Positions 1 through 64,000 of a stretch of 64,000 nucleotides of DNA are shown in pieces (position 1 is the stretch's first letter; every line of letters starts with the position of its first letter). The position numbers and the translations under genes were made by a program. The notes below the pieces were generated by a model, which worked only from the letters and a program-made list of their open reading frames with translations, was not told the origin of the DNA and made no database searches. The stretch spans positions 44,172-108,171 of the forward strand of contig JAFGGO010000061.1 of NCBI GenBank assembly GCA_016930515.1. Direction: 5' to 3'. This DNA is from Promethearchaeota archaeon. Lineage in GTDB: Archaea > Asgardarchaeota > Lokiarchaeia > Sigyniarchaeales > SOKP01.

Positions 1-125
1 AAACTATCGAACGCATGTTTCGAGAATACGATAACTCCCTTCTAAGCGGTGATTCGAGACGAACAGAACCAAAAAAGTTCGGTGGCAAGAAGGCGAGGGC
101 AAGACGCCAAAAATCATTTAGGTAA
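1..125 (+). CDS. rpsI: Ribosomal protein uS9 (S9p), C-terminal fragment truncated by window edge
   Basis: Frame starting at nt 3 reads TIERMFREYDNSLLSGDSRRTEPKKFGGKKARARRQKSFR-stop; the archaeal/eukaryotic uS9 C-terminus has the form EPKKFGGxxARARxQKSxR. Not in the ORF track (too short). Confidence 0.9.
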   Translation, partial: TIERMFREYDNSLLSGDSRRTEPKKFGGKKARARRQKSFR

Positions 126-172
126 GGCTTGTTATTTCTATTTTGTACAACTCTTTAAATAAATAAAAACAA

Positions 173-1555
173 TTAAATCTCATCTACATGATAGAGATTA
201 ATATTTGTACCTAAATTTTGAAAGTGTTCAATGAAATTAGGATAAGAATCTCCTACAATGTCAGCACGTTTTATTAAAGATGGAGAATCCGCATGCATTG
301 CTGCTACGAAACACGCCATTGCAATTCTATGGTCATCCTCGTGATCTATCTCAGAAGCTTTTAAAGTATTACAGTGATAAACAATCATTTTATTTGATTC
401 TTCTTCAATCTTCACACCCATCTTAGTTAATTCACGAGCCATCACGGCAACACGATCGCTTTCTTTTTTTCGTATGTGGGACAGGTTGTATAATTCGGTA
501 TTTCCTTCGGCAATAGCACCCACGACAGAAAGTATTGGGAAAAGATCGGGTGTTTCGAGGCAATCAATTTTAATTCCGTGTAGTGGATATTTATTTCGAT
601 TACCAATGACGATTACTTGCTTTTTATCGATGTCTACTTCGATGTGCGCACCCATTTCTCGCAATAATTCAATTATTCTTTTATCACCTTGAGAACGCGC
701 GTAATCCATATTTCTGATAACTACCAACGATTCTTCGGTTGTTAACGCCGTTGCGGCGATCACAAATGCTGCAGACGAAAAATCTCCTGGAACTTCATAC
801 ACCCGAGGTCTTATCTGTTGATTGCATGGAACGGAATAAGTTCCTATTCTTTTATCGTCTAATCGTTCGAATACGGTTATTCCAAACGACCTTAAGGCGT
901 CTAAAGTTATTTGTATGTAAGGATAAGAAACCAAGGGCGTGGTTATCTCAATTTCAACATATTTTTGTTCCCCACACGATAATTTCGTTGCCATTATTAG
1001 CAAGGCTGTTATGAATTGGGAGCTTATATCTCCTTTAATCGAGATTTTATCGCACTTTGAACTCGTTCTTTGAATTTTCAAAAGATTTTCCGAAAATTCG
1101 TATTCCCCTCCTACATAATTAAGTGCATTTAACAATTCGGCAATTGGCCGCTTTCGCTTTAAAAACTCTCCCGTAAACGAAAGACCACCTTTAACCAATA
1201 AGGCAAGGGCGCTGAAAATCCGTATAGATGTACCAGAATTCTTGCAATCAATGACTTTCTCAATCGACTTGTACGATGATTGGTCCCTTTTAATCACGAC
1301 TTTGTTATCCGATAGTGGTAAAATATTAACGCCTAAAGATTTTAAAATATCTATAGTCACGCTGACGTCTCCCGAAATCAAGGGATTTTTCACGATTGAA
1401 ACGCCTTCAGCAAAACTAGCTATTATGAACGCCCTATGAGAGTAGCTTTTTGAACCAGGTATGTATATTTCTCCGTTGAGTTTTGGCGTTGGATTAATTA
1501 CAACATCCATCAAATTATTAGTAGGACATTCTACTAAATTAATTTTAGCATTCAT
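173..1555 (-). CDS. aroA: 3-phosphoshikimate 1-carboxyvinyltransferase (EPSP synthase)
   Basis: 460 aa; PGSKSYSHRAFIIA, NSGTSIRIFSAL, GDFSSAAFVIAA, RKKESDRVAVMARELTKMG and DHRIAMA motifs. Confidence 0.95.
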   Translation of the reverse strand: MNAKINLVECPTNNLMDVVINPTPKLNGEIYIPGSKSYSHRAFIIASFAEGVSIVKNPLISGDVSVTIDILKSLGVNILPLSDNKVVIKRDQSSYKSIEKVIDCKNSGTSIRIFSALALLVKGGLSFTGEFLKRKRPIAELLNALNYVGGEYEFSENLLKIQRTSSKCDKISIKGDISSQFITALLIMATKLSCGEQKYVEIEITTPLVSYPYIQITLDALRSFGITVFERLDDKRIGTYSVPCNQQIRPRVYEVPGDFSSAAFVIAATALTTEESLVVIRNMDYARSQGDKRIIELLREMGAHIEVDIDKKQVIVIGNRNKYPLHGIKIDCLETPDLFPILSVVGAIAEGNTELYNLSHIRKKESDRVAVMARELTKMGVKIEEESNKMIVYHCNTLKASEIDHEDDHRIAMACFVAAMHADSPSLIKRADIVGDSYPNFIEHFQNLGTNINLYHVDEI

Positions 1556-1889
1556 TTTGATATGATTAATAATGATAATTATACTTCTTTGAATTAAATC
1601 GAATAAATCAAATTCGCGTCTTTATGTGGTAAGTGTGAATTTTCTTTCTTTTTATATTGCTTCTTTAACCTACTTAAAATAAAATTAACAAATTACTCTT
1701 AATTGGATTTATGTTAGAAATTTGATCTGTTTATATCAAAACATTTTTGAGGATTATTTTCGTGAAGCGAGCTATAAGACGAAAAAGTAATTTCAAATAA
1801 GGACCTATAATAAGAGATTCTAAGGGGAAATTTGAATTTTAGAAAAGAATTACCAGGACATTAAATATAAATGATATGATTTTGATTTA

Positions 1890-3836
1890 CTATCTTTTTG
1901 GAATTTTAATATATTCTCTTAAGCTTTTAAAATTATTCAAATTAAAGTGAGGGAAATACATGGCCTCGGCAAACTCTCGTTGAAATTCGGCTCTCGATGC
2001 TAATTCAAGGTATTTTACTTGTTTGGAAAGATTCAAGGCTTTTTTTCTAAGATCCTTGTTAATCAATAAGTATTGCGCTCCAATACCCGCTGCGTTTCCT
2101 ATTTGAAATATTTTCTCGATAGGAATGTCTGGAATCATGCCAATGAATCTTGCGTTTTCTTTACTTATATAATTTCCGAAAGCTCCGGCCAAGAAGATTT
2201 GCTCGATATTCGCTTTAGATTCTTCTAGTTGATTGAGGTAATTTAGAATGATTTTTGCTCCTGAATAGAAAGCACCTTTAGCCATCTGAATTTGCCTGAC
2301 ATCATCAAGCGATATAGTAATTGCTTTTTTTAAATTCGTGTGTTTTTTCTTCACAACTACGAATTCAGCCCCATTCTCGGTTTCAACAAAATGACCGGTA
2401 TTCAAGAATTCCTTGTTGAAATTACCACTTCTTGTAAGGAGCTTGACCTTTAAAAGTTCCGCAATCAAATCTATCAGGCCCGAACCGCATATTCCAATGG
2501 GATTCTTGTTATAAATGGTGGTATAATCGACTTCGTAAGTCCGGGGATCTATTTTTACCGTGTCTATTGCACCTGCCGCTGCTCTCATACCATTTTTAAT
2601 GTGTGCTCCTTCTAAGGCAGATCCTGCTGCGCAAGAAGATGTTATTATATTTTTCTGGTTTCCCACAATGATCTCTCCGTTCGTTCCTATGTCTATTGCT
2701 AGAGTTAAATCTTCTTCTTGTTCGATTTCAGACGAGATCATGACACCCATGGTATCCGCACCAACGAATCCCGCTATGAGCGGTGCAATATACACATTGC
2801 CAAATGGGCAGATATTCAAGTTTATCTCTCTTGCCTTGATGTTTAGATCGCTTTTAAAGACAGGAACATAGGGACTACGACCGATGTGTATGGGATCCAC
2901 TCCCAAAAAGATGTGGTGCATAACGGGATTTCCCACGACTGATGCCTCGTAAATTTGAGAAGATAATATTCCAACAACAGAACAAGTCTCGTGAATTATG
3001 TCGTTTAAAGCCTTATCAACTGCATCTTTCATTAGGGCAAGACCTTTTTTTTTTTCAATTCCGTAGTAAATACGAGCAATCACATCTTCACCGAAGGCTG
3101 TTTGCGGATTGAGCCGGGAACCGATGGCACGAATCTTGCCATCCTCAAGGTTAATTAAATAACCTACAATAGTTGTTGTCCCTATATCAAATGCAATGCC
3201 ATAATTATCTTCTGTCGTGTTTCCACCTTCACAATCGATGATCTCGCAATCGTTCCAAATGCTCAGCGTGATTTCATGGTTATTTTTTCGCAAAATCGAA
3301 GGAATTTTCCGTAATGATGCCACATTGATCTCTTTTAATGTTTTTAAGCTAGACTTACGAATTAATGAAGCTAAAATCCTTTCAAGATCAGGCAAGGGGG
3401 ATTCCAAGGACGGCTCGTCGACTTTAATATATATTTTTTTTATGGTTGGATTGATTTTGATCTCCCTGTTAATTCCAGATGTGAGTATATTAAAATCTTC
3501 TAAGAGTAATTCATCTGGCAAATATATTCTAACTTTTTGAGGACCTTTGATGGTATTAGCGTTGATTTCTCCATTAATAACGCATTGACAAGCTAACCTC
3601 CAACCATCTTTGAGTTCCTCAACACTAAGATTTTTTTTTTCGGAAGCGGTAGATTGATTCGTGTATTCTAATCCTTTTTCAACCAAAACCTTGCATTTAC
3701 CACAAGAACCCTTTCCACCACAGAAAGATTTTATACTAATCCCAATCTCATGAAGTAATTCAAATGCAGTTTTCCTCCCAGAAAGAAAGACCCTACGAGA
3801 TATGGGTTCGAAATCGATGATAATATTTTTATTCAT
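1890..3836 (-). CDS. 2Fe-2S ferredoxin/ASKHA-domain protein, RACo-like corrinoid reductive activator (DUF4445 type)
   Basis: 648 aa; N-terminal CGGKGSCGKCKVLV 2Fe-2S motif, then YGIAFDIGTTTIVGYLI, LTLAIDIGTNGEIIVGN, SCAAGSALEGAHIKNGMRAAAGAID. Confidence 0.85.
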   Translation of the reverse strand: MNKNIIIDFEPISRRVFLSGRKTAFELLHEIGISIKSFCGGKGSCGKCKVLVEKGLEYTNQSTASEKKNLSVEELKDGWRLACQCVINGEINANTIKGPQKVRIYLPDELLLEDFNILTSGINREIKINPTIKKIYIKVDEPSLESPLPDLERILASLIRKSSLKTLKEINVASLRKIPSILRKNNHEITLSIWNDCEIIDCEGGNTTEDNYGIAFDIGTTTIVGYLINLEDGKIRAIGSRLNPQTAFGEDVIARIYYGIEKKKGLALMKDAVDKALNDIIHETCSVVGILSSQIYEASVVGNPVMHHIFLGVDPIHIGRSPYVPVFKSDLNIKAREINLNICPFGNVYIAPLIAGFVGADTMGVMISSEIEQEEDLTLAIDIGTNGEIIVGNQKNIITSSCAAGSALEGAHIKNGMRAAAGAIDTVKIDPRTYEVDYTTIYNKNPIGICGSGLIDLIAELLKVKLLTRSGNFNKEFLNTGHFVETENGAEFVVVKKKHTNLKKAITISLDDVRQIQMAKGAFYSGAKIILNYLNQLEESKANIEQIFLAGAFGNYISKENARFIGMIPDIPIEKIFQIGNAAGIGAQYLLINKDLRKKALNLSKQVKYLELASRAEFQREFAEAMYFPHFNLNNFKSLREYIKIPKR

Positions 3837-3972
3837 CAGCTTTGGAAATGAACCTTTTGAATTTGAATTTACCTACTATAAAAACGATATTAATTACTTC
3901 GCAGGAAAGTGAAGTTTTTTTTAAATGACATCTATTCTTAAAATAGAATTAATAAAAATTCGAGTTTGAGCA

Positions 3973-5082
3973 ATGGGAGACAATACAATTGGGACGAGAT
4001 TTAAAATCACTTCTTTTGGAGAAAGCCACGGAAAGGTCGTTGGGATTGTGATTGACGGAACCCCTGCTGGGTTAGAGCTTGACATTAATTTCTTACTTTC
4101 TGAGCTTGAAAAAAGAAAAACAAGTCAGTCAAGTTTAACAACAAGTAGGGAAGAACCTGATATCCCCGAAATATTATCGGGAATGCTTGATGGTAAAACA
4201 ACAGGAGCCCCCATATGCTTGATCATACATAATAAAGATGTAGATTCTTCAAAATACGAGAAATATAAGGATTTTTTGAGACCGTCCCAAATTGACTATT
4301 CTTTATTAAAAAAGCAAGGGGGTTTTGGCGATTTTAGGGGATCAGGGCGATTCTCGGGAAGGTTAACGGCAGGTTTTGTCATGGCGGGGGCAATTGCAAA
4401 GCAAGTATTACAAAAATACGGCATTTCCGTCTTCTCCTACACTAAACGCATTGGAACCATTAGCGACGAAACAGTTTATGATGTAAGAAATCTTTACAAC
4501 TTGTTTGAATTAAGAGAAAATTCCTTAGTGAGAGCTTTAGACCACGAATTGTCTAAAAAAATGGAGAATTCGATAAAAAAAGTTAAATTGGAAAAGGATT
4601 CACTAGGAGGAGTTATTAAATGTGTTGTTTCAGGATTGCCCGAGGGTGTTGGGGGCCCAATGTTTAACAGCATCGAATCAAACTTGGCAAAAGCCATTTT
4701 TTCGATCCCTGCGGTCAAGGGAATAGAATTTGGGGCAGGATTTAAAGCCACTACGATGAAAGGTTCTGAACACAACGATCCCTGGGTCGTTAAGGATGGA
4801 AAAATAACAACTTTAAAAAATGATTCGGGAGGCATTATTGGAGGTATTTCTATAGGTACACCTATAGAATTTAATGTTGGTTTTAAACCCACACCAACAA
4901 TTGGAAAGTTACAAAAAACAGTGAGGCTCAGCACGATGGAACCCGTTGAAATGGCATTTTCCGGTAGGCATGATCCTTGCATCGTGCCTAGAGCTGTTGT
5001 AGTTGTCGAAGCGATGACCGCAATTGTAATTCTTGACTTCTTGTTACTTGAAGGAAAGATACCTACGGTCTTGAAACCCTAA
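3973..5082 (+). CDS. aroC: Chorismate synthase
   Basis: 369 aa; MGDNTIGTRFKITSFGESHGKVVGIVIDGTPAG, GGFGDFRGSGRFSGRLTAGFVMAGAIAKQ, SGRHDPCIVPRAVVVVEAM. Confidence 0.95.
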   Translation: MGDNTIGTRFKITSFGESHGKVVGIVIDGTPAGLELDINFLLSELEKRKTSQSSLTTSREEPDIPEILSGMLDGKTTGAPICLIIHNKDVDSSKYEKYKDFLRPSQIDYSLLKKQGGFGDFRGSGRFSGRLTAGFVMAGAIAKQVLQKYGISVFSYTKRIGTISDETVYDVRNLYNLFELRENSLVRALDHELSKKMENSIKKVKLEKDSLGGVIKCVVSGLPEGVGGPMFNSIESNLAKAIFSIPAVKGIEFGAGFKATTMKGSEHNDPWVVKDGKITTLKNDSGGIIGGISIGTPIEFNVGFKPTPTIGKLQKTVRLSTMEPVEMAFSGRHDPCIVPRAVVVVEAMTAIVILDFLLLEGKIPTVLKP

Positions 5083-5095
5083 CTGTGGATAGTAA

Positions 5096-5392
5096 TTGTT
5101 AGTAAAATGTTTTTCAAGCATAAATCATAAAAGTGGAATAAAAAAGGTTGATAATCTTGCGATAAAAGAAGTTCATAGAATAAGTCAATTGAATTATAGA
5201 TGCTCGTTTGAACTATGTGTGTTTTACGATAATGGAAGCTTGAAAACAATCGATGGTATATTGGATTTTAAATATTATCTTTATAAAAAAAGATCACTAA
5301 GGGTCTTTAATTGGGCGAAATTTACGATTATCGAGAAAAGAAAGAAAATTCTGAAGAATAAACTCGTTAATTTATTCATAATTTTCAGATAA
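5096..5392 (+). CDS. Small hypothetical protein
   Basis: 98-aa ORF in the aroC-downstream gap; no recognised motif, could be spurious. Confidence 0.25.
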   Translation: MLVKCFSSINHKSGIKKVDNLAIKEVHRISQLNYRCSFELCVFYDNGSLKTIDGILDFKYYLYKKRSLRVFNWAKFTIIEKRKKILKNKLVNLFIIFR

Positions 5393-5447
5393 TTTTTATA
5401 CATTCAGAACCTTAATAAATATTAAAAAAAAATTGGAAATGTAAAAG

Positions 5448-5675
5448 ATGAGCAAAAAAATCGATACTAGTGGTCAATTTATTGAATTTTACAAGAAAAA
5501 AGGAGATTATCTCGTTGAACTTTCGAACAACCATCTCATGAACAAGGAATATAAAAAATCTCTTGAATTGTTAAGTCAAGCTTTCGCAATGTACGAAAAA
5601 GGCGGAGCAAACGAATTAGCGGAACAAACAAAAGCTAAATTTAATGAAATTAAGGCCAAATATTTTAAAAAATAA
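5448..5675 (+). CDS. Small TPR-like helical protein
   Basis: 75 aa; KKGDYLVELSNNHLMNKEYKKSLELLSQAFAMYEKGG resembles a single TPR-like helical hairpin. Confidence 0.6.
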   Translation: MSKKIDTSGQFIEFYKKKGDYLVELSNNHLMNKEYKKSLELLSQAFAMYEKGGANELAEQTKAKFNEIKAKYFKK

Positions 5676-5676
5676 A

Positions 5677-6162
5677 TTAATCTTCCATATCACTCAAATG
5701 GATTTTAATTTTTTCGATATGTGAACCTTTCCAGTAGATTTTATTACAATTTGGATTTGAGCAAGTAAAAAATTCGTTGTAAGAACGATATGTCTCTGGT
5801 TTGATTATGTCTTTTATAGCATCTTTCTTTAGAATTTTTTTTAGTAAAGAATTGCAAGCTGAGCACCTAGCTTTTTCTATTGAAAAATCTAATTTCAGAC
5901 CTAACATTTCTTTGAGATAAATTAGATTTTTATAAGGATCCAATTCTTCTAGGTAAATACAACTTTTACCAGCTCTTTTAAAAAAAGGAAGGTCTCGAGT
6001 AAGAATAATTCTATTAGATTTTAGCGCAAATTCAAGAAGTTTGGAATCTGGAGCAGAAGGTTCGACCTGTTCGGCATAAATTGTATCAAATCCAAATATT
6101 CTTAACAATCGAGCGAGTTTCCCGACCATCGCATCGCATAAAAAAGTCACTTCCTCGGTCAT
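5677..6162 (-). CDS. Mut7-C (DUF82) PIN-like RNase domain protein with zinc ribbon
   Basis: 161 aa; FLCDAMVGKLARLLRIFGFDTIYA, RIILTRDLPFFKRA, CxxC pairs (CSACNSLL, CSNPNCNKIYWKGSH). Confidence 0.85.
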   Translation of the reverse strand: MTEEVTFLCDAMVGKLARLLRIFGFDTIYAEQVEPSAPDSKLLEFALKSNRIILTRDLPFFKRAGKSCIYLEELDPYKNLIYLKEMLGLKLDFSIEKARCSACNSLLKKILKKDAIKDIIKPETYRSYNEFFTCSNPNCNKIYWKGSHIEKIKIHLSDMED

Positions 6163-6274
6163 GATAATAATACTTATTTTTCAGATTTAAGTTAAAAAAT
6201 ATAACTTCAAATTTAATGATAATGACGGAAATTTATGATATATCTTGATATAGGATAATTGATTTTTATTAATT

Positions 6275-6826
6275 ATGGAATTAAGGATGAATGATCTCGT
6301 TGAAAAAGCCGTCAACTTTCATGGCCATCTATGTCCTGGTCTATTAATAGGAGTTCTTGCGTCTAAATATGTGCTTGAGCACGGTAACGATTTTTCCCTG
6401 GACGAAGAACTTGCCGCGATTGTAGAAAACGATAACTGTAGTGTTGATGCCCTTCAAGCATTACTTGGAACCACATTTGGGAAAGGAAATCTAATATTCC
6501 GCGATTATGGAAAAAATAATTATACAATTTTCAATCGAACGAATAATAAAGTAATGAAACTAAGCGTTAAAGCCAGGAATTTTGGACAAGCAACACTCAC
6601 AAGGGAGGAACGACTCGAACAGCTATTAAAATCCTCACCAGAAGAGATATTTGAAATAACATATTCAGCTGAAATTCCTCCCGAGAAAGCTCATATACAC
6701 GAATCCATCAAATGTGATAATTGTGGAGAGCCTACGATGAGCACTCGGATACGGGAATTGAGAGAGAAAAGAGTATGCATTCCGTGTTACGAGAAGTTGA
6801 ATATGGGAGTTTTTGATATTAAATAA
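6275..6826 (+). CDS. FmdE-family protein (formylmethanofuran dehydrogenase subunit E-like) with C-terminal zinc ribbon
   Basis: 183 aa; KAVNFHGHLCPGLLIGVLASKYVLE, ENDNCSVDALQALLGTTFGKGNLIFRDYGKN, C-terminal CDNCGEPTM...CIPCYEKL. Confidence 0.85.
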   Translation: MELRMNDLVEKAVNFHGHLCPGLLIGVLASKYVLEHGNDFSLDEELAAIVENDNCSVDALQALLGTTFGKGNLIFRDYGKNNYTIFNRTNNKVMKLSVKARNFGQATLTREERLEQLLKSSPEEIFEITYSAEIPPEKAHIHESIKCDNCGEPTMSTRIRELREKRVCIPCYEKLNMGVFDIK

Positions 6827-6930
6827 TTCTAATATACATAAAAAATAGGATCCTGACTTTATGAAAGCGTTTATCCAATGTCGAAATTTTTTAAACTCTT
6901 ATTTAATTACTAAAATTAATTAAGTTTTAG

Positions 6931-7401
6931 ATGACCTTTAATGGACACCTTCTCAATATGATAATTCGCGAGTTTTCCGAAAAAGATATCGATGAAATAA
7001 CCGTCTTGATGAAAAAACTTTGTATGCTCAAGGGACAAGAGTTCGACGAAAGCCGGTGGAGAGATAGCGTGGAAAACAGGCTAAGAAAAGATTCGAAATT
7101 AAAGGTCGTCATCGCATTCAATAAAGACACTGAAGAAGTCTTGGGAATGGCTCACTTTTCAGTCAGGAACACGGAAAAAGGTTTTCAAATAGGCGTTATC
7201 TCAAATCTTATCGTTATTGAAGAAAAACGACGAGAAGGAATTGGAGAGAGTTTAATGAGAAAAGGCATAGAATATTTTAGAGAGAACCACATAAATTCCG
7301 TGAGACTTGCGCTTAAATCTACTTTAGATAACGCAGCAAAAAAATTATTTCTTAAACTCGGTTTTGAACCGATTTTTATGATTTACGAACTAAAACTATA
7401 A
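6931..7401 (+). CDS. GNAT-family N-acetyltransferase
   Basis: 156 aa; MIIREFSEKDIDEITVLMKKL...VISNLIVIEEKRREGIGESLMRKGIEYFRE acetyl-CoA binding motif. Likely start at 6958 (MIIREF). Confidence 0.85.
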   Translation: MTFNGHLLNMIIREFSEKDIDEITVLMKKLCMLKGQEFDESRWRDSVENRLRKDSKLKVVIAFNKDTEEVLGMAHFSVRNTEKGFQIGVISNLIVIEEKRREGIGESLMRKGIEYFRENHINSVRLALKSTLDNAAKKLFLKLGFEPIFMIYELKL

Positions 7402-7455
7402 TGAAAACATAATTAAATAATAATAACTTCATACTACAAATAAGAGGATACGACT

Positions 7456-8682
7456 ATGATAAAAGAAATTAAAAAAGGAAACACCTTCGTTGTTAGAGGT
7501 GCAACGCGAGTTAAGTTACTTGAAGGTGAATTGGAAGTTCTTGGAAAAGACATATTGCCGGGTAAGGAAGACGTTCCAACGGACGAGTCTGAATCAAGCG
7601 AAGGGATAGTCATCGTTCCAAGCGCATTGTCATTTCCATTATTCGCAACAAAAAATTCAAAACTTGAAATTTTTACAAGTAGTGATGAGAATATTGAATT
7701 AGTAAGTGAAAATTCCATCCCTCTTGAATGGAAAAAAATTAAAGATAATTTGATCGAAAAAATCAAGAATTACGAAAGTACAAAGCCTCTAAAAATAATG
7801 GTCCTGGGAATTAGTAGTGGTAAAACAACCTTAATAAAATATCTCGCCAATAATTTCATAAGAGAGGGACTTCAAGGCGGGTATTTAGATAGCGATTTGG
7901 GGCAACAAATTTTACTCCCAACCACCCTCATGGTGGGCTTGATAGACAAACCGTTCATAAACCTCAAGGAAATTGGCGAAGAAAAGAGATATTTTGTTGG
8001 AGCGACCTTTCCAAAAGGAAACCTCAAGTTTATCGTATCTCATTACACGAATGCCATGATTGAAGAATTCTCTAAAAATCACAAAAATCTCAAGTATATA
8101 TTGATTGATACGGACGGATGGGTAAAAACCGAAGCAGGATGTGTTTACAAAAGTTATTTCGTGAAGAAAGTCGATCCAGACATTCTAATCGTGTTTTTTG
8201 ACAAGGAGATCGAAGAATACGATAAAATTCTTTCCAATGCAAAGGAAAGAAAGGATAGGAATGTCATCTTGATAAACGAGAAAAACAAGTATTTCTACGA
8301 AAAATCCAAAGAAGAACGAAGGTTTCTCCGTCAAAGTCGATTTGCTCAGGTTTTTGAAAACTTTCAGAAAATTACCATCCCTTTAAGAGATTTAATATTT
8401 ATAAAACGTGATTACGATACCGAAAAAGACGAAGTTATTGAAGTTGAGTTAGGTCTTAAGAATTTAGTGAGCCTTCCATACCATTATGTAATCGTGGGAT
8501 TATTAGATGCTAATTCAAGCTTGTTAAATGTTGCGTTGCTTTTTACCGTAAACATTGAAAAAGGATACGCTTTGATTTTTACAGATCTTTCATACAAAGA
8601 ACAGAGAAAGATAAAAAAGATCTTGCTCGGAAGCTTGAGACTTTCCATAAAAGGAAACCATCAAGGATACCTTTATTTGTAG
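7456..8682 (+). CDS. Clp1/Grc3-like polynucleotide 5'-hydroxyl kinase
   Basis: 408 aa; P-loop IMVLGISSGKTTLIKYLANNF followed by GGYLDSDLGQQILLPTTLMVGLID and ILIDTDGWV. Confidence 0.8.
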   Translation: MIKEIKKGNTFVVRGATRVKLLEGELEVLGKDILPGKEDVPTDESESSEGIVIVPSALSFPLFATKNSKLEIFTSSDENIELVSENSIPLEWKKIKDNLIEKIKNYESTKPLKIMVLGISSGKTTLIKYLANNFIREGLQGGYLDSDLGQQILLPTTLMVGLIDKPFINLKEIGEEKRYFVGATFPKGNLKFIVSHYTNAMIEEFSKNHKNLKYILIDTDGWVKTEAGCVYKSYFVKKVDPDILIVFFDKEIEEYDKILSNAKERKDRNVILINEKNKYFYEKSKEERRFLRQSRFAQVFENFQKITIPLRDLIFIKRDYDTEKDEVIEVELGLKNLVSLPYHYVIVGLLDANSSLLNVALLFTVNIEKGYALIFTDLSYKEQRKIKKILLGSLRLSIKGNHQGYLYL

Positions 8683-8735
8683 GTATATTCTTTACTAATA
8701 CAAACTGATCTTTTTGGATTGGATTTGATGTTCTA

Positions 8736-10208
8736 ATGGACGAGAATAAGCTCTTGAAATTCGTAGAACTCATGTCAAAAAACATCTCTGATTCTGATCT
8801 CGAATTAGTTAATTTGGGATCTTCCTTAGGATTGGATTTAGTTTCGTTTCGAGAACTCAGAGAATCTCAAGAAGACGATTTCGTCGATAAAATAAGGTCT
8901 AAAGCTCTTAAAATCATGAAAAAAAACGGAGATAATCTTTTGAGCAATAAAGACTTGTTCTACGCAGGGAGCATAGATTTCATGGTTTCTGACGAACCCG
9001 GAGGAAAAAAGTTTTTCCTTCTTGAAACGAATGGTGGGAGCAATAGGGGGCTTTCGATTCTTTCAAATAAGCAACAATCCATCATGTACAACGGTTATTT
9101 TAAGGCCATTGAGCAAGCTATCGAGAGCAATAAGAGAGGAGACGGTAGGATTTTATGTTTAGTCGGTGTTCCGATAAATGACGGATTAATTCACGAAAAA
9201 GTGATCATGCTCGATTATTTGAGAAAAAAAATCAGGGAGAAAGGAATGAGCGTGAAAATATACAATGTAAACAATTTTTCTAGCGATTTTGAAGTCGAGG
9301 TGGCTTTCTTGATTGCTGATTACAACCAATTGTCTACCACGATCTCCTTCATAGATAATTGGGTGGTTTTTAAGGAACACGCCAGAGTTTCGGTTTTAAT
9401 CGGAGATGGAATTGCTCGAAGGCTCCACGACGAGGCTTTTTCTATGTTAATACTAGAAGATTTCAGGAAGATAAATTCAATTATCATAAATCCCGTCTTT
9501 AGGATAACCGATGATAAGTCTCTTACCTACTTGGCCAGCCATTTTGCTAGGAATGAGTTGGAAAAATACGATCTGAAGTACCTTCATTTTACAAAAGCAA
9601 ATACAGAAGAAGAATTAATAGAAAAACTCAAGCACTTGTTAAAAAAATATAATAAACCCTTTATCATCAAACCAAACGGTGGTTCTGGTGGGGCAGGAGT
9701 TGTTCCTATAGGTCCCGAACAGGATTTTAACGAACTTCAAAACTTGATAGAAAAAAGTAAATCCGAATTTTTTTCAAAATTCATGAAGAATAGGAACCCT
9801 TACCCGTATACAATACAAGAAATGGCTCAATTCTCTCTTATTTGCCCACCTTGGAAGATAGATAAAATGGAAAAGCACACTTTTGATGTGAGAATTTACA
9901 TGTCACAAGATAAAGACGGTATCATCATCCCCATAGGGGGTCTTGCGAGAATTGCCCGCAAAACATATCACGGTACTCTTGATAAGGAAGAGTTTGTAGT
10001 AAACCTCTCTGGTTTTAACGGAGAAATCGAAGTGTTTCGCGGTAGAGGTATTTCAAAAAAGAACGCTGAAATTCTGGATTTAAATAAGAAAGACCTCGTG
10101 AAGATCTTTTCTATAGGTTGTATTCTTTTCGCAAGCATGGCAAATAACTACAAAAAAATAATATCATTTAACGATTGGGACAAGTTGATTGGTCAAGATG
10201 AATGTTAG
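8736..10208 (+). CDS. ATP-grasp fold ligase of unknown substrate
   Basis: 490 aa; KPFIIKPNGGSGGAGVVPI and HTFDVRIYM ATP-grasp-like segments. Confidence 0.75.
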   Translation: MDENKLLKFVELMSKNISDSDLELVNLGSSLGLDLVSFRELRESQEDDFVDKIRSKALKIMKKNGDNLLSNKDLFYAGSIDFMVSDEPGGKKFFLLETNGGSNRGLSILSNKQQSIMYNGYFKAIEQAIESNKRGDGRILCLVGVPINDGLIHEKVIMLDYLRKKIREKGMSVKIYNVNNFSSDFEVEVAFLIADYNQLSTTISFIDNWVVFKEHARVSVLIGDGIARRLHDEAFSMLILEDFRKINSIIINPVFRITDDKSLTYLASHFARNELEKYDLKYLHFTKANTEEELIEKLKHLLKKYNKPFIIKPNGGSGGAGVVPIGPEQDFNELQNLIEKSKSEFFSKFMKNRNPYPYTIQEMAQFSLICPPWKIDKMEKHTFDVRIYMSQDKDGIIIPIGGLARIARKTYHGTLDKEEFVVNLSGFNGEIEVFRGRGISKKNAEILDLNKKDLVKIFSIGCILFASMANNYKKIISFNDWDKLIGQDEC

Positions 10209-11352
10209 TACTCTAGAAAAATTATTAGATACTTCAAAGCGAAAAGACCTTTTTGACGAAATTTTAAATAAGTTGCAAGATTTAGATGGAACTAACGGAT
10301 TTACTTGCGAACTTCACAAAATATCTGAAGGAACGATACCTGTCGTATATTTCAACAAGCAACATAATACCAACGAGGTCCAATCGCTTAAGATCTTTAT
10401 TGGTGCCCAACACAACGAATATAACGGATTATTTGGGATCTTGAATGTTTTAGATTTATTAAAAAACGAAGAGATCTCACATAGACCAATAATTAATAAA
10501 AGGCAAATTCTTGCGTTTTTTCCTATCATGAATCCTTATGGCTTTCTCAATCCCCGAAAAGATAACAAATCAGGATATTTTTTAAAAAACGGTTCGAATT
10601 TGAACAGGTTTTGGCGTAGAACCTTCGTTCCAGGATTTGAAGGAAACGAAGCAGATCTTATTGATCATCCAATACCAGAACACGCCATCCTTTTAAAAAA
10701 ATTAATCAAACCTTATTGGGACAACGAGAAAATTGCCATTTATATTATAGATTTTCACGAGACCTCCCTCTTAGAGAGGTTTCCTAAAGAACTTAGCATG
10801 AATTTAAGCCCATATTATAAGTTCGATCATTGGTTAAAGGAATCTATCGTTGAAAATGTGATGAGATTATACGATATTAAGAGTTTTCGAGAACCATTAT
10901 TCTTCAAGTGTAATAATTCGGCAGATCACAATCATTTGAACTTGTCGTTCAAGCAAGTGGAAAAGGTTCGCGAAAAATTATTCGAATTTATGGCTGAAAA
11001 TCGTAGGAAATTACCCTTTTATCTCGTGCACAGCAAAAAAAGCAAGGAACCATGCACACAACTAAGTATACGAGTTTTAGAAAAATTAGGAAATATCTTG
11101 TGGAAGACGGCAATTGCCGTTCACGATCACGAGTTTCACGACCACGGTTGCTTGGTAAGAATGAACGATGTTGCGAAACGAGAAAATTTATTTTGCGTGG
11201 AATTGGAAAACCAAAAGCAATTTTTCGACTTGTTTGAAGAAAAAATGAAATCAACGGCAGATTCGGAATATTTTCAAAATAAGTTAGAAACGGTCAACAA
11301 GACGATCGAGTTGATAAAGGAAACGATAATCGAGACGATTAGATTGCCCTAA
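10198..11352 (+). CDS. M14-like carboxypeptidase / succinylglutamate desuccinylase-aspartoacylase-like protein
   Basis: About 384 aa from ATG 10198 (TTG 10189 in the ORF track); FIGAQHNEYNGLFGILNVLDLL (H-x2-E), FPIMNPYGF, IIDFHETS, VHDHEFHDHG. Confidence 0.7.
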   Translation: MNVSTLEKLLDTSKRKDLFDEILNKLQDLDGTNGFTCELHKISEGTIPVVYFNKQHNTNEVQSLKIFIGAQHNEYNGLFGILNVLDLLKNEEISHRPIINKRQILAFFPIMNPYGFLNPRKDNKSGYFLKNGSNLNRFWRRTFVPGFEGNEADLIDHPIPEHAILLKKLIKPYWDNEKIAIYIIDFHETSLLERFPKELSMNLSPYYKFDHWLKESIVENVMRLYDIKSFREPLFFKCNNSADHNHLNLSFKQVEKVREKLFEFMAENRRKLPFYLVHSKKSKEPCTQLSIRVLEKLGNILWKTAIAVHDHEFHDHGCLVRMNDVAKRENLFCVELENQKQFFDLFEEKMKSTADSEYFQNKLETVNKTIELIKETIIETIRLP

Positions 11353-11372
11353 AAAAACGCCTAGGAGTTATC

Positions 11373-12371
11373 TCAGGCGTTTAAGAATCTAAGGGAGGCC
11401 CCAACAAGCGACACTTCGCTCTTTTTCAATGAATGACCTCCTTTTTTAAACACAACAACCTGATCTTCGCTAAGGTCTAATGCTTTCATGTTTTCCTCTA
11501 AATTCTTAAATTTGATGACTTTATCGTTTTTAGCATGGATTAAAAGCACTTTTTTTTTAAACTCGAACCACTCTTGTTCAGAAAGACGGTTTTTTACCGA
11601 TTTGAAGACCAGACAAGGCGATAATTTCTCGTTTTTTTCATTGCTGGGGTGGATGCTCACGCCTTTCAGTAAGTATCGTAGCACGACTACCAGATTGTGT
11701 TTGGCAGAGTTTTTCTTAAAATTAGAAAAAGAGGAAATCGCAATGATTTTTTCGACGTCTTTCCTGGGAAATCCCCCGCACAAGGCGGCCATAGCCCCAA
11801 TACTCACGCCAGCAGCGTAGACTTTCATTCGATTTAAATCCCTGTTTTGCTTGATCCAATCCACGATTGTTCCAAAATCCTCAATTCGCTCGATAAATTG
11901 TCCCCTTCTCCCTGCTTTTTTTGACTTGCCAGAACCTCTTGCGTCGTAAGTCAAAATCGTATATCCTTGAAGGGCGAGCGGTAAGAAATAATATTGAAGC
12001 GTTTCTTTCGTATCTGAAAACCCGTGACAAACGATTAGAATCGCATCTTTTGGCTTGATAAGGTCTTGATTTTTGGGTCTTACGATATCAGCAGCTATGT
12101 ATTTTCCTGGCTGAATTTCTATGTATTCCTCGCTTATATCAAGATACCGAGACTTTAATCGCTTCCACCGGTCAAACCACATGTCTCGAAAAGTCCAATA
12201 TATTTCGAACGGGGTGTAAATAATTAAAAATGTCGTGGTTGACAAGGATAAGCAAGTTTTAAAGGTGTTACCCCAACTGGCGTTCACATCCCAGATATAA
12301 GCGGAGACGATGATGGCCACGGTCGCCACTGCAAGCCTTTTTGGTAATTTTTTCTTGAAATTTTCAAGCAT
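11373..12371 (-). CDS. Alpha/beta hydrolase with N-terminal hydrophobic segments
   Basis: 332 aa; AILIVCHGFSDTKE, GYTILTYDARGSGKSKKAGRRGQFIERIEDFGTIVDWI, AAGVSIGAMAA; two hydrophobic N-terminal segments. Confidence 0.85.
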   Translation of the reverse strand: MLENFKKKLPKRLAVATVAIIVSAYIWDVNASWGNTFKTCLSLSTTTFLIIYTPFEIYWTFRDMWFDRWKRLKSRYLDISEEYIEIQPGKYIAADIVRPKNQDLIKPKDAILIVCHGFSDTKETLQYYFLPLALQGYTILTYDARGSGKSKKAGRRGQFIERIEDFGTIVDWIKQNRDLNRMKVYAAGVSIGAMAALCGGFPRKDVEKIIAISSFSNFKKNSAKHNLVVVLRYLLKGVSIHPSNEKNEKLSPCLVFKSVKNRLSEQEWFEFKKKVLLIHAKNDKVIKFKNLEENMKALDLSEDQVVVFKKGGHSLKKSEVSLVGASLRFLNA

Positions 12372-12642
12372 CTTAATTAATCTATTGATAGTGTCTTAAA
12401 AGCTAAGATGGATAAAATAAAAAAGCGAGGATTAAATTAAAACCTAAGGAATTATAAACTTTTATTCGTATTGAAATAATCATATATTAATATCGTTTAG
12501 TATCTGGATTATTTTCAGGCAAATAATCGGGTTTATAAAAAATGGAAAAATCTAAATTTCAAGCACCATTTTTTCACCTAAAATACCATTTTCACCAGTA
12601 TTTTACCACTTATTTATAAACGCACGAAGGTGAGTTGATTCA

Positions 12643-13008
12643 ATGGCAAAGAAAAAGAAAGTTATGCCCGAACCCGAAGACGATGAGGTTCCTGACGGAG
12701 TTGTTGACGAGGACGGTGACGAAGTCTTAGATTTGGATGCGGAAAAGGACGATGACCTTTACGACGATATCGAATACGACCTGAGCCAGATTGAGGATGA
12801 CATGTTAGCCGACGAGAATGAGGACGAGGAATTTGGCCCCGAGATTGACGATGTTATCAAAATGCTTAGAGCTGTCAAATGCGCGCCATGTCCTGGAAGC
12901 AAATCCAAGGTAGAATGTCAAATACGACACGATTACGGCTGCCCGCCCGACAAAGCGGAAAAGTTCGTCCCGAAGACCGAGGCTGAGAGAAGAAAAAAAG
13001 TAAAATAA
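12643..13008 (+). CDS. Highly acidic protein with Cys-rich C-terminus
   Basis: 121 aa; Asp/Glu-rich N-terminal 80 residues then KCAPCPGSKSKVECQIRHDYGCPP. Confidence 0.65.
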   Translation: MAKKKKVMPEPEDDEVPDGVVDEDGDEVLDLDAEKDDDLYDDIEYDLSQIEDDMLADENEDEEFGPEIDDVIKMLRAVKCAPCPGSKSKVECQIRHDYGCPPDKAEKFVPKTEAERRKKVK

Positions 13009-13340
13009 CGATCCATCGCTACAACACCCAAGAAAAAATCGATAACTATCCTTTATTTATCTTTTTTTCACAATGATAATCATAATAAACAGATTATATA
13101 ATAATATGGGATTAATATATAAAAGTATGAGGAAGAACTATCATTTCCTTTGTTAACTTTTTCTCTTTTTTGACTTGAATGTGGAGTTTTTAAAGATAAT
13201 TCGAAATGAAGTTATTCTATATTATGAACTTACTACAAAAGTCCAGAGAATTGAGAAACTCAAAAATGGAAACCGATATTAAAATTAAGAAATTGGGCTT
13301 AGAAAGCATTAATCAGACCAATTGCTCCAGATAATTAATA

Positions 13341-14345
13341 TTAGTATTCTATTAGGTTCTGAATCATCCTTGTAATGCCTATGTCAAAAAAGTTAGTAAA
13401 TGCGTTAAGGTAATATTTGACAATGTTTCTAAATTGTAATTCTGGTGCAAGTTGCTCATCGTGTTCAATCGATTCAAGTTCTTGGTTTAATTCAGATAGG
13501 AACACCTGAAATTTCGAAACCGTTTCTTCGTTAATATTATCAAAATTCTTGATGAGGTTTTGCAATAGGTTTGGAATCTTGATTAGCAACGAGGAATACT
13601 TATTGACGGTTTCAGAAGGTAACTTAAGGAAGCGAAAAGCCTCATTGATGAAATCACGGATGTAGAGTAGCACGACGCGGTTTCCTAAGAATCGAATGAT
13701 AGGCAAGTTCCGATATCCTTTAGAAAGGTGATATCCCGAAAGACCCGTGATCAAAATCCTCGTTCCCAAGGAATATTTGCGATCAATTTCGGCCATAATA
13801 AGTTCGTAATTCGCTATTTCTATTTTTGCACCTTTTTTTTTCGATGATTCTATTATAGATTCAATAATTGTTTTAAACACCATAGCAAGGTCTTTCAACA
13901 CATCTATTAAATCTGTTTTTGAAGTGTCTAATAGGAAAATAATGTAAAATTCGTTACTTTCGACGATGTCCTTGAAATCTATCGCAATGATTTCTTGCCT
14001 TAATTTTATGAGCAATTCGTACAATTTTTGCTTAATATTCTGGTTATATTTTATATAAATTTCGTCTACATTGAGTTTAAAAGCAGAAATAATTGCCTGG
14101 TTTAGTAATGCTAAAGTCCATTCTTTTCCCGATTTTACGGGGTTAATTCTCAAGACGCGCTTTTGTTCGTCTTCTCGAGTAGCAATGATTATATTTCTAT
14201 CGTTGATAGGATACATGATAACTTCAGATTTCTCTTTTAAATCTGCGGCTTCGGCCCATTCTTGAGGAAAAGTCACTGCCTTGGAGTTTCCAAGCTTTAT
14301 TATATTTCGAACATACTTGTCTTTAAAACCACTCATTTTATTCAC
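13341..14345 (-). CDS. AbrB/SpoVT-type DNA-binding domain protein with PhoU-like helical region
   Basis: 334 aa; N-terminal YVRNIIKLGNSKAVTFPQEWAEAADLKEKSEVIMYPI resembles AbrB/MazE swapped-hairpin domain; the rest is helical. Confidence 0.65.
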   Translation of the reverse strand: MNKMSGFKDKYVRNIIKLGNSKAVTFPQEWAEAADLKEKSEVIMYPINDRNIIIATREDEQKRVLRINPVKSGKEWTLALLNQAIISAFKLNVDEIYIKYNQNIKQKLYELLIKLRQEIIAIDFKDIVESNEFYIIFLLDTSKTDLIDVLKDLAMVFKTIIESIIESSKKKGAKIEIANYELIMAEIDRKYSLGTRILITGLSGYHLSKGYRNLPIIRFLGNRVVLLYIRDFINEAFRFLKLPSETVNKYSSLLIKIPNLLQNLIKNFDNINEETVSKFQVFLSELNQELESIEHDEQLAPELQFRNIVKYYLNAFTNFFDIGITRMIQNLIEY

Positions 14346-14403
14346 TCGACTTAATTCTTGTATAAAAGTTATATTTTTATATATGATCAGAATATAGTTA
14401 TAT

Positions 14404-16443
14404 TTAATAATTTTTCGCTAATAATTTCATTTCACTTCCTATTTGTTTGGTATTCAAACAATTATAAGTCGTTCTGATTTGATCGAGAAGGTTGTATAAC
14501 TTACGAGATTCAATGCTTTTAAAACAATCAAATTCAAACCTATTAACGAAAAAATTAAACTTAATATCGGGGAGAGTATTTCCAGAAGCAAAAACTCTTT
14601 TTAACTCAGTATATTCGTCGTTAAAATCTTCTTGGAAATAAAGCATGTAAACTAACGAATCGGCCAATCTCTTGAAAAATATCTTGTAATCACCTAACTT
14701 TGGTTTGAAAACATCGAGAGATAGAGAGGGAGTAGTTAACGGTTTTAAATCGTACTCTAATTGAGAAAGGAATTGAAGTATTTTCCCCAAACGAGAAAGA
14801 GAAATTGGAAAATCGAAAGGTAATGGTAAATGTTTTATGAAACTACCGTTATAGCGCATATATCCCCCCGACATGTGTAAAGTCCCATAAAGTGCGTTAT
14901 ACAATTCATTCATTAGAGTAGAATTTAGTATTGTTAATAAGCTGAATAATTGATCATTGCTTAGGCTCGGAACTAACAAGAAATATAGCCCCGTAACATT
15001 AGTGAATATTCCGGGGTCGTAAACAAAAGTCAATTCTCGGGCGATTTCCCTGAAAACGAGCTTTTTTTGTGCCATTTCTTGCCAAATATCTTCAAATTTA
15101 TTCTCAAATCGGTAATAGCTCGGAATTAATTCTTTTCGCGCTATGCGTATCTTCTTGTCAAACACGAAGTGATATTTTCCAACATTTCCTGTCCCCAACA
15201 ATATCATGTCTTTTGGCGAACTCTTATTTTCAGCGATATTATCAAGATTTTTAGACCAGTTTAAGAATCCAAAAGGTCTATATATTATCTTTAAATCCGG
15301 GAAAATTTCATTCAAAGAATTATATTTCGAGAATACCTGTTCAACCATGGAAAGATTTCCAGAAATCGGAAATACCCATTTAGGTAACTTTTTAATCAAA
15401 CCAATATCAACCATCTTTATATTGCTCCCATTTTCGTGGTCAAATTGTAGTAAAGAATCATAGTTACATAATTTCACTGAGTAGTTTTGATGTGAAGCGG
15501 TGTTTTTTAAATATAATATTATTGGATAAGCGGCCTTTTTTCCAAAAACGCCCAACGAGGAGATATTAGCGATTTCTTCCACTTGAACATTTTTTAATAT
15601 AAATTCTCGTATTCTAACACCATAGTCAGCAGAAAGAAACTTATTTGGTAATATATAACTAACGAATCCTTCCCTTTTTACTATCAATAATGCCTTTTCG
15701 ATAAATAAGACGGATAGATCAAATAATTTATAGGCGGAACGATAAAGCTTGCTCAATTGTTTTTTGTATTGGAAGTTCTTATTTTTTTTATTTTCGATAT
15801 AGGGCGGATTGCCAATAATGATGTCAAATTTTTTATCGTTTTTAAATTCCGTGAGAAAATCGAACTCATAAATGTTTAAGTGAATTCCGATTATTTTTAG
15901 GATTTTTTCAGCTGAAATGGTATCAGAATTGATAAATTCAAGCTCTCGAGGGATTTCTGCACTATCAGATAAATACCAACAAATCAATCGCAATCGAGCG
16001 ATACTAGCGGTTTCTTTATCAATTTCGACTCCAAAAAGAGATTTTTCGAGGATATCTTTTTTCAATTCGGACTCTGATCGATCAGAACTTATTAATTTGA
16101 ACATGATTAGTAACAAATTCGCAGTAGCGATCAGGAATCTCCCTGTCCCGCAGGAGGGATCCAAAATCGTGATATTTTCTATTTTATTTAATAAAAATTC
16201 GTTTAGGTGGGTTTTGTTGATTATTTCTTCAAGGGGAGCAACTGAGTAAGGAATTCCTATATAGGACAATAACACTTTATTAACCATCTTTTCGACAATA
16301 ATCCTTGGAGTGTAGGCTATTCCACTTTCTTGGGCTTTAATTTTGTTATGTTCGCTTAACTGACGATTTTCAAACTCTTCGATTAATCCCATAATCTTTT
16401 GTTTAAGTAGGGTTTTTTTATTGGTTGTCATGATATCGTTCAT
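14404..16443 (-). CDS. Eco57I/TaqI-class N6-adenine DNA methyltransferase with C-terminal specificity-like region
   Basis: 679 aa; ITILDPSCGTGRFLIATANLLL (motif I), FDIIIGNPPYIENK (motif IV NPPY), TaqI-C-like C-terminal half; no nuclease motif seen at the N-terminus. Confidence 0.85.
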   Translation of the reverse strand: MNDIMTTNKKTLLKQKIMGLIEEFENRQLSEHNKIKAQESGIAYTPRIIVEKMVNKVLLSYIGIPYSVAPLEEIINKTHLNEFLLNKIENITILDPSCGTGRFLIATANLLLIMFKLISSDRSESELKKDILEKSLFGVEIDKETASIARLRLICWYLSDSAEIPRELEFINSDTISAEKILKIIGIHLNIYEFDFLTEFKNDKKFDIIIGNPPYIENKKNKNFQYKKQLSKLYRSAYKLFDLSVLFIEKALLIVKREGFVSYILPNKFLSADYGVRIREFILKNVQVEEIANISSLGVFGKKAAYPIILYLKNTASHQNYSVKLCNYDSLLQFDHENGSNIKMVDIGLIKKLPKWVFPISGNLSMVEQVFSKYNSLNEIFPDLKIIYRPFGFLNWSKNLDNIAENKSSPKDMILLGTGNVGKYHFVFDKKIRIARKELIPSYYRFENKFEDIWQEMAQKKLVFREIARELTFVYDPGIFTNVTGLYFLLVPSLSNDQLFSLLTILNSTLMNELYNALYGTLHMSGGYMRYNGSFIKHLPLPFDFPISLSRLGKILQFLSQLEYDLKPLTTPSLSLDVFKPKLGDYKIFFKRLADSLVYMLYFQEDFNDEYTELKRVFASGNTLPDIKFNFFVNRFEFDCFKSIESRKLYNLLDQIRTTYNCLNTKQIGSEMKLLAKNY

Positions 16444-16570
16444 CTTGCTTGGAAATGAATTCGTCCTTTACATATTATTGATATATTTAATAATACCTCG
16501 TGTAAGGGTTTAAAAGAATAACTATCATATTTGTGCACAAGTAGAACAAACGCAATGTTATTTATAAGTC

Positions 16571-17479
16571 ATGACATTATCGAATGCTTATTTAGAGCGA
16601 TTGTTAAAGGATCCGAAGACTATATCAAAAATAAGTTTTGACGAGCTTTCTGAAATTTTAAACGCAATGAAAATACTATTGGATAAGGAATTTCTATTGG
16701 TGGAACTAACACAGTCGGATCAAGAAAAAGAAGTCATCATCGTTGGAGACCTTCACGGAAATTTAGAATCCTTGCAAAAAATACTCGATCATATTAAGGA
16801 TCGAAAACCCGAGTTTATTGTTTTCTTGGGTGATATCGTCGATCGTGGTCGCTTTCAATTGGAGTGCTTGGTCCTAATATGTTGCTTGAAAATAATAGAT
16901 CCAAATCGGTATTATATATTGAGAGGGAACCACGAAGAAGGTGATGTTAACAAGAGATACGGATTTTACGATGTCTTCGTAAGAAAATTTAAAGACTCTA
17001 AAAAATTCGAGGAAATAGAGAACTTATACAACAGCCTTCCTGCGTGCCTGGTTCTTAACGATGATATATTGTGCCTTCACGGGGGAATTCCTTCAAACAT
17101 TCAAGCATTAGAAAAGCTCAAGAATACAAGGTTGAGCGACCTTATCGGCAAAGAACTCATTGAGTATAACCAGATACTTTACGAAATCTTTTGGAACGAT
17201 CCAAAAAATCACATTGAGGGATTTAAGCCAAGTTATCGAGGAGAAGGTATAAAATTTTTTGGAAGGGACGCGTTCGATAAATTTTTGAATTACAACCACT
17301 TGAATAGGCTTGTGAGATCTCACGAGTGCTTCACGGAAGGATATAAATGGTACTTTCACCGACGACTGTTATCCATTTTCTCTTCCTTTGATTATAGTGG
17401 CGCACAAATCCCCAATCCTGCTAGTATTGCGTGGCTCAAGGATGGAGAGCTTGGAGTGAAAATATTTTACGGATCTTAA
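16571..17479 (+). CDS. PPP-family serine/threonine protein phosphatase
   Basis: 302 aa; IVGDLHGNLESL, FLGDIVDRGRFQLECL, YILRGNHEEGDVN, LCLHGGIPS. Confidence 0.92.
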   Translation: MTLSNAYLERLLKDPKTISKISFDELSEILNAMKILLDKEFLLVELTQSDQEKEVIIVGDLHGNLESLQKILDHIKDRKPEFIVFLGDIVDRGRFQLECLVLICCLKIIDPNRYYILRGNHEEGDVNKRYGFYDVFVRKFKDSKKFEEIENLYNSLPACLVLNDDILCLHGGIPSNIQALEKLKNTRLSDLIGKELIEYNQILYEIFWNDPKNHIEGFKPSYRGEGIKFFGRDAFDKFLNYNHLNRLVRSHECFTEGYKWYFHRRLLSIFSSFDYSGAQIPNPASIAWLKDGELGVKIFYGS

Positions 17480-17490
17480 AAGATAGAAAA

Positions 17491-17832
17491 TTAATAAAAT
17501 GCGTGAGTGCGTATTAATTCTTCAGAAGGATAATACGCATAAGCTTTTAGTTGTTTACCAGATGTAGTAATTACATCAACAACAATTCGATAATACAACT
17601 CTCCTTCCATCGAATCAATTCGAGCTAAAACCGATTCCGATAGATTGAAATATACTTCTCCGTTAACAGTCATTCCCTTCTTTTTTACGATGAGGGGATA
17701 TTCCAAAGAGATTGGTTCTATTTTTTCATAACCTTGAATTTGACCTCGTTCAAACGGAAGTCCTTTAAGTACACGGTTTCGGCTTTTCCCGCTTTGTAAG
17801 GTTCCATATACAAATAAATTATTCATAAACAA
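17491..17832 (-). CDS. Gamma-glutamylcyclotransferase (AIG2-like) family protein
   Basis: 113 aa; LFVYGTLQSGKSRNRVLKG...VNGEVYFNLSESVLARIDSMEG. Confidence 0.85.
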   Translation of the reverse strand: MFMNNLFVYGTLQSGKSRNRVLKGLPFERGQIQGYEKIEPISLEYPLIVKKKGMTVNGEVYFNLSESVLARIDSMEGELYYRIVVDVITTSGKQLKAYAYYPSEELIRTHAFY

Positions 17833-18115
17833 CCACTATATTTTTTTAATTTCGAGGATTTTTAATTTGAAGTTAAAAACGAAATAATCGTTAAACTATT
17901 TTTAGTTACAAAAAGATTAACTACTATTTAAAGTAGTAAATGTGTATGTTGAGATTTAGCAGTAATACTCATAAATACAGGAATCCTCTCCAATAATAAC
18001 AAGTATATTTTTATTAGGAAAAAGGCAAGTCAAATTAGATGGCATACAACAGAACGAAATGTGAAAATGGAAATGATATATCTTAATTCAAACAAGCGCT
18101 GAAATTTACCTGCAA

Positions 18116-18376
18116 TTACATAATTTCTGATGCATCAGGCTTGATAAACAGTAAGTTATTTCCTCGAATGAAGATTTCGTTGTATTTTGCAACGGGGGAA
18201 CCGTCCATAATTTCCGTGGCGTCTTCTAATATCATATTCATATATGCATCAATTTCCTTCAACATACCCCGATATTCCGTGCCGTCTTTTAATCGGAGTA
18301 AAATCTCAGAGTTCTGAGCGTTCTGTAAAATGGTTAGGGGATTCTTCAATCTCGGCTGATTTTCGTTTTTAGACAA
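18116..18376 (-). CDS. Sm-like (LSm) RNA-binding protein
   Basis: 86 aa; NSEILLRLKDGTEYRGMLKEIDAYMNMILEDATEI...NEIFIRGNNLLFI matches Sm1/Sm2 motifs. Confidence 0.88.
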   Translation of the reverse strand: MSKNENQPRLKNPLTILQNAQNSEILLRLKDGTEYRGMLKEIDAYMNMILEDATEIMDGSPVAKYNEIFIRGNNLLFIKPDASEIM

Positions 18377-18488
18377 TTTCTTTACCTTTCGAGAATAAAT
18401 TTAACTTCAATAATAATGTAATAAGATAAAAATTAGTTTTTAGAATTAAAACTCTTCGGTTTAATCGGAAGGTTTAAAAAAATTTAAA

Positions 18489-19100
18489 TTGCTTTTAAGT
18501 TTTGATAGTATCGTGAGAATGGAGCTCGACAAGAAGAAAGATATCATCGATAAGTACAACTCGACATCTTATTTTTACGACAAGAGATATTCAAACATTC
18601 AACTTGAAAAGTATAAACTCGCTTTAAACGACCAATCGTTCTCCAACAAGGTTATATTCGACGCGGGATGCGGTACCGGACTGCTTTGGGAATTAGCACG
18701 GGTTTTAGAAGGCAAGCACCAAGATGCAACCTATCATTTCGTTGGAAGCGACATTTCTTGGGAAATGCTTAATGTGTTTCTCTTGAAAACAAAAAACCAA
18801 GAAATCTGCATTAAGAGGGCGATTCATTTAGTTCTTTCAGATATGGAAAAACTTCCTTTTAGGGATGAATCTTTCGAAGCTTTTTTTTCCTTCACATCTC
18901 TCCAAAATTTACATGATATGAAGCAAGGCGTGAAAGAGTGCCTAAGAACTTCCGGAACGGGTACTAGAGTTATATTTTCAATATTAAAAAAGAAGAAAGG
19001 GTTTAATGATCTGCTCACCCTATTTAAGACAAAGATGAATGATTTAGAAATCCTCGATAATCACAATTTAGAAGACGCAATCGTTAGGTTTTATTTGTAA
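18489..19100 (+). CDS. SAM-dependent class I methyltransferase
   Basis: 203 aa; VIFDAGCGTGLLWELARVL, FVGSDISWEMLN, LSDMEKLPFRDESFEAFFSFTSLQNL. Confidence 0.85.
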   Translation: MLLSFDSIVRMELDKKKDIIDKYNSTSYFYDKRYSNIQLEKYKLALNDQSFSNKVIFDAGCGTGLLWELARVLEGKHQDATYHFVGSDISWEMLNVFLLKTKNQEICIKRAIHLVLSDMEKLPFRDESFEAFFSFTSLQNLHDMKQGVKECLRTSGTGTRVIFSILKKKKGFNDLLTLFKTKMNDLEILDNHNLEDAIVRFYL

Positions 19101-19968
19101 AAAAAGATTTAACGATATCGTCAGGATTACTAATAATCCTATACTTTTTTCTAAAAAAATTACACAAATTTTGGATATCCCTTAATAAAAGTAATCGAGC
19201 GTTAGGATGATCGCTCGGAACGGATTGTAACCAATCAATGATCAGGATGTTCCCCTGTTGATCGAGAACGATGTTAAATTCTCCTAAATCTCCGTGAATT
19301 AGGTTTCCTTTTTGATAAATATGCTTTATCTGGGAAATAATCTTATCAAATATATAACGAGGATCGTCAATATCGCTATAATACACTAATTCCTTACCGC
19401 GCAAATATTCCATAACAACCGCGTGCCTGTTGTATCCAATTGGTTTGGGCGTGTTAAGATTTAATTCATAAATGCTCCTAAGAGCTTCGTATTCTTTTTT
19501 TGCAGCAAGACGATTAACATAGAGCCAGGACATGTGAGTTCTTTCTCCAATCAAATCTCGTAATTTTTTTATGTTTTTGAAACTCGTGCGCCCCATACGG
19601 TACAACTTCAAGGCAAAAATGTTTTCTTTATCGTCCATGCAACTGAATACATCGGATTCTTTTCCCTTTCCAATGAGCGGACCTAATTGTGCGATTGTAC
19701 CTTTTTCGACCAACGCGCGTAATGCAAGGAGGTCATAAGCTTTTGAATTAAGGGTATATCCGAGATCGTGTTTTGACGAATTACGTATTATAAGATCGTA
19801 TTTATGTACCCTGTTTAATCGATATAATGTTTCTTCGATTGGGTACCTTGAATAAAACCTGATATCGTTAACTTTAACGAATTCAGATCTTTTCATCCCA
19901 ATTTCAATAGCCATTAAAATTCGTAAATCTTCTTTCTCTAATTTTGTGAGTAGTCTTGCCGCTTCCAC
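19084..19968 (-). CDS. rio2: RIO2-type atypical serine/threonine kinase
   Basis: 294 aa; N-terminal winged-helix-like region, GPLIGKGKESDVF, ALKLYRMGRTSFKNI, LIHGDLGEFNIVLDQQGNILIIDWLQSV. Confidence 0.88.
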   Translation of the reverse strand: MEAARLLTKLEKEDLRILMAIEIGMKRSEFVKVNDIRFYSRYPIEETLYRLNRVHKYDLIIRNSSKHDLGYTLNSKAYDLLALRALVEKGTIAQLGPLIGKGKESDVFSCMDDKENIFALKLYRMGRTSFKNIKKLRDLIGERTHMSWLYVNRLAAKKEYEALRSIYELNLNTPKPIGYNRHAVVMEYLRGKELVYYSDIDDPRYIFDKIISQIKHIYQKGNLIHGDLGEFNIVLDQQGNILIIDWLQSVPSDHPNARLLLLRDIQNLCNFFRKKYRIISNPDDIVKSFFTNKT

Positions 19969-20195
19969 ATTATAAGGACAGATTAGTCACATTTAACTTT
20001 TTTTAAAACGATTATCGATTCTTCTTATGATAGAATTACGAAAAGATGACATTGGAAACAAAAAGTCCATTTAACCTATTGATTAAATATTTTAAAAAGA
20101 GTAAACATAAAAATGTATTTTTTTATTATCTATGCGAGAAAATTTTTATGGCATTTAAGGTCTAAAATCGCACTCTTCCCCAGGAACTAAAAAAC

Positions 20196-21362
20196 ATGAT
20201 AAATAATTCCCCTAACAATTTGTCATTGAAAGATTATCAGACAATAATAAAATCATTGGGTGATCTCGTGACTATTATTGATTCCAACTTGAAGATTGAA
20301 TACATAAACGAAGATTCGCACTTAAAACTATTAAATCGCTCCAAAGAAGAGCTTTTAGGCGTTTCTATTGAGAAGATCATTTATTACAAAGACTTTAACG
20401 ATTTTTTGGATAATTTTAAAAAAGCTATAAAAGACGGGGAAAGAACAATAGATGTGAGGTTTTTACGCAAGGATAAGCACAAATTATGGTTCGAGAGCAA
20501 GCTTAAGTATCTAAATGAGTTTGAATTTAATTCAAAAATTTTAGTTGTTTCAAGAGAAATTACAGAGAGAAAAAATGTCGAAAAATTTATAAGCGAAATG
20601 TCTGAGAGAAGAAAAACAGAAGAGATTATAAAAAAAGAAATAGAAAAAGTCAAAGAATTCACCAAGATAAGGAAGGCCTTGATTTCAAGCATAAGTCACG
20701 AGTTAAAAACGCCCCTAATGTCCATTAACGGCGCAAGTGAGCTACTCTTGCAAATATATTGTGAGGAGCTTGGTAAGGACGCCAAGGAATTGATCCAGAT
20801 GGTAGCGAGAGGGGGAGAAAGACTTGAATATCTCATAGGTAATCTCATGGATGTATCACGGATGGATTACGACAAGCTTAAATTGGAAAAATCGCAAGAG
20901 GACCTTTGCGATATTTTAAACAGTTGTTCACGAGAAATGCAATACCAGTTAAATCAACGAGAAATACAACTTCATATAGAATTACCGAATGCGTTTGCAA
21001 TTGAATTGGATAGAATTCGAATAGAGCAAGTCATAACAAATCTCCTGCTGAATGCGATTAAAAACACTCCTCCTAAAGGCGAAATATTTGTAAACATCAA
21101 TGCAGGAAAAGATTATGTTTGGATTTACATTAAGGATACGGGCATTGGCCTTACACAAGAGGAAATACAGCAATTATTTACGGAGTTTGGGAAAATAGAA
21201 AGGTCGGGAGAGGGTTTTGAATATTTAGATATTCAGGGATCTGGTCTAGGATTGTTCATAACAAAACAAATTGTCGAGATGCACGATGGTGAGATTTCGG
21301 CAATGTCAGAAGGGCGACACAAGGGATCTACATTTATCGTTAAATTACCTCGAAAAGCATGA
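20196..21362 (+). CDS. PAS-domain sensor histidine kinase (no transmembrane segment)
   Basis: 388 aa; PAS region (LVTIIDSNLKIEYINEDS), SSISHELKTPLMSINGASELL H-box, NLLLNAIKNTP N-box, DTGIGL, GSGLGLFITKQIVEMHDGEI. Confidence 0.9.
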   Translation: MINNSPNNLSLKDYQTIIKSLGDLVTIIDSNLKIEYINEDSHLKLLNRSKEELLGVSIEKIIYYKDFNDFLDNFKKAIKDGERTIDVRFLRKDKHKLWFESKLKYLNEFEFNSKILVVSREITERKNVEKFISEMSERRKTEEIIKKEIEKVKEFTKIRKALISSISHELKTPLMSINGASELLLQIYCEELGKDAKELIQMVARGGERLEYLIGNLMDVSRMDYDKLKLEKSQEDLCDILNSCSREMQYQLNQREIQLHIELPNAFAIELDRIRIEQVITNLLLNAIKNTPPKGEIFVNINAGKDYVWIYIKDTGIGLTQEEIQQLFTEFGKIERSGEGFEYLDIQGSGLGLFITKQIVEMHDGEISAMSEGRHKGSTFIVKLPRKA

Positions 21363-21485
21363 AAAAAGCTTGAAATTAAGAAAAAATGATAGAATCATAA
21401 GAATCCATCGAAAAATTATATATAATTCGTAAAATTCCAAGGAGTTGCAATAGATTGAAATAACTTGTTGCTTTTGATTAATATT

Positions 21486-22316
21486 ATGTCAAACGAAAGT
21501 GGATATTTCGAAGGAAGAGAAACAACCAAGCTTTTTTATCAATATTGGCTCCCTGATCCACGAGAGATCAAAGCATTTATAATTGCCCTTCACGATTGGG
21601 GAACTCATTCGGATAGAATTACGTTACCAGCGCAGTTTTTAACTGAAAAGGGATACGCCATTTACGCCTTCGATATAAGGGGCCATTGGAGAAATGCGGG
21701 TCAGAATCCCGGCCATATTATTAGTATGTTCGATCATGTCCAGAAAGACATCGTTTTATTCATGGATGTTGTTAAAAAAGATGCAGGAGATAAAAAAGTT
21801 TTTCTAATGGGAGAAGGATTTGGTGGATTAGCTGCTCTTATTTACGCCATCATGCACCCACAACTCGATGGCGTCATTGCCTCGTCTCCAGAACTTGGTC
21901 TTCTCGATAAATTACCTGCAAGTAAAAAGGTTGAGGCAAAATTAAACCCATCTAAGATCGTAAAATATGAGATAAATCAGAAAGTGTTAACTAGCGATCT
22001 TAAAATATTGAAGAAACATTTTGCGGATAAAAACAAGATCGAGGTCATTTCTGCCGAGACTGCTGCAGATAGGGTCGCTTCAGCAAAGTGGGCATTAGCT
22101 AATGCCAATAACCTTGCTTGTAGCGCATTAATACTGCAAGCAGGTCAAGATAGGATCGTTGACAAGAAAAAAACGAAAAAGTTTTACGATAAAGCAAGAA
22201 GTCTGGACAAGAAATACCAAGAGTACGACGAGTTCTATCACGAGTTATGGCAGGAACGTGGAAGAGAGCAAGTATATCGAGACATATTCGTTTGGCTCGA
22301 ACAGCACTTAAAATAA
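21486..22316 (+). CDS. Alpha/beta hydrolase (lysophospholipase/monoacylglycerol lipase-like)
   Basis: IALHDWGTHSDR, GYAIYAFDIRGH, FLMGEGFGGLAA, YHELWQE; likely start MSNESGYFEGRE at 21486 (ORF track starts 21465). Confidence 0.85.
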   Translation: MSNESGYFEGRETTKLFYQYWLPDPREIKAFIIALHDWGTHSDRITLPAQFLTEKGYAIYAFDIRGHWRNAGQNPGHIISMFDHVQKDIVLFMDVVKKDAGDKKVFLMGEGFGGLAALIYAIMHPQLDGVIASSPELGLLDKLPASKKVEAKLNPSKIVKYEINQKVLTSDLKILKKHFADKNKIEVISAETAADRVASAKWALANANNLACSALILQAGQDRIVDKKKTKKFYDKARSLDKKYQEYDEFYHELWQERGREQVYRDIFVWLEQHLK

Positions 22317-22321
22317 AAAAA

Positions 22322-23107
22322 TCAGGTATATTTTTTATACATGTTTTTTATGAAATCGTCTAATTCCTTCATTGATTTCTTCGGATCGTAAGCGAGACTT
22401 GCGCATTCATCCTCAAGATCAAACCACTTGCCAATTTGCTCTTTACTCATCATTGCCGTCATCGACTTGTATGTGAATAAAAACGCACTATTTAAGTTTC
22501 CTAGTTGTTTTGCGTAGTTAAGCGTTTCTTCCTCGATTTTGTCCAGCGGAAATACAAGCGAAGGAAAATTTATATTCTTTAAATCCTCGAGAGAGGCCCT
22601 TTTATTAGTAAACATTAGGTTTTTAGCGTATGTGGCTCCAAAAGCCAATAACGGCATTATTGAAGCCCCAGTTTGAGGAAAAGCGCTGATATAAAGCTCA
22701 GGTAATTGAATGAAAAGTTCCTCTTTAGGTCTATCTGCAAAAATTCTTATATCAGAGGCAACAGTAATTAGAACGCCAAAACCAACCGCTATGCCTTGGA
22801 TTTGAGTTATTACAGGTTTTTTCATCAGCATGATATACTCGTTTACTTTTCTCCCCAATTCGGCGACTATCTTGCTTTTCTCAGGGTTCCCCTTCACTTC
22901 TTTGAGGTCATATCCAGCAGAAAAAAATCGATCACCCACGCTACGGACTAAAACGCAATTAACTGCCTCGTTTTCATCAGATTTAACGATGTAATCATAG
23001 ATATCCTGTAACATCGAACTTGTCACCGAATTGGCTTTATCAGGTCTGTTGATAGTGATTATTGCAACTTTTTCTTCAACCTTATATTGTATGAGATCTT
23101 CACTCAT
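22322..23107 (-). CDS. Enoyl-CoA hydratase/isomerase (crotonase) family protein
   Basis: YKVEEKVAIITINRPDKANSVTSSML, FSAGYDLKEV, GIAVGFGVLITVASDIRIFAD; likely start MSEDLIQYK at 23107 (ORF track end 23149). Confidence 0.85.
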   Translation of the reverse strand: MSEDLIQYKVEEKVAIITINRPDKANSVTSSMLQDIYDYIVKSDENEAVNCVLVRSVGDRFFSAGYDLKEVKGNPEKSKIVAELGRKVNEYIMLMKKPVITQIQGIAVGFGVLITVASDIRIFADRPKEELFIQLPELYISAFPQTGASIMPLLAFGATYAKNLMFTNKRASLEDLKNINFPSLVFPLDKIEEETLNYAKQLGNLNSAFLFTYKSMTAMMSKEQIGKWFDLEDECASLAYDPKKSMKELDDFIKNMYKKYT

Positions 23108-23426
23108 GATAGTGTGTAAAAGGTGGCTTTTTATTAATGTTTTAGCCAAAGTTAATTTTTAAGATCTTTTATAAAAACTTTTTAAGTTAAAAATGTGAAA
23201 CAAATTCCTAGCGCGCTTCGCTATCAATGAAGTTGTTTATAATAAGGAATATATTGATAATATCTTTATTTTAAGACTTTTTAAAAAACTATTATTAAAA
23301 TAACGACAAATTATTAGTCTCCTTATATTATTAACTCAGAATTAACATAGATTTATTTTGATATTGAATTAATGATCTTAAATTAGTAAGTTAGAATTTA
23401 CATTTTAAAAGATTCAAGTAATTAAA

Positions 23427-26180
23427 ATGACTCTGGACGATATAAACATAGATGATCTCACCCCAATGATGAAGCATTGGGCGTCTATTAAATTAAAATA
23501 TCCTGAACACTTGTTAGCGTACCGAATGGGAGACTTTTTCGAATTTTTTTACGACGATGCTGAAAAGATCTCCAAACTCATTGGAATTACTCTTACGAAG
23601 AGAAAGATTGGAAATAGCGCGTATCCCCTTGCTGGTATACCCCATCATTCTGTTAAAAATCACTTTAATAACCTCATAAAACAAGGACAGACCGTGGTCA
23701 TTGTTGAGCAACTCGAAGATCCCACAACCGTGAAAGGACGAATTGTGAAAAGAGGGGTCACGAGAATTCTTTCTCCTGGCACCATAATTGATTTTGACAT
23801 GTTAAAATTAGACAAGAACAATTATATATCCTCGATGGTTAGGGGAAAACACGGCTATGGAGTTGCGTTTGCAGATCTTTCTACGGGGGAGTTTGTCACA
23901 AAAGAATTTACTTCGAAGGAAGGCGATCCTCTTGAAAAGCTTCTGAGCACGGTCTCTCAATACGATCCCGTAGAAATCGTAGTGCCATCGGATTTTAAAA
24001 AGGATGAGAAAACATTTGTTGTCCTGACAGATTTAACGGACGCTGTTATAAAAACTCTTGATGATCAAATTTTCGATTTTAACCAAGCAAGCGAAACAAT
24101 AGTGAATCATTTTAATTTGTCAAATTTGGCTGGATTTGGGTTAGAAAATTCCATACTAGCGGTTCAGGCAGCAGGTGGCCTTTTAAAATTTTTAAAAGAA
24201 ACGCAAATGGAGATGTTACCCAATATTTTCAAGATTTTACTCTTACAAGACACAAGTCAGTTACATTTAGATTATGTGACTCAACGAAACTTGGAGTTAG
24301 TATCGTCATTATGGGAAAAGGGCAAGGACACATCATTGTTCTCCATATTTAATGACACTTATACACCAATGGGGGCGCGATTACTAAAAAAAATAATCCT
24401 TCAACCCCTCTTAAATATAAATGAAATAAATCAAAGACTTAACATCGTAGAGAAGTTCAAGAATGATGTTTTTCTTAGGACGGAATTAAGAGAACAATTA
24501 AAAATAATAGGTGACTTAGAGCGATATATCAATCGAATAAATTATTCCAATCGTTCAAACGCTCGAGATTTGTTAAATGTAAAGGAATCCTTAGAAAACA
24601 TCCCAAAGATAAAAGATTTGTTAATAAAAGCAAACATTTCCGAAATTGCAGCATATTTAGAGAAAATCAACGATTTTAAGACCTTAAGAACTCTAATTGA
24701 AGTTTCAATCCACGAAGAACCCCCTCTTACAATAACGGAAGGCGGTATCATTAAAGACGGATTTAACGAGAAGGTTGATGATCTAAGAGATGTTTTAAAC
24801 AATGGCATGCAATATGTTCTTACCTATGAGGAAAATTTAAAAAATAAATGGAACATAAACACGGGGCTCAAAATCAGTCATAATAATATTTTAGGATATT
24901 ATATTCAAATAACACATAATACTTTAAAATCAATTGAAAACCTACCATTGGATTTTAACGAACGGGCTACCCTAAAAAATGCAAAACGATACACCACGCC
25001 TGAATTAAAAAAGATCGAAGAAAAAATATTAACGGCACGAGAACAAATTAGCGATGTAGAATATGAAATATTTTGCACCATCAGAGATAAAGTCGTGGAG
25101 CAAACTAATGATATTTTGGAAACAGCTAAAGCGTTAGCCTATATAGATGTATTATCCTGTTTTGCTGAAAATGCCGAAAGATATGGATATTGCAGGCCAA
25201 TAATGTCTGATGACTTGAAGATAGATATAAAAGAAGGTAGACATCCCGTAGTAGAACGCTTGAATGTTGACGAGGCTTTTATACCAAACGATTGTTATTT
25301 AGATACTGAAAGCGAACAAGTACTCATAATAACGGGGCCCAACATGTCGGGAAAAAGTACAATTCTTCGTCAGGTCGCCCTAACCTGCATCCTGGCTCAA
25401 ATGGGTAGTTTTGTGCCAGCAAAATCAGCCTATATTGGAGTAATAGATCAAGTATTCACGAGAATAGGCGCATCGGACGATTTAGCGCGAAAATTAAGTA
25501 CCTTCATGATAGAGATGACCGAAACTGCGAAGATTCTTAATTACGCCACTCCCAAGAGCTTGGTAATCATCGATGAATTAGGAAGAGGAACCAGTACCAG
25601 CGATGGACAAAGTATTGCATTGGCCACCCTTGAAACTCTCCATCAAATGAAAATCAAAACGCTCTTTAGTACCCATTATCACCAGCTCACGGAAATAAAA
25701 TTACCTCGAGTGAGGAACTATCATTTAGACATCATCGAAAACGAAGACGGTTCCATTAATTTCGTAAGAAAGCTCCGACCGGGAAGTACGGATAAATCTT
25801 ACGGAATACATGTAGCCAAGCTTGCCGGGATTCCCGATGCCGTGATAAAAAGAGCTTTTGGAATTTTAGAGGAAATAGAGAAAAACGATCCTTTCAAGAC
25901 CACCGTAAGAGAAAAGGGAGGAAACTCCAATGAAAAAAAAAAAATCCAAAAGAAAGATAATAAATATAAAGGAACTTTCAACTCTGCAGAAGAACGTCAG
26001 AAGAAATTAGTCCAAACCTCCTTCTTCCGCCCTATCGTCAAAACTGAAGCATCTCTGAACGGTAAGCTTAAAAGATTAATTGAAATTGTTGAAAATATGG
26101 ATATAGAGAACTTAACACCCGTTGACGCCATGAAAAAATTGATACGACTTAAAGAAGAATTACTTTCAAACAAAAACTAA
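23427..26180 (+). CDS. mutS: DNA mismatch repair protein MutS
   Basis: 917 aa; MGDFFEFFYDDA, VLIITGPNMSGKSTILRQVAL, LVIIDELGRGTSTSDGQSIA, LFSTHYHQLTE. Confidence 0.97.
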   Translation: MTLDDINIDDLTPMMKHWASIKLKYPEHLLAYRMGDFFEFFYDDAEKISKLIGITLTKRKIGNSAYPLAGIPHHSVKNHFNNLIKQGQTVVIVEQLEDPTTVKGRIVKRGVTRILSPGTIIDFDMLKLDKNNYISSMVRGKHGYGVAFADLSTGEFVTKEFTSKEGDPLEKLLSTVSQYDPVEIVVPSDFKKDEKTFVVLTDLTDAVIKTLDDQIFDFNQASETIVNHFNLSNLAGFGLENSILAVQAAGGLLKFLKETQMEMLPNIFKILLLQDTSQLHLDYVTQRNLELVSSLWEKGKDTSLFSIFNDTYTPMGARLLKKIILQPLLNINEINQRLNIVEKFKNDVFLRTELREQLKIIGDLERYINRINYSNRSNARDLLNVKESLENIPKIKDLLIKANISEIAAYLEKINDFKTLRTLIEVSIHEEPPLTITEGGIIKDGFNEKVDDLRDVLNNGMQYVLTYEENLKNKWNINTGLKISHNNILGYYIQITHNTLKSIENLPLDFNERATLKNAKRYTTPELKKIEEKILTAREQISDVEYEIFCTIRDKVVEQTNDILETAKALAYIDVLSCFAENAERYGYCRPIMSDDLKIDIKEGRHPVVERLNVDEAFIPNDCYLDTESEQVLIITGPNMSGKSTILRQVALTCILAQMGSFVPAKSAYIGVIDQVFTRIGASDDLARKLSTFMIEMTETAKILNYATPKSLVIIDELGRGTSTSDGQSIALATLETLHQMKIKTLFSTHYHQLTEIKLPRVRNYHLDIIENEDGSINFVRKLRPGSTDKSYGIHVAKLAGIPDAVIKRAFGILEEIEKNDPFKTTVREKGGNSNEKKKIQKKDNKYKGTFNSAEERQKKLVQTSFFRPIVKTEASLNGKLKRLIEIVENMDIENLTPVDAMKKLIRLKEELLSNKN

Positions 26181-26189
26181 AAATCTATC

Positions 26190-28070
26190 ATGTTGCGTAA
26201 GAAAATCGAAAGGATAATTGAGGCAGAAAAAATCGCTGCAGGAGAGGTTATTGAACGCCCAGCGAATGTAGTAAAAGAATTAATCGAAAATTCTATCGAT
26301 GCGGGAGCGAATGAAATTAAATTAATCGTAAAAAAGGCAGGAAAGTACCTTATACAATTAATAGACAATGGATTTGGGATTTCACCAGAAGAAATAGAAT
26401 TTGCGTTTGAACGCCATACAAGCAGTAAAATTAGGAGCATTGATGACTTAGACAGTCTTGAAACCTTAGGATTTAGAGGAGAAGCATTGGCGAGCATTGC
26501 TGCTGTAAGTCGGGTTGAAATAACATCAAGGACGATCGAGAACGATCTTGGAGTGCAATTAATAATCGAAGGTGGAGAGGTGAAAAATAAAAATCTGGTA
26601 GATTCCCCAATTGGCACTAATATAAAAGTCAAAAATCTTTTTTACAACATTCCCGCTCGTCAAAAGTTCCTCAAGGCAGATACCACGGAGCTAGGACACA
26701 TTTCAGATATCGTTCAAAGATACGCCCTTTCCTATCCAGAGAGGCATTTTATATTTCGTCACAACGAAATAGATGTGTTGAATTGTCCTGCGAATAACGA
26801 TTTAAAGACCACGGTCTTTCACATCTATGGGAAGAATATTGCAAACAATACAGAAAAGATCGACCATAACGACATTGATATTGAAGTTAATGGGCTCATT
26901 GGGCACGGTAAGATTTCTCAGAAGGATAAAAACGTTTCCAGCGCATTTATCAACCATAGATATGTGAAAAGCGAAACGATATTCAAGGCAATAAAGGAGG
27001 CTTATAAAGGAACCTTGATGATTGGAAGAAATCCCTTTTATGTTCTTAACTTTAGATTAGATCCGTCCGTTATTGACTTTAATGTTCACCCAAAAAAATT
27101 GCTTGTGCGATTCGAAGATGAGGAATACATCTACAACAAGATTTACAACATCTTAAGAGGATTTGTCGAAGAAAACTTTATTTCTAAAGAAGCAAAATAT
27201 ATCGATACTCAGTTAAACGAATTCGTAAGTAAAACAGTCAGATTTCAAAATCAAAAAAAACAACTTACTGAAATAAAACATAAAAACCCTATAAAAGAGA
27301 TTAGTCAAAAAATTGTAAATAAACCGACATTAAAAGGAGAAATATTTGAAAAAGAACCCAACCAGCTCGAATTAATTAGACCAGATCGAGATGACAATCT
27401 CGAAGAAATAGAATCCAATCATATATTATCTAATAACCACTATAAGCCCTCAAAGAACCTTCCACATTTAAAACTTATCTCTAAATCGGGACAATTAAGC
27501 AATAACACTTATATTATATTAGAAGGCCATAATGAAGACGATGAGGAAGGAATATATATTCTAGATCAACACGCGGCTTCTGAAAGAATAAACAAGGAAA
27601 TTCTTTTAAAATCTTGCGATAACAGAAATAACTCTAAAAAACAGGGACTTATTTCTCCTTATAAAGTGGATGTTGCTCCTAGTGATAAGTTCTTTCTACG
27701 GGAAAATTTAGAAGATTTTAAAAGATTAGGATTTAATTTCGAACATTTTGGAGGGAATACCTTCGTTCTAAGGGAAATCCCCACAATAATGGAAAAGACA
27801 CCTCCCATTGACATAGTGAAAGATATGGTTTCAGATATTGCAAAAATTGGAAAAGATAAGAGTTTTGAGAATGTTAAAGAAGAGATAATTAATTACCTTG
27901 CATGTCATAAAAGCATCAGAGGAGGAGACCAAATGAACCCCACAGATGTAAAAAAACTCCTTATTGACCTATTCAAGACAAATGATCCATTCCATTGCGC
28001 TCACGGAAGACCAACCTTAAAATTCATATCTTTTAAAGAATTAGATAAGCTTTTCAAGAGATCGGTTTAA
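26190..28070 (+). CDS. mutL: DNA mismatch repair protein MutL (endonuclease-type)
   Basis: 626 aa; IAAGEVIERPANVVKELIENSIDAGA, DNGFGI, TLGFRGEALASI; C-terminal DQHAASERINKE and CAHGRPTLKF. Confidence 0.97.
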   Translation: MLRKKIERIIEAEKIAAGEVIERPANVVKELIENSIDAGANEIKLIVKKAGKYLIQLIDNGFGISPEEIEFAFERHTSSKIRSIDDLDSLETLGFRGEALASIAAVSRVEITSRTIENDLGVQLIIEGGEVKNKNLVDSPIGTNIKVKNLFYNIPARQKFLKADTTELGHISDIVQRYALSYPERHFIFRHNEIDVLNCPANNDLKTTVFHIYGKNIANNTEKIDHNDIDIEVNGLIGHGKISQKDKNVSSAFINHRYVKSETIFKAIKEAYKGTLMIGRNPFYVLNFRLDPSVIDFNVHPKKLLVRFEDEEYIYNKIYNILRGFVEENFISKEAKYIDTQLNEFVSKTVRFQNQKKQLTEIKHKNPIKEISQKIVNKPTLKGEIFEKEPNQLELIRPDRDDNLEEIESNHILSNNHYKPSKNLPHLKLISKSGQLSNNTYIILEGHNEDDEEGIYILDQHAASERINKEILLKSCDNRNNSKKQGLISPYKVDVAPSDKFFLRENLEDFKRLGFNFEHFGGNTFVLREIPTIMEKTPPIDIVKDMVSDIAKIGKDKSFENVKEEIINYLACHKSIRGGDQMNPTDVKKLLIDLFKTNDPFHCAHGRPTLKFISFKELDKLFKRSV

Positions 28071-28171
28071 ATGGTCTAGCATAGGTGTCGCAGTACAAAT
28101 GTTTTTATGCATCTTTTTTTACTATTTTATAAATAGATACCCAACCATATTATCATCCACCACCAATCGGA

Positions 28172-29845
28172 TTGACCCAAACCGTGACTCCTAAGGATAA
28201 ACAAAAAAAAGAAAAGGAAAACAAGACCAACAAGAGAGAAACCGTTGAACAAGATATTATGAAAGAAGAGCAGGATTCCCTTGGTGTCAACGATCAAAAT
28301 ATGGTCGAAGATATGAAGTTCGCGCCCTTGGACCAATACAACAATGGAGACTCAAATGATATTAACAAACTAATTGCTTTAAAAGAGGAGCATTATTCAA
28401 GACAAGAATACGGTGACGCAATAATCTTAGCAGAACAGATCATCCGTATGGCAAGGAAAAACGAGAAAAAAGACCTCGTTCAAGAGCACGAAAAATTCAT
28501 TACGAAAGTCCATAAGGATATGAAAAAAAAATTCGCCAATGTGAATGTGGAAGATATTTTTAGAGAATTATCCGAACTCAAGGAGAAGCACGAATTTAAT
28601 TTAAGATTTGAAGACGCAATAAATGTTGCTCGAAAAATCATTCATATTGCGTTAGTGACTAAAAAGAAGGATGTCATCGTAGAACAAGAAGAATATATCA
28701 AGGATATAAAACAAAAGATCAAACAAAAACCTTCCAAACTCGAATTGGTAGAAAAAATTGAGAAACTTAAAGGTATTAAGCAAGAACATGTGGTAAAAGG
28801 AGAGGAAGCAAAAGCTATTGAAGTTGCAAGGCAAATAATTGAGATCGCAAAAATAGCATCAATAGAATTGGTAGTAGAAGAAGAGGAAAAATATATTAAG
28901 TCAATTAAAGAACTGTGGGATAAAGAAAACTTCGTTTCCAGGGCAATAAACGATTTAAAAGATCAAAAATCTGATTACGACATATTAATCAAATATAATG
29001 CTTTAAAGGAAGCCCACCAAATGATAGAAGACTTTTCAACGAAATACCAAGAATATCCTGAAATATTTTCGGATCCATATGTAAAGGAATTTATAACGGA
29101 AGATAATAAAAAGTGGGTTAAATATAGCGTTTCAACAGACAAGTCCGGAGATGAGGAGCTCGGGGAAGCAGGAAGAAAAAAGATCGTAAAGTTGGAACTA
29201 GAAATAGTTAAAATCGAAGAAGAAAAATCAAGATTAAGGAGAGAATTGGGAAAACTTAAAAGAAAATTGGAATATTCTGAACTTGGACAACTTAAATTAG
29301 AATTAGATAAAAAAAATGCAGAATTAGAGATTTTCAAAAAAAGGTTGGAAACTCAAGAGCAAAGATTCGAGGAGCGCGAGGAAAATCAAAAAGATAATAT
29401 TGAAAAAGAAAAACAAGAAATCGAACTCAATAGAGCTCAACTAGAAGAAGAAAAAACGAGGTTAAAATTAGAAGCTTTAAAACTCGAAAAATCTAAAAAT
29501 TTTGAAGACGACGAGAAAACATTCGTTCAACTAGAAAAAACAGAACTCGAGGAGGAGAGGCAAAGATTAACAACAGAAATAACGAGACTCATGGAAGACA
29601 AGGAGCATTTACAAAGAGAACAAATGATATTTGAACGAGATATGGAAGAAAGAGAGAGACAATTGGAAGAAAAAACAAAAAAAATCGAAGAAAAACAAAC
29701 GGAGCTTAATACAGAAGTGAGAAAATTCGAAGAAGACAAGGAGAAATTCGAATGGGATAAATTAAAACTCGAAGAAGAGAAAAAGAAGCTCGAAGAAGAT
29801 AAGCAAAAAGTACAAGAAATAAAACAAAAACTAATGGACTTGTAA
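28172..29845 (+). CDS. Long protein with TPR-like helical repeats followed by an extended coiled coil
   Basis: 557 aa; about 60-aa repeats (xxxLxxLKEEHxxxxEYxDAIxxAxxIIxxA) then about 220 aa of E/K-rich heptad-like sequence; TTG start. Confidence 0.75.
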   Translation: MTQTVTPKDKQKKEKENKTNKRETVEQDIMKEEQDSLGVNDQNMVEDMKFAPLDQYNNGDSNDINKLIALKEEHYSRQEYGDAIILAEQIIRMARKNEKKDLVQEHEKFITKVHKDMKKKFANVNVEDIFRELSELKEKHEFNLRFEDAINVARKIIHIALVTKKKDVIVEQEEYIKDIKQKIKQKPSKLELVEKIEKLKGIKQEHVVKGEEAKAIEVARQIIEIAKIASIELVVEEEEKYIKSIKELWDKENFVSRAINDLKDQKSDYDILIKYNALKEAHQMIEDFSTKYQEYPEIFSDPYVKEFITEDNKKWVKYSVSTDKSGDEELGEAGRKKIVKLELEIVKIEEEKSRLRRELGKLKRKLEYSELGQLKLELDKKNAELEIFKKRLETQEQRFEEREENQKDNIEKEKQEIELNRAQLEEEKTRLKLEALKLEKSKNFEDDEKTFVQLEKTELEEERQRLTTEITRLMEDKEHLQREQMIFERDMEERERQLEEKTKKIEEKQTELNTEVRKFEEDKEKFEWDKLKLEEEKKKLEEDKQKVQEIKQKLMDL

Positions 29846-29912
29846 GGGATCAAAAAAATAATAAAGCTAATGCTTCAAGTTAGCAAATTTTATAAGTAAA
29901 GTTAAGTTTAAA

Positions 29913-30182
29913 TTACGCCTTGGAAAAACCTAGAGCTTCAATTCCTTGAATGCCCTCAACCTGATTCAATAATTCTTCAAGTTTATCTGTTCCGCCCCAT
30001 TCTTCAGGATATCTAATGCGAGCGCGAATCTTTTTCAAACCGAAAGCAACTGGCATTATGTCATAGTGTTCGATTGTACATGAGTCCGGGAGAGTTTTTT
30101 TTAAGGTTTCTGCTAGTTCGTCAAATTCCGTGTCAGTATCTTCCGGAATTATATCAATTAACGCAATATATTCTTTTCCCAT
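29913..30182 (-). CDS. Translation elongation factor 1 subunit beta (aEF1B)
   Basis: 89 aa; EYIALIDIIPEDTDTEFDELAETLKKTLP...PVAFGLKKIRARI...VEGIQGIEALGFSKA. Confidence 0.92.
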   Translation of the reverse strand: MGKEYIALIDIIPEDTDTEFDELAETLKKTLPDSCTIEHYDIMPVAFGLKKIRARIRYPEEWGGTDKLEELLNQVEGIQGIEALGFSKA

Positions 30183-30216
30183 AGTATTAATACCTCTCTA
30201 TTAAGTATAAGCTGGT

Positions 30217-30393
30217 TTAGGGCCCTTCAAACTCACACTTCAAGCACTTGTAAGTTTTTCCCATATCTCTACAACGTTCACATCTCCAAATCGTCACGTC
30301 TCCACAGGAAGGGCACGGAAAGTGAACAGCAGCTTCAAAGGGTGCGATAGGCCGACCACAACACATACAAAGGTTTTTTTTTAACGACGACAT
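30217..30393 (-). CDS. Small conserved zinc-ribbon protein encoded upstream of aEF1B (HVO_2753-like)
   Basis: Read by hand from the reverse complement: MSSLKKNLCMCCGRPIAPFEAAVHFPCPSCGDVTIWRCERCRDMGKTYKCLKCEFEGP-stop (58 aa, four CxxC knuckles). Not in the ORF track. Confidence 0.88.
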   Translation of the reverse strand: MSSLKKNLCMCCGRPIAPFEAAVHFPCPSCGDVTIWRCERCRDMGKTYKCLKCEFEGP

Positions 30394-30684
30394 CGATAAA
30401 GCATATCTTTTATTTGATAATCTATGAGGATTAAAATATAAAATAACTTTAATTATTTTTGGTTTTTAATGTCGTCCATTACAGTATGAGGATTTGAACG
30501 AAAACCAGTTAATCACGCGAAGAAAAATAGATTAATAAGTAATCGTGATTTTAATATAGACTATCGAACAATCTAATACTTCTAAAAAATTTCAAAAAAA
30601 GGGTGCAAGCTCATTCCAGAAAATAAAGTAAAGAAATATTTTACATTTATCGAATGCTGGGCGTTTTGCGATATCTGTCAAGAC

Positions 30685-31146
30685 ATGGTCGCACTCGATA
30701 TTGACAAAAAAGAAATCATTAACGGGCTTAAAATGGGAATTTATACGAAGGAACACATCCATAGCAATCCATTTCCCGATGAAGACGATTACGACGATAA
30801 TTCTGGTCAGGAACACCACATTTATGTTTATATCAACTCAGACTATGATGTAACGGGAGTAAAATCGTTCTTTGGTGACATGCCGAGCATGTCGGAAATA
30901 GACGCAGAATTAGCGCAAGAAGGGGGCGAAGTAATGATTCCCGTGGTGACCAAGGAAGTGCCAGAAATGAGCGTTCATTTAGGCATGCTCACGCAAGAAG
31001 AATTCATCATCCTTAAAGTATGCGACGGGATGAACACGATACCCCAAGTTGCAAAAATTTCTGGAAAAACTGTAGAAGAAATAGATAAAATGATGCAAAA
31101 ATTACACAAAAAAGGGCTCGTAAAAGTAATCAGAAGAGAATTATAA
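30685..31146 (+). CDS. Protein with C-terminal winged-helix/PqqD-like region; probable N-terminal extension with CxxC
   Basis: 153 aa from ATG; C-terminal EFIILKVCDGMNTIPQVAKISGKTVEEIDKMMQKLHKKGLVKVI. Upstream in-frame codons (open from about 30586) read ENKVKKYFTFIECWAFCDICQDM, suggesting a non-ATG start. Confidence 0.65.
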   Translation: MVALDIDKKEIINGLKMGIYTKEHIHSNPFPDEDDYDDNSGQEHHIYVYINSDYDVTGVKSFFGDMPSMSEIDAELAQEGGEVMIPVVTKEVPEMSVHLGMLTQEEFIILKVCDGMNTIPQVAKISGKTVEEIDKMMQKLHKKGLVKVIRREL

Positions 31147-31163
31147 TTAAAATATAACCATGG

Positions 31164-31820
31164 TCAAGAATCACAACTACCTATTACTTTTTTACCTTCT
31201 TCAAAGCCGAGATGCATTGCTTTAATGTTTAATTCTGGATCTCTCAACCATTCTTTAATTACCTCTTCGTAATGCTTCATTTCAATGAAATGGATTTTTC
31301 CCGTAGCGATCGCAAAGCCAAGCATTATTAAATTAACTTGTTGATTGTGTTTGAAATGATCCAAGGAAACTTGTGTTGCGTTCATAAAATACACGCCGTT
31401 TCTATATCCTTCTAAAGTTTCTTTTATTTCTTCTATGGATGGATACCGCTCGAATCCTGCCGTGATCATAACTCCTGGGATTGTACGATCGTTAATTACA
31501 AATGTTGTTTTACCCGACGCATATATACCTCTCCTTAATGCTTCCACGGGTTCAAAACATATGTATAAATCTGCATCTCCATAACAAATTAATGGAGACT
31601 GGAGATTCCTACGTTCGTCCTCAAAAACTTGCTTTTGATATCTGGTATGGCTTGTAATGGCACCCTCTCGCTGAGCGAGCCCATGCATTTCACTTCCAAA
31701 AGCCCTCTCTATCCCAGCTTTTTGTGCAGCAAACTCGATTAATCTTTTTAAAGTAATGACACCTTGGCCTGCCGTACCTGCAATTACAATATTTATAATA
31801 TCAGTTTCTTTAAAATACAT
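31164..31820 (-). CDS. iorB: Indolepyruvate:ferredoxin oxidoreductase subunit beta
   Basis: 218 aa; IVIAGTAGQGVITLKRLIEFAAQKAG, RAFGSEMHGLAQREGAITSHTRY. Confidence 0.9.
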   Translation of the reverse strand: MYFKETDIINIVIAGTAGQGVITLKRLIEFAAQKAGIERAFGSEMHGLAQREGAITSHTRYQKQVFEDERRNLQSPLICYGDADLYICFEPVEALRRGIYASGKTTFVINDRTIPGVMITAGFERYPSIEEIKETLEGYRNGVYFMNATQVSLDHFKHNQQVNLIMLGFAIATGKIHFIEMKHYEEVIKEWLRDPELNIKAMHLGFEEGKKVIGSCDS

Positions 31821-31851
31821 GATTATTTAATCCTTTCTTTTTTCTTTTAAT

Positions 31852-33801
31852 TCATAACTCGCGGAAAGGCACCTCTACACCTTCTAAAGCATTAATTACA
31901 GACTTGCGAATCGCTCCGTTTGGACAAATTTCATAGCAAACACCGCATTTCACGCATCTATCTTGATCGATTTGCATTTCTTCGATTCCATCGGTTTCTA
32001 CTCTTCTTATAGCAGGACAGCTTAAAATCCTTGCACACTCATAGCACATTTGGCACCCTCCAATAAAGTATGATACATCTTGAACCCGCTTACCTTGTGT
32101 CTCTAACGACCTTATCTGGCTCATTCTCCACCTATTCGCTTGTAAAGCACATTCTCGTTTTACGATTATAACTTTTAATCCCTTTGAGTTTAAGGCCTCA
32201 TCAATGCTTTTTATTAATTTCTTAGGATTGTAAGAATCCTCAACCCTGAGCCATTGTACTCCTATGGATCTGCATATTTTTTCGATCGAAAAACCACTTT
32301 TCGATAGGTATCTTAGCACATCATCTTGGTGGCCTGTCATTGCCGTCCATGAATTTTCAAAAATTATAAGGAGAAAATTCGAATCGTATCCAACAGCCTC
32401 AGCCAAGGGTGCCATACCGGTATGGAAAAAAGTAGAATCTCCTATCATCGCGAGAACTTTTTGATCGGTTTTTGTTGACATTCCAATTGCGGCGCTTATT
32501 CCACCCGACATGCAAATAATGAGGTCGCTGCATTCCTGCGGAGGAAAAAATGACATTACATAACAGCCTATATCTCCACATATTACAGTGTTATCCAGAT
32601 GATTCGTAGCTTTCAGAATGGCGTAAAGAGTAGCGCGTTCGGGGCAACCAGCACAAAATGTTGGGAACCTACTTGGGACGATGTCTTTATAAGAGTTGAA
32701 ATAATCAATTGCCTTCATCATCTGGTCATTTGGATGTTTTCCATATATTTTCGCCAAACATGTAGCAACTAAACCAGTTGAAAATTCATTGTATTTTGGA
32801 AAATATTTTTCACCAAGAACTTCAACTTGAATTTTATGTTCATGCGCGATTCTTGCGATATCCATCTCAAGAAAAGGTTCTAATTCTTCAATAACAACAA
32901 CTTTCTCAAGTGCTTGAAGGAATTTAATAATTTGTTCGTAATTTAAAGGATAAATCATACCCAATTTTAAAACAGGAACATCTCTCAAACCTAATTGTTC
33001 GAGTGCTTCCATGGTATATCCAAAAGGCATTCCACTAGTGATAATTCCTATCTTATTGGTTCCAGCAAATTCAGTGTTGAAACCCAATTCAGGGATGTCT
33101 TTTCGCAGTTGTTCGATTCGTTCATACAATCGGATGTGATTGTTGATTGCGTGGGGTGGTAAGGAGTTAAATTTCGGAATGTTTCTTATAAATTCTCCCT
33201 TCTCCTTGCCCTTAATAATAGGTTCTAGATTTACAAAACCGCGGGAGTGAGCACTTCTCGTCGACGTGCGAAAATTCACAACTAAATCGTATTTTTCAGA
33301 AATTTCAAACGCTAATTTTATCCAATCCTTGCATTCTTGAGGTGTATGGGGTTCTATGGTAGGTAAATGGAACATCCAGGCGTAGAAGCGTTCGTTTTGC
33401 TCCTGATGAGAGCCGAGGCTTCCAGGATCTGACCCAACTACAGTTACTAATCCTCCTGGTTTTGGTCCATTTAGGGCTATAACACTTAAAGCATCGCTCG
33501 CAACATTTAGTCCCACATGTTTCATAGGATTTAAAGCCCTTACACCCGTCCAGGCAGCACCAGCACACGAAGAAGATGCAACTGCTTCATTAACTGCCCA
33601 ATGATGAACCAAGTATTTATGCATTTCTGGTTCTGAATCCAAGATTTGATGGAAATATTCTCCAATATCACTAGTTGGAGTTCCAGGATATTGTGAAACA
33701 TAAGAAACTCCCGCTTCAAGGCAGCCCCTGACAATCGCCTCGTTTCCAAGCATTAATACCCTTCCGTTTTCTCTAGTAAAACGCGTGTCTTTAATAGGCA
33801 A
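31852..33801 (-). CDS. iorA: Indolepyruvate:ferredoxin oxidoreductase subunit alpha
   Basis: 649 aa; GNEAIVRGCLEAGVSYVSQYPGTPTSDIGE, FCAGCPERATLYAI, VICGDIGCYVMSFFPP, C-terminal ferredoxin-like CVKCGVCYEICPNGAI. Confidence 0.93.
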   Translation of the reverse strand: MPIKDTRFTRENGRVLMLGNEAIVRGCLEAGVSYVSQYPGTPTSDIGEYFHQILDSEPEMHKYLVHHWAVNEAVASSSCAGAAWTGVRALNPMKHVGLNVASDALSVIALNGPKPGGLVTVVGSDPGSLGSHQEQNERFYAWMFHLPTIEPHTPQECKDWIKLAFEISEKYDLVVNFRTSTRSAHSRGFVNLEPIIKGKEKGEFIRNIPKFNSLPPHAINNHIRLYERIEQLRKDIPELGFNTEFAGTNKIGIITSGMPFGYTMEALEQLGLRDVPVLKLGMIYPLNYEQIIKFLQALEKVVVIEELEPFLEMDIARIAHEHKIQVEVLGEKYFPKYNEFSTGLVATCLAKIYGKHPNDQMMKAIDYFNSYKDIVPSRFPTFCAGCPERATLYAILKATNHLDNTVICGDIGCYVMSFFPPQECSDLIICMSGGISAAIGMSTKTDQKVLAMIGDSTFFHTGMAPLAEAVGYDSNFLLIIFENSWTAMTGHQDDVLRYLSKSGFSIEKICRSIGVQWLRVEDSYNPKKLIKSIDEALNSKGLKVIIVKRECALQANRWRMSQIRSLETQGKRVQDVSYFIGGCQMCYECARILSCPAIRRVETDGIEEMQIDQDRCVKCGVCYEICPNGAIRKSVINALEGVEVPFREL

Positions 33802-33988
33802 AATATTCTCATTTGATCTTTTATTGCTCTGTATTTTTTAAAATTGATAATAGAAAAAAAATTTTATTGATATAAAAAATAACAATTCTCTTTCATTGAC
33901 GAAATAATGAATAATTTGAAAGAAGCTCCTATGGACAAAAATTCAAAAATTTATTTAAATTTGAACAACTTTACGACATAAGGACATC

Positions 33989-34261
33989 ATGATTGACGCA
34001 AGTAATATAGCTGAATTGGAGAAACAAGCCTATAGGAATTTCGAACGGATTCAAAAATCTTTGATTGGATTGTACGAAGTATTAAGCATTACCTACGGAG
34101 AGACATCTGAAAACATTTGTTTTAAGGCTGGACAAGATAACATCATAGGACTTTATGAAAATCTTCTCGAGCTTCTCCTCAACGAAAAAGGCTTGAACCA
34201 CTTAGTCCGAAGCATAAAAGATTCAAAAATAAAGCTCGATGTTACGTTAAGTGAGTATTAA
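33989..34261 (+). CDS. Small helical protein, paralogue of 37556..37864
   Basis: 90 aa; NFERIQKSLIGLYEVL...GQDNIIGLYENLLELLLNEKGLNHL aligns with the 37.6 kb ORF. Confidence 0.7.
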   Translation: MIDASNIAELEKQAYRNFERIQKSLIGLYEVLSITYGETSENICFKAGQDNIIGLYENLLELLLNEKGLNHLVRSIKDSKIKLDVTLSEY

Positions 34262-34323
34262 CTATTTCTTTTTTATTAAAAATGTTATGCATTAAAAAAT
34301 TAATTAAAAAAAAGAGTTAAAAA

Positions 34324-34740
34324 TTAAGGAAGGGAATTTAGAAAAGCATTAAATATTTGTTGAGTTGCCTCGGGTAGATCCTTTATAATTTTTCTTACTT
34401 TTTCTTCAAAATCTTGTTTTGATCCCGTTTCTTTTAAAACATAATTGTCAATATCCTTGAAAACGCTAACTATCTTCTCGTAAGCCATAATGATATTGTC
34501 GAGATTCTTGCTAACGTTTATCTTCCAATCTGCGTCTAAATCGGACTTTTTCTTGTCCTTGTCTTTATCCTTGTCCTTATCTTTCTTGTCTTTATCCTTG
34601 TCTTTATCCTTGTCCTTATCTTTCTTGTCTTTATCCTTGTCCTTATCTTTCTTGTCTTTATCCTTGTCCTTATCTTTCTTGTCTTTATCCTTGTCCTTGT
34701 CTTTCTTGTCTTTATCCTTGTCTTTATCTTCTTTTCCCAT
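34324..34740 (-). CDS. Lys-Asp repeat protein with C-terminal helical domain
   Basis: MGKEDKDKDKDKKDKDKDKDKK... then DADWKINVSKNLDNIIMAYEKIVSVFKDIDNYVLK...; likely start MGKED at 34740. Confidence 0.7.
   Translation of the reverse strand: MGKEDKDKDKDKKDKDKDKDKKDKDKDKDKKDKDKDKDKKDKDKDKDKDKDKKDKDKDKDKDKKKSDLDADWKINVSKNLDNIIMAYEKIVSVFKDIDNYVLKETGSKQDFEEKVRKIIKDLPEATQQIFNAFLNSLP
34552..34735. repeat. Tandem repeat, about 27-nt unit (tctttatccttgtccttatctttcttg), encoding KDKDKDKKD-type repeats
   Basis: Visible direct repetition of tctttatccttgtccttatctttcttg with minor variants. Confidence 0.85.
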
Positions 34741-34850
34741 AAAAATCAACATAAAATAGTTTTAGTTCAAATAAGCTAAGTGTGTATTTAAATTTTGGTT
34801 TAGTCTAAAAAATCAGATTTATTTAATATATTTTAAAGACTCTTTTGTTT

Positions 34851-35003
34851 TCAAAAAAGCTTTCTTATTTCCTTAATCAAGGAAGATCCTTCTTTACATT
34901 TTCCTTTCAATAATTCATGCATTTCTATATCTTTTTCTTGAACCACCCCATCGATCTTTATAACATCAGCTACACCCGAAATCACCTGTAGAATATTTCC
35001 CAT
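34851..35003 (-). CDS. Possible small protein
   Basis: Reverse complement ORF MGNILQVISGVADVIKIDGVVQEKDIEMHELLKGKCKEGSSLIKEIRKLF-stop (50 aa); fills an otherwise empty gap. Confidence 0.35.
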   Translation of the reverse strand: MGNILQVISGVADVIKIDGVVQEKDIEMHELLKGKCKEGSSLIKEIRKLF

Positions 35004-35015
35004 ATTGTGAGAATA

Positions 35016-35240
35016 TTAGTCCTTTAATTTGTTATTCATAATGGCGTTATTATTATATTCAACATGTATGAGAAAAATGATAATGATGATGGAAGTGATA
35101 ATTGATGGAAGATAATTTAGGATGATAATAAATTCGTTTTCTGAATCGTAAAGGCTGTAATTAAACCCAGAGAGATAAATTACGATAGATATGGGAAAAT
35201 AGATGAAGAATGATGCAATCATGCAATAACACCATTTCAC
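35016..35240 (-). CDS. Small membrane protein with two predicted TM segments
   Basis: 74 aa; two hydrophobic stretches (MIASFFIYFPISIVIYLSGF; LPSIITSIIIIIFLIHV). Confidence 0.45.
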   Translation of the reverse strand: MKWCYCMIASFFIYFPISIVIYLSGFNYSLYDSENEFIIILNYLPSIITSIIIIIFLIHVEYNNNAIMNNKLKD

Positions 35241-35310
35241 ACTCTTTCCTATCTTGTTCTTAAATTAAGCCATTTTAGAGGGAAGGACAAGATAAATCCA
35301 ATTAAATAAT

Positions 35311-35880
35311 TCAAGCAACAAATTTTTCAATTGAATCTTGTTTTGAATTCGTCTTTTCATCTCTCTTTACAAGATGATCTAATAAAGAATAGAAGGTTTC
35401 TTTGATATTATAATTTGATTTTGCCGATGTTTTCATGTATCCAAAACATCGTTCATTACTCTCAACAATATGATTTGCAAACTTATCTAGATTAATATGG
35501 TTAGCGTCTTCCAAATCCGATTTAGTGCCTACGAGAAGAAGTGGAAAATCTCCTCTTTCCATCAATAAATTCATCCATCCTTCTATTCCCATTGAAGAAG
35601 CAAACCTAGAAAGGTCAAACAATAACATGGCACCAACGGCACCACTTATAAAATTTGGTAGCATGAATCGAAATTGCTCTTGGCCTCCAAAATCCCAAAA
35701 GATAACATTGTATTCATTGCCCTTGTGGTCGATTTTAATCGTCTTGCTAAAGAAACCGATACCTTTGGTCATGAGAGAATTATCGTCAAATATATCATTG
35801 ATGTATCTATCTAATAAGGAGGTCTTTCCAACGGCACCATCCCCAGCAACTATGATTTTAATTGTTTTAATTTGTTCCAT
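35311..35880 (-). CDS. Ras/Rab/Arf-like small GTPase
   Basis: IKIIVAGDGAVGKTSLLDRYI (G1), WDFGGQEQFR (G3), VGTKSDLE (G4), KTSAKSN (G5). Likely start MEQIKTIK at 35880 (ORF track end 35988). Confidence 0.9.
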   Translation of the reverse strand: MEQIKTIKIIVAGDGAVGKTSLLDRYINDIFDDNSLMTKGIGFFSKTIKIDHKGNEYNVIFWDFGGQEQFRFMLPNFISGAVGAMLLFDLSRFASSMGIEGWMNLLMERGDFPLLLVGTKSDLEDANHINLDKFANHIVESNERCFGYMKTSAKSNYNIKETFYSLLDHLVKRDEKTNSKQDSIEKFVA

Positions 35881-35977
35881 TTCAAGTAATGAATGGTGAA
35901 AATGGTTTTTAAAAATCAGTACAAACATGCTAGTTTCGTTATTATGAAACATACGATTTGAAAAAGAATATTTTTGA

Positions 35978-37189
35978 TCAATACCCAAAAACCATTACAA
36001 CTGTCATAATGGCACCTGATATTATTGGAACAGTAAAATTATCGTTCATATCAAGTGGTAATACCTCAGCAATAGGTGCAACAAGTCCTCCACAAATTAA
36101 TATGACTGGCGATATATCTAATAAGTGATACAAGATAAATCCAGTAATCAAAACGCTTCCGAAATAAGCTAGCGTGCCTTCAACCGTTTTAGTATTAAAT
36201 ATTTTATACTTTCCAAACGCTAAACCAAAAATTTTACTAAAAATATCGCCAAATATGAGAAATATTATTGAAATCATTGCGATATTTTTCTGGAACACGA
36301 GAATCGAGAAGAAACTAGCTAATAAAAAAATCGTCATTGAAGAAAAACACTTCTGTTCAGTTTTTCTAAATATGGATTTTATCTTTTCTGTTAAAAATTC
36401 ATTAGCCTGCTTCAAAACGAACCTAATTATATCAATAACAGTAAAGATTGCCGTTATAATCCCAATTAGAATTAATGTATTAATTAAGGAATTAAAAACA
36501 TAAAATACAACGAAAACGATCGCAAAAGGTCTTGCAGCAACCCTCCACCAGTATGTTTTAAAATTTTCATCCAAAATTACGATTTTTCGTTCTTTGATAA
36601 TTTTATATAAACCTACGATTCCAATATGAATGGTAATTAACAAAAAGATGATATTATATTGGGAATTGGCGTAGTAATAAAATATGCTGAAATCAAGAAC
36701 AGGAAACAATACTATTGGAAGTAGCGTACCAATTCGGGCAATATAATAGAAAATCATGAGAATAATGATAATATAACAAATAATTAGCAATATTACCAAA
36801 CTCTCTAAAAAATAGTTTATCAAGCAACAAAGTAAAATCCCCGTGGCAGTTGCAACGCCTTGACCGCCCTTAAATTTCAAATAAAAAGGAAAAACATGGC
36901 CTATAATAGTTGCAAGACCGGATAGTTGAATTACAAGGAAATTTGCTCCAAATAAAGAAGCAATTAACATTGCTAGAAGACCTTTAACTACGTCGTATAT
37001 TCCGGTAAGCATAGCATAAGGGAATCCGAGTACGAAATATGCATTGGAGGTTCCAGGGTTGCCAGTTCCATGGCATCTAATATCGATGTGCTTTATTTTT
37101 CCGAAGATATATGCTGGTAATATTGAGCCAATCAAATATCCTAAAAAAATACTCAATATACTTGCTGGGACATTAATATCAAAAGCCAA
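35978..37189 (-). CDS. Membrane fusion protein: PlsY-like glycerol-3-phosphate acyltransferase domain plus dolichol-kinase/phytol-kinase (CTP-transferase)-like domain
   Basis: 403 aa; N-term GYLIGSILPAYIFGK, CHGTGNPGTSNAY, GHVFPFYLKFKGGQGVATATG; C-term GDIFSKIFGLAFGKYKIFNTKTVEGTLAYFGSVL...APIAEVLPLDMNDNFTVPI. Confidence 0.82.
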   Translation of the reverse strand: MAFDINVPASILSIFLGYLIGSILPAYIFGKIKHIDIRCHGTGNPGTSNAYFVLGFPYAMLTGIYDVVKGLLAMLIASLFGANFLVIQLSGLATIIGHVFPFYLKFKGGQGVATATGILLCCLINYFLESLVILLIICYIIIILMIFYYIARIGTLLPIVLFPVLDFSIFYYYANSQYNIIFLLITIHIGIVGLYKIIKERKIVILDENFKTYWWRVAARPFAIVFVVFYVFNSLINTLILIGIITAIFTVIDIIRFVLKQANEFLTEKIKSIFRKTEQKCFSSMTIFLLASFFSILVFQKNIAMISIIFLIFGDIFSKIFGLAFGKYKIFNTKTVEGTLAYFGSVLITGFILYHLLDISPVILICGGLVAPIAEVLPLDMNDNFTVPIISGAIMTVVMVFGY

Positions 37190-37329
37190 GAGGCAATATC
37201 ATCTTTAGAGAATTGTTAAATTATAATCTTTAAATCAATATTTATTGATGTATTATTTATAAATTGAGTTTAACTTAAGATGGAAAAAAAAAAGATTTAC
37301 AGCTTGCTAGATTTTTTGTATCACTATTG

Positions 37330-37436
37330 ATCGGAATGGATCTTTATGAATCAGGTGATGATCGATGTCGTCCTTTATGGGCCTCTTTGATCGTCCTGAA
37401 CGCGCATTTATCGCGGTTCAGATCCATTTTGGTCTA
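37330..37436. ncRNA. Candidate structured RNA element in the intergenic region (possible C/D-box-like)
   Basis: GC-richer island in an AT-rich intergenic region; 9-bp outer inverted repeat aatggatct/agatccatt enclosing hairpin-like ctgaacgcg-catttat-cgcggttcag; contains gtgatga (C-box consensus RUGAUGA) and ctga (D-box). Strand uncertain. Confidence 0.3.
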
Positions 37437-37555
37437 CGAATTTAGATTATGGTTAACAGTTTTTTCGATTTCGATAATAAAATAATGGATCTCAGTATAG
37501 ATTTTGACGGAAATGTATACTTTTATATACCTTATTTTACATTAATATATTAGAG

Positions 37556-37864
37556 GTGATAAAAACGATCAAATCGAATTTTACTTACGACACGACAAAA
37601 AAAGCCGAAGATAATTTCAGGAAAATTCAGCAAGCGATTAAAGGATTGTACGACATTATAAACTTCAATTTCGTGGAACCCGAGGAGAAGGTTTTTCTTG
37701 AAGCGGGAGAAGATAATTTAATAGGATTGTATAACAACTTAATCGAACTACTCACAAACGAATATGGTTTGAGACATTTAACAAAAAAAATTAATCGATC
37801 GGAAATCGACCTCAACATCGTGCTCAACGAACTGGAAGCTCGTGAATTTCTTGAACAAGAATAG
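37556..37864 (+). CDS. Small helical protein, paralogue of 33989..34261
   Basis: 102 aa, GTG start; NFRKIQQAIKGLYDIINF...GEDNLIGLYNNLIELLTNEYGLRHL. Confidence 0.7.
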   Translation: MIKTIKSNFTYDTTKKAEDNFRKIQQAIKGLYDIINFNFVEPEEKVFLEAGEDNLIGLYNNLIELLTNEYGLRHLTKKINRSEIDLNIVLNELEAREFLEQE

Positions 37865-37926
37865 TGCAAAACCTACTCCAGTCCAAATTGGCAAACCTTT
37901 TATTTTCTATATCAATCATAAAGTTA

Positions 37927-38469
37927 ATGGTACAAAAAGCATATACCATAGAGGATTTCATCCTTGATATAAAGAATCGGAATTTAAGAGTGGACGACCC
38001 TAGAAAGTATAATGCAACTGTTGATTGGCCCGAAGGTCATTTAGGGACCTACATTCACGACATGCGAGCGGATAGCAATCAGGAAATAAAAAATCAGATC
38101 AGTACGATTTTTCAACAACTCTATAATAATGTTATTTTAGTTCAAGTCCATTCGATGGGTCGATTATCCGATGAGTACATTGAAAAGATGTGTTATGATT
38201 TGAACATGCCTAAATCAAGAATATCAAACAATTTATTGGATAGCGTGCTAAAAATGGTAGCTGAATGGTCCATAGAAAATACTAGCTTAATAATATGGAA
38301 ACGAGGAAAAGAAAACCAATTTGAAAAAGGCAAAGAAGAAGCGTTTCTATTTGCTGAGAAATGCGCAGAACACCTAAATTGGCTCTTAATGGAATCTGAA
38401 AGAAATGTACCGATCGAACTCGGCAACGATCTCACGAAACCGAATCGATTAAAACCCATTTTCTCTTAA
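37927..38469 (+). CDS. Hypothetical protein
   Basis: Likely start MVQKAYTIEDFILDIKNRN at 37927; no recognised domain. Confidence 0.55.
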   Translation: MVQKAYTIEDFILDIKNRNLRVDDPRKYNATVDWPEGHLGTYIHDMRADSNQEIKNQISTIFQQLYNNVILVQVHSMGRLSDEYIEKMCYDLNMPKSRISNNLLDSVLKMVAEWSIENTSLIIWKRGKENQFEKGKEEAFLFAEKCAEHLNWLLMESERNVPIELGNDLTKPNRLKPIFS

Positions 38470-38509
38470 AATATTAACTACTTAGAATTTAAGTCACTAT
38501 GTTGATTGA

Positions 38510-38929
38510 TTAAAAAATATCGCAATTATTGGATGTGAAAGGATGCCAGATTCTTGTCCTGAAACTTCTTGTCTTACTTCATTTTTAGAAAAAAAACATT
38601 TTTAAAAATTAAAACAAAGATTCAATTTTTAATAGGTTTCTTTTCTTGTAGAGGTTGTCCTGGGCGCAGGATCTTCAGATTTATCAGGAATTTAAAAGAA
38701 GAAATTGGTCTTTATGTCGTTCATATCGCATCTTGCGTGTTAAAAGGAACTCCTTTTCCGAAAGGCCTCTATAAAAAAGAAATCATAAAAACCATCAGAA
38801 ATGGGTGTTAATGTGGTTTTAAGAAGCGACGATAACTACCAAAGGGAACTTAAAATCAAAAAAAAAACGAGCAAAATTGAAAACTACGAGGAAATAAAGG
38901 GCTTGCTCGATGATAAAAAATATAGGTAG
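38510..38929 (+). pseudogene. Frameshifted CGGC-domain (cysteine-rich) protein gene
   Basis: Frame 1 reads KNIAIIGCERMPDSCPETSCLTSFLEKK up to the A8 run at 38589-38596; the shifted frame continues TFLKIKTKIQFLIGFFSCRGCPGRRIFRF...YVVHIASCVLKGTPFPKG, matching CGGC-domain order. A third frame (38801-38929) may hold the C-terminus. Confidence 0.6.
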
Positions 38930-38984
38930 CGTAATTTTAAATTTTTGTAATAAAATTTTTTTAGCATTAAATTATCTTATCATA

Positions 38985-39758
38985 ATGGAAGAACGAACTC
39001 TTGAAGAATTGCTAAAATTAGCAGCAAACGATCGCGCTCACGCGCCTGAATTTTACAAGAAATTATTATCTTCAGAGGTTTATTTACTTGGGCTAATTGA
39101 AAAAGCAAGTAATCTTATCAATTCAAAAGAAGAGGCCATTTCCTTAGAACCAGGAGACGAAGTGAATTTTACATTTTGGCATTATGAAGATGGCACACAA
39201 TTTCTCCCAATATTTTCTTCTCTAAATATGCTCCAATCAGTCATCAAGGAGGATTCCCAATACATTAAATTCCCTGCAAAAGTATTATTTGAAATGGTTA
39301 AGGGAATTCCAATCTTTCTAAACCCCAAAGCACAATATGGAAGAGAATTTTTACCAAAAGAAATCGAAAGCTTGTTGAAAAATCAAACAACCCAAGAAGC
39401 AAAACCCATACTCATCGAAAAAGAGACGCAAGTCTTAATCGGCCATCCAGCAAATTATCCCCAGAATTTGATTGATACTTTAAATAAATTTCTACCAAAA
39501 ATCACTCAAGTAAGAGAAGCTTATCTTGCTTTGTATCTTAATCCCACAATAGACGATAAACCAGTTTTATTAATTGCGATTGATATAGAAGGAGGAATAC
39601 AGGAATATGAGAAGATTCGGAACGGAATTGGCACGGTTGCTCAGGAATCAGCCCCCAAAGGAGAAATTATTGATTTTTTATTATTGGATAAGTCAGATGT
39701 AAATAACTCAATAAACATGTATTTTCGGGATAAAAAGCCATTTTATAAGAGAACATAA
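38985..39758 (+). CDS. SseB-like domain protein
   Basis: FTFWHYEDGTQFLPIFSSLNMLQSVIKEDSQYIKFPAKVLFEMVKGIPIFLNPKAQYGREFLPKEIESLL; likely start MEERTLEELL at 38985 (ORF track start 38910). Confidence 0.72.
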   Translation: MEERTLEELLKLAANDRAHAPEFYKKLLSSEVYLLGLIEKASNLINSKEEAISLEPGDEVNFTFWHYEDGTQFLPIFSSLNMLQSVIKEDSQYIKFPAKVLFEMVKGIPIFLNPKAQYGREFLPKEIESLLKNQTTQEAKPILIEKETQVLIGHPANYPQNLIDTLNKFLPKITQVREAYLALYLNPTIDDKPVLLIAIDIEGGIQEYEKIRNGIGTVAQESAPKGEIIDFLLLDKSDVNNSINMYFRDKKPFYKRT

Positions 39759-39764
39759 TTTAAG

Positions 39765-40769
39765 TTACATTTTTGGTTTTTTTAGATTTTCTAATTTAAT
39801 TGGTTCTTCTTCCTTTTTATTTTCTTGATTGGTTTTAGTTTCTTCGTTTTCCAATTTTTTTATTACCCTCGTGAAGGTTTCAAGTTCTTTCTTCCTCAAA
39901 TTCTCTTCGTCAAGCGTGATAGCCTTTAATTCCTCGTCATTCATGGGTTTTAAAATGTCTCGAAAATCCAAAATCTCCTTATCTTTCATAACATTACTAA
40001 ATACACCTTTCAATTCACCAATAAATGCTGGCCTACCAGGAGGAGCTAAAGCTACAGATTTAGTTGGAACTCGTCTTATCCTCGTGATAGGTTGATCAAG
40101 AAGCGCGTGAGACAGATTTGAGCCCAAACTAACACCATTAAAACTAATATGCTTGAGAGTTTCAGTGATTTCTTTCAAGTAATTCTCAACATTAGCAAGT
40201 CTATCGTTGTTGATCTTGATTTCTGCCATAAGAGAATTCGAACCTGACACGCTTTCAATGGTTTTTTTTTCATATACAACCGTGTTTTTTTCCTTATTAT
40301 TTTGCTTATCCCTCGAAACTTCTTGATATACTCTTTCCTGTGTAAACGATGTCCTTACGGGTGTTTCTTCTACAGTAGCCCTTTTTTGATAGAGAGAAGT
40401 TATTTCATCTTCGTTCACGTAAATTTCAGACATTTCAAATTTCTGGTTTATTGATATTTCAATTCTTTTTCCCGATTTAAAAAATGCGGTTAATGAAAGG
40501 AAATTAATGTTAAGATCGTCTTTTTCCACCATTAAATCGAGGTCTATTGAAAAAAGAACGAAATCGGTATTTATAAAAAATTTCTTGATTGAAACAAGAA
40601 TGGGCATTTCAGTTCGATAGGGATCGTTGCGATTAACCTTAGAAAGTTCATATTTAAGGTTCATTCGCTTGATGTTTTCGGGAACGAATTGCTCTTTATC
40701 TCGCTCGTTTTTCTTGAACTCCAAGAACAAATTTTCGTGATCGTCCCAAAATACCTGGAATAGCTCCAT
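39765..40769 (-). CDS. Hypothetical protein
   Basis: 334 aa, N-terminal beta-rich region plus charged low-complexity C-terminus; no recognised domain. Confidence 0.55.
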   Translation of the reverse strand: MELFQVFWDDHENLFLEFKKNERDKEQFVPENIKRMNLKYELSKVNRNDPYRTEMPILVSIKKFFINTDFVLFSIDLDLMVEKDDLNINFLSLTAFFKSGKRIEISINQKFEMSEIYVNEDEITSLYQKRATVEETPVRTSFTQERVYQEVSRDKQNNKEKNTVVYEKKTIESVSGSNSLMAEIKINNDRLANVENYLKEITETLKHISFNGVSLGSNLSHALLDQPITRIRRVPTKSVALAPPGRPAFIGELKGVFSNVMKDKEILDFRDILKPMNDEELKAITLDEENLRKKELETFTRVIKKLENEETKTNQENKKEEEPIKLENLKKPKM

Positions 40770-41033
40770 GCTTATTTTACCAACCTATTATCTAGGATTG
40801 GTAATTTAAACTCCAAACAAATATTAAAAATGAGCAGTCCAAGAAATTTGTGATATATTCTTAACCTAAATAACTCATTTATTACCCTAACTTAAGACAA
40901 AGTAATGTATTATAGCAAGAAATTTTTTAAAAGAGAAGATTATATTTTTTCCTCATTATATTAATTAACATTAAAATTCATTCAAATGAATAATGCCAAT
41001 GGAATGTTCTTTTGTTATTGATTATAAAATAAT

Positions 41034-41321
41034 TCAATCAGGACCAAGTTGCCTTTTAAGGTCTATAAAAATAGGAATTTTTTTGTCCTTTTGTTCAATC
41101 ACGACTTTCAACATACCGTTTTCAATTGAAGTACTCAATGGGTGAATCTCTCCCTCACTTTCAATTTTTTTAACTCCAATACTTGAAGCGCGCTTAGTTT
41201 TCATTTTTAAACAAGTGTGTTCCTCATCGTATAAAATGCATTTCGAACAACAAAAACCTACTGGCATGTGTCCTACGATCGAACATAAGTCATAATTGTC
41301 ACAATTGCAATTATTGCACAT
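41034..41321 (-). CDS. Cys-rich small protein A
   Basis: 95 aa; MCNNCNCDNYDLCSIVGHMPVGFCCSKCILYDEEHTCLKMK, paralogue of the adjacent ORF. Confidence 0.72.
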   Translation of the reverse strand: MCNNCNCDNYDLCSIVGHMPVGFCCSKCILYDEEHTCLKMKTKRASSIGVKKIESEGEIHPLSTSIENGMLKVVIEQKDKKIPIFIDLKRQLGPD

Positions 41322-41341
41322 CTACGGATTTCACCAATGAA

Positions 41342-41572
41342 TTAATGTTGTATTTCTGGATAATCTAATAGTTTTTTCGCCTTAGTTTTCACGCAAAAAG
41401 CACTAGGAAGTACAGGTTTATTTTTCAAGGTCCATCCCATCTTAGCTTTAAGACAAGTCAACATTTCGTCGTAATGCTCGCATTTCGAACAACAAAATCC
41501 TATTGGTTGCATTCCAACAATCGAACACAGCTCATAATCATCACAATTACAATCATTACACATTTTTAACAA
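41342..41572 (-). CDS. Cys-rich small protein B
   Basis: 76 aa; MCNDCNCDDYELCSIVGMQPIGFCCSKCEHYDEMLTCLKAK. Confidence 0.72.
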   Translation of the reverse strand: MLKMCNDCNCDDYELCSIVGMQPIGFCCSKCEHYDEMLTCLKAKMGWTLKNKPVLPSAFCVKTKAKKLLDYPEIQH

Positions 41573-41970
41573 TCACACCAGAGAAATTTTTTTTTGGATT
41601 TCTCCATTATTGTATATTTTTTTACTTATATTTAAATCTTATGCAAAAAATGATCCATTTCCGACATATCCGTAATTATAAATGCACGAATCCGATAATG
41701 ATAGGATTTGTGATGATTGTCTTTGTCATTATTGATCGATAACGATCATCATTAAGCGACTTTTACAATCTTAAGGTCAATTGTGATCGGGATGGAATCA
41801 CAATTTACACATTATTTCCTGTCCTTTATAATTATTCGTGACATTACGAATCAAACATATAAAATTAAAATAACTTCATTTAATATGATTTCTTAAAAAA
41901 TTCGCAGGCTCCATTCATTAATAATTAATTAATCACAATTTAATTACTTTCAAAAATATGTGAAATAAAT

Positions 41971-42135
41971 ATGATATGTTGTGAATAGTGTAATAACCCA
42001 ATTGAAGAAGATAAAATCAACTCTTTCATAGCATTTACATTAGGAAACACCAAAAAGGGAGATTTTATACCTATTGGATCAATTTACTATCACAGAGATT
42101 GCTTGAGAAAACAAAAACCTATCAAAACACTATAG
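41971..42135 (+). CDS. Small zinc-finger-like ORF interrupted by an in-frame TAG (recoded or pseudogene)
   Basis: ATG ATA TGT TGT GAA TAG TGT AAT AAC CCA ... reads MICCE[TAG]CNNPIEEDKINSFIAFTLGNTKKGDFIPIGSIYYHRDCLRKQKPIKTL-stop. Not in the ORF track. Confidence 0.5.
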
Positions 42136-42245
42136 ATCCTTCTTTAAAAGGATTTTAACTTCTTTTTTTTATTACCTCTCATTAATATTGAAAAATTTTA
42201 TTATTTGCTAAAATATAAATGTATGAAGAAGAGTACATATGGTGA

Positions 42246-42881
42246 ATGACTACAAACGATACAGAAGACGACGGACTTATTCGATTTATTTGTCCTTATT
42301 GTAGTATGAGCTTTAAAAAGGCAATCGAATTACAGAAGACTGCTAGAATAAATACAATTCTCATAAAAAATCATCCAGAGGGAAAAAATTGCCGCCCATT
42401 CATAGCCTTCATTGACTCGTTTGGAAAACATAGGGGATCACAAAAAATAGATAATGTAGAAGAAGCAGCATCGGTCAACAATCAGATCATTGAATCATCG
42501 TTAAAAACTATTAACGAACTGGAAGATATGATACGTTTTTATCACCTAAAACTTCCTCGAGGTAAAGGAAGGGGATTTGAGCATAAGGTATCGAATGTTA
42601 CAGATAGAGCGGTAATGAGTTCGCAGTTTTATGTTTTATTAGTCGAATCGTTGGTACAAATAGTAGAAGATAATGTTTTTGGTATCGTCACAATAGAAAA
42701 AGACAATAATTTCGAAGGTGGTCTTTTGGTTTATGGAAAATATAATGGTATGATCTACTCAATTTTTTGGCGAGACCAAAAATCGCTCCAGGAAAAATCT
42801 TTAGATGATTTACGCGCCAATGCTAATTTAACCATTGAACAATTGCTCGATATTTACAATCTCTTAGAGTTCTTTTATTAA
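42246..42881 (+). CDS. Protein with N-terminal zinc-finger-like motif and unknown C-terminal domain
   Basis: 211 aa; FICPYCSMSF...IKNHPEGKNCRPFIAFIDSFGKHRGSQKIDN (C-x2-C...H...C) then VLLVESLVQIVEDNVFGIVTIEKDNNFEGGLLVYGKYNG. Confidence 0.6.
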   Translation: MTTNDTEDDGLIRFICPYCSMSFKKAIELQKTARINTILIKNHPEGKNCRPFIAFIDSFGKHRGSQKIDNVEEAASVNNQIIESSLKTINELEDMIRFYHLKLPRGKGRGFEHKVSNVTDRAVMSSQFYVLLVESLVQIVEDNVFGIVTIEKDNNFEGGLLVYGKYNGMIYSIFWRDQKSLQEKSLDDLRANANLTIEQLLDIYNLLEFFY

Positions 42882-43182
42882 ATCTGATATTTAAATCTAA
42901 AAAGATTTTTTATATAGGAAAGACTCCATAAAAAGTGCTATAAAAAGCTGATTTTCTGAATTTTTATACAATCACAATTGTTATATGCGCGTTTTTGCCT
43001 CGATGGGCGATCATAATCGTTGAAAAGATCGACTTTCGTTGATGCTCAGACTCTTTTTTTTCGGATTCGATCATTTTTTGCCCTCCGAATATAGAAATTT
43101 TTAAATACTAGCATGATGAATATATTCATAGTTTAAAGAAATACCAATTTTGGAATAATATATCTATAATAGCTAGATTAAC

Positions 43183-43680
43183 ATGAGTGTTATAAATTTT
43201 GATTTTAGGAATGAAGTTATGAAACATAACGCGTCCTTAAGCTACTGTTATCAATGCTCGACATGTTCTGGAGGTTGTCCTGTCGCATTAATAACTGAAG
43301 GGGCTTATAATCCTAGAAAGATCATAGAAGAAGCAATACTGGGTTTTCAAGAAAGGTTAATTGAGTCTAAAGATCCTAATATTTGGTTGTGCTCGACATG
43401 TCAAAAATGCGTTGAATTATGTCCCCAGAAAGTAGAACTCACGGAAATTTTTTCCGTGATAAAAAATAAGTGTTTTGAAGAGGGAAAATGTCCCGATGCG
43501 TTTTATTCTCAGGGAAAGACCGTTTTAGAAAATGGCATCGCAATTCCATACTCAAAAGCAATTACTTCCAGGCGAGAAAAGCTAGGATTACCCAATATTA
43601 AGACTGCTCAAATCGAGGAAATTCAAAAAATCATGCAATCAACTAAGTTTAATATATTCATTAATAAAGGAGGAGAATGA
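43183..43680 (+). CDS. hdrC: Heterodisulfide reductase subunit C-like 4Fe-4S protein
   Basis: 165 aa; CYQCSTCSGGCPVALITEGAYNPRKIIEEAILG...WLCSTCQKCVELCPQKVELTEIF. Confidence 0.9.
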   Translation: MSVINFDFRNEVMKHNASLSYCYQCSTCSGGCPVALITEGAYNPRKIIEEAILGFQERLIESKDPNIWLCSTCQKCVELCPQKVELTEIFSVIKNKCFEEGKCPDAFYSQGKTVLENGIAIPYSKAITSRREKLGLPNIKTAQIEEIQKIMQSTKFNIFINKGGE

Positions 43681-43684
43681 AAAA

Positions 43685-44560
43685 ATGAGTTACGACTTAT
43701 TTTTAGGATGTGTCATACCAGCGCGATTGCCTTTCTTAGAACTTTCTTCGAGAAAGATTTTTGAAAAACTAGGGATTGAACTAAACGATGTTGATGGATT
43801 TAGTTGCTGTCCAGATCCAACAGGAATAGAACTGATTGACCAAAAAACATGGCTTGCAATGGGTGCAAGAAACTTAAGTTTATGCAATAAAAATGGTGGT
43901 GTGGTTTCCTTTTGTTCAGGTTGCGTTGAGACCTTAAAAGGAGTTAATTACCACATCAAAAAAGAAGAATCGGTCAAAAAGGATGTAAACGAGATCCTTA
44001 GTAAGGTTGGTAAAATTTACGACGGAAGCGTAGATGTAAAACATTTTGCTCAGGTTCTCTACGAAAATATTGAAAAAGTTAGAAAGAATGTGGTAAAACC
44101 ACTTGAAAACTTCAAAATTGCCGTTCATTACGGTTGCCACTATTTAAGACCTTCAGAAATTATTGCTTGGGATGATCCTTTCGAACCGCGAACTTTAGAC
44201 GAGATCGTGGAAGTCCTTGGGGCAGAATCAATAGATTACGATATGAAAGCGGAATGTTGTGGAAATCCCGTTGATAAATCAGATAAAGAACTTTCCTTGT
44301 TAATGATAAAAAATAAATTAGAGGCAATTCAAAATTCTGGAGCTAACTGCATTGCTTTAGTTTGTCCAGCATGTTATCAACAATTTGAATTCAACCAAAA
44401 GGAACTAAATAAATCTGGAGAATGTAATTTTGAAATTCCCGTGTTTTACCTATCAGAATTAATCGCTTTGGCGTTTGGTTTCAAACCTGAAGAACTAGGT
44501 TTTAACTTCCACCGAGTAAAACCAAAGGTCTTATTCGAAAAAATTCAATTTTTTGGATGA
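43685..44560 (+). CDS. hdrB: Heterodisulfide reductase subunit B-like (two CCG domains)
   Basis: 291 aa; LGCVIPAR...FSCCPDPTG...SFCSGC and VHYGCHYLRPSEI...ECCGNPVDKS...LVCPACYQQF. Confidence 0.92.
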   Translation: MSYDLFLGCVIPARLPFLELSSRKIFEKLGIELNDVDGFSCCPDPTGIELIDQKTWLAMGARNLSLCNKNGGVVSFCSGCVETLKGVNYHIKKEESVKKDVNEILSKVGKIYDGSVDVKHFAQVLYENIEKVRKNVVKPLENFKIAVHYGCHYLRPSEIIAWDDPFEPRTLDEIVEVLGAESIDYDMKAECCGNPVDKSDKELSLLMIKNKLEAIQNSGANCIALVCPACYQQFEFNQKELNKSGECNFEIPVFYLSELIALAFGFKPEELGFNFHRVKPKVLFEKIQFFG

Positions 44561-44608
44561 TTGATTCATTCAAAATTTAATCAGAATTAATAGAAATGTG
44601 ATGAAAAA

Positions 44609-45919
44609 TTGGCAAAAATTTCAAAGAGTGCCTTAGTAATTGGCGGAGGAATAGCAGGTATCCAGGCAGCCTTGGACCTAGCCGATATGGGAATACATGT
44701 TGATATGGTGGAGAAAAAACCTTGTATAGGTGGACGCATGGCTCAATTAGATAAAACTTTTCCCACGAACGACTGTTCCATCTGTATTTTAGCTCCGAAG
44801 CTATCAGAATGTTTCCGCCATCCAAATATAAAAATATACTCGTTTTCGGATATTCAAAAAGTTAAAGGCTCTCAAGGTAATTTTAAGGTTGATATTTTAA
44901 AGCGAGCGCGTTACGTAAAAGAAGATGAGTGTATTAATTGTGGTCTGTGCGCTGAAAAGTGTCCCATGAGGGTTGATGATGAGTTCGATCGACAATTAAG
45001 AAAACGTAAAGCAATCTATATGTATTATCTACAAGGCGTTCCCGCAGTTATGACTATCGATGAGGATAAATGCCTATATTTGACGAAAAACGCATGCAGG
45101 ATATGCGAAAAAAATTGTGATCGAAACGCAATTGATTTCGAACAAAGGGATGAAGAAATAAAATTAAAAGATGTTGGTTCTATCGTGGTTGCTACTGGGT
45201 ACAGTCTCATCGAAGATTTTCAAAACGATGCGTTAAAAAATTATGGTTACAAAAAATTGAGAAATGTTGTTACAGCAATGGAATTCGAACGCATGATGTG
45301 TGCCTCGGGACCCCAAGAAGGGCACATCAAGAGATTTTCTGATGGAAAAACCCCGAAAAAGATTGCTTTCTTGCAATGTATTGGGTCCCGGAGCGAAAAT
45401 AGCAAAAAATATTGTTCATCAATATGTTGCATGTATACGACTAAAGAAGCGATGATAGCTCACGAACACGATAATGAGCTTGAATCTTATATTTTCTATA
45501 TTGATATGAGAGCTGGAGGGAAGGGTTTTCAATCATTTTTAAAGAGAGGCGCCGAGGAATATAATATAAAATATATTAAAAGCAAAGTTTCAGAAGTCAC
45601 GATCGATAATTCAGAAAACCCACAGATCGTGTATGAAGACCTCGAAGAATCAAAGATCAAGAAAATGGGTGTGGATTTAGTAGTTCTGGCCACATGTATG
45701 GTTCCTCCCCGAGGAATCGAGGACTTGGCAGACACTTTAAAAATCGAATTAAATGATTATCATTTCATTAAAACGAAACCATTTTATCCCGTCGAAACGA
45801 GTAGGGAAGGTATTTTTACTTGTGGATGTGCTCACGAGCCCATGGACATCCCCCGTTCTGTTTCTGAAGCAAGTGGTGCTGCAGCGCGGGCGGCAGAAAT
45901 TATACGAGGTGCAGATTAA
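44609..45919 (+). CDS. hdrA: HdrA-like FAD/iron-sulfur protein (first half of split HdrA pair)
   Basis: 436 aa, TTG start; ALVIGGGIAGIQAALDLADMG, GGRMAQLDKTFPTNDCSICILAPKLSE, CINCGLCAEKCPM, CLYLTKNACRICEKNC. Confidence 0.9.
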   Translation: MAKISKSALVIGGGIAGIQAALDLADMGIHVDMVEKKPCIGGRMAQLDKTFPTNDCSICILAPKLSECFRHPNIKIYSFSDIQKVKGSQGNFKVDILKRARYVKEDECINCGLCAEKCPMRVDDEFDRQLRKRKAIYMYYLQGVPAVMTIDEDKCLYLTKNACRICEKNCDRNAIDFEQRDEEIKLKDVGSIVVATGYSLIEDFQNDALKNYGYKKLRNVVTAMEFERMMCASGPQEGHIKRFSDGKTPKKIAFLQCIGSRSENSKKYCSSICCMYTTKEAMIAHEHDNELESYIFYIDMRAGGKGFQSFLKRGAEEYNIKYIKSKVSEVTIDNSENPQIVYEDLEESKIKKMGVDLVVLATCMVPPRGIEDLADTLKIELNDYHFIKTKPFYPVETSREGIFTCGCAHEPMDIPRSVSEASGAAARAAEIIRGAD

Positions 45920-47613
45920 TGGAAGTTAAAAAAAATGATGAGAATCCAAGAATAGGTGTTTTTATTTGTCATTGTGGTTCGAATATAGGTGGATTGATCG
46001 ACTGTGTTGGGTTAGCAAAATACGCAGAAGGACTACCCAACGTTGTTCATAGCGAGGATAACTTATATACATGCTCTGAAAACGGATTAAACGCCATTAA
46101 AAAAGCCATTCGAGAGGATAGTCTCAATCGAGTAGTTGTAGCATCTTGTACTCCGAGAACACACGAACCACTCTTTCGAGAGTGTATTTCAGAAGAAGGA
46201 TTGAATGAATATTTATTTAATTTCGTAAATATTCGCGATCAATGCACTTGGGTTCATATGAAGCAACCAAAAGAAGCATTTGAAAAAGCTAAAGATCTAG
46301 TTAAGATGGGTGTCGCAAAAGCGAGTAAGCTAGAAGCTCTCGATAAAGTTAATGTGAAGATTAATCCTGCAGTCTTAATTATTGGTGGAGGCATAGCAGG
46401 TATGAGTGCTGCTTTAAACTTGAGCAATCAAGGATTCAAAACCTTTATACTTGAAAAAGAGGCACAATTAGGAGGGAGATTAAGATATCTGCATAAGTTA
46501 TTTCCACATGGAATGGATGCGTCCGAACTACTTGAAAATATTTACGATAAAATAAAAAATTCTCCAAATTTAACCATTTTTACGTCTTCAAGCATGAAAG
46601 ATGTTGAAGGTTTTGTCGGAAATTATGATGTTGACATTCAACACGACGGAATTATTGAATCCATTACAGTTGGAGCCATAATTGTTACTGTTGGAGCGTC
46701 TTTGTTTGTTCCAAAGAACATATATGGTTATGATGGGAAAATAAGAATAACCCAACAAGAATTAGAGCAAAAATGGATCAAGAAAGACCTTGAAGCAAAA
46801 AATATAGTAATGATACAGTGTGTTGGTTCTAGGTCCGAGGAGAGAGTCTATTGTTCTAGCGTGTGCTGTCCAACTGCCTTGAAAAACGCAATATTATTAA
46901 AAGAGGACGATCCAATTAGAAATGTTACTATTTTGTTCAGGGATATATATTCGCCTGGAATGGCTTATGAACAAATCTATAGAAAAGCCAGGGAATTAGG
47001 TGTAATTTTTATTAGATATTCCTCTGAAAGGCCCCCTCAAGTAGAAGAAACACATATAGAGGTCTATAATGAATTTATAGGAGAGACCATTATCATTCCG
47101 TACGATCTTCTCGTCTTATCTACGCCACTTATTGCGAATGAGGATAACAAACAACTCGCCCAGCTATTAAAAGTGCCTTTAGAATCCAACAAATTCTTCT
47201 TGGAAGCTCACGTGAAATTAAGGCCGAACGATTTTGCAACGGACGGCGTGTTTATAGGAGGCGCGGCAAAGTGGCCGGTCGATGTTACAGAAGCAATAAC
47301 CCAAGGATACGCAGCTGCTTCAAGAGCGAGCACGATCTTATCACACGATACGATTCAGGTAGAAGGCGCCACTTCAGATATACCTGAGTGGAACAAAAAC
47401 CTGTGCACGGGATGCGAAGTCTGCATAAAAGTATGTCCTTATAAAGCAATTATAAAAAATGAAAACGACGAAATAGAAATAATACGAGCCGTGTGTAAGG
47501 GATGTGGAGTGTGCGGTGCGACTTGTTCTAAACATGCCATTGAAATCAAACATTTTACTGACGAGCAAATATTATCAGAAATCTATGCATATGGAGGGAA
47601 AGAAGCATGGTGA
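45919..47613 (+). CDS. hdrA: HdrA-like FAD/iron-sulfur protein (second half of split pair, C-terminal 2x[4Fe-4S])
   Basis: 564 aa; IGVFICHCGSNIGG, ASCTPRTHEPLF, VLIIGGGIAGMSAALNLSNQG, CTGCEVCIKVCPYKAI, CKGCGVCGATCSKHAI; TAATG overlap with upstream gene. Confidence 0.9.
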   Translation: MEVKKNDENPRIGVFICHCGSNIGGLIDCVGLAKYAEGLPNVVHSEDNLYTCSENGLNAIKKAIREDSLNRVVVASCTPRTHEPLFRECISEEGLNEYLFNFVNIRDQCTWVHMKQPKEAFEKAKDLVKMGVAKASKLEALDKVNVKINPAVLIIGGGIAGMSAALNLSNQGFKTFILEKEAQLGGRLRYLHKLFPHGMDASELLENIYDKIKNSPNLTIFTSSSMKDVEGFVGNYDVDIQHDGIIESITVGAIIVTVGASLFVPKNIYGYDGKIRITQQELEQKWIKKDLEAKNIVMIQCVGSRSEERVYCSSVCCPTALKNAILLKEDDPIRNVTILFRDIYSPGMAYEQIYRKARELGVIFIRYSSERPPQVEETHIEVYNEFIGETIIIPYDLLVLSTPLIANEDNKQLAQLLKVPLESNKFFLEAHVKLRPNDFATDGVFIGGAAKWPVDVTEAITQGYAAASRASTILSHDTIQVEGATSDIPEWNKNLCTGCEVCIKVCPYKAIIKNENDEIEIIRAVCKGCGVCGATCSKHAIEIKHFTDEQILSEIYAYGGKEAW

Positions 47614-48371
47614 ATTTTGAACCTCGAATTTTGGGATTTTTATGTAATTGGTGCTCCTATGCTGGTGCTGACCTTGCTGGAGTTAGTAGGATTCAATATC
47701 CACCTAACATGCGAGTTATAAGAGTCATGTGCAGTGGCCGTGTCGATCCAAAGTTCATTTTTGAAGGGCTTTTACAGGGTCTTGATGGCATTTTTATAAT
47801 GGGATGTCACATCGGCGATTGCCATTATCTGGAAGGAAACTACGAAGCAGAAAAAAAATTCCATATGGTAAAAAAATTTTTAGAATTCATTGGAATGCAA
47901 AATAGGGTAAGGTTGGATTGGGTTTCTGCCTCAGAAGGAGCAAGATTTGGAGAATTAGTTCTTGAGTTTGTTAATCACATAAAAAGTTTAGGACCATCCC
48001 CCTTGAGTGGAGTAGATAAAGATAAAAGCTTAGAATTCAAATTAAAAGCGATTGAAAGGGCGGCAGGAACGAGTAGGATTCGTGCATTGGTTGGAAGGGA
48101 AAGAAAAATAACTGAATTCGAAAATGTTTACGGAGAAAAATATCCAATGGACAAATTTGAGGGTTTATTTAACGAAGCCATTCGAGACGAATTTATTCGA
48201 GCAAGTATATTACTTTTCCTTGAAAAAGAGCCCCAGTCGATTAAAAATTTGGCATTGCAACTTAATATTGATTCGAGTGAAGTACTCGAAAATATTGTGG
48301 TCTTAAAAGGGCGAGCCCAAGTAGATATGAGTGAAATAGAGGGAATTTCCCCAATATATATAAGAACTTGA
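47607..48371 (+). CDS. MvhD/FlxD-like iron-sulfur subunit with C-terminal extension
   Basis: 254 aa; ILGFLCNWCSYAGADLAGVSRIQYPPNMRVIRVMCSGRVDPKFI...GCHIGDCHYLEGN, then an additional about 100 aa with an HTH-like C-terminus. Confidence 0.9.
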   Translation: MVNFEPRILGFLCNWCSYAGADLAGVSRIQYPPNMRVIRVMCSGRVDPKFIFEGLLQGLDGIFIMGCHIGDCHYLEGNYEAEKKFHMVKKFLEFIGMQNRVRLDWVSASEGARFGELVLEFVNHIKSLGPSPLSGVDKDKSLEFKLKAIERAAGTSRIRALVGRERKITEFENVYGEKYPMDKFEGLFNEAIRDEFIRASILLFLEKEPQSIKNLALQLNIDSSEVLENIVVLKGRAQVDMSEIEGISPIYIRT

Positions 48372-48383
48372 GAGGATTAAACT

Positions 48384-51300
48384 ATGGATAAAATTGGAGC
48401 TGTTTTAATTGTTGGCGCAGGCATAGGAGGCTCCCAAGCATCGTTAGATTTGGCAGATGCGGGATATAAAGTGTATTTATTGGAGTCCAGTACGAGCATT
48501 GGAGGTGTTATGGCGCAATTGGATAAGACATTCCCTACGAACGATTGTGCAATGTGCATTGTCAGTCCTAAACTTGTTGAAACTGGGCGCCATCAAAATA
48601 TCGATCTTTTCATAAATGCAAGGGTTTTAGAAGTTCAAGGAGATTTGGGAAATTTTAAAGTGAAAATATTGAAAAAATCGTTATATGTTAATATGGATAA
48701 GTGTACTGGATGTGGAGTATGTGGAAGGGAGTGTCCCGTCGAAGCTATAGATTTGTTTAACGAGGGACTAGCAAAATACAGTGCCACATCGGTAAAATAT
48801 CCCCAAGCAGTTCCACTCGTGTATGCAATAAACAAGGATTATTGCATTGGTTGTGGAATTTGCCTAGGCGTTTGCAAGGCAAAAGCAGTGGAATACGATT
48901 TGAAGGACCAAGAACTTGAATTAAATGTGGGGGCCATCATTTTGGCAGCAGGATTTGATGAATTTATCCCTTCAGAATCCAACATATATGGTTATGGAAA
49001 ATTCAAGAATGTTGTTACCAGTATCGAATTTGAGCGAATATTAAGCGCAAGTGGCCCGTTTGCTGGTAAAATTTTGCGCCCTTCCGATGGAGATATACCT
49101 GAAAAGGTAGCTTTCCTTCAATGTGTTGGATCCCGAGATAATCGAGATGGTCAACCATATTGTTCCTCTGTATGTTGCATGTATACAGCAAAAGAAGCAG
49201 TAATTGCGAAAGAACATATGGATCAAGTTAATCCCACGATATTTACTATGGACATCAGAGCTTATGGAAAAGACTTTGATAAATATATCGATCGGGCCCA
49301 AAAAGAATATGGTGTGAGGTATGTCCGAAGCAGAATTTCTCACTTGGAAGAAAATCCTGACACAAAAGATCTCGTTCTTATATATGAGGCAGAGAATGGA
49401 AGGATCGTAAAAGAGAATTTCAATCTGGTGGTGCTTTCCGTGGGTTTGAATCCACCTAAAGACGCTAAAGATCTTGGAAGGATTTTCGGAGTTGAATTGA
49501 ACGATTATAATTTCGTTAAAACAGATGTTTTTAATCCCGTTCAGACATCTCGACCGGGAATTTTTGCTTGTGGCGCGTTTACGTCACCTAAAGACATTCC
49601 AGAAACCGTCACACAGGCGAGCGCTGCAGCGGGTTGCGTAAACCAACTTCTCTACAATCAAAGGGGAACTTTAATCACGGAAAAAACCCTTCCTCCAGAA
49701 ATTTTTGTTGCTGGCCAACCACCTAGAATAGGCGCGTTTATTTGCCATTGCGGTATAAACATTGGAGGATATGTAGATGTACCCGAAGTGACGAGGTATG
49801 TGGGAACATTACCAAATGTAGTTTTAGCAGATAGAAACTTGTATACTTGTTCAGCAGACACCCAAACTATCATTAAGGATAAGATTAAGGAATATAACCT
49901 TAATCGAGTAATAGTAGCATCTTGTACTCCAAGAACTCACGAGCCTTTGTTTCAAGAAACTATTCGAGAGGCTGGTTTAAACAGATACTTGTTTCAAATG
50001 GCAAACATCAGGGATCAATGTTCTTGGGTACACATGCACGAGCCAGAAAAAGCAACTCAAAAAGCAAAGGACTTAGTGCGGATGGCCGTAAATAAAGCAC
50101 GAGAAATCCAACCTCTAGAAAGAATTAAATTGGGCGTAACACCAAAAGCCCTTGTTATTGGTGGTGGTATTAGTGGCATGGTCGCAGCACTTAATTTTGC
50201 AACTCAAGAATTTGAAACATTTCTCGTTGAAAAAGAACGCACTCTTGGAGGACACGCTACTCACATTTATGATACTCTTGAAGGAGGAAATGTTCAAGTG
50301 TATCTTAAAGATCTTATTAATAAAGTCAATACTAATGAGTTCATCAATGTTTATACAAGCTCGGAAATAGAAAACATTGATGGATATATTGGAAATTTCA
50401 AAACGACGATAAAAAGTGGAATAAATAGAGAACAAATGGAATTCGAACATGGCGTTGTGGTTGTTGCAACGGGAGCTGCCGAATACGAACCGATTGAGTT
50501 TTTTTATGGGCAGGATGATAGAATCCTCAAGCAATCTGAATACGAAAAAATTATTAATACTGAACCAGAGATCTTGAATGATAAAAAAACAATCGTCATG
50601 ATCCAATGTGTTGGTTCTAGAAACGAGGAACATCCTTATTGCAGCAAGATGTGTTGCGCTGAAGCTATAAAAAATGCGATTAAGACCAAGAAATTAAGTC
50701 CATCAACGGAAATAATCGTTTTATATCGCGACATCCGCACATATGGGTTTAAAGAATTATATTACAGAAAAGCAAGAAAAATGGGAATCATTTTCATTCG
50801 ATTTGATCCAGACAGGCCTCCAGAAGCAGTCATTGAGGGTTCAGACTTAAAAGTATCTGTTGAAAATCCGAAATTAGGAAGTCTTGTTCTATCTCCTGAT
50901 TTTCTCGTCCTCAGTGCGGGCATTGTTCCCAAGACCAAAGAAAACGAGGAACTTGCGAAGATGCTTAAAGTTCCATTAAACGACGATAAATTCTATTTAG
51001 AGGCCCATGTGAAGCTTCGACCTGTTGATTTCGCAACAGAGGGCATTTTCGTTGCAGGTATTGCCCATTGCCCCAAGCCTATCGAGGATTCTATCTCTCA
51101 AGCCAACGCCACAGTCTCAAGAGCGTGTACCATCCTATCAAAAGAGGAAATCGAGGTTGAAGGAAAGGTCGCCAGCATCGATCCTTCCCGCTGTAGCGGA
51201 TGTGGCATGTGCGTGGAGAATTGTGCCTATAATGCCATTGAGTTATTAATTGATCGGAGGTACGGATTGATAGCTTCTATTAATCAGGCTCTCTGCAAGG

Positions 51301-51401
51301 GTTGCGGAGCCTGCTCAGGAAACTGCAGGTGTTCTGCAATCGATATATTGGGGTTTACTGGAGAACAAATATTTGAAATGATAACGGGGAGGATTGGTTA
51401 A
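48384..51401 (+). CDS. hdrA: Fused double HdrA-like protein
   Basis: 1005 aa; VLIVGAGIGGSQASLDLADAG, FPTNDCAMCIVSPKLVE, CTGCGVCGRECP, CIGCGICLGVC, IGAFICHCGINIGG, ALVIGGGISGMVAALNFA, CSGCGMCVENC, CKGCGACSGNC. Confidence 0.92.
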   Translation: MDKIGAVLIVGAGIGGSQASLDLADAGYKVYLLESSTSIGGVMAQLDKTFPTNDCAMCIVSPKLVETGRHQNIDLFINARVLEVQGDLGNFKVKILKKSLYVNMDKCTGCGVCGRECPVEAIDLFNEGLAKYSATSVKYPQAVPLVYAINKDYCIGCGICLGVCKAKAVEYDLKDQELELNVGAIILAAGFDEFIPSESNIYGYGKFKNVVTSIEFERILSASGPFAGKILRPSDGDIPEKVAFLQCVGSRDNRDGQPYCSSVCCMYTAKEAVIAKEHMDQVNPTIFTMDIRAYGKDFDKYIDRAQKEYGVRYVRSRISHLEENPDTKDLVLIYEAENGRIVKENFNLVVLSVGLNPPKDAKDLGRIFGVELNDYNFVKTDVFNPVQTSRPGIFACGAFTSPKDIPETVTQASAAAGCVNQLLYNQRGTLITEKTLPPEIFVAGQPPRIGAFICHCGINIGGYVDVPEVTRYVGTLPNVVLADRNLYTCSADTQTIIKDKIKEYNLNRVIVASCTPRTHEPLFQETIREAGLNRYLFQMANIRDQCSWVHMHEPEKATQKAKDLVRMAVNKAREIQPLERIKLGVTPKALVIGGGISGMVAALNFATQEFETFLVEKERTLGGHATHIYDTLEGGNVQVYLKDLINKVNTNEFINVYTSSEIENIDGYIGNFKTTIKSGINREQMEFEHGVVVVATGAAEYEPIEFFYGQDDRILKQSEYEKIINTEPEILNDKKTIVMIQCVGSRNEEHPYCSKMCCAEAIKNAIKTKKLSPSTEIIVLYRDIRTYGFKELYYRKARKMGIIFIRFDPDRPPEAVIEGSDLKVSVENPKLGSLVLSPDFLVLSAGIVPKTKENEELAKMLKVPLNDDKFYLEAHVKLRPVDFATEGIFVAGIAHCPKPIEDSISQANATVSRACTILSKEEIEVEGKVASIDPSRCSGCGMCVENCAYNAIELLIDRRYGLIASINQALCKGCGACSGNCRCSAIDILGFTGEQIFEMITGRIG

Positions 51402-51854
51402 ATGACGGAATCGGTTATTGAAAAAAAAGTGAAAAAAAAAGAGTGGACGCCAAAAATAATAGCTTTTTTATGCAATTGGTGTTCATATGCGGGTGCTGAT
51501 CTTGCTGGAGTGAGTAGGATTCAGTATCCCCCCACTATCAGGGTTGTGAGAGTCCCATGCTCAGGTAGAATTAATCCCTTTTTTATTATTAAGAGTTTAA
51601 TGGATGGATGGGATGGTGTAGTAGTTTCTGGCTGCCATCCAGGAGATTGCCATTATATTAGCGGCAATCTCGTCGCAAGGAGGAGATTTGCCATCTTAAA
51701 AGAACTCCTAGATTTTTTTGGAATCCACCCCGATAGGGTGCATTTTATGTGGGCTTCTGCCGCTGAAGGAGAACGTTTTGCTACCTTGATCAAGAAAGCC
51801 ACAAATTTAGTCAAGAAGATAGGTCCGAATAACAGTTTTGAGAAAAAATGGTGA
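51402..51854 (+). CDS. MvhD/FlxD-like iron-sulfur subunit
   Basis: 150 aa; IAFLCNWCSYAGADLAGVSRIQYPPTIRVVRVPCSGRINPFFI...GCHPGDCHYISGN. Confidence 0.92.
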   Translation: MTESVIEKKVKKKEWTPKIIAFLCNWCSYAGADLAGVSRIQYPPTIRVVRVPCSGRINPFFIIKSLMDGWDGVVVSGCHPGDCHYISGNLVARRRFAILKELLDFFGIHPDRVHFMWASAAEGERFATLIKKATNLVKKIGPNNSFEKKW

Positions 51855-51860
51855 TGTATT

Positions 51861-52883
51861 TTGAACGATATTAGTGAAGAAAACCTCAAGAACGAAGAAT
51901 TTATCAAGAATATTTCTCGAGATCTTTTAAGGCAGAAAAAAGTAGATCTTATCATTGGTTATGGAAAGGGAACAATTCCAACAAATTCTGCGCCCATTTT
52001 CGTCAGAAAAGAAGAGGATATCAAAAAATTAATTTGGAACAACATGTGCCATGCTAACTTGGCAAGATATTTAGTTCCTCCTCTTGTAAAATATGTCAAT
52101 GGAGATAAAATCGATTTAAAAGTAGGGATAGTATCAAAAGGGTGCGTGGGAAGGGCATTAATACATTTGGCTAAAGAAAATCAAGTTAATTTAGAAAATA
52201 TCAAGATTATAGGGATAACATGTAACGGAATGATCAATAGAAGACGGATAGAAAAAGAGTTATGTGGAAAAGAAATACTTAATATCTCCGTTTCGAAAGA
52301 TAAAGTTATTGTTGAAGGACACGATTTTAAAGAATCTTATAATTTTAAAGATTATATTAATGAACTATGTAAAACTTGTCAAATAAAGGAACCTCCAATT
52401 TCATCCTCTCTGAAGGATATAATTGAAGGATCTTACATGGAAAAAACTTCCATTGAGGACGATTTTAAGGATTTAAGCGATTACGAATCTAAAAATCCCG
52501 AAGAGAAATTTAAAATTATAGAAGGGCTTCTAAGTGAATGTACGCGATGCTATGCCTGTAGGGAAGCGTGTCCCATGTGCTATTGCAATCTTTGTTTTGT
52601 GGATCAAAATAGGCCAATTTGGTTTGGAAAAACGACTGAAATGTCCGAGATTTTTTCATTTCACTTGATTAGAGCGATGCACATGGCAGGGCGGTGCGTA
52701 GCTTGTGGATCGTGTAGTAGCGCTTGTCCCATGGGAATCGACTTGAATTTAATCAATAGAAAATTGGAAAAAATAGTAAAACAAAGGTTCGATTTCACGG
52801 CAGGCTTAAATCCAGATGTCGTACCACCAATGATGACTCAAAAGATGAGCGATAACGAAGATTTCATGTTAGAAGAGCATTAA
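51861..52883 (+). CDS. Iron-sulfur protein combining an FrhB-like N-terminal region and 2x[4Fe-4S] (FlxC-like)
   Basis: 340 aa; VGIVSKGCVGRALIHLAKENQVNLENIKIIGITCNGMI then CTRCYACREACPMCYCNLC and CVACGSCSSACPMGID. Confidence 0.75.
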   Translation: MNDISEENLKNEEFIKNISRDLLRQKKVDLIIGYGKGTIPTNSAPIFVRKEEDIKKLIWNNMCHANLARYLVPPLVKYVNGDKIDLKVGIVSKGCVGRALIHLAKENQVNLENIKIIGITCNGMINRRRIEKELCGKEILNISVSKDKVIVEGHDFKESYNFKDYINELCKTCQIKEPPISSSLKDIIEGSYMEKTSIEDDFKDLSDYESKNPEEKFKIIEGLLSECTRCYACREACPMCYCNLCFVDQNRPIWFGKTTEMSEIFSFHLIRAMHMAGRCVACGSCSSACPMGIDLNLINRKLEKIVKQRFDFTAGLNPDVVPPMMTQKMSDNEDFMLEEH

Positions 52884-52894
52884 AGAGGTAAATG

Positions 52895-53971
52895 ATGAAA
52901 ATGGATGAAAAATTACTGAAAAAAGAAGAAATAGGAAAGTTATACGAATACTTATCGAGGTATTATAATTTTTACGCTCCTGTAAAAATAAATGGACAAG
53001 TTAATTTCAAGAAGATCTCTAATCCCGACGAAATCGAGCTGGATTTCCTCAATTCAAGGATTCCACCAAAGGAAGTAATTTTTCCTCGAATGGAAACGCT
53101 TTTCAAGTATAAAATGAATGGAAAGGACATCGAAATCTTAGAAGGTAATAATGAACCAGAAAAAAATATAATATTTGGAATCCGGCCTTGTGACGCATAT
53201 AGTTTTCACTTGTTAGAAATGTTCTTTGCATGGGGAAAATTTCAAGATGAATTGTTTTTATCCAAACGAAAGAATACCGTATTAATGGGATTAGGGTGCA
53301 ACGAGCCACGGCAAACTTGTTTTTGCACATCTCTAGACTACCAGGGACACCCACATAGAAGCGAAAATATGGATATTTTTTTATGCGATTTAGGAGATAA
53401 TTTTCTCTTCAAAGCCGTTAGCAAGGCAGGAAAAGCTATTATGGACAAATTGACATGGCTATCGAACGCTGGAAAGAATGATTTGAAAAAAGCTGACGAC
53501 CTTTTGAAAAGGGCAGAGAGTTTAATGGCTCCTAAGTTAAATATTGATGACACGGCTGATATCTTAGATAAATGCTTTGATGATCCACTCTGGGAGGACA
53601 TTAGCGCTAATTGCCTTGGATGTGGAACATGTGCTTTTTTATGCCCTACATGCACTTGTTTCGATGTTGTAGATGAACCCGACAAGTACAACAATAGAGG
53701 GAAAAGGATAAGGATATGGGACACCTGCCAATTCTGTATCTATACGCTTCACACGAGCGGTCATAATCCTAGAAATTCTAAGATAGAAAGATGTAGAAAT
53801 AGAATTCTACACAAATTTAGTTATTATCCAAAAAATTATGGATTAATTGGGTGCGTGGGATGTGGCAGATGCGTTCAATCCTGTCCCGTTAATAACGACA
53901 TCAGGCAGATTATAAAAAAAATAAATCGCATTAATAAACAAAACAAAGAGGAAGAAATTCTTGTTAGTTAA
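52895..53971 (+). CDS. 4Fe-4S protein, AsrA / sulfhydrogenase HydB-like (FlxB-like)
   Basis: 359 aa; IIFGIRPCDAYSFHLLEMFF, GLGCNEPRQTCFCTSL, CLGCGTCAFLCPTCTCFDVVDE, WDTCQFCIYTLHTSGHNPR, CVGCGRCVQSCPVNNDIR. Confidence 0.88.
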   Translation: MKMDEKLLKKEEIGKLYEYLSRYYNFYAPVKINGQVNFKKISNPDEIELDFLNSRIPPKEVIFPRMETLFKYKMNGKDIEILEGNNEPEKNIIFGIRPCDAYSFHLLEMFFAWGKFQDELFLSKRKNTVLMGLGCNEPRQTCFCTSLDYQGHPHRSENMDIFLCDLGDNFLFKAVSKAGKAIMDKLTWLSNAGKNDLKKADDLLKRAESLMAPKLNIDDTADILDKCFDDPLWEDISANCLGCGTCAFLCPTCTCFDVVDEPDKYNNRGKRIRIWDTCQFCIYTLHTSGHNPRNSKIERCRNRILHKFSYYPKNYGLIGCVGCGRCVQSCPVNNDIRQIIKKINRINKQNKEEEILVS

Positions 53972-53984
53972 TTGTTATATTCCG

Positions 53985-54803
53985 ATGTTAACGCGTATTC
54001 AGTCAATTATTTCTGAAAACGGCGTCAATGACATAAAAACCTTCGACTTGGTGTTTTTAAATAAAGAAGACGAAAAGAAATTTGATTATATTCCGGGTCA
54101 ATTCGCAGAAATTAGCATTATCGGTAAGGGAGAATGTCCTATAGGAATTGCTTCTTCGCCAACCGAAAAAGGTTTTCTTAAATTTACAATAAAGAAAATG
54201 GGGACGGTAACGACTGCAATCCATATGGCAGAAATTGGGGACATTATAGGTGTTCGAGGGCCATTAGGAAATGGTTGGCCGATAGAAGATTTGAAGGGAA
54301 AAAATATCGTCGTTATTGGGGGAGGTTTTGCGTTTTCCACATTAAGATCACTCGTAGAATATATGATTTACGAGGAGAATAGGGAAGATTTCGGGAGCAT
54401 CACGGTGATCTACGGAAATAGAAATTGTTCGGAAATTTTATATCAAGATGACCTATTGAAATGGGAGAAACGATCTGATGTTGATGTTGCCTTGACAATC
54501 GATTGTGCGGAGGAAGGATGGGATGGTAGAGTAGGATTTGTGGCCCCAATTGTTGAAGCAGTCAATCCTTCACCAAAAAATGCTATTGCAATAGTGTGTG
54601 GTCCTCCCATAATGATTAAAACTACAGAAGCCGTTTTAGAAAGACTCAATTTTAAACCAGAACAGATCTTAGAATCATTAGAAAATAGGATGAAATGCGG
54701 GATTGGCAAGTGTGGTCGATGCAACATTGGAGAAAAGTTTGTTTGTGTGGACGGTCCCGTGTTTTCTAAAGCAGAATTAAATAAAATGCCAAAAGAATAT
54801 TAA
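53985..54803 (+). CDS. FAD/NAD(P)-binding protein, AsrB / sulfhydrogenase HydG-like (FlxA-like)
   Basis: DYIPGQFAEISIIGKGECPIGIASSP, GVRGPLGNGWPIEDLKGKNIVVIGGGFAFSTLRSLV, MKCGIGKCGRCNIGEKFVCVDGPVF; likely start MLTRIQSII at 53985. Confidence 0.9.
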   Translation: MLTRIQSIISENGVNDIKTFDLVFLNKEDEKKFDYIPGQFAEISIIGKGECPIGIASSPTEKGFLKFTIKKMGTVTTAIHMAEIGDIIGVRGPLGNGWPIEDLKGKNIVVIGGGFAFSTLRSLVEYMIYEENREDFGSITVIYGNRNCSEILYQDDLLKWEKRSDVDVALTIDCAEEGWDGRVGFVAPIVEAVNPSPKNAIAIVCGPPIMIKTTEAVLERLNFKPEQILESLENRMKCGIGKCGRCNIGEKFVCVDGPVFSKAELNKMPKEY

Positions 54804-54821
54804 AAGAGGAAATTATAACCC

Positions 54822-55937
54822 ATGAGCGAGACAAAATTAGTTGACGAGATCGTGCCCAAGTCGTTCGAAGACCTGATAAAAGAAGTACACGAGAAAGGAT
54901 TATGTGGAGAATGTGGGGGATGCGTGAGTTTTTGTTCGGCGGCAGAATTAAAAGCGATTGAAATGCCCCCATCAGGACCTCCAGTGTACAGCAATAAGGA
55001 CAACTGCCTTCATTGCGGATTGTGCTATCTCGTTTGTCCACAGACCTATGTTTTAAACGATGAACTGAATGAAAGGTTTAATTATAGAGTTTCAATTGGA
55101 AACAGGAAAAAAATTACATCGAGTCAGAGCACTTCAGAAGAAGTTAAAAGACGAGCAACAGACGGAGGCGCGGTCACATCCATATTGTTATACCTTTTGG
55201 ACCATAACTTAATTAAAGGAGCGTTGGTATGCAAGAAAGAAGGACCATTCAAACGAGTGCCCTTTTTTGCAACAACCCGTCAGCAAATAATTGAGGCGGC
55301 CGGATCTCATTTTGACCTTTCTAAACAAGTTTCTGGTTTAGAGCACTACGATACATTCATCCCGACAATCACTAAATTAAAGAAGATCGTTGGAACCGAT
55401 ATGATGAATATTGCCGTGGTCGGAACGCCTTGTCAAATACACTCCATCCGTAAAATGCAGGAATTAAGCATTCTCCCCGCACATGTAGTGAAATACACGC
55501 TAGGCCTTTTTTGTAACTTTAATTTTTCCTTTGATGCCGAAGCCCGGAAAAAAATAGAGGATAAATATGGTTTTGCTTTTGAAGATGTTGAATCGATGAA
55601 TATCAAGGATTTTCTTGCCCTTCAATTACGGAATAACGAAACCATCGTGATAGAGTTCCAAGATCTAAACGATATTGCCCGAAAGGCGTGCTTTGGATGT
55701 AGGGATTTTTCAAATGTATACGCTGATATTTCTTTTGGAGGTTTGGGTTCAAAGGACGAATATACTACCACAATCGTTCGGACGAATGTAGGTGAAGAAA
55801 TTTATAATGCTGCTGTAAAAGAAGGTTACCTCAAGGAACCTATTGATTTAAATACAGCTGTAAAAAAGTCCGAAATGCTCGCTAAAGTAATCAGTTTTGG
55901 AAAGAGAAAATTCGAACGCTACAAGGAAACGTTTTAA
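54822..55937 (+). CDS. Coenzyme F420 hydrogenase/dehydrogenase beta subunit family (FrhB/FdhB/FpoF-like)
   Basis: 371 aa; GLCGECGGCVSFCSAAELKAIEM, CLHCGLCYLVCPQTYVLNDE, ATDGGAVTSILLYLLDHNLIKGALV, VVGTPCQIHSIRKMQ, CFGCRDFSNVYADISFGGLGS. Confidence 0.9.
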   Translation: MSETKLVDEIVPKSFEDLIKEVHEKGLCGECGGCVSFCSAAELKAIEMPPSGPPVYSNKDNCLHCGLCYLVCPQTYVLNDELNERFNYRVSIGNRKKITSSQSTSEEVKRRATDGGAVTSILLYLLDHNLIKGALVCKKEGPFKRVPFFATTRQQIIEAAGSHFDLSKQVSGLEHYDTFIPTITKLKKIVGTDMMNIAVVGTPCQIHSIRKMQELSILPAHVVKYTLGLFCNFNFSFDAEARKKIEDKYGFAFEDVESMNIKDFLALQLRNNETIVIEFQDLNDIARKACFGCRDFSNVYADISFGGLGSKDEYTTTIVRTNVGEEIYNAAVKEGYLKEPIDLNTAVKKSEMLAKVISFGKRKFERYKETF

Positions 55938-55970
55938 TAATATGTGTTAATTATAGATTTCTAAAAAGAA

Positions 55971-57104
55971 TTAGGAATAAATATAATCCTTTATGCCGTG
56001 TTCTTTATCTACAATTTCAGCTAACGCTTTGTTAAAATGCGCTTGAATTACTTTATTGCCTCTTTCTCTCAAGCATTTGATTCCCGCTTCGGTAACGAGG
56101 GCTTTAATGTGAGCGCCGCTAAATCCTTCAGTTTTCTTTGCGATCTCTTCCAAATCCACATTATTCAAATTCATTTTTCTCGTGTGTATTTTCAAGATCA
56201 TCAAGCGAGCTTCCTCATTTGGTAAGTCAAATTTTATAATCCTATCAAATCTCCCTGGTCTTAGTATTGCTGGATCAAGAACGTCTTCTCTATTGGTCGC
56301 TGCGATGAACATGATACCCTCCTTGTTGGCAAACCCGTCTAATTCGGATAAAAGCTGCATGAAAGTCCTTTGAACCTCACGATCTCCCTTGTAAACTTCG
56401 CTCGTCCGTTTCACGGCGATTGCGTCGATTTCGTCAATAAAAATGATGGCAGGTAGGTTTTCTTTTGCCAAGGAAAATACTTCCCTCACCATGCGGGATC
56501 CTTCTCCAATAAATTTTTGAACAAGGTCAGAGCCAACAAGATGAATGAATCTAGCTTTACTGCTGGTAGCTATTGCTTTTGCTAGAAGAGTCTTTCCTGT
56601 ACCCGGAGGTCCCGAGAGTAGAGCCCCCGTTGGTGGATCGATACCGATTTGATCAAATAATTCTCGGTGTAGCAAGGGTAATTCGATGATTTCCCTAATT
56701 GCTTCGATTTGAGGATCTAAACCACCAATGTCCTCGAACGAGACAGAAGGTGATTCGATAAGCTCCATTCCCACAACGTGATCTCTTATTTTCTTTGATA
56801 ATATATCTAGAATTTGCAGACTTTGACCGTGCAAAACGACTGAATCTCCCGCTTCAGGTTTTAGAAATGTGTTAGGTTGTAATAAAACCCTGTTTCCAGG
56901 AGCGTGAGAAGCAATTATTCTCCCGTCTTTTAGAACTCTTTCGACTGAACCAATTATGAGCGGTTGTTTTTTCATTTGGTCCAAAAAACCTTGATATTCG
57001 TCGAGCATTTTCTTTAGTTTTTCAATTTCCTTGTCCTTCTTATCTAAAGACTGCTCCAAGGACACTATTTTCTTTTGAATTTTTTTAATATCAGACTCAG
57101 TCAT
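55971..57104 (-). CDS. Proteasome-activating nucleotidase (PAN/Rpt-like AAA ATPase)
   Basis: 377 aa; N-terminal coiled coil, VSFEDIGGLDPQIEAIREIIELPLLHRELFDQIGIDPPTGALLSGPPGTGKTLLAKAIA, IIFIDEIDAIA, ATNREDVLDPAILRPGRFDRII; C-terminal IYS fits HbYX. Confidence 0.92.
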   Translation of the reverse strand: MTESDIKKIQKKIVSLEQSLDKKDKEIEKLKKMLDEYQGFLDQMKKQPLIIGSVERVLKDGRIIASHAPGNRVLLQPNTFLKPEAGDSVVLHGQSLQILDILSKKIRDHVVGMELIESPSVSFEDIGGLDPQIEAIREIIELPLLHRELFDQIGIDPPTGALLSGPPGTGKTLLAKAIATSSKARFIHLVGSDLVQKFIGEGSRMVREVFSLAKENLPAIIFIDEIDAIAVKRTSEVYKGDREVQRTFMQLLSELDGFANKEGIMFIAATNREDVLDPAILRPGRFDRIIKFDLPNEEARLMILKIHTRKMNLNNVDLEEIAKKTEGFSGAHIKALVTEAGIKCLRERGNKVIQAHFNKALAEIVDKEHGIKDYIYS

Positions 57105-57428
57105 ACTTGCGATGTAAAATATTTCATTTTAAAAATATTTTTACTTTGTGATTTTCGTGGTTTTAGAAGATCATTATGATATTAATTCTTTTTTTACACC
57201 AATTTGGATGTTCAAATCTAATCGTTAAGCAAACTACGAATATGCGCTAAAATTTTACGAAAATCGTTTAAAATTGAAAATCCTTCCTCGGTTCCATAAT
57301 CATTCTAGTATTTCCCTTATAAATCTATGTTTTATTACGATCCTTGGTTTTATGGTTTAATAAAATTTATAAATACAAAATTCATATTTGTTATAATTAA
57401 ATTCTATTTAATTGTACCAAAAAAAGAA

Positions 57429-57437
57429 TTTATATAG
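57429..57437 (+). promoter_or_regulatory. Possible TATA-like element upstream of the actin gene
   Basis: tttatatag preceded by a purine-rich tract (aaaaaagaa), about 70 nt before the actin start codon. Confidence 0.35.
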
Positions 57438-57506
57438 AAAAAGTTTCTTATATAATTTACATTCAAAAAATATTTTTACTAAAAAATAAAAACAAGGCTG
57501 ATATAA

Positions 57507-58652
57507 ATGGCAGAAGAAGAAAGCTTTTTAAATGCTAAAGCGCTCGTAGTGGATAACGGTACGGGTATCAGCAAGAACGGTTTTGCCGGAGAAGATCAAC
57601 CTCGATCGGTATTTCCAACTCTCATCGGATATCCTAAATACGAAAGTATCATGACCGATGTCGAGCACTACACCAGGGAATACTACATCGGAGAAGAAGC
57701 CATGCAACTCAAAGGTGTCTTGAAGTTGATGTTCCCTGTAGAGCATGGTATAATCGAGGATTGGACCGCAATGGAAAAGATCTGGCATTATACATTCTAC
57801 ACCGACTTGAGAATCGATCCTAGCGAACACCCGGTACTCTTGACTGAAGCGCCATTAAATCCAAGGCCTAACCGCGAGAAGATGGCCGAGATCATGTTCG
57901 AGACATTCAACACACCTGCGTTGTATGTTGCTATGCAAGCAGTATTGTCTCTTTATGCGTCCGGTCGTACGACAGGTTGCGTTATAGATATTGGTGACGG
58001 TGTGTCCCACGTCGTCCCAATTTTCGAAGGATTTGCATTGAGTCACGCCATTTCGAGAATCGACCTGGCTGGTCGAGACATCACGACATACTTGCAAAGA
58101 TTATTGAGGCAAAAGGGATATTCATTTACCACATCGGCAGAGAAAGAGATCGTCAGGGATATCAAGGAAAAACTCTGTTATGTCGCAATTGATCCCGAAA
58201 AAGAGATGATGCTCTCCAAGAAGGTCGCAGGAATGGAAAAGTCGTACATGCTCCCAGACGGTGAGACGATAAATGTCGGCGTTGAGAGGTTCCTCGCTCC
58301 AGAATGCTTCTTTAACCCAAGCGTTATTGGAAAAGAATTGGAGCCTTTAGACGACGTGATCGTTGGTGCCATCTCGGAATGCGATGTCGACCTCAGGAGG
58401 GACCTTTACAGCAACATCGTCCTTTCCGGTGGATCTACCATGTTCCCCGGCATCAAGGAACGATTGACTAAGGAAATTAAGGAACAAATTCCCGAGTCGG
58501 TCGATGTAAAGATCATTGCGCCCCCCGAAAGGATGTACTCCGTGTGGATTGGCGGTTCTATCCTCAGTTCCTTGAAAACCTTCCACAGAATGTGGGTCAC
58601 GAGAAGAGAATACAAGGAAATGGGACCACAAGTCATTCACAGATGCTTCTAA
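57507..58652 (+). CDS. Actin-family protein (lokiactin-like)
   Basis: 381 aa; [125 protein letters not shown]-terminal HRCF. Confidence 0.98.
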
Positions 58653-58714
58653 GCCCAATCGGGCACACTCACGAATTTTTTTATTAATTCTTTTTTTTTA
58701 TTGCGTTTTTCTAA

Positions 58715-59077
58715 TCAGATACCAAACGGTTCAAACATAGTGCATATTGAATCCTTGCTGTAATACTTGTTCTTAATTTGACAATGAAGCTCCTTTTCCT
58801 CGTAGTACACGCAATTCATACATGTTAATTCGCGTTTTTTAAGTTTATTTCTAATATCTTTTAATTTTTCGGGGGTGGTTCCCTTGTTTAGCTCAATTTT
58901 AAGCTTCTCGATGGGAGTGGCAGTTGCCTTGCAGTATATGACATTAGGGGACGGGGGATTCCATTCTCGTACGATCGAACCTTGAGGACTTTTTACAACC
59001 CGAGGTTTTTTCTGGCCGTATCCACACTTGCAACGATTTTTCCTCAATAAACCTCCGCATTCAGGACAGAAATCAAC
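58715..59077 (-). CDS. Zinc-ribbon protein (TFS/RPB9-like N-terminal ribbon) with Cys-rich C-terminus
   Basis: Likely start MVDFCPECGGLLRKNRCKCGYGQKK at 59077; C-terminal CMNCVYYEEKELHCQIKNKYYSKDSICTMFEPF. Confidence 0.75.
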   Translation of the reverse strand, partial: VDFCPECGGLLRKNRCKCGYGQKKPRVVKSPQGSIVREWNPPSPNVIYCKATATPIEKLKIELNKGTTPEKLKDIRNKLKKRELTCMNCVYYEEKELHCQIKNKYYSKDSICTMFEPFGI

Positions 59078-59459
59078 CATTAAACTCAATACTTGGTAAA
59101 TATATTTGATAAATCTAAATATATGAATCAAAGGCACCTTATCATCTTACCTAAAATTGATCCGAAGGTGTTTCTTTTTTGTTAATATCATGCTCGAGAA
59201 GAATTTCTTTTTATAAATTCGTCTCCAATATCAACATTTGAAATATGTTTAACCAACATTTTTGATCCACTCGTTTTATGCAATTCTGATGGTTTTTGTC
59301 AGGTTTGAATTATTTGTATTACTTAAGATTAAGTTGTAAACAATATTATATAAAGGTGAATGGTAAAAAATTGAATTAACTTATTCATCAATGCAAACAT
59401 AAACAATCCAATATAAAATTATCCTAACTCGATATTAATAAGCAATATATTTCAAGATT

Positions 59460-60896
59460 ATGAATGAAAAATCCCTGAAAGAGATGGTTACTGCTCTTGG
59501 AAAAGACCAAGCAATCCATTTTTTAAAAGAGCGAATTAATGGCTCGAGTGAGCACTTGTTAAGAAAATATTCCTTGGAATTACTTTCAAGAGACGATTAC
59601 AAATTGGAAAATGACTTCGAGTTTTTCGAAGAGTTGTTCATATCCGATGAGGATCAAGATATAAGAATTCTCGCTGGACAGATTCTTCAAGAAAGATTTG
59701 GGAATAGCAAAAAGTTTCTTACATTACTCAAGTTTACTTTGGATAAAATAACCGACATAAAGCAAAAGTTATTTTCCTTGGAGACCTTGTTCCAAATTCA
59801 AACCAAGGAAAGCCTTAAAATAATCGAGAAGCACGCGAGACATTTGATAAAAACTCATTTCAAGGAAAAATATTTCGAATTGCCATGCGACTTTTTATCG
59901 TTGTTCAAATCCAAATCAGGCTTTTTATCTTCAACGATCGAAGCGTGTGTGAACTTGATGCTGTACGATTATTACTTAAATTCGTGCAAGTTCGTCGTGT
60001 CGTTTAAGGATGGAATGATCGTCTTGCTCAATTGCGAAGGGGCGACTTTAGAAGCATTTTCAGACATCGTTGGCTTGGAAAGGCTCCAACGCTTGGAATA
60101 CCTTTTATTACCAAAGAACAGCATAAAAAAAATCGAGGGTATAGAACATCTAAAACGCTTGAAGGTTTTGAACTTGTCAAAAAACCAAATTAAGGTGTTA
60201 GAAAACCTCGAAGTGTTAGAAAAATTAGAGGAGCTCGATGTTTCGCACAATCAAATCAAGATTCTCAAAAACATTTCCACCCTGAAGAACTTGAAAACGC
60301 TTAATTTAGAATACAACGAAATCGAAGAAATTCAAGGATTGGAATCCATTACTTCCTTGGAGAACTTGAACCTCAACCACAATAAAATATCTGAAATAAA
60401 AAATATCGAATTTTTGAGCAATATTAAAAGCGTGAGCGTCTCGTTTAACAACATAAAAATAATTCCTTCCCTAAGTTCGTTAAAGAAGCTCAATTGGTTG
60501 TATATTAATGATAATAAGATATCCCAAATAAGGGGCTTAGATAAGCTCCATGAGCTCAAAGGGCTCTACCTATCGAACAATGATATAAGGGCCATTCAAG
60601 GCCTTACAGACCTCAAAAATCTCACGAAATTACAACTTTCCAATAATAAGATCGAAAAGATAGAGGGATTGGAAAATCTTCAAAATTTGCAAGAACTGTA
60701 CTTGGACGATAATCGAATTAGAGAATTGTCCGGATTGAAGGGATTAGATCGTCTCGTTATATTATTTCTCAAGAATAATTTCATTTCAGAATATAAGAAT
60801 GTGGAAACCCTCAAAAATCTAAATTTCTTGTTCCTAAATGACAATCCCTTGAATAACGAAAGCAGGGTACTCTATTCGAAAAGATTTAGGTTTTAA
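59460..60896 (+). CDS. Leucine-rich-repeat protein (SDS22-like LRRs) with N-terminal helical/HEAT-like region
   Basis: 478 aa; about 12 consecutive 22-residue LRRs (LKRLKVLNLSKNQIKVLENLEVLEKLEELDVSHNQIKIL...); no signal peptide. Confidence 0.9.
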   Translation: MNEKSLKEMVTALGKDQAIHFLKERINGSSEHLLRKYSLELLSRDDYKLENDFEFFEELFISDEDQDIRILAGQILQERFGNSKKFLTLLKFTLDKITDIKQKLFSLETLFQIQTKESLKIIEKHARHLIKTHFKEKYFELPCDFLSLFKSKSGFLSSTIEACVNLMLYDYYLNSCKFVVSFKDGMIVLLNCEGATLEAFSDIVGLERLQRLEYLLLPKNSIKKIEGIEHLKRLKVLNLSKNQIKVLENLEVLEKLEELDVSHNQIKILKNISTLKNLKTLNLEYNEIEEIQGLESITSLENLNLNHNKISEIKNIEFLSNIKSVSVSFNNIKIIPSLSSLKKLNWLYINDNKISQIRGLDKLHELKGLYLSNNDIRAIQGLTDLKNLTKLQLSNNKIEKIEGLENLQNLQELYLDDNRIRELSGLKGLDRLVILFLKNNFISEYKNVETLKNLNFLFLNDNPLNNESRVLYSKRFRF

Positions 60897-60996
60897 ATCC
60901 TTGTGTTATATAATATAATGCAATTAAGATGATTTTTATAGGGCAACATCCTACTAATATATATTATCTTTAATAACAATCCTCATATTTTTAAAA

Positions 60997-62085
60997 ATGG
61001 CTTTTAACTTAGAAGACGTAAACGGTATTGGAAAAATAACAGCTAATCGATTACGATCAGCAGGAATTAAAACAGTTGAAATGCTGGCAAATATTAGCCT
61101 TGAGAAAATTTCTTCAATAAAAGGATTTAATGAATCAAAGGCAAGATTGCTGGTTAAAAACGCAATTAAATTAATTAAAAGAACGAATAGGAAACTCAAT
61201 TCTAGCCAATTAGAAGCATTGAATGAAAACTCCTCCATTCCAAACGGCAAATATTTCAATTTAACCCAAGAAAATCCCCGATTTATGCCGAAGCTGATCA
61301 AAGAGGACGATCTCTATGGAAAGCAAGGTTATATCCTTAATCTCTTGAGACCTAATGTGTATCAATTTGAGTCGAAAGGGGCAGGATGCAGCGTGTATCT
61401 AGTCGTGGGCGAGAATCTTAATGTTCTAATTGACACGGGATTGATTACGAAATTCAATAGCTTTAATTACTTGCTCAACACGGAGGTAGGTCTGAGCATT
61501 GAAGACATTCATTTAGTCGTAAACACTCACGAGCATTTCGATCATATCAGTTCAAATTCTTATTTTTATTGTCCCACGGCGGCTCATAGGTGGGCGGCAG
61601 CAAAAATCCAGCAGAGCGATGAGCTCATAACAAAAGGCAAAAAATGGGGCATGGACTTGACGGATCTAAAAGTAAATATTTGGCTCGAGGATAGGAACAT
61701 GATAGACTTGGGCAATGTAATCCTCAAGGTGATCGAAACCCCAGGTCACACTTCGGGGTGTATTTGTCTTTACGAACCAATGAAACATTACATGTTCACG
61801 GGTGACACATTGTTTAAGGGAGCAACTTCAAATATTTACGAATCTGGTTCTATATCTGAATACATTCAATCATTAAAAATTTTAAACACCCTTAAAATAT
61901 CGTGCTTTTATCCAAGCCACGGTTCGTGCGTTATGGGGGAGGAGAATGTCAAAAATGAGATTGAGAGTTCGATCGTAAACGCCGAGATGGAGTTGAAAGC
62001 CTTCGTGAACAGGATAAAAAGTAAACCTATTGAAGAAGCGCGAGCGCCTCCTTCGTTGTACGATCGAGAAGAGGAAAGCCTTTAA
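60997..62085 (+). CDS. Helix-hairpin-helix domain fused to metallo-beta-lactamase-fold hydrolase
   Basis: 362 aa; N-term DVNGIGKITANRLRSAGIKTVEMLANISLEKISSIKGFNESKARLLVKNA (HhH), MBL motifs VNTHEHFDHIS, ETPGHTSGCICLYEPMKHYMFTGDTLF, YPSHG. Confidence 0.88.
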   Translation: MAFNLEDVNGIGKITANRLRSAGIKTVEMLANISLEKISSIKGFNESKARLLVKNAIKLIKRTNRKLNSSQLEALNENSSIPNGKYFNLTQENPRFMPKLIKEDDLYGKQGYILNLLRPNVYQFESKGAGCSVYLVVGENLNVLIDTGLITKFNSFNYLLNTEVGLSIEDIHLVVNTHEHFDHISSNSYFYCPTAAHRWAAAKIQQSDELITKGKKWGMDLTDLKVNIWLEDRNMIDLGNVILKVIETPGHTSGCICLYEPMKHYMFTGDTLFKGATSNIYESGSISEYIQSLKILNTLKISCFYPSHGSCVMGEENVKNEIESSIVNAEMELKAFVNRIKSKPIEEARAPPSLYDREEESL

Positions 62086-62096
62086 GAATAGAAATT

Positions 62097-62708
62097 CTAT
62101 AATGTGATTGCATCCATCGTTGCCTTGGTGCCACAATAATTGCAAAATTTCAGCTTGATGGAAAATATCTCGCCGCATTTTCCGCATTTTTGGTGGTGAA
62201 TCTTGGTGATTCCCTCTACTACTTGTCGGAACGCTTTTTCGACATTTTGACCCGTTTTCGAAGATGTTAAAATGGGTTCGCCGTAAAAATCGTTTTTCTT
62301 TGCGATTTCTCTCGCCTTTTTAATATTTAATGTGTTATTATTGATTAAATCCGCCTTTGTTGCAACAAGAACTTTCACTACATTTGTATCGGAGTTATTA
62401 TTGATCAATTCCAACCAATTGTAAACATCATTAATAGTATCCTCACGAGTTGCGTCGTATAAAATCAAGACAGCCGAAGCGCCCTTGATGTATTGTGGAA
62501 ACACGATTCGATATTTTTTCTCCCCTCCAAAATCCCAAATGGCGAGGTCGAAGTGATGCATCTCGTCTACTTGCATTTTTTTACGCTTAAAAGCAACACC
62601 AATCGTGTCCATCATTTTTTCGTCGAAAATATCGTCACAAAAACGGGCCAACAAGCTCGATTTTCCCACATTTTTCGCTCCTGCTAAAACTATCTTGAAC
62701 TGTAACAT
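62097..62708 (-). CDS. Ras-like small GTPase with C-terminal zinc ribbon
   Basis: FKIVLAGAKNVGKSSLLARF (G1), IWDFGGEKKYR (G3), ATKADL (G4), TSSKTGQN (G5), C-terminal KCGKCGEIFSIKLKFCNYCGTKA. Likely start MLQFKIVL at 62708. Confidence 0.88.
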   Translation of the reverse strand: MLQFKIVLAGAKNVGKSSLLARFCDDIFDEKMMDTIGVAFKRKKMQVDEMHHFDLAIWDFGGEKKYRIVFPQYIKGASAVLILYDATREDTINDVYNWLELINNNSDTNVVKVLVATKADLINNNTLNIKKAREIAKKNDFYGEPILTSSKTGQNVEKAFRQVVEGITKIHHQKCGKCGEIFSIKLKFCNYCGTKATMDAITL

Positions 62709-62858
62709 TTTTTCAATAAAAATATTCTTATACCTAAAAAAATGAAACATTCTTATTTATTATTATCATATTGAATTTACTCAATTTTATAACTTCAAAC
62801 AAAAAAATAACCGCTTTAATTAGAACAATACAATATTTACTATAAAAAAAAGAAAAAA

Positions 62859-63980
62859 TTAGGATTTTTGTTTCCTTATTTTAAAAATTGCAAAGCAAAG
62901 ACCTGATATTATTAGAAAACATCCTGTGAACACCGCTACATCGTATCCAGGAATGCTTGTTCCAGATGTGTTTTGAGGTGCGGACTCCGTGTTGTCGTAA
63001 ATGAAATTGTATCCCAAACAATTCCCCTCTTCGTAAACATCCTCCGTTTGACCAGATATGAAATTGTGCGCTATGATGTTAGCATTGCTTGCGTTACAAT
63101 ATATTCCATAATCCTCGTTATTAATGATGGTATTACCTAAAAAGGAGTTGTAATTACTATCCTCAATATTAATACCGTGTCCTAAGTTTGAAGAAATGAA
63201 GTTTCCATAAATCACGTTATCGTTATTTGATTCTGAGATGTAAATTCCACCGAGAGTGTTTTCTCTAATAGTATTATGAGAAACGAGGTTTACAGTTGAA
63301 TCGAACACAAAAAGTCCCCATTGATTGTTATCGGAGATAATATTGTCTGAAATCACATTACCATCACTAACAATTGTGACTAGGATTCCATGATATCCAC
63401 TATTAATAATTGTGTTTCCAATCACCGTGTTATTACATGCGTCGATACCAAGCATCATGCCTTCTTGAGAATTATTATGCACGTTATTGCCCGAAATCGT
63501 AATATCGTGAGAGTGATGAACCTGAATTCCTACAGAATTTTCTTGGATTTGATTATTCAGAATTTGTCCATTTTGAGTACCATAGATATAAATTCCCTTA
63601 TCAATAGGATGATGAGAAGTACCCGCGTGTCTAAAATCACAATTTCTAACTATAAAAAAAGCAGAAGAATCACGGATTGTTAAACAAGGATATGAATCGA
63701 AATCACACATAAACTGGTGATTTTCGAATATGAAAGGGTCGCTTTCGCTTCCACTTCCCGTACAGTATCCTGCTGTTCTAGCCTCTAACCAAGTAATTCC
63801 CGATCCACCATTATTGTCAATAACAAGGGTATTATTGAAACTTGTTGCGATTAATACTTGTTTAGTTGATATTTCTTGATTTATTTGCGATCTATAAGCA
63901 TCTAAGCCATTGTAGCTCGTCAAAAAAAGAAGAAAGACTAAAACAATCATATAATATTTTAAATGTTTCATTTTTTTCAC
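62859..63980 (-). CDS. NosD-like right-handed beta-helix surface protein with signal peptide and C-terminal TM anchor
   Basis: 373 aa; N-term hydrophobic signal, WLEARTAGYCTGSGSESDPFIFENHQF, repeated NxxxGNxIxxNxxxGI motifs, C-term VAVFTGCFLIISGLCFAIFKIRKQKS. Confidence 0.85.
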   Translation of the reverse strand: MKKMKHLKYYMIVLVFLLFLTSYNGLDAYRSQINQEISTKQVLIATSFNNTLVIDNNGGSGITWLEARTAGYCTGSGSESDPFIFENHQFMCDFDSYPCLTIRDSSAFFIVRNCDFRHAGTSHHPIDKGIYIYGTQNGQILNNQIQENSVGIQVHHSHDITISGNNVHNNSQEGMMLGIDACNNTVIGNTIINSGYHGILVTIVSDGNVISDNIISDNNQWGLFVFDSTVNLVSHNTIRENTLGGIYISESNNDNVIYGNFISSNLGHGINIEDSNYNSFLGNTIINNEDYGIYCNASNANIIAHNFISGQTEDVYEEGNCLGYNFIYDNTESAPQNTSGTSIPGYDVAVFTGCFLIISGLCFAIFKIRKQKS

Positions 63981-64000
63981 TGAAATTTTTTTATTATTTA

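Follow-up and report, generated by a model that had tools for sequence, protein, structure and literature searches.

A PlsY domain with an altered acceptor site, joined to a CTP-transferase-clan domain in a putative lipid enzyme of a Lokiarchaeon

Introduction

What would a PlsY domain do in an archaeon when it is joined, within one protein, to a domain resembling dolichol and phytol kinases? The question is raised by a 403-aa protein encoded in the genome of a Lokiarchaeon (4.0 Mb, 94% complete), in a stretch of 64,000 nucleotides of contig 111 that is called here the window. The Lokiarchaeon is described as a close archaeal relative of eukaryotes. A 2026 paper used plsY and plsC of Asgard archaea to argue for possible bacterial-type lipids in these archaea (PMC13400652), and according to a review the role of PlsY and PlsC homologues in Lokiarchaea has yet to be elucidated (PMC9385802). 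A preliminary description of the window placed the gene in an archaeon and connected it to the debate on the lipid divide. The host is indeed archaeal, as the window encodes an actin (Pfam search, E 4e-132) and the closest full-length homologues of the protein are found in Candidatus Lokiarchaeota (L002-L005), and the relevance to that debate is upheld. A search of the open literature, which mostly leaves out subscription journals, yielded no publication that names a fusion of this kind.

Results

The gene (35978..37189, minus strand) begins with TTG and is a single uninterrupted frame running from 37189 to 35978. The fusion of a PlsY domain with a CTP-transferase-clan domain is confirmed as real, with full-length homologues and an AlphaFold2 model, and both domains and their order are those of the preliminary description (PF02660 and 5xj5 for the N half and a joint profile for the C half). 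Modelling of the whole protein, which had been suggested together with that description, gave a mean pLDDT of 86 and a pTM of 0.81, and the sole significant Foldseek matches of this model (E <= 0.001) are five PlsY structures. Fifty distinct homologues of full length, from both archaea and bacteria, rule out an assembly artefact or a merging of two genes, and their distribution rules out a single-genome oddity, with 41 Lokiarchaeal and nine bacterial sequences, the latter mostly from Aminicenantes.

The N half (residues ~10-190; 36620..37162, minus strand) has the PlsY fold. Residues 16-187 match PF02660 above the cut-off (E 6e-34), the Aquifex enzyme (aaPlsY, 5xj5) is found in the PDB with an E-value of 3e-19, and Foldseek matches the AlphaFold2 model of the whole protein to 5xj7 (E 5e-6, probability 1.00). 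With the TIGR00023 equivalog model, the protein scores 105 bits, below the 137 required. Compared with PlsY (PF02660/TIGR00023; aaPlsY structures 5xj5-5xj9), the fusion shares the fold, the length, the positions of motifs 1 and 2 and an invariant acyl-phosphate pocket, but it differs in the G3P clamp (S35, R45, K104), in lacking motif 3 (H177/N180) and in the added C-terminal domain.

In aaPlsY, H92 and T41 hold the acyl-phosphate together with loop 104-107, which acts through its backbone, and the G3P site comprises a phosphate clamp (S35, R45, K104 and N180) together with S142 and H177, the last of which contacts the 2-OH (PMC5700162). Alanine at any of the four clamp positions removes more than 92% of the activity, R45K more than 90%, and K104R about 75% (PMC5700162). 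In the window's protein, motif 1 (residues 41-52, GTGNPGTSNAYF; 37034..37069, minus strand) has T42 and F52 at aaPlsY positions 35 and 45, and motif 2 (residues 97-114, GHVFPFYLKFKGGQGVAT; 36848..36901, minus strand) keeps the acyl-phosphate hole, with Q110 in place of K104; motif 3 is missing in the alignment. The signature NPGTSNA...GGQGVAT by which PlsY had been recognized does belong to a PlsY domain, but it is itself the carrier of S35T, R45F and K104Q (aaPlsY numbering).

The same pattern extends to the family of fusions. H92, G102, G103 and G105 are invariant in all 50 and A107 occurs in 49, the exception in this pocket being the acyl-carbonyl contact T41, which is variable. The K104 position is occupied by Q in 39 fusions, R in 6, K in 4 and E in 1, as against K in 71 of 71 bacterial PlsYs, a set, largely of Bacillota, that was gathered with peptide patterns taken from the query. 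R45 is retained as R in 15 of the 50, S35 also drifts, and some copies still have K or R at clamp positions. Judged with one strict pattern for both sets, motif 3 occurs in none of the 50 fusions and in 56 of the 71 bacterial proteins, although an Asn near the N180 position persists in many aligned fusions. These residues show the loss of the G3P clamp and the conservation of the acyl-phosphate pocket in the PlsY domain of the fusion. Among stand-alone PlsYs from other Asgard lineages, K104 is present in 14 of 20 and motif 3 in 11 of 20, and since near-canonical forms are among them, the change in the G3P site belongs to the fusion and not to Asgard archaea generally.

The C half (residues ~208-403; 35981..36568, minus strand) has no Pfam match when the window's sequence is searched alone. 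A profile built from the fusions matches stand-alone Asgard proteins of 213-233 aa (E 1e-22 to 1e-24), one such relative lies above the cut-off of PF01148 (CTP_transf_1, 2.4e-7), and a joint profile of fusions and stand-alone relatives finds the CDP-DAG synthase of T. maritima (4q2e, 3.8e-5) over D..G..FGR..K(S/T)xEG. Foldseek did not resolve the C half in the model of the whole protein and did so only weakly in a model of the C half (pLDDT 87), whose top match is CdsA (4q2g), with a probability of 0.97 but an E-value of 0.12. Support for homology is good in sequence profiles and moderate at the level of the fold.

Seven residues of the C half (R216, R220, E278, S283, E375, D383 and N384) are invariant in the 50 fusions, and D315, K334, E337 and G338 are each present in 49. 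The signature G314-D315...K334-T-V-E337-G338 (36176..36250, minus strand), which aligns with the CdsA motif, is kept in 48-49 of 50 at each position, and E375...D383-N384 (36038..36067, minus strand) in all; the series of GD, K(S/T)xEG, E and DN is complete in the window's copy, and each of its residues is found in 48-50 of the 50 fusions. What had been described as a DGK1/SEC59/VTE5-like signature is near-invariant in this GD–K–EG–E–DN part. The charged RK..H clamp is known from a prenol kinase (PMC10849223), and its equivalent, R216-V-A-A-R220 in the window (36530..36544, minus strand) and R-[VLTIM]-x-x-R in the fusions, keeps the R, has lost the K and has R instead of H in 50 of 50.

From its motifs, the C half is apparently an intact CTP-using domain of the lipid-kinase type, and it is probably active in CTP-dependent lipid phosphorylation; the copy from Caldiserica (L010), which is without the D, K, E and G, may be inactive. 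With the SEC59-VTE5-DGK1 dolichol/phytol/diacylglycerol kinases it shares a predicted 7-helix domain and the GD...FGK...K(S/T)xEG...E...DN motif, but it differs in the R-hydrophobic-x-x-R clamp, in its position behind PlsY and in having no Pfam match of its own. CdsA, the CDP-DAG synthase (4q2e/4q2g), has the same core CTP-transferase motif and is the best match among solved folds, but the C half is shorter and the similarity is low. Mutagenesis of the CTP-transferase motif of DGK1 was not found in the open literature searched. In other Asgards, a domain of this clan is fused to a HAD-type phosphatase, giving a putative phosphatase plus kinase (L145:495-1742 and L147:286-1572, both minus strand). 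As for topology, loops L1, L3, L7, L9 and L11 are rich in K/R and loops L2, L4, L6 and L12 have almost none, and by this loop charge the motif loops of both halves lie on the same side, which is expected to be that of the cytosol.

Named genome records yielded nine fusion loci, four from Lokiarchaeota, two from Aminicenantes and one each from an unclassified bacterium, a Mesoaciditoga and a Caldiserica, and a search of 228 genomes across the Asgard phylum found further ones. In the phylum of the Aminicenantes genome, the fusion occurs in 6 of 396 genomes, one copy having an internal stop. A search of the Lokiarchaeal class (83 genomes) found 43 of the 47 PlsY-domain matches of the window's family in frames of 392-433 aa, the other four being three fragments and one divergent 273-aa protein. 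A fusion-length copy is present in 31 of the 65 genomes of this family, and several genomes with a completeness of 98-100% lack one; therefore, the gene is accessory. Tandem copies are common in Lokiarchaeia, and there are three in a row in L002 and L004, another gene separating the second and third in L002.

A tree of the N domain, from a short search, unites the fusions in one group (SH-aLRT 99) that also holds a stand-alone Aminicenantes protein (L170), and within the tree the Lokiarchaeal fusions are one group with a support of 100, while the stand-alone PlsYs of Asgards are placed elsewhere. The Lokiarchaeal fusions are likewise one group in the C-domain tree, which requires just one switch between fused proteins and the rest. 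The phylogeny is consistent with a single fusion, and its simplest reading would be one fusion event followed by one entry into Lokiarchaeia, the direction from bacteria to Lokiarchaeia being our inference; an origin inside the Asgards from their stand-alone PlsYs is unsupported by the N-domain tree. Two other arrangements of PlsY also occur. A stand-alone PlsY-like protein of Aminicenantes (L007:6236-6847, plus strand) has K104Q and no motif 3, and in the same taxonomic order as the window a 1025-aa protein (L207:3369-6443, plus strand; family f3) joins PlsY to PPDK_N and PEP-utilizers domains, a PEP-synthase-like phosphotransferase, the PlsY and PEP-synthase-like parts being adjacent genes in L208 (260-3000).

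The small Ras-family GTPase (35311..35880, minus strand; 189 aa from its ATG; PF00071, E 2e-33) that was said to overlap or abut the fusion is real and on the same strand, but the overlapping 225-aa form requires a TTG start; with the ATG at 35880, where the conserved domain begins, the GTPase gene lies 97 bases downstream of the fusion. A motif scan found a small GTPase at 1 of the 50 fusion loci, that of the window alone, many of the flanks being only about 1.5 kb long. A functional operon with the GTPase was rejected on this count, and the two genes are best regarded as neighbours of local occurrence. Also in the window, at 34324-34752 of the minus strand, a protein has a long KDKDKDKK repeat before a short tail. 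Many Lokiarchaeal genomes share an order of TFIIB, fusion(s), a protein of ~250 aa and prolyl-tRNA synthetase (L002, L004, L150-L155 and L158; names by reading sequence), which argues for vertical inheritance and says nothing on function. The ~250-aa protein, which starts with MSYIEKKY and has no Pfam match, occurs in many of these genomes (for instance, L002:4184-4984 and L150:7571-8314). In one bacterium (L007) the fusion lies directly before the PlsY-like gene mentioned above, FakA and a DegV/FakB protein; a conserved FakA/FakB operon was rejected, as it is found in L007 only and gap-pgk-tpi follows the fusion in most of the remaining Aminicenantes.

A search for plsX, plsC, GGGP synthase and the glycerol phosphate dehydrogenases had been suggested with the preliminary description. 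Neither PlsX (PF02504) nor DegV/FakB (PF02645) was found in any of 21 genomes, the window's own and 20 relatives, in which the controls were positive, so that the search, which covered these two, turned up no known source of acyl-phosphate in Lokiarchaeia. FakA/FakB and PlsX supply the acyl-phosphate that the PlsY pocket binds, and their folds differ from that of the fusion. A PlsC-type acyltransferase is present in 20 of the 21 genomes; that of the window's genome has 564 aa and two such domains. Double-acyltransferase proteins of this type (550-583 aa) occur in most of the Lokiarchaeal relatives searched (L180:8287-9978, minus strand, in the window's own genome, contig 137; also L183), the gene adjoining one that looks like a relative of the 2-hydroxyacyl-CoA dehydratase activase. 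GGGP synthase is likewise encoded in the window's genome (1e-52). An archaeal lipid cluster (L160 and L177, in contig 124 of the window's genome; names by reading sequence) holds CTP_transf_1-like, geranylgeranyl-reductase-like, GGGP synthase and UbiA-like genes, with the GGGP synthase between the geranylgeranyl-reductase-like and the UbiA-like gene. As for G1P dehydrogenase, the PF13685 matches in the window's genome are assigned by NCBIfam to generic iron alcohol dehydrogenases. G1P dehydrogenase has been reported for Lokiarchaeota, and no G3PDH/gps in Loki- or Thorarchaeota (PMC6737245). Thus, these searches of pathway genes found the greater part of the archaeal ether-lipid route and did not find a complete PlsXY route. 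In the two fusion-bearing bacteria whose genomes were read, a separate canonical PlsY is kept (L171, beside a gpsA-like gene, and L172), and so the fusion probably does not serve as the housekeeping enzyme in these bacteria.

Discussion

We tentatively favour, at somewhat less than even confidence, a membrane lipid enzyme with two cytosolic sites, one of which would acylate some acceptor that is not G3P and the other would phosphorylate with CTP. The N half would offer a PlsY fold with a pocket for acyl-phosphate or a similar lipid phosphate, the C half would be a CTP-dependent phosphotransferase of the dolichol/phytol/diacylglycerol-kinase kind, and the two would probably work one after the other on a single lipid; because the G3P clamp is gone, the acyl acceptor is most likely other than G3P. 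Catalysis by both halves, the donor and acceptor, and the coupling are what we infer. In favour of this two-site enzyme are the kept acyl-phosphate pocket next to the altered clamp, the tight constraint on the C half, the motif loops on one side, the trees in which the Lokiarchaeal fusions stay together and, for the N domain, apart from the stand-alone PlsYs of Asgards, the separate canonical PlsY of fusion-bearing bacteria, and FakA with DegV/FakB beside the fusion in L007. Several observations weigh against it: residues by themselves are no proof of a changed acceptor, K or R remains at the clamp of some copies, T41 varies, no known source of acyl-phosphate was found in Lokiarchaeia, FakA/FakB lies beside the fusion in one genome only, and the C half is without the K and H of its clamp. 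A more specific version is a route to lysophosphatidic acid that needs no G3P, in which the N half would use acyl-phosphate to acylate glycerol or another neutral polyol, the C half would phosphorylate the product with CTP and the double PlsC protein would add the second chain. It appears to us highly improbable; if it were true, ester phospholipids could be made in an archaeon without G3P.

Two other readings concern the N half. The N half may not be an enzyme at all, but a lipid-phosphate binding or handling part of a CTP-dependent kinase of prenol, dolichol or another lipid alcohol, with the phosphate hole holding the product. Conservation of the hole and not of the acceptor site, the near-invariant kinase-type motif, the missing acyl-phosphate source and the finding that in L145 and L147, from other Asgards, a C domain of this kind has a HAD phosphatase as its partner all speak for it; nevertheless, the whole of motif 2 (GHxFPxY...GGxGxA) is kept in 50 copies and resembles that of an active transferase, and other CTP_transf-like proteins of the genome (L159, L160) make an extra prenol kinase not obviously needed. 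We regard this reading as unlikely, if still the most credible of the rivals. The preliminary description saw a genuine PlsY making bacterial-type LPA from G3P with a CTP-dependent kinase attached. The match to PF02660 is well above the cut-off, a few copies retain K104 or R45 and a double PlsC protein is at hand for the second acylation, but the clamp is altered at positions where mutagenesis causes a strong loss of activity (PMC5700162), motif 3 is absent, PlsX and FakB are missing, no G3PDH/gps is reported for Loki- or Thorarchaeota (PMC6737245), and the gene is intact in only 31 of 65 family genomes and lacking even in several with a completeness of 98-100%, so that it does not encode a core enzyme of the membrane. 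The claim is thereby weakened, and we consider it quite unlikely.

The remaining alternatives concern the reaction of the C half. It could make acyl-phosphate from a fatty or prenoic acid and CTP for immediate use by the N half, in place of PlsX or FakAB, a proposal that suits the absence of PlsX and DegV and the phosphoryl-transfer partner of PlsY in the L207 protein of the same taxonomic order. However, those relatives of the C half that have been characterised are known to phosphorylate alcohols and not carboxylates, and one fusion-bearing bacterium has another acyl-phosphate route in its adjoining FakA/FakB, so that such a self-supplying enzyme is very unlikely. The C half could also be a CdsA-like synthase producing an activated CDP-lipid, as the nearest solved structure is CDP-DAG synthase (4q2e/4q2g). 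This match does not discriminate between kinase and CdsA because no solved kinase of the clan was matched in the PDB, and in sequence the C half is closest to short proteins that stand alone and carry the prenol-kinase RK..H motif; the chance of a synthase is slim indeed.

Nearly every PlsY domain in the window's Lokiarchaeal family is this fusion, which groups with the bacterial fusions and not with the stand-alone PlsYs of other Asgards. Because a fusion with a changed G3P site is nearly all the PlsY there is, the 'PlsY' genes of the family should not be taken to prove bacterial-type membranes. The presence of PlsY is thus weakened as evidence for bacterial lipids in this family, and there is one defined protein on which to focus.
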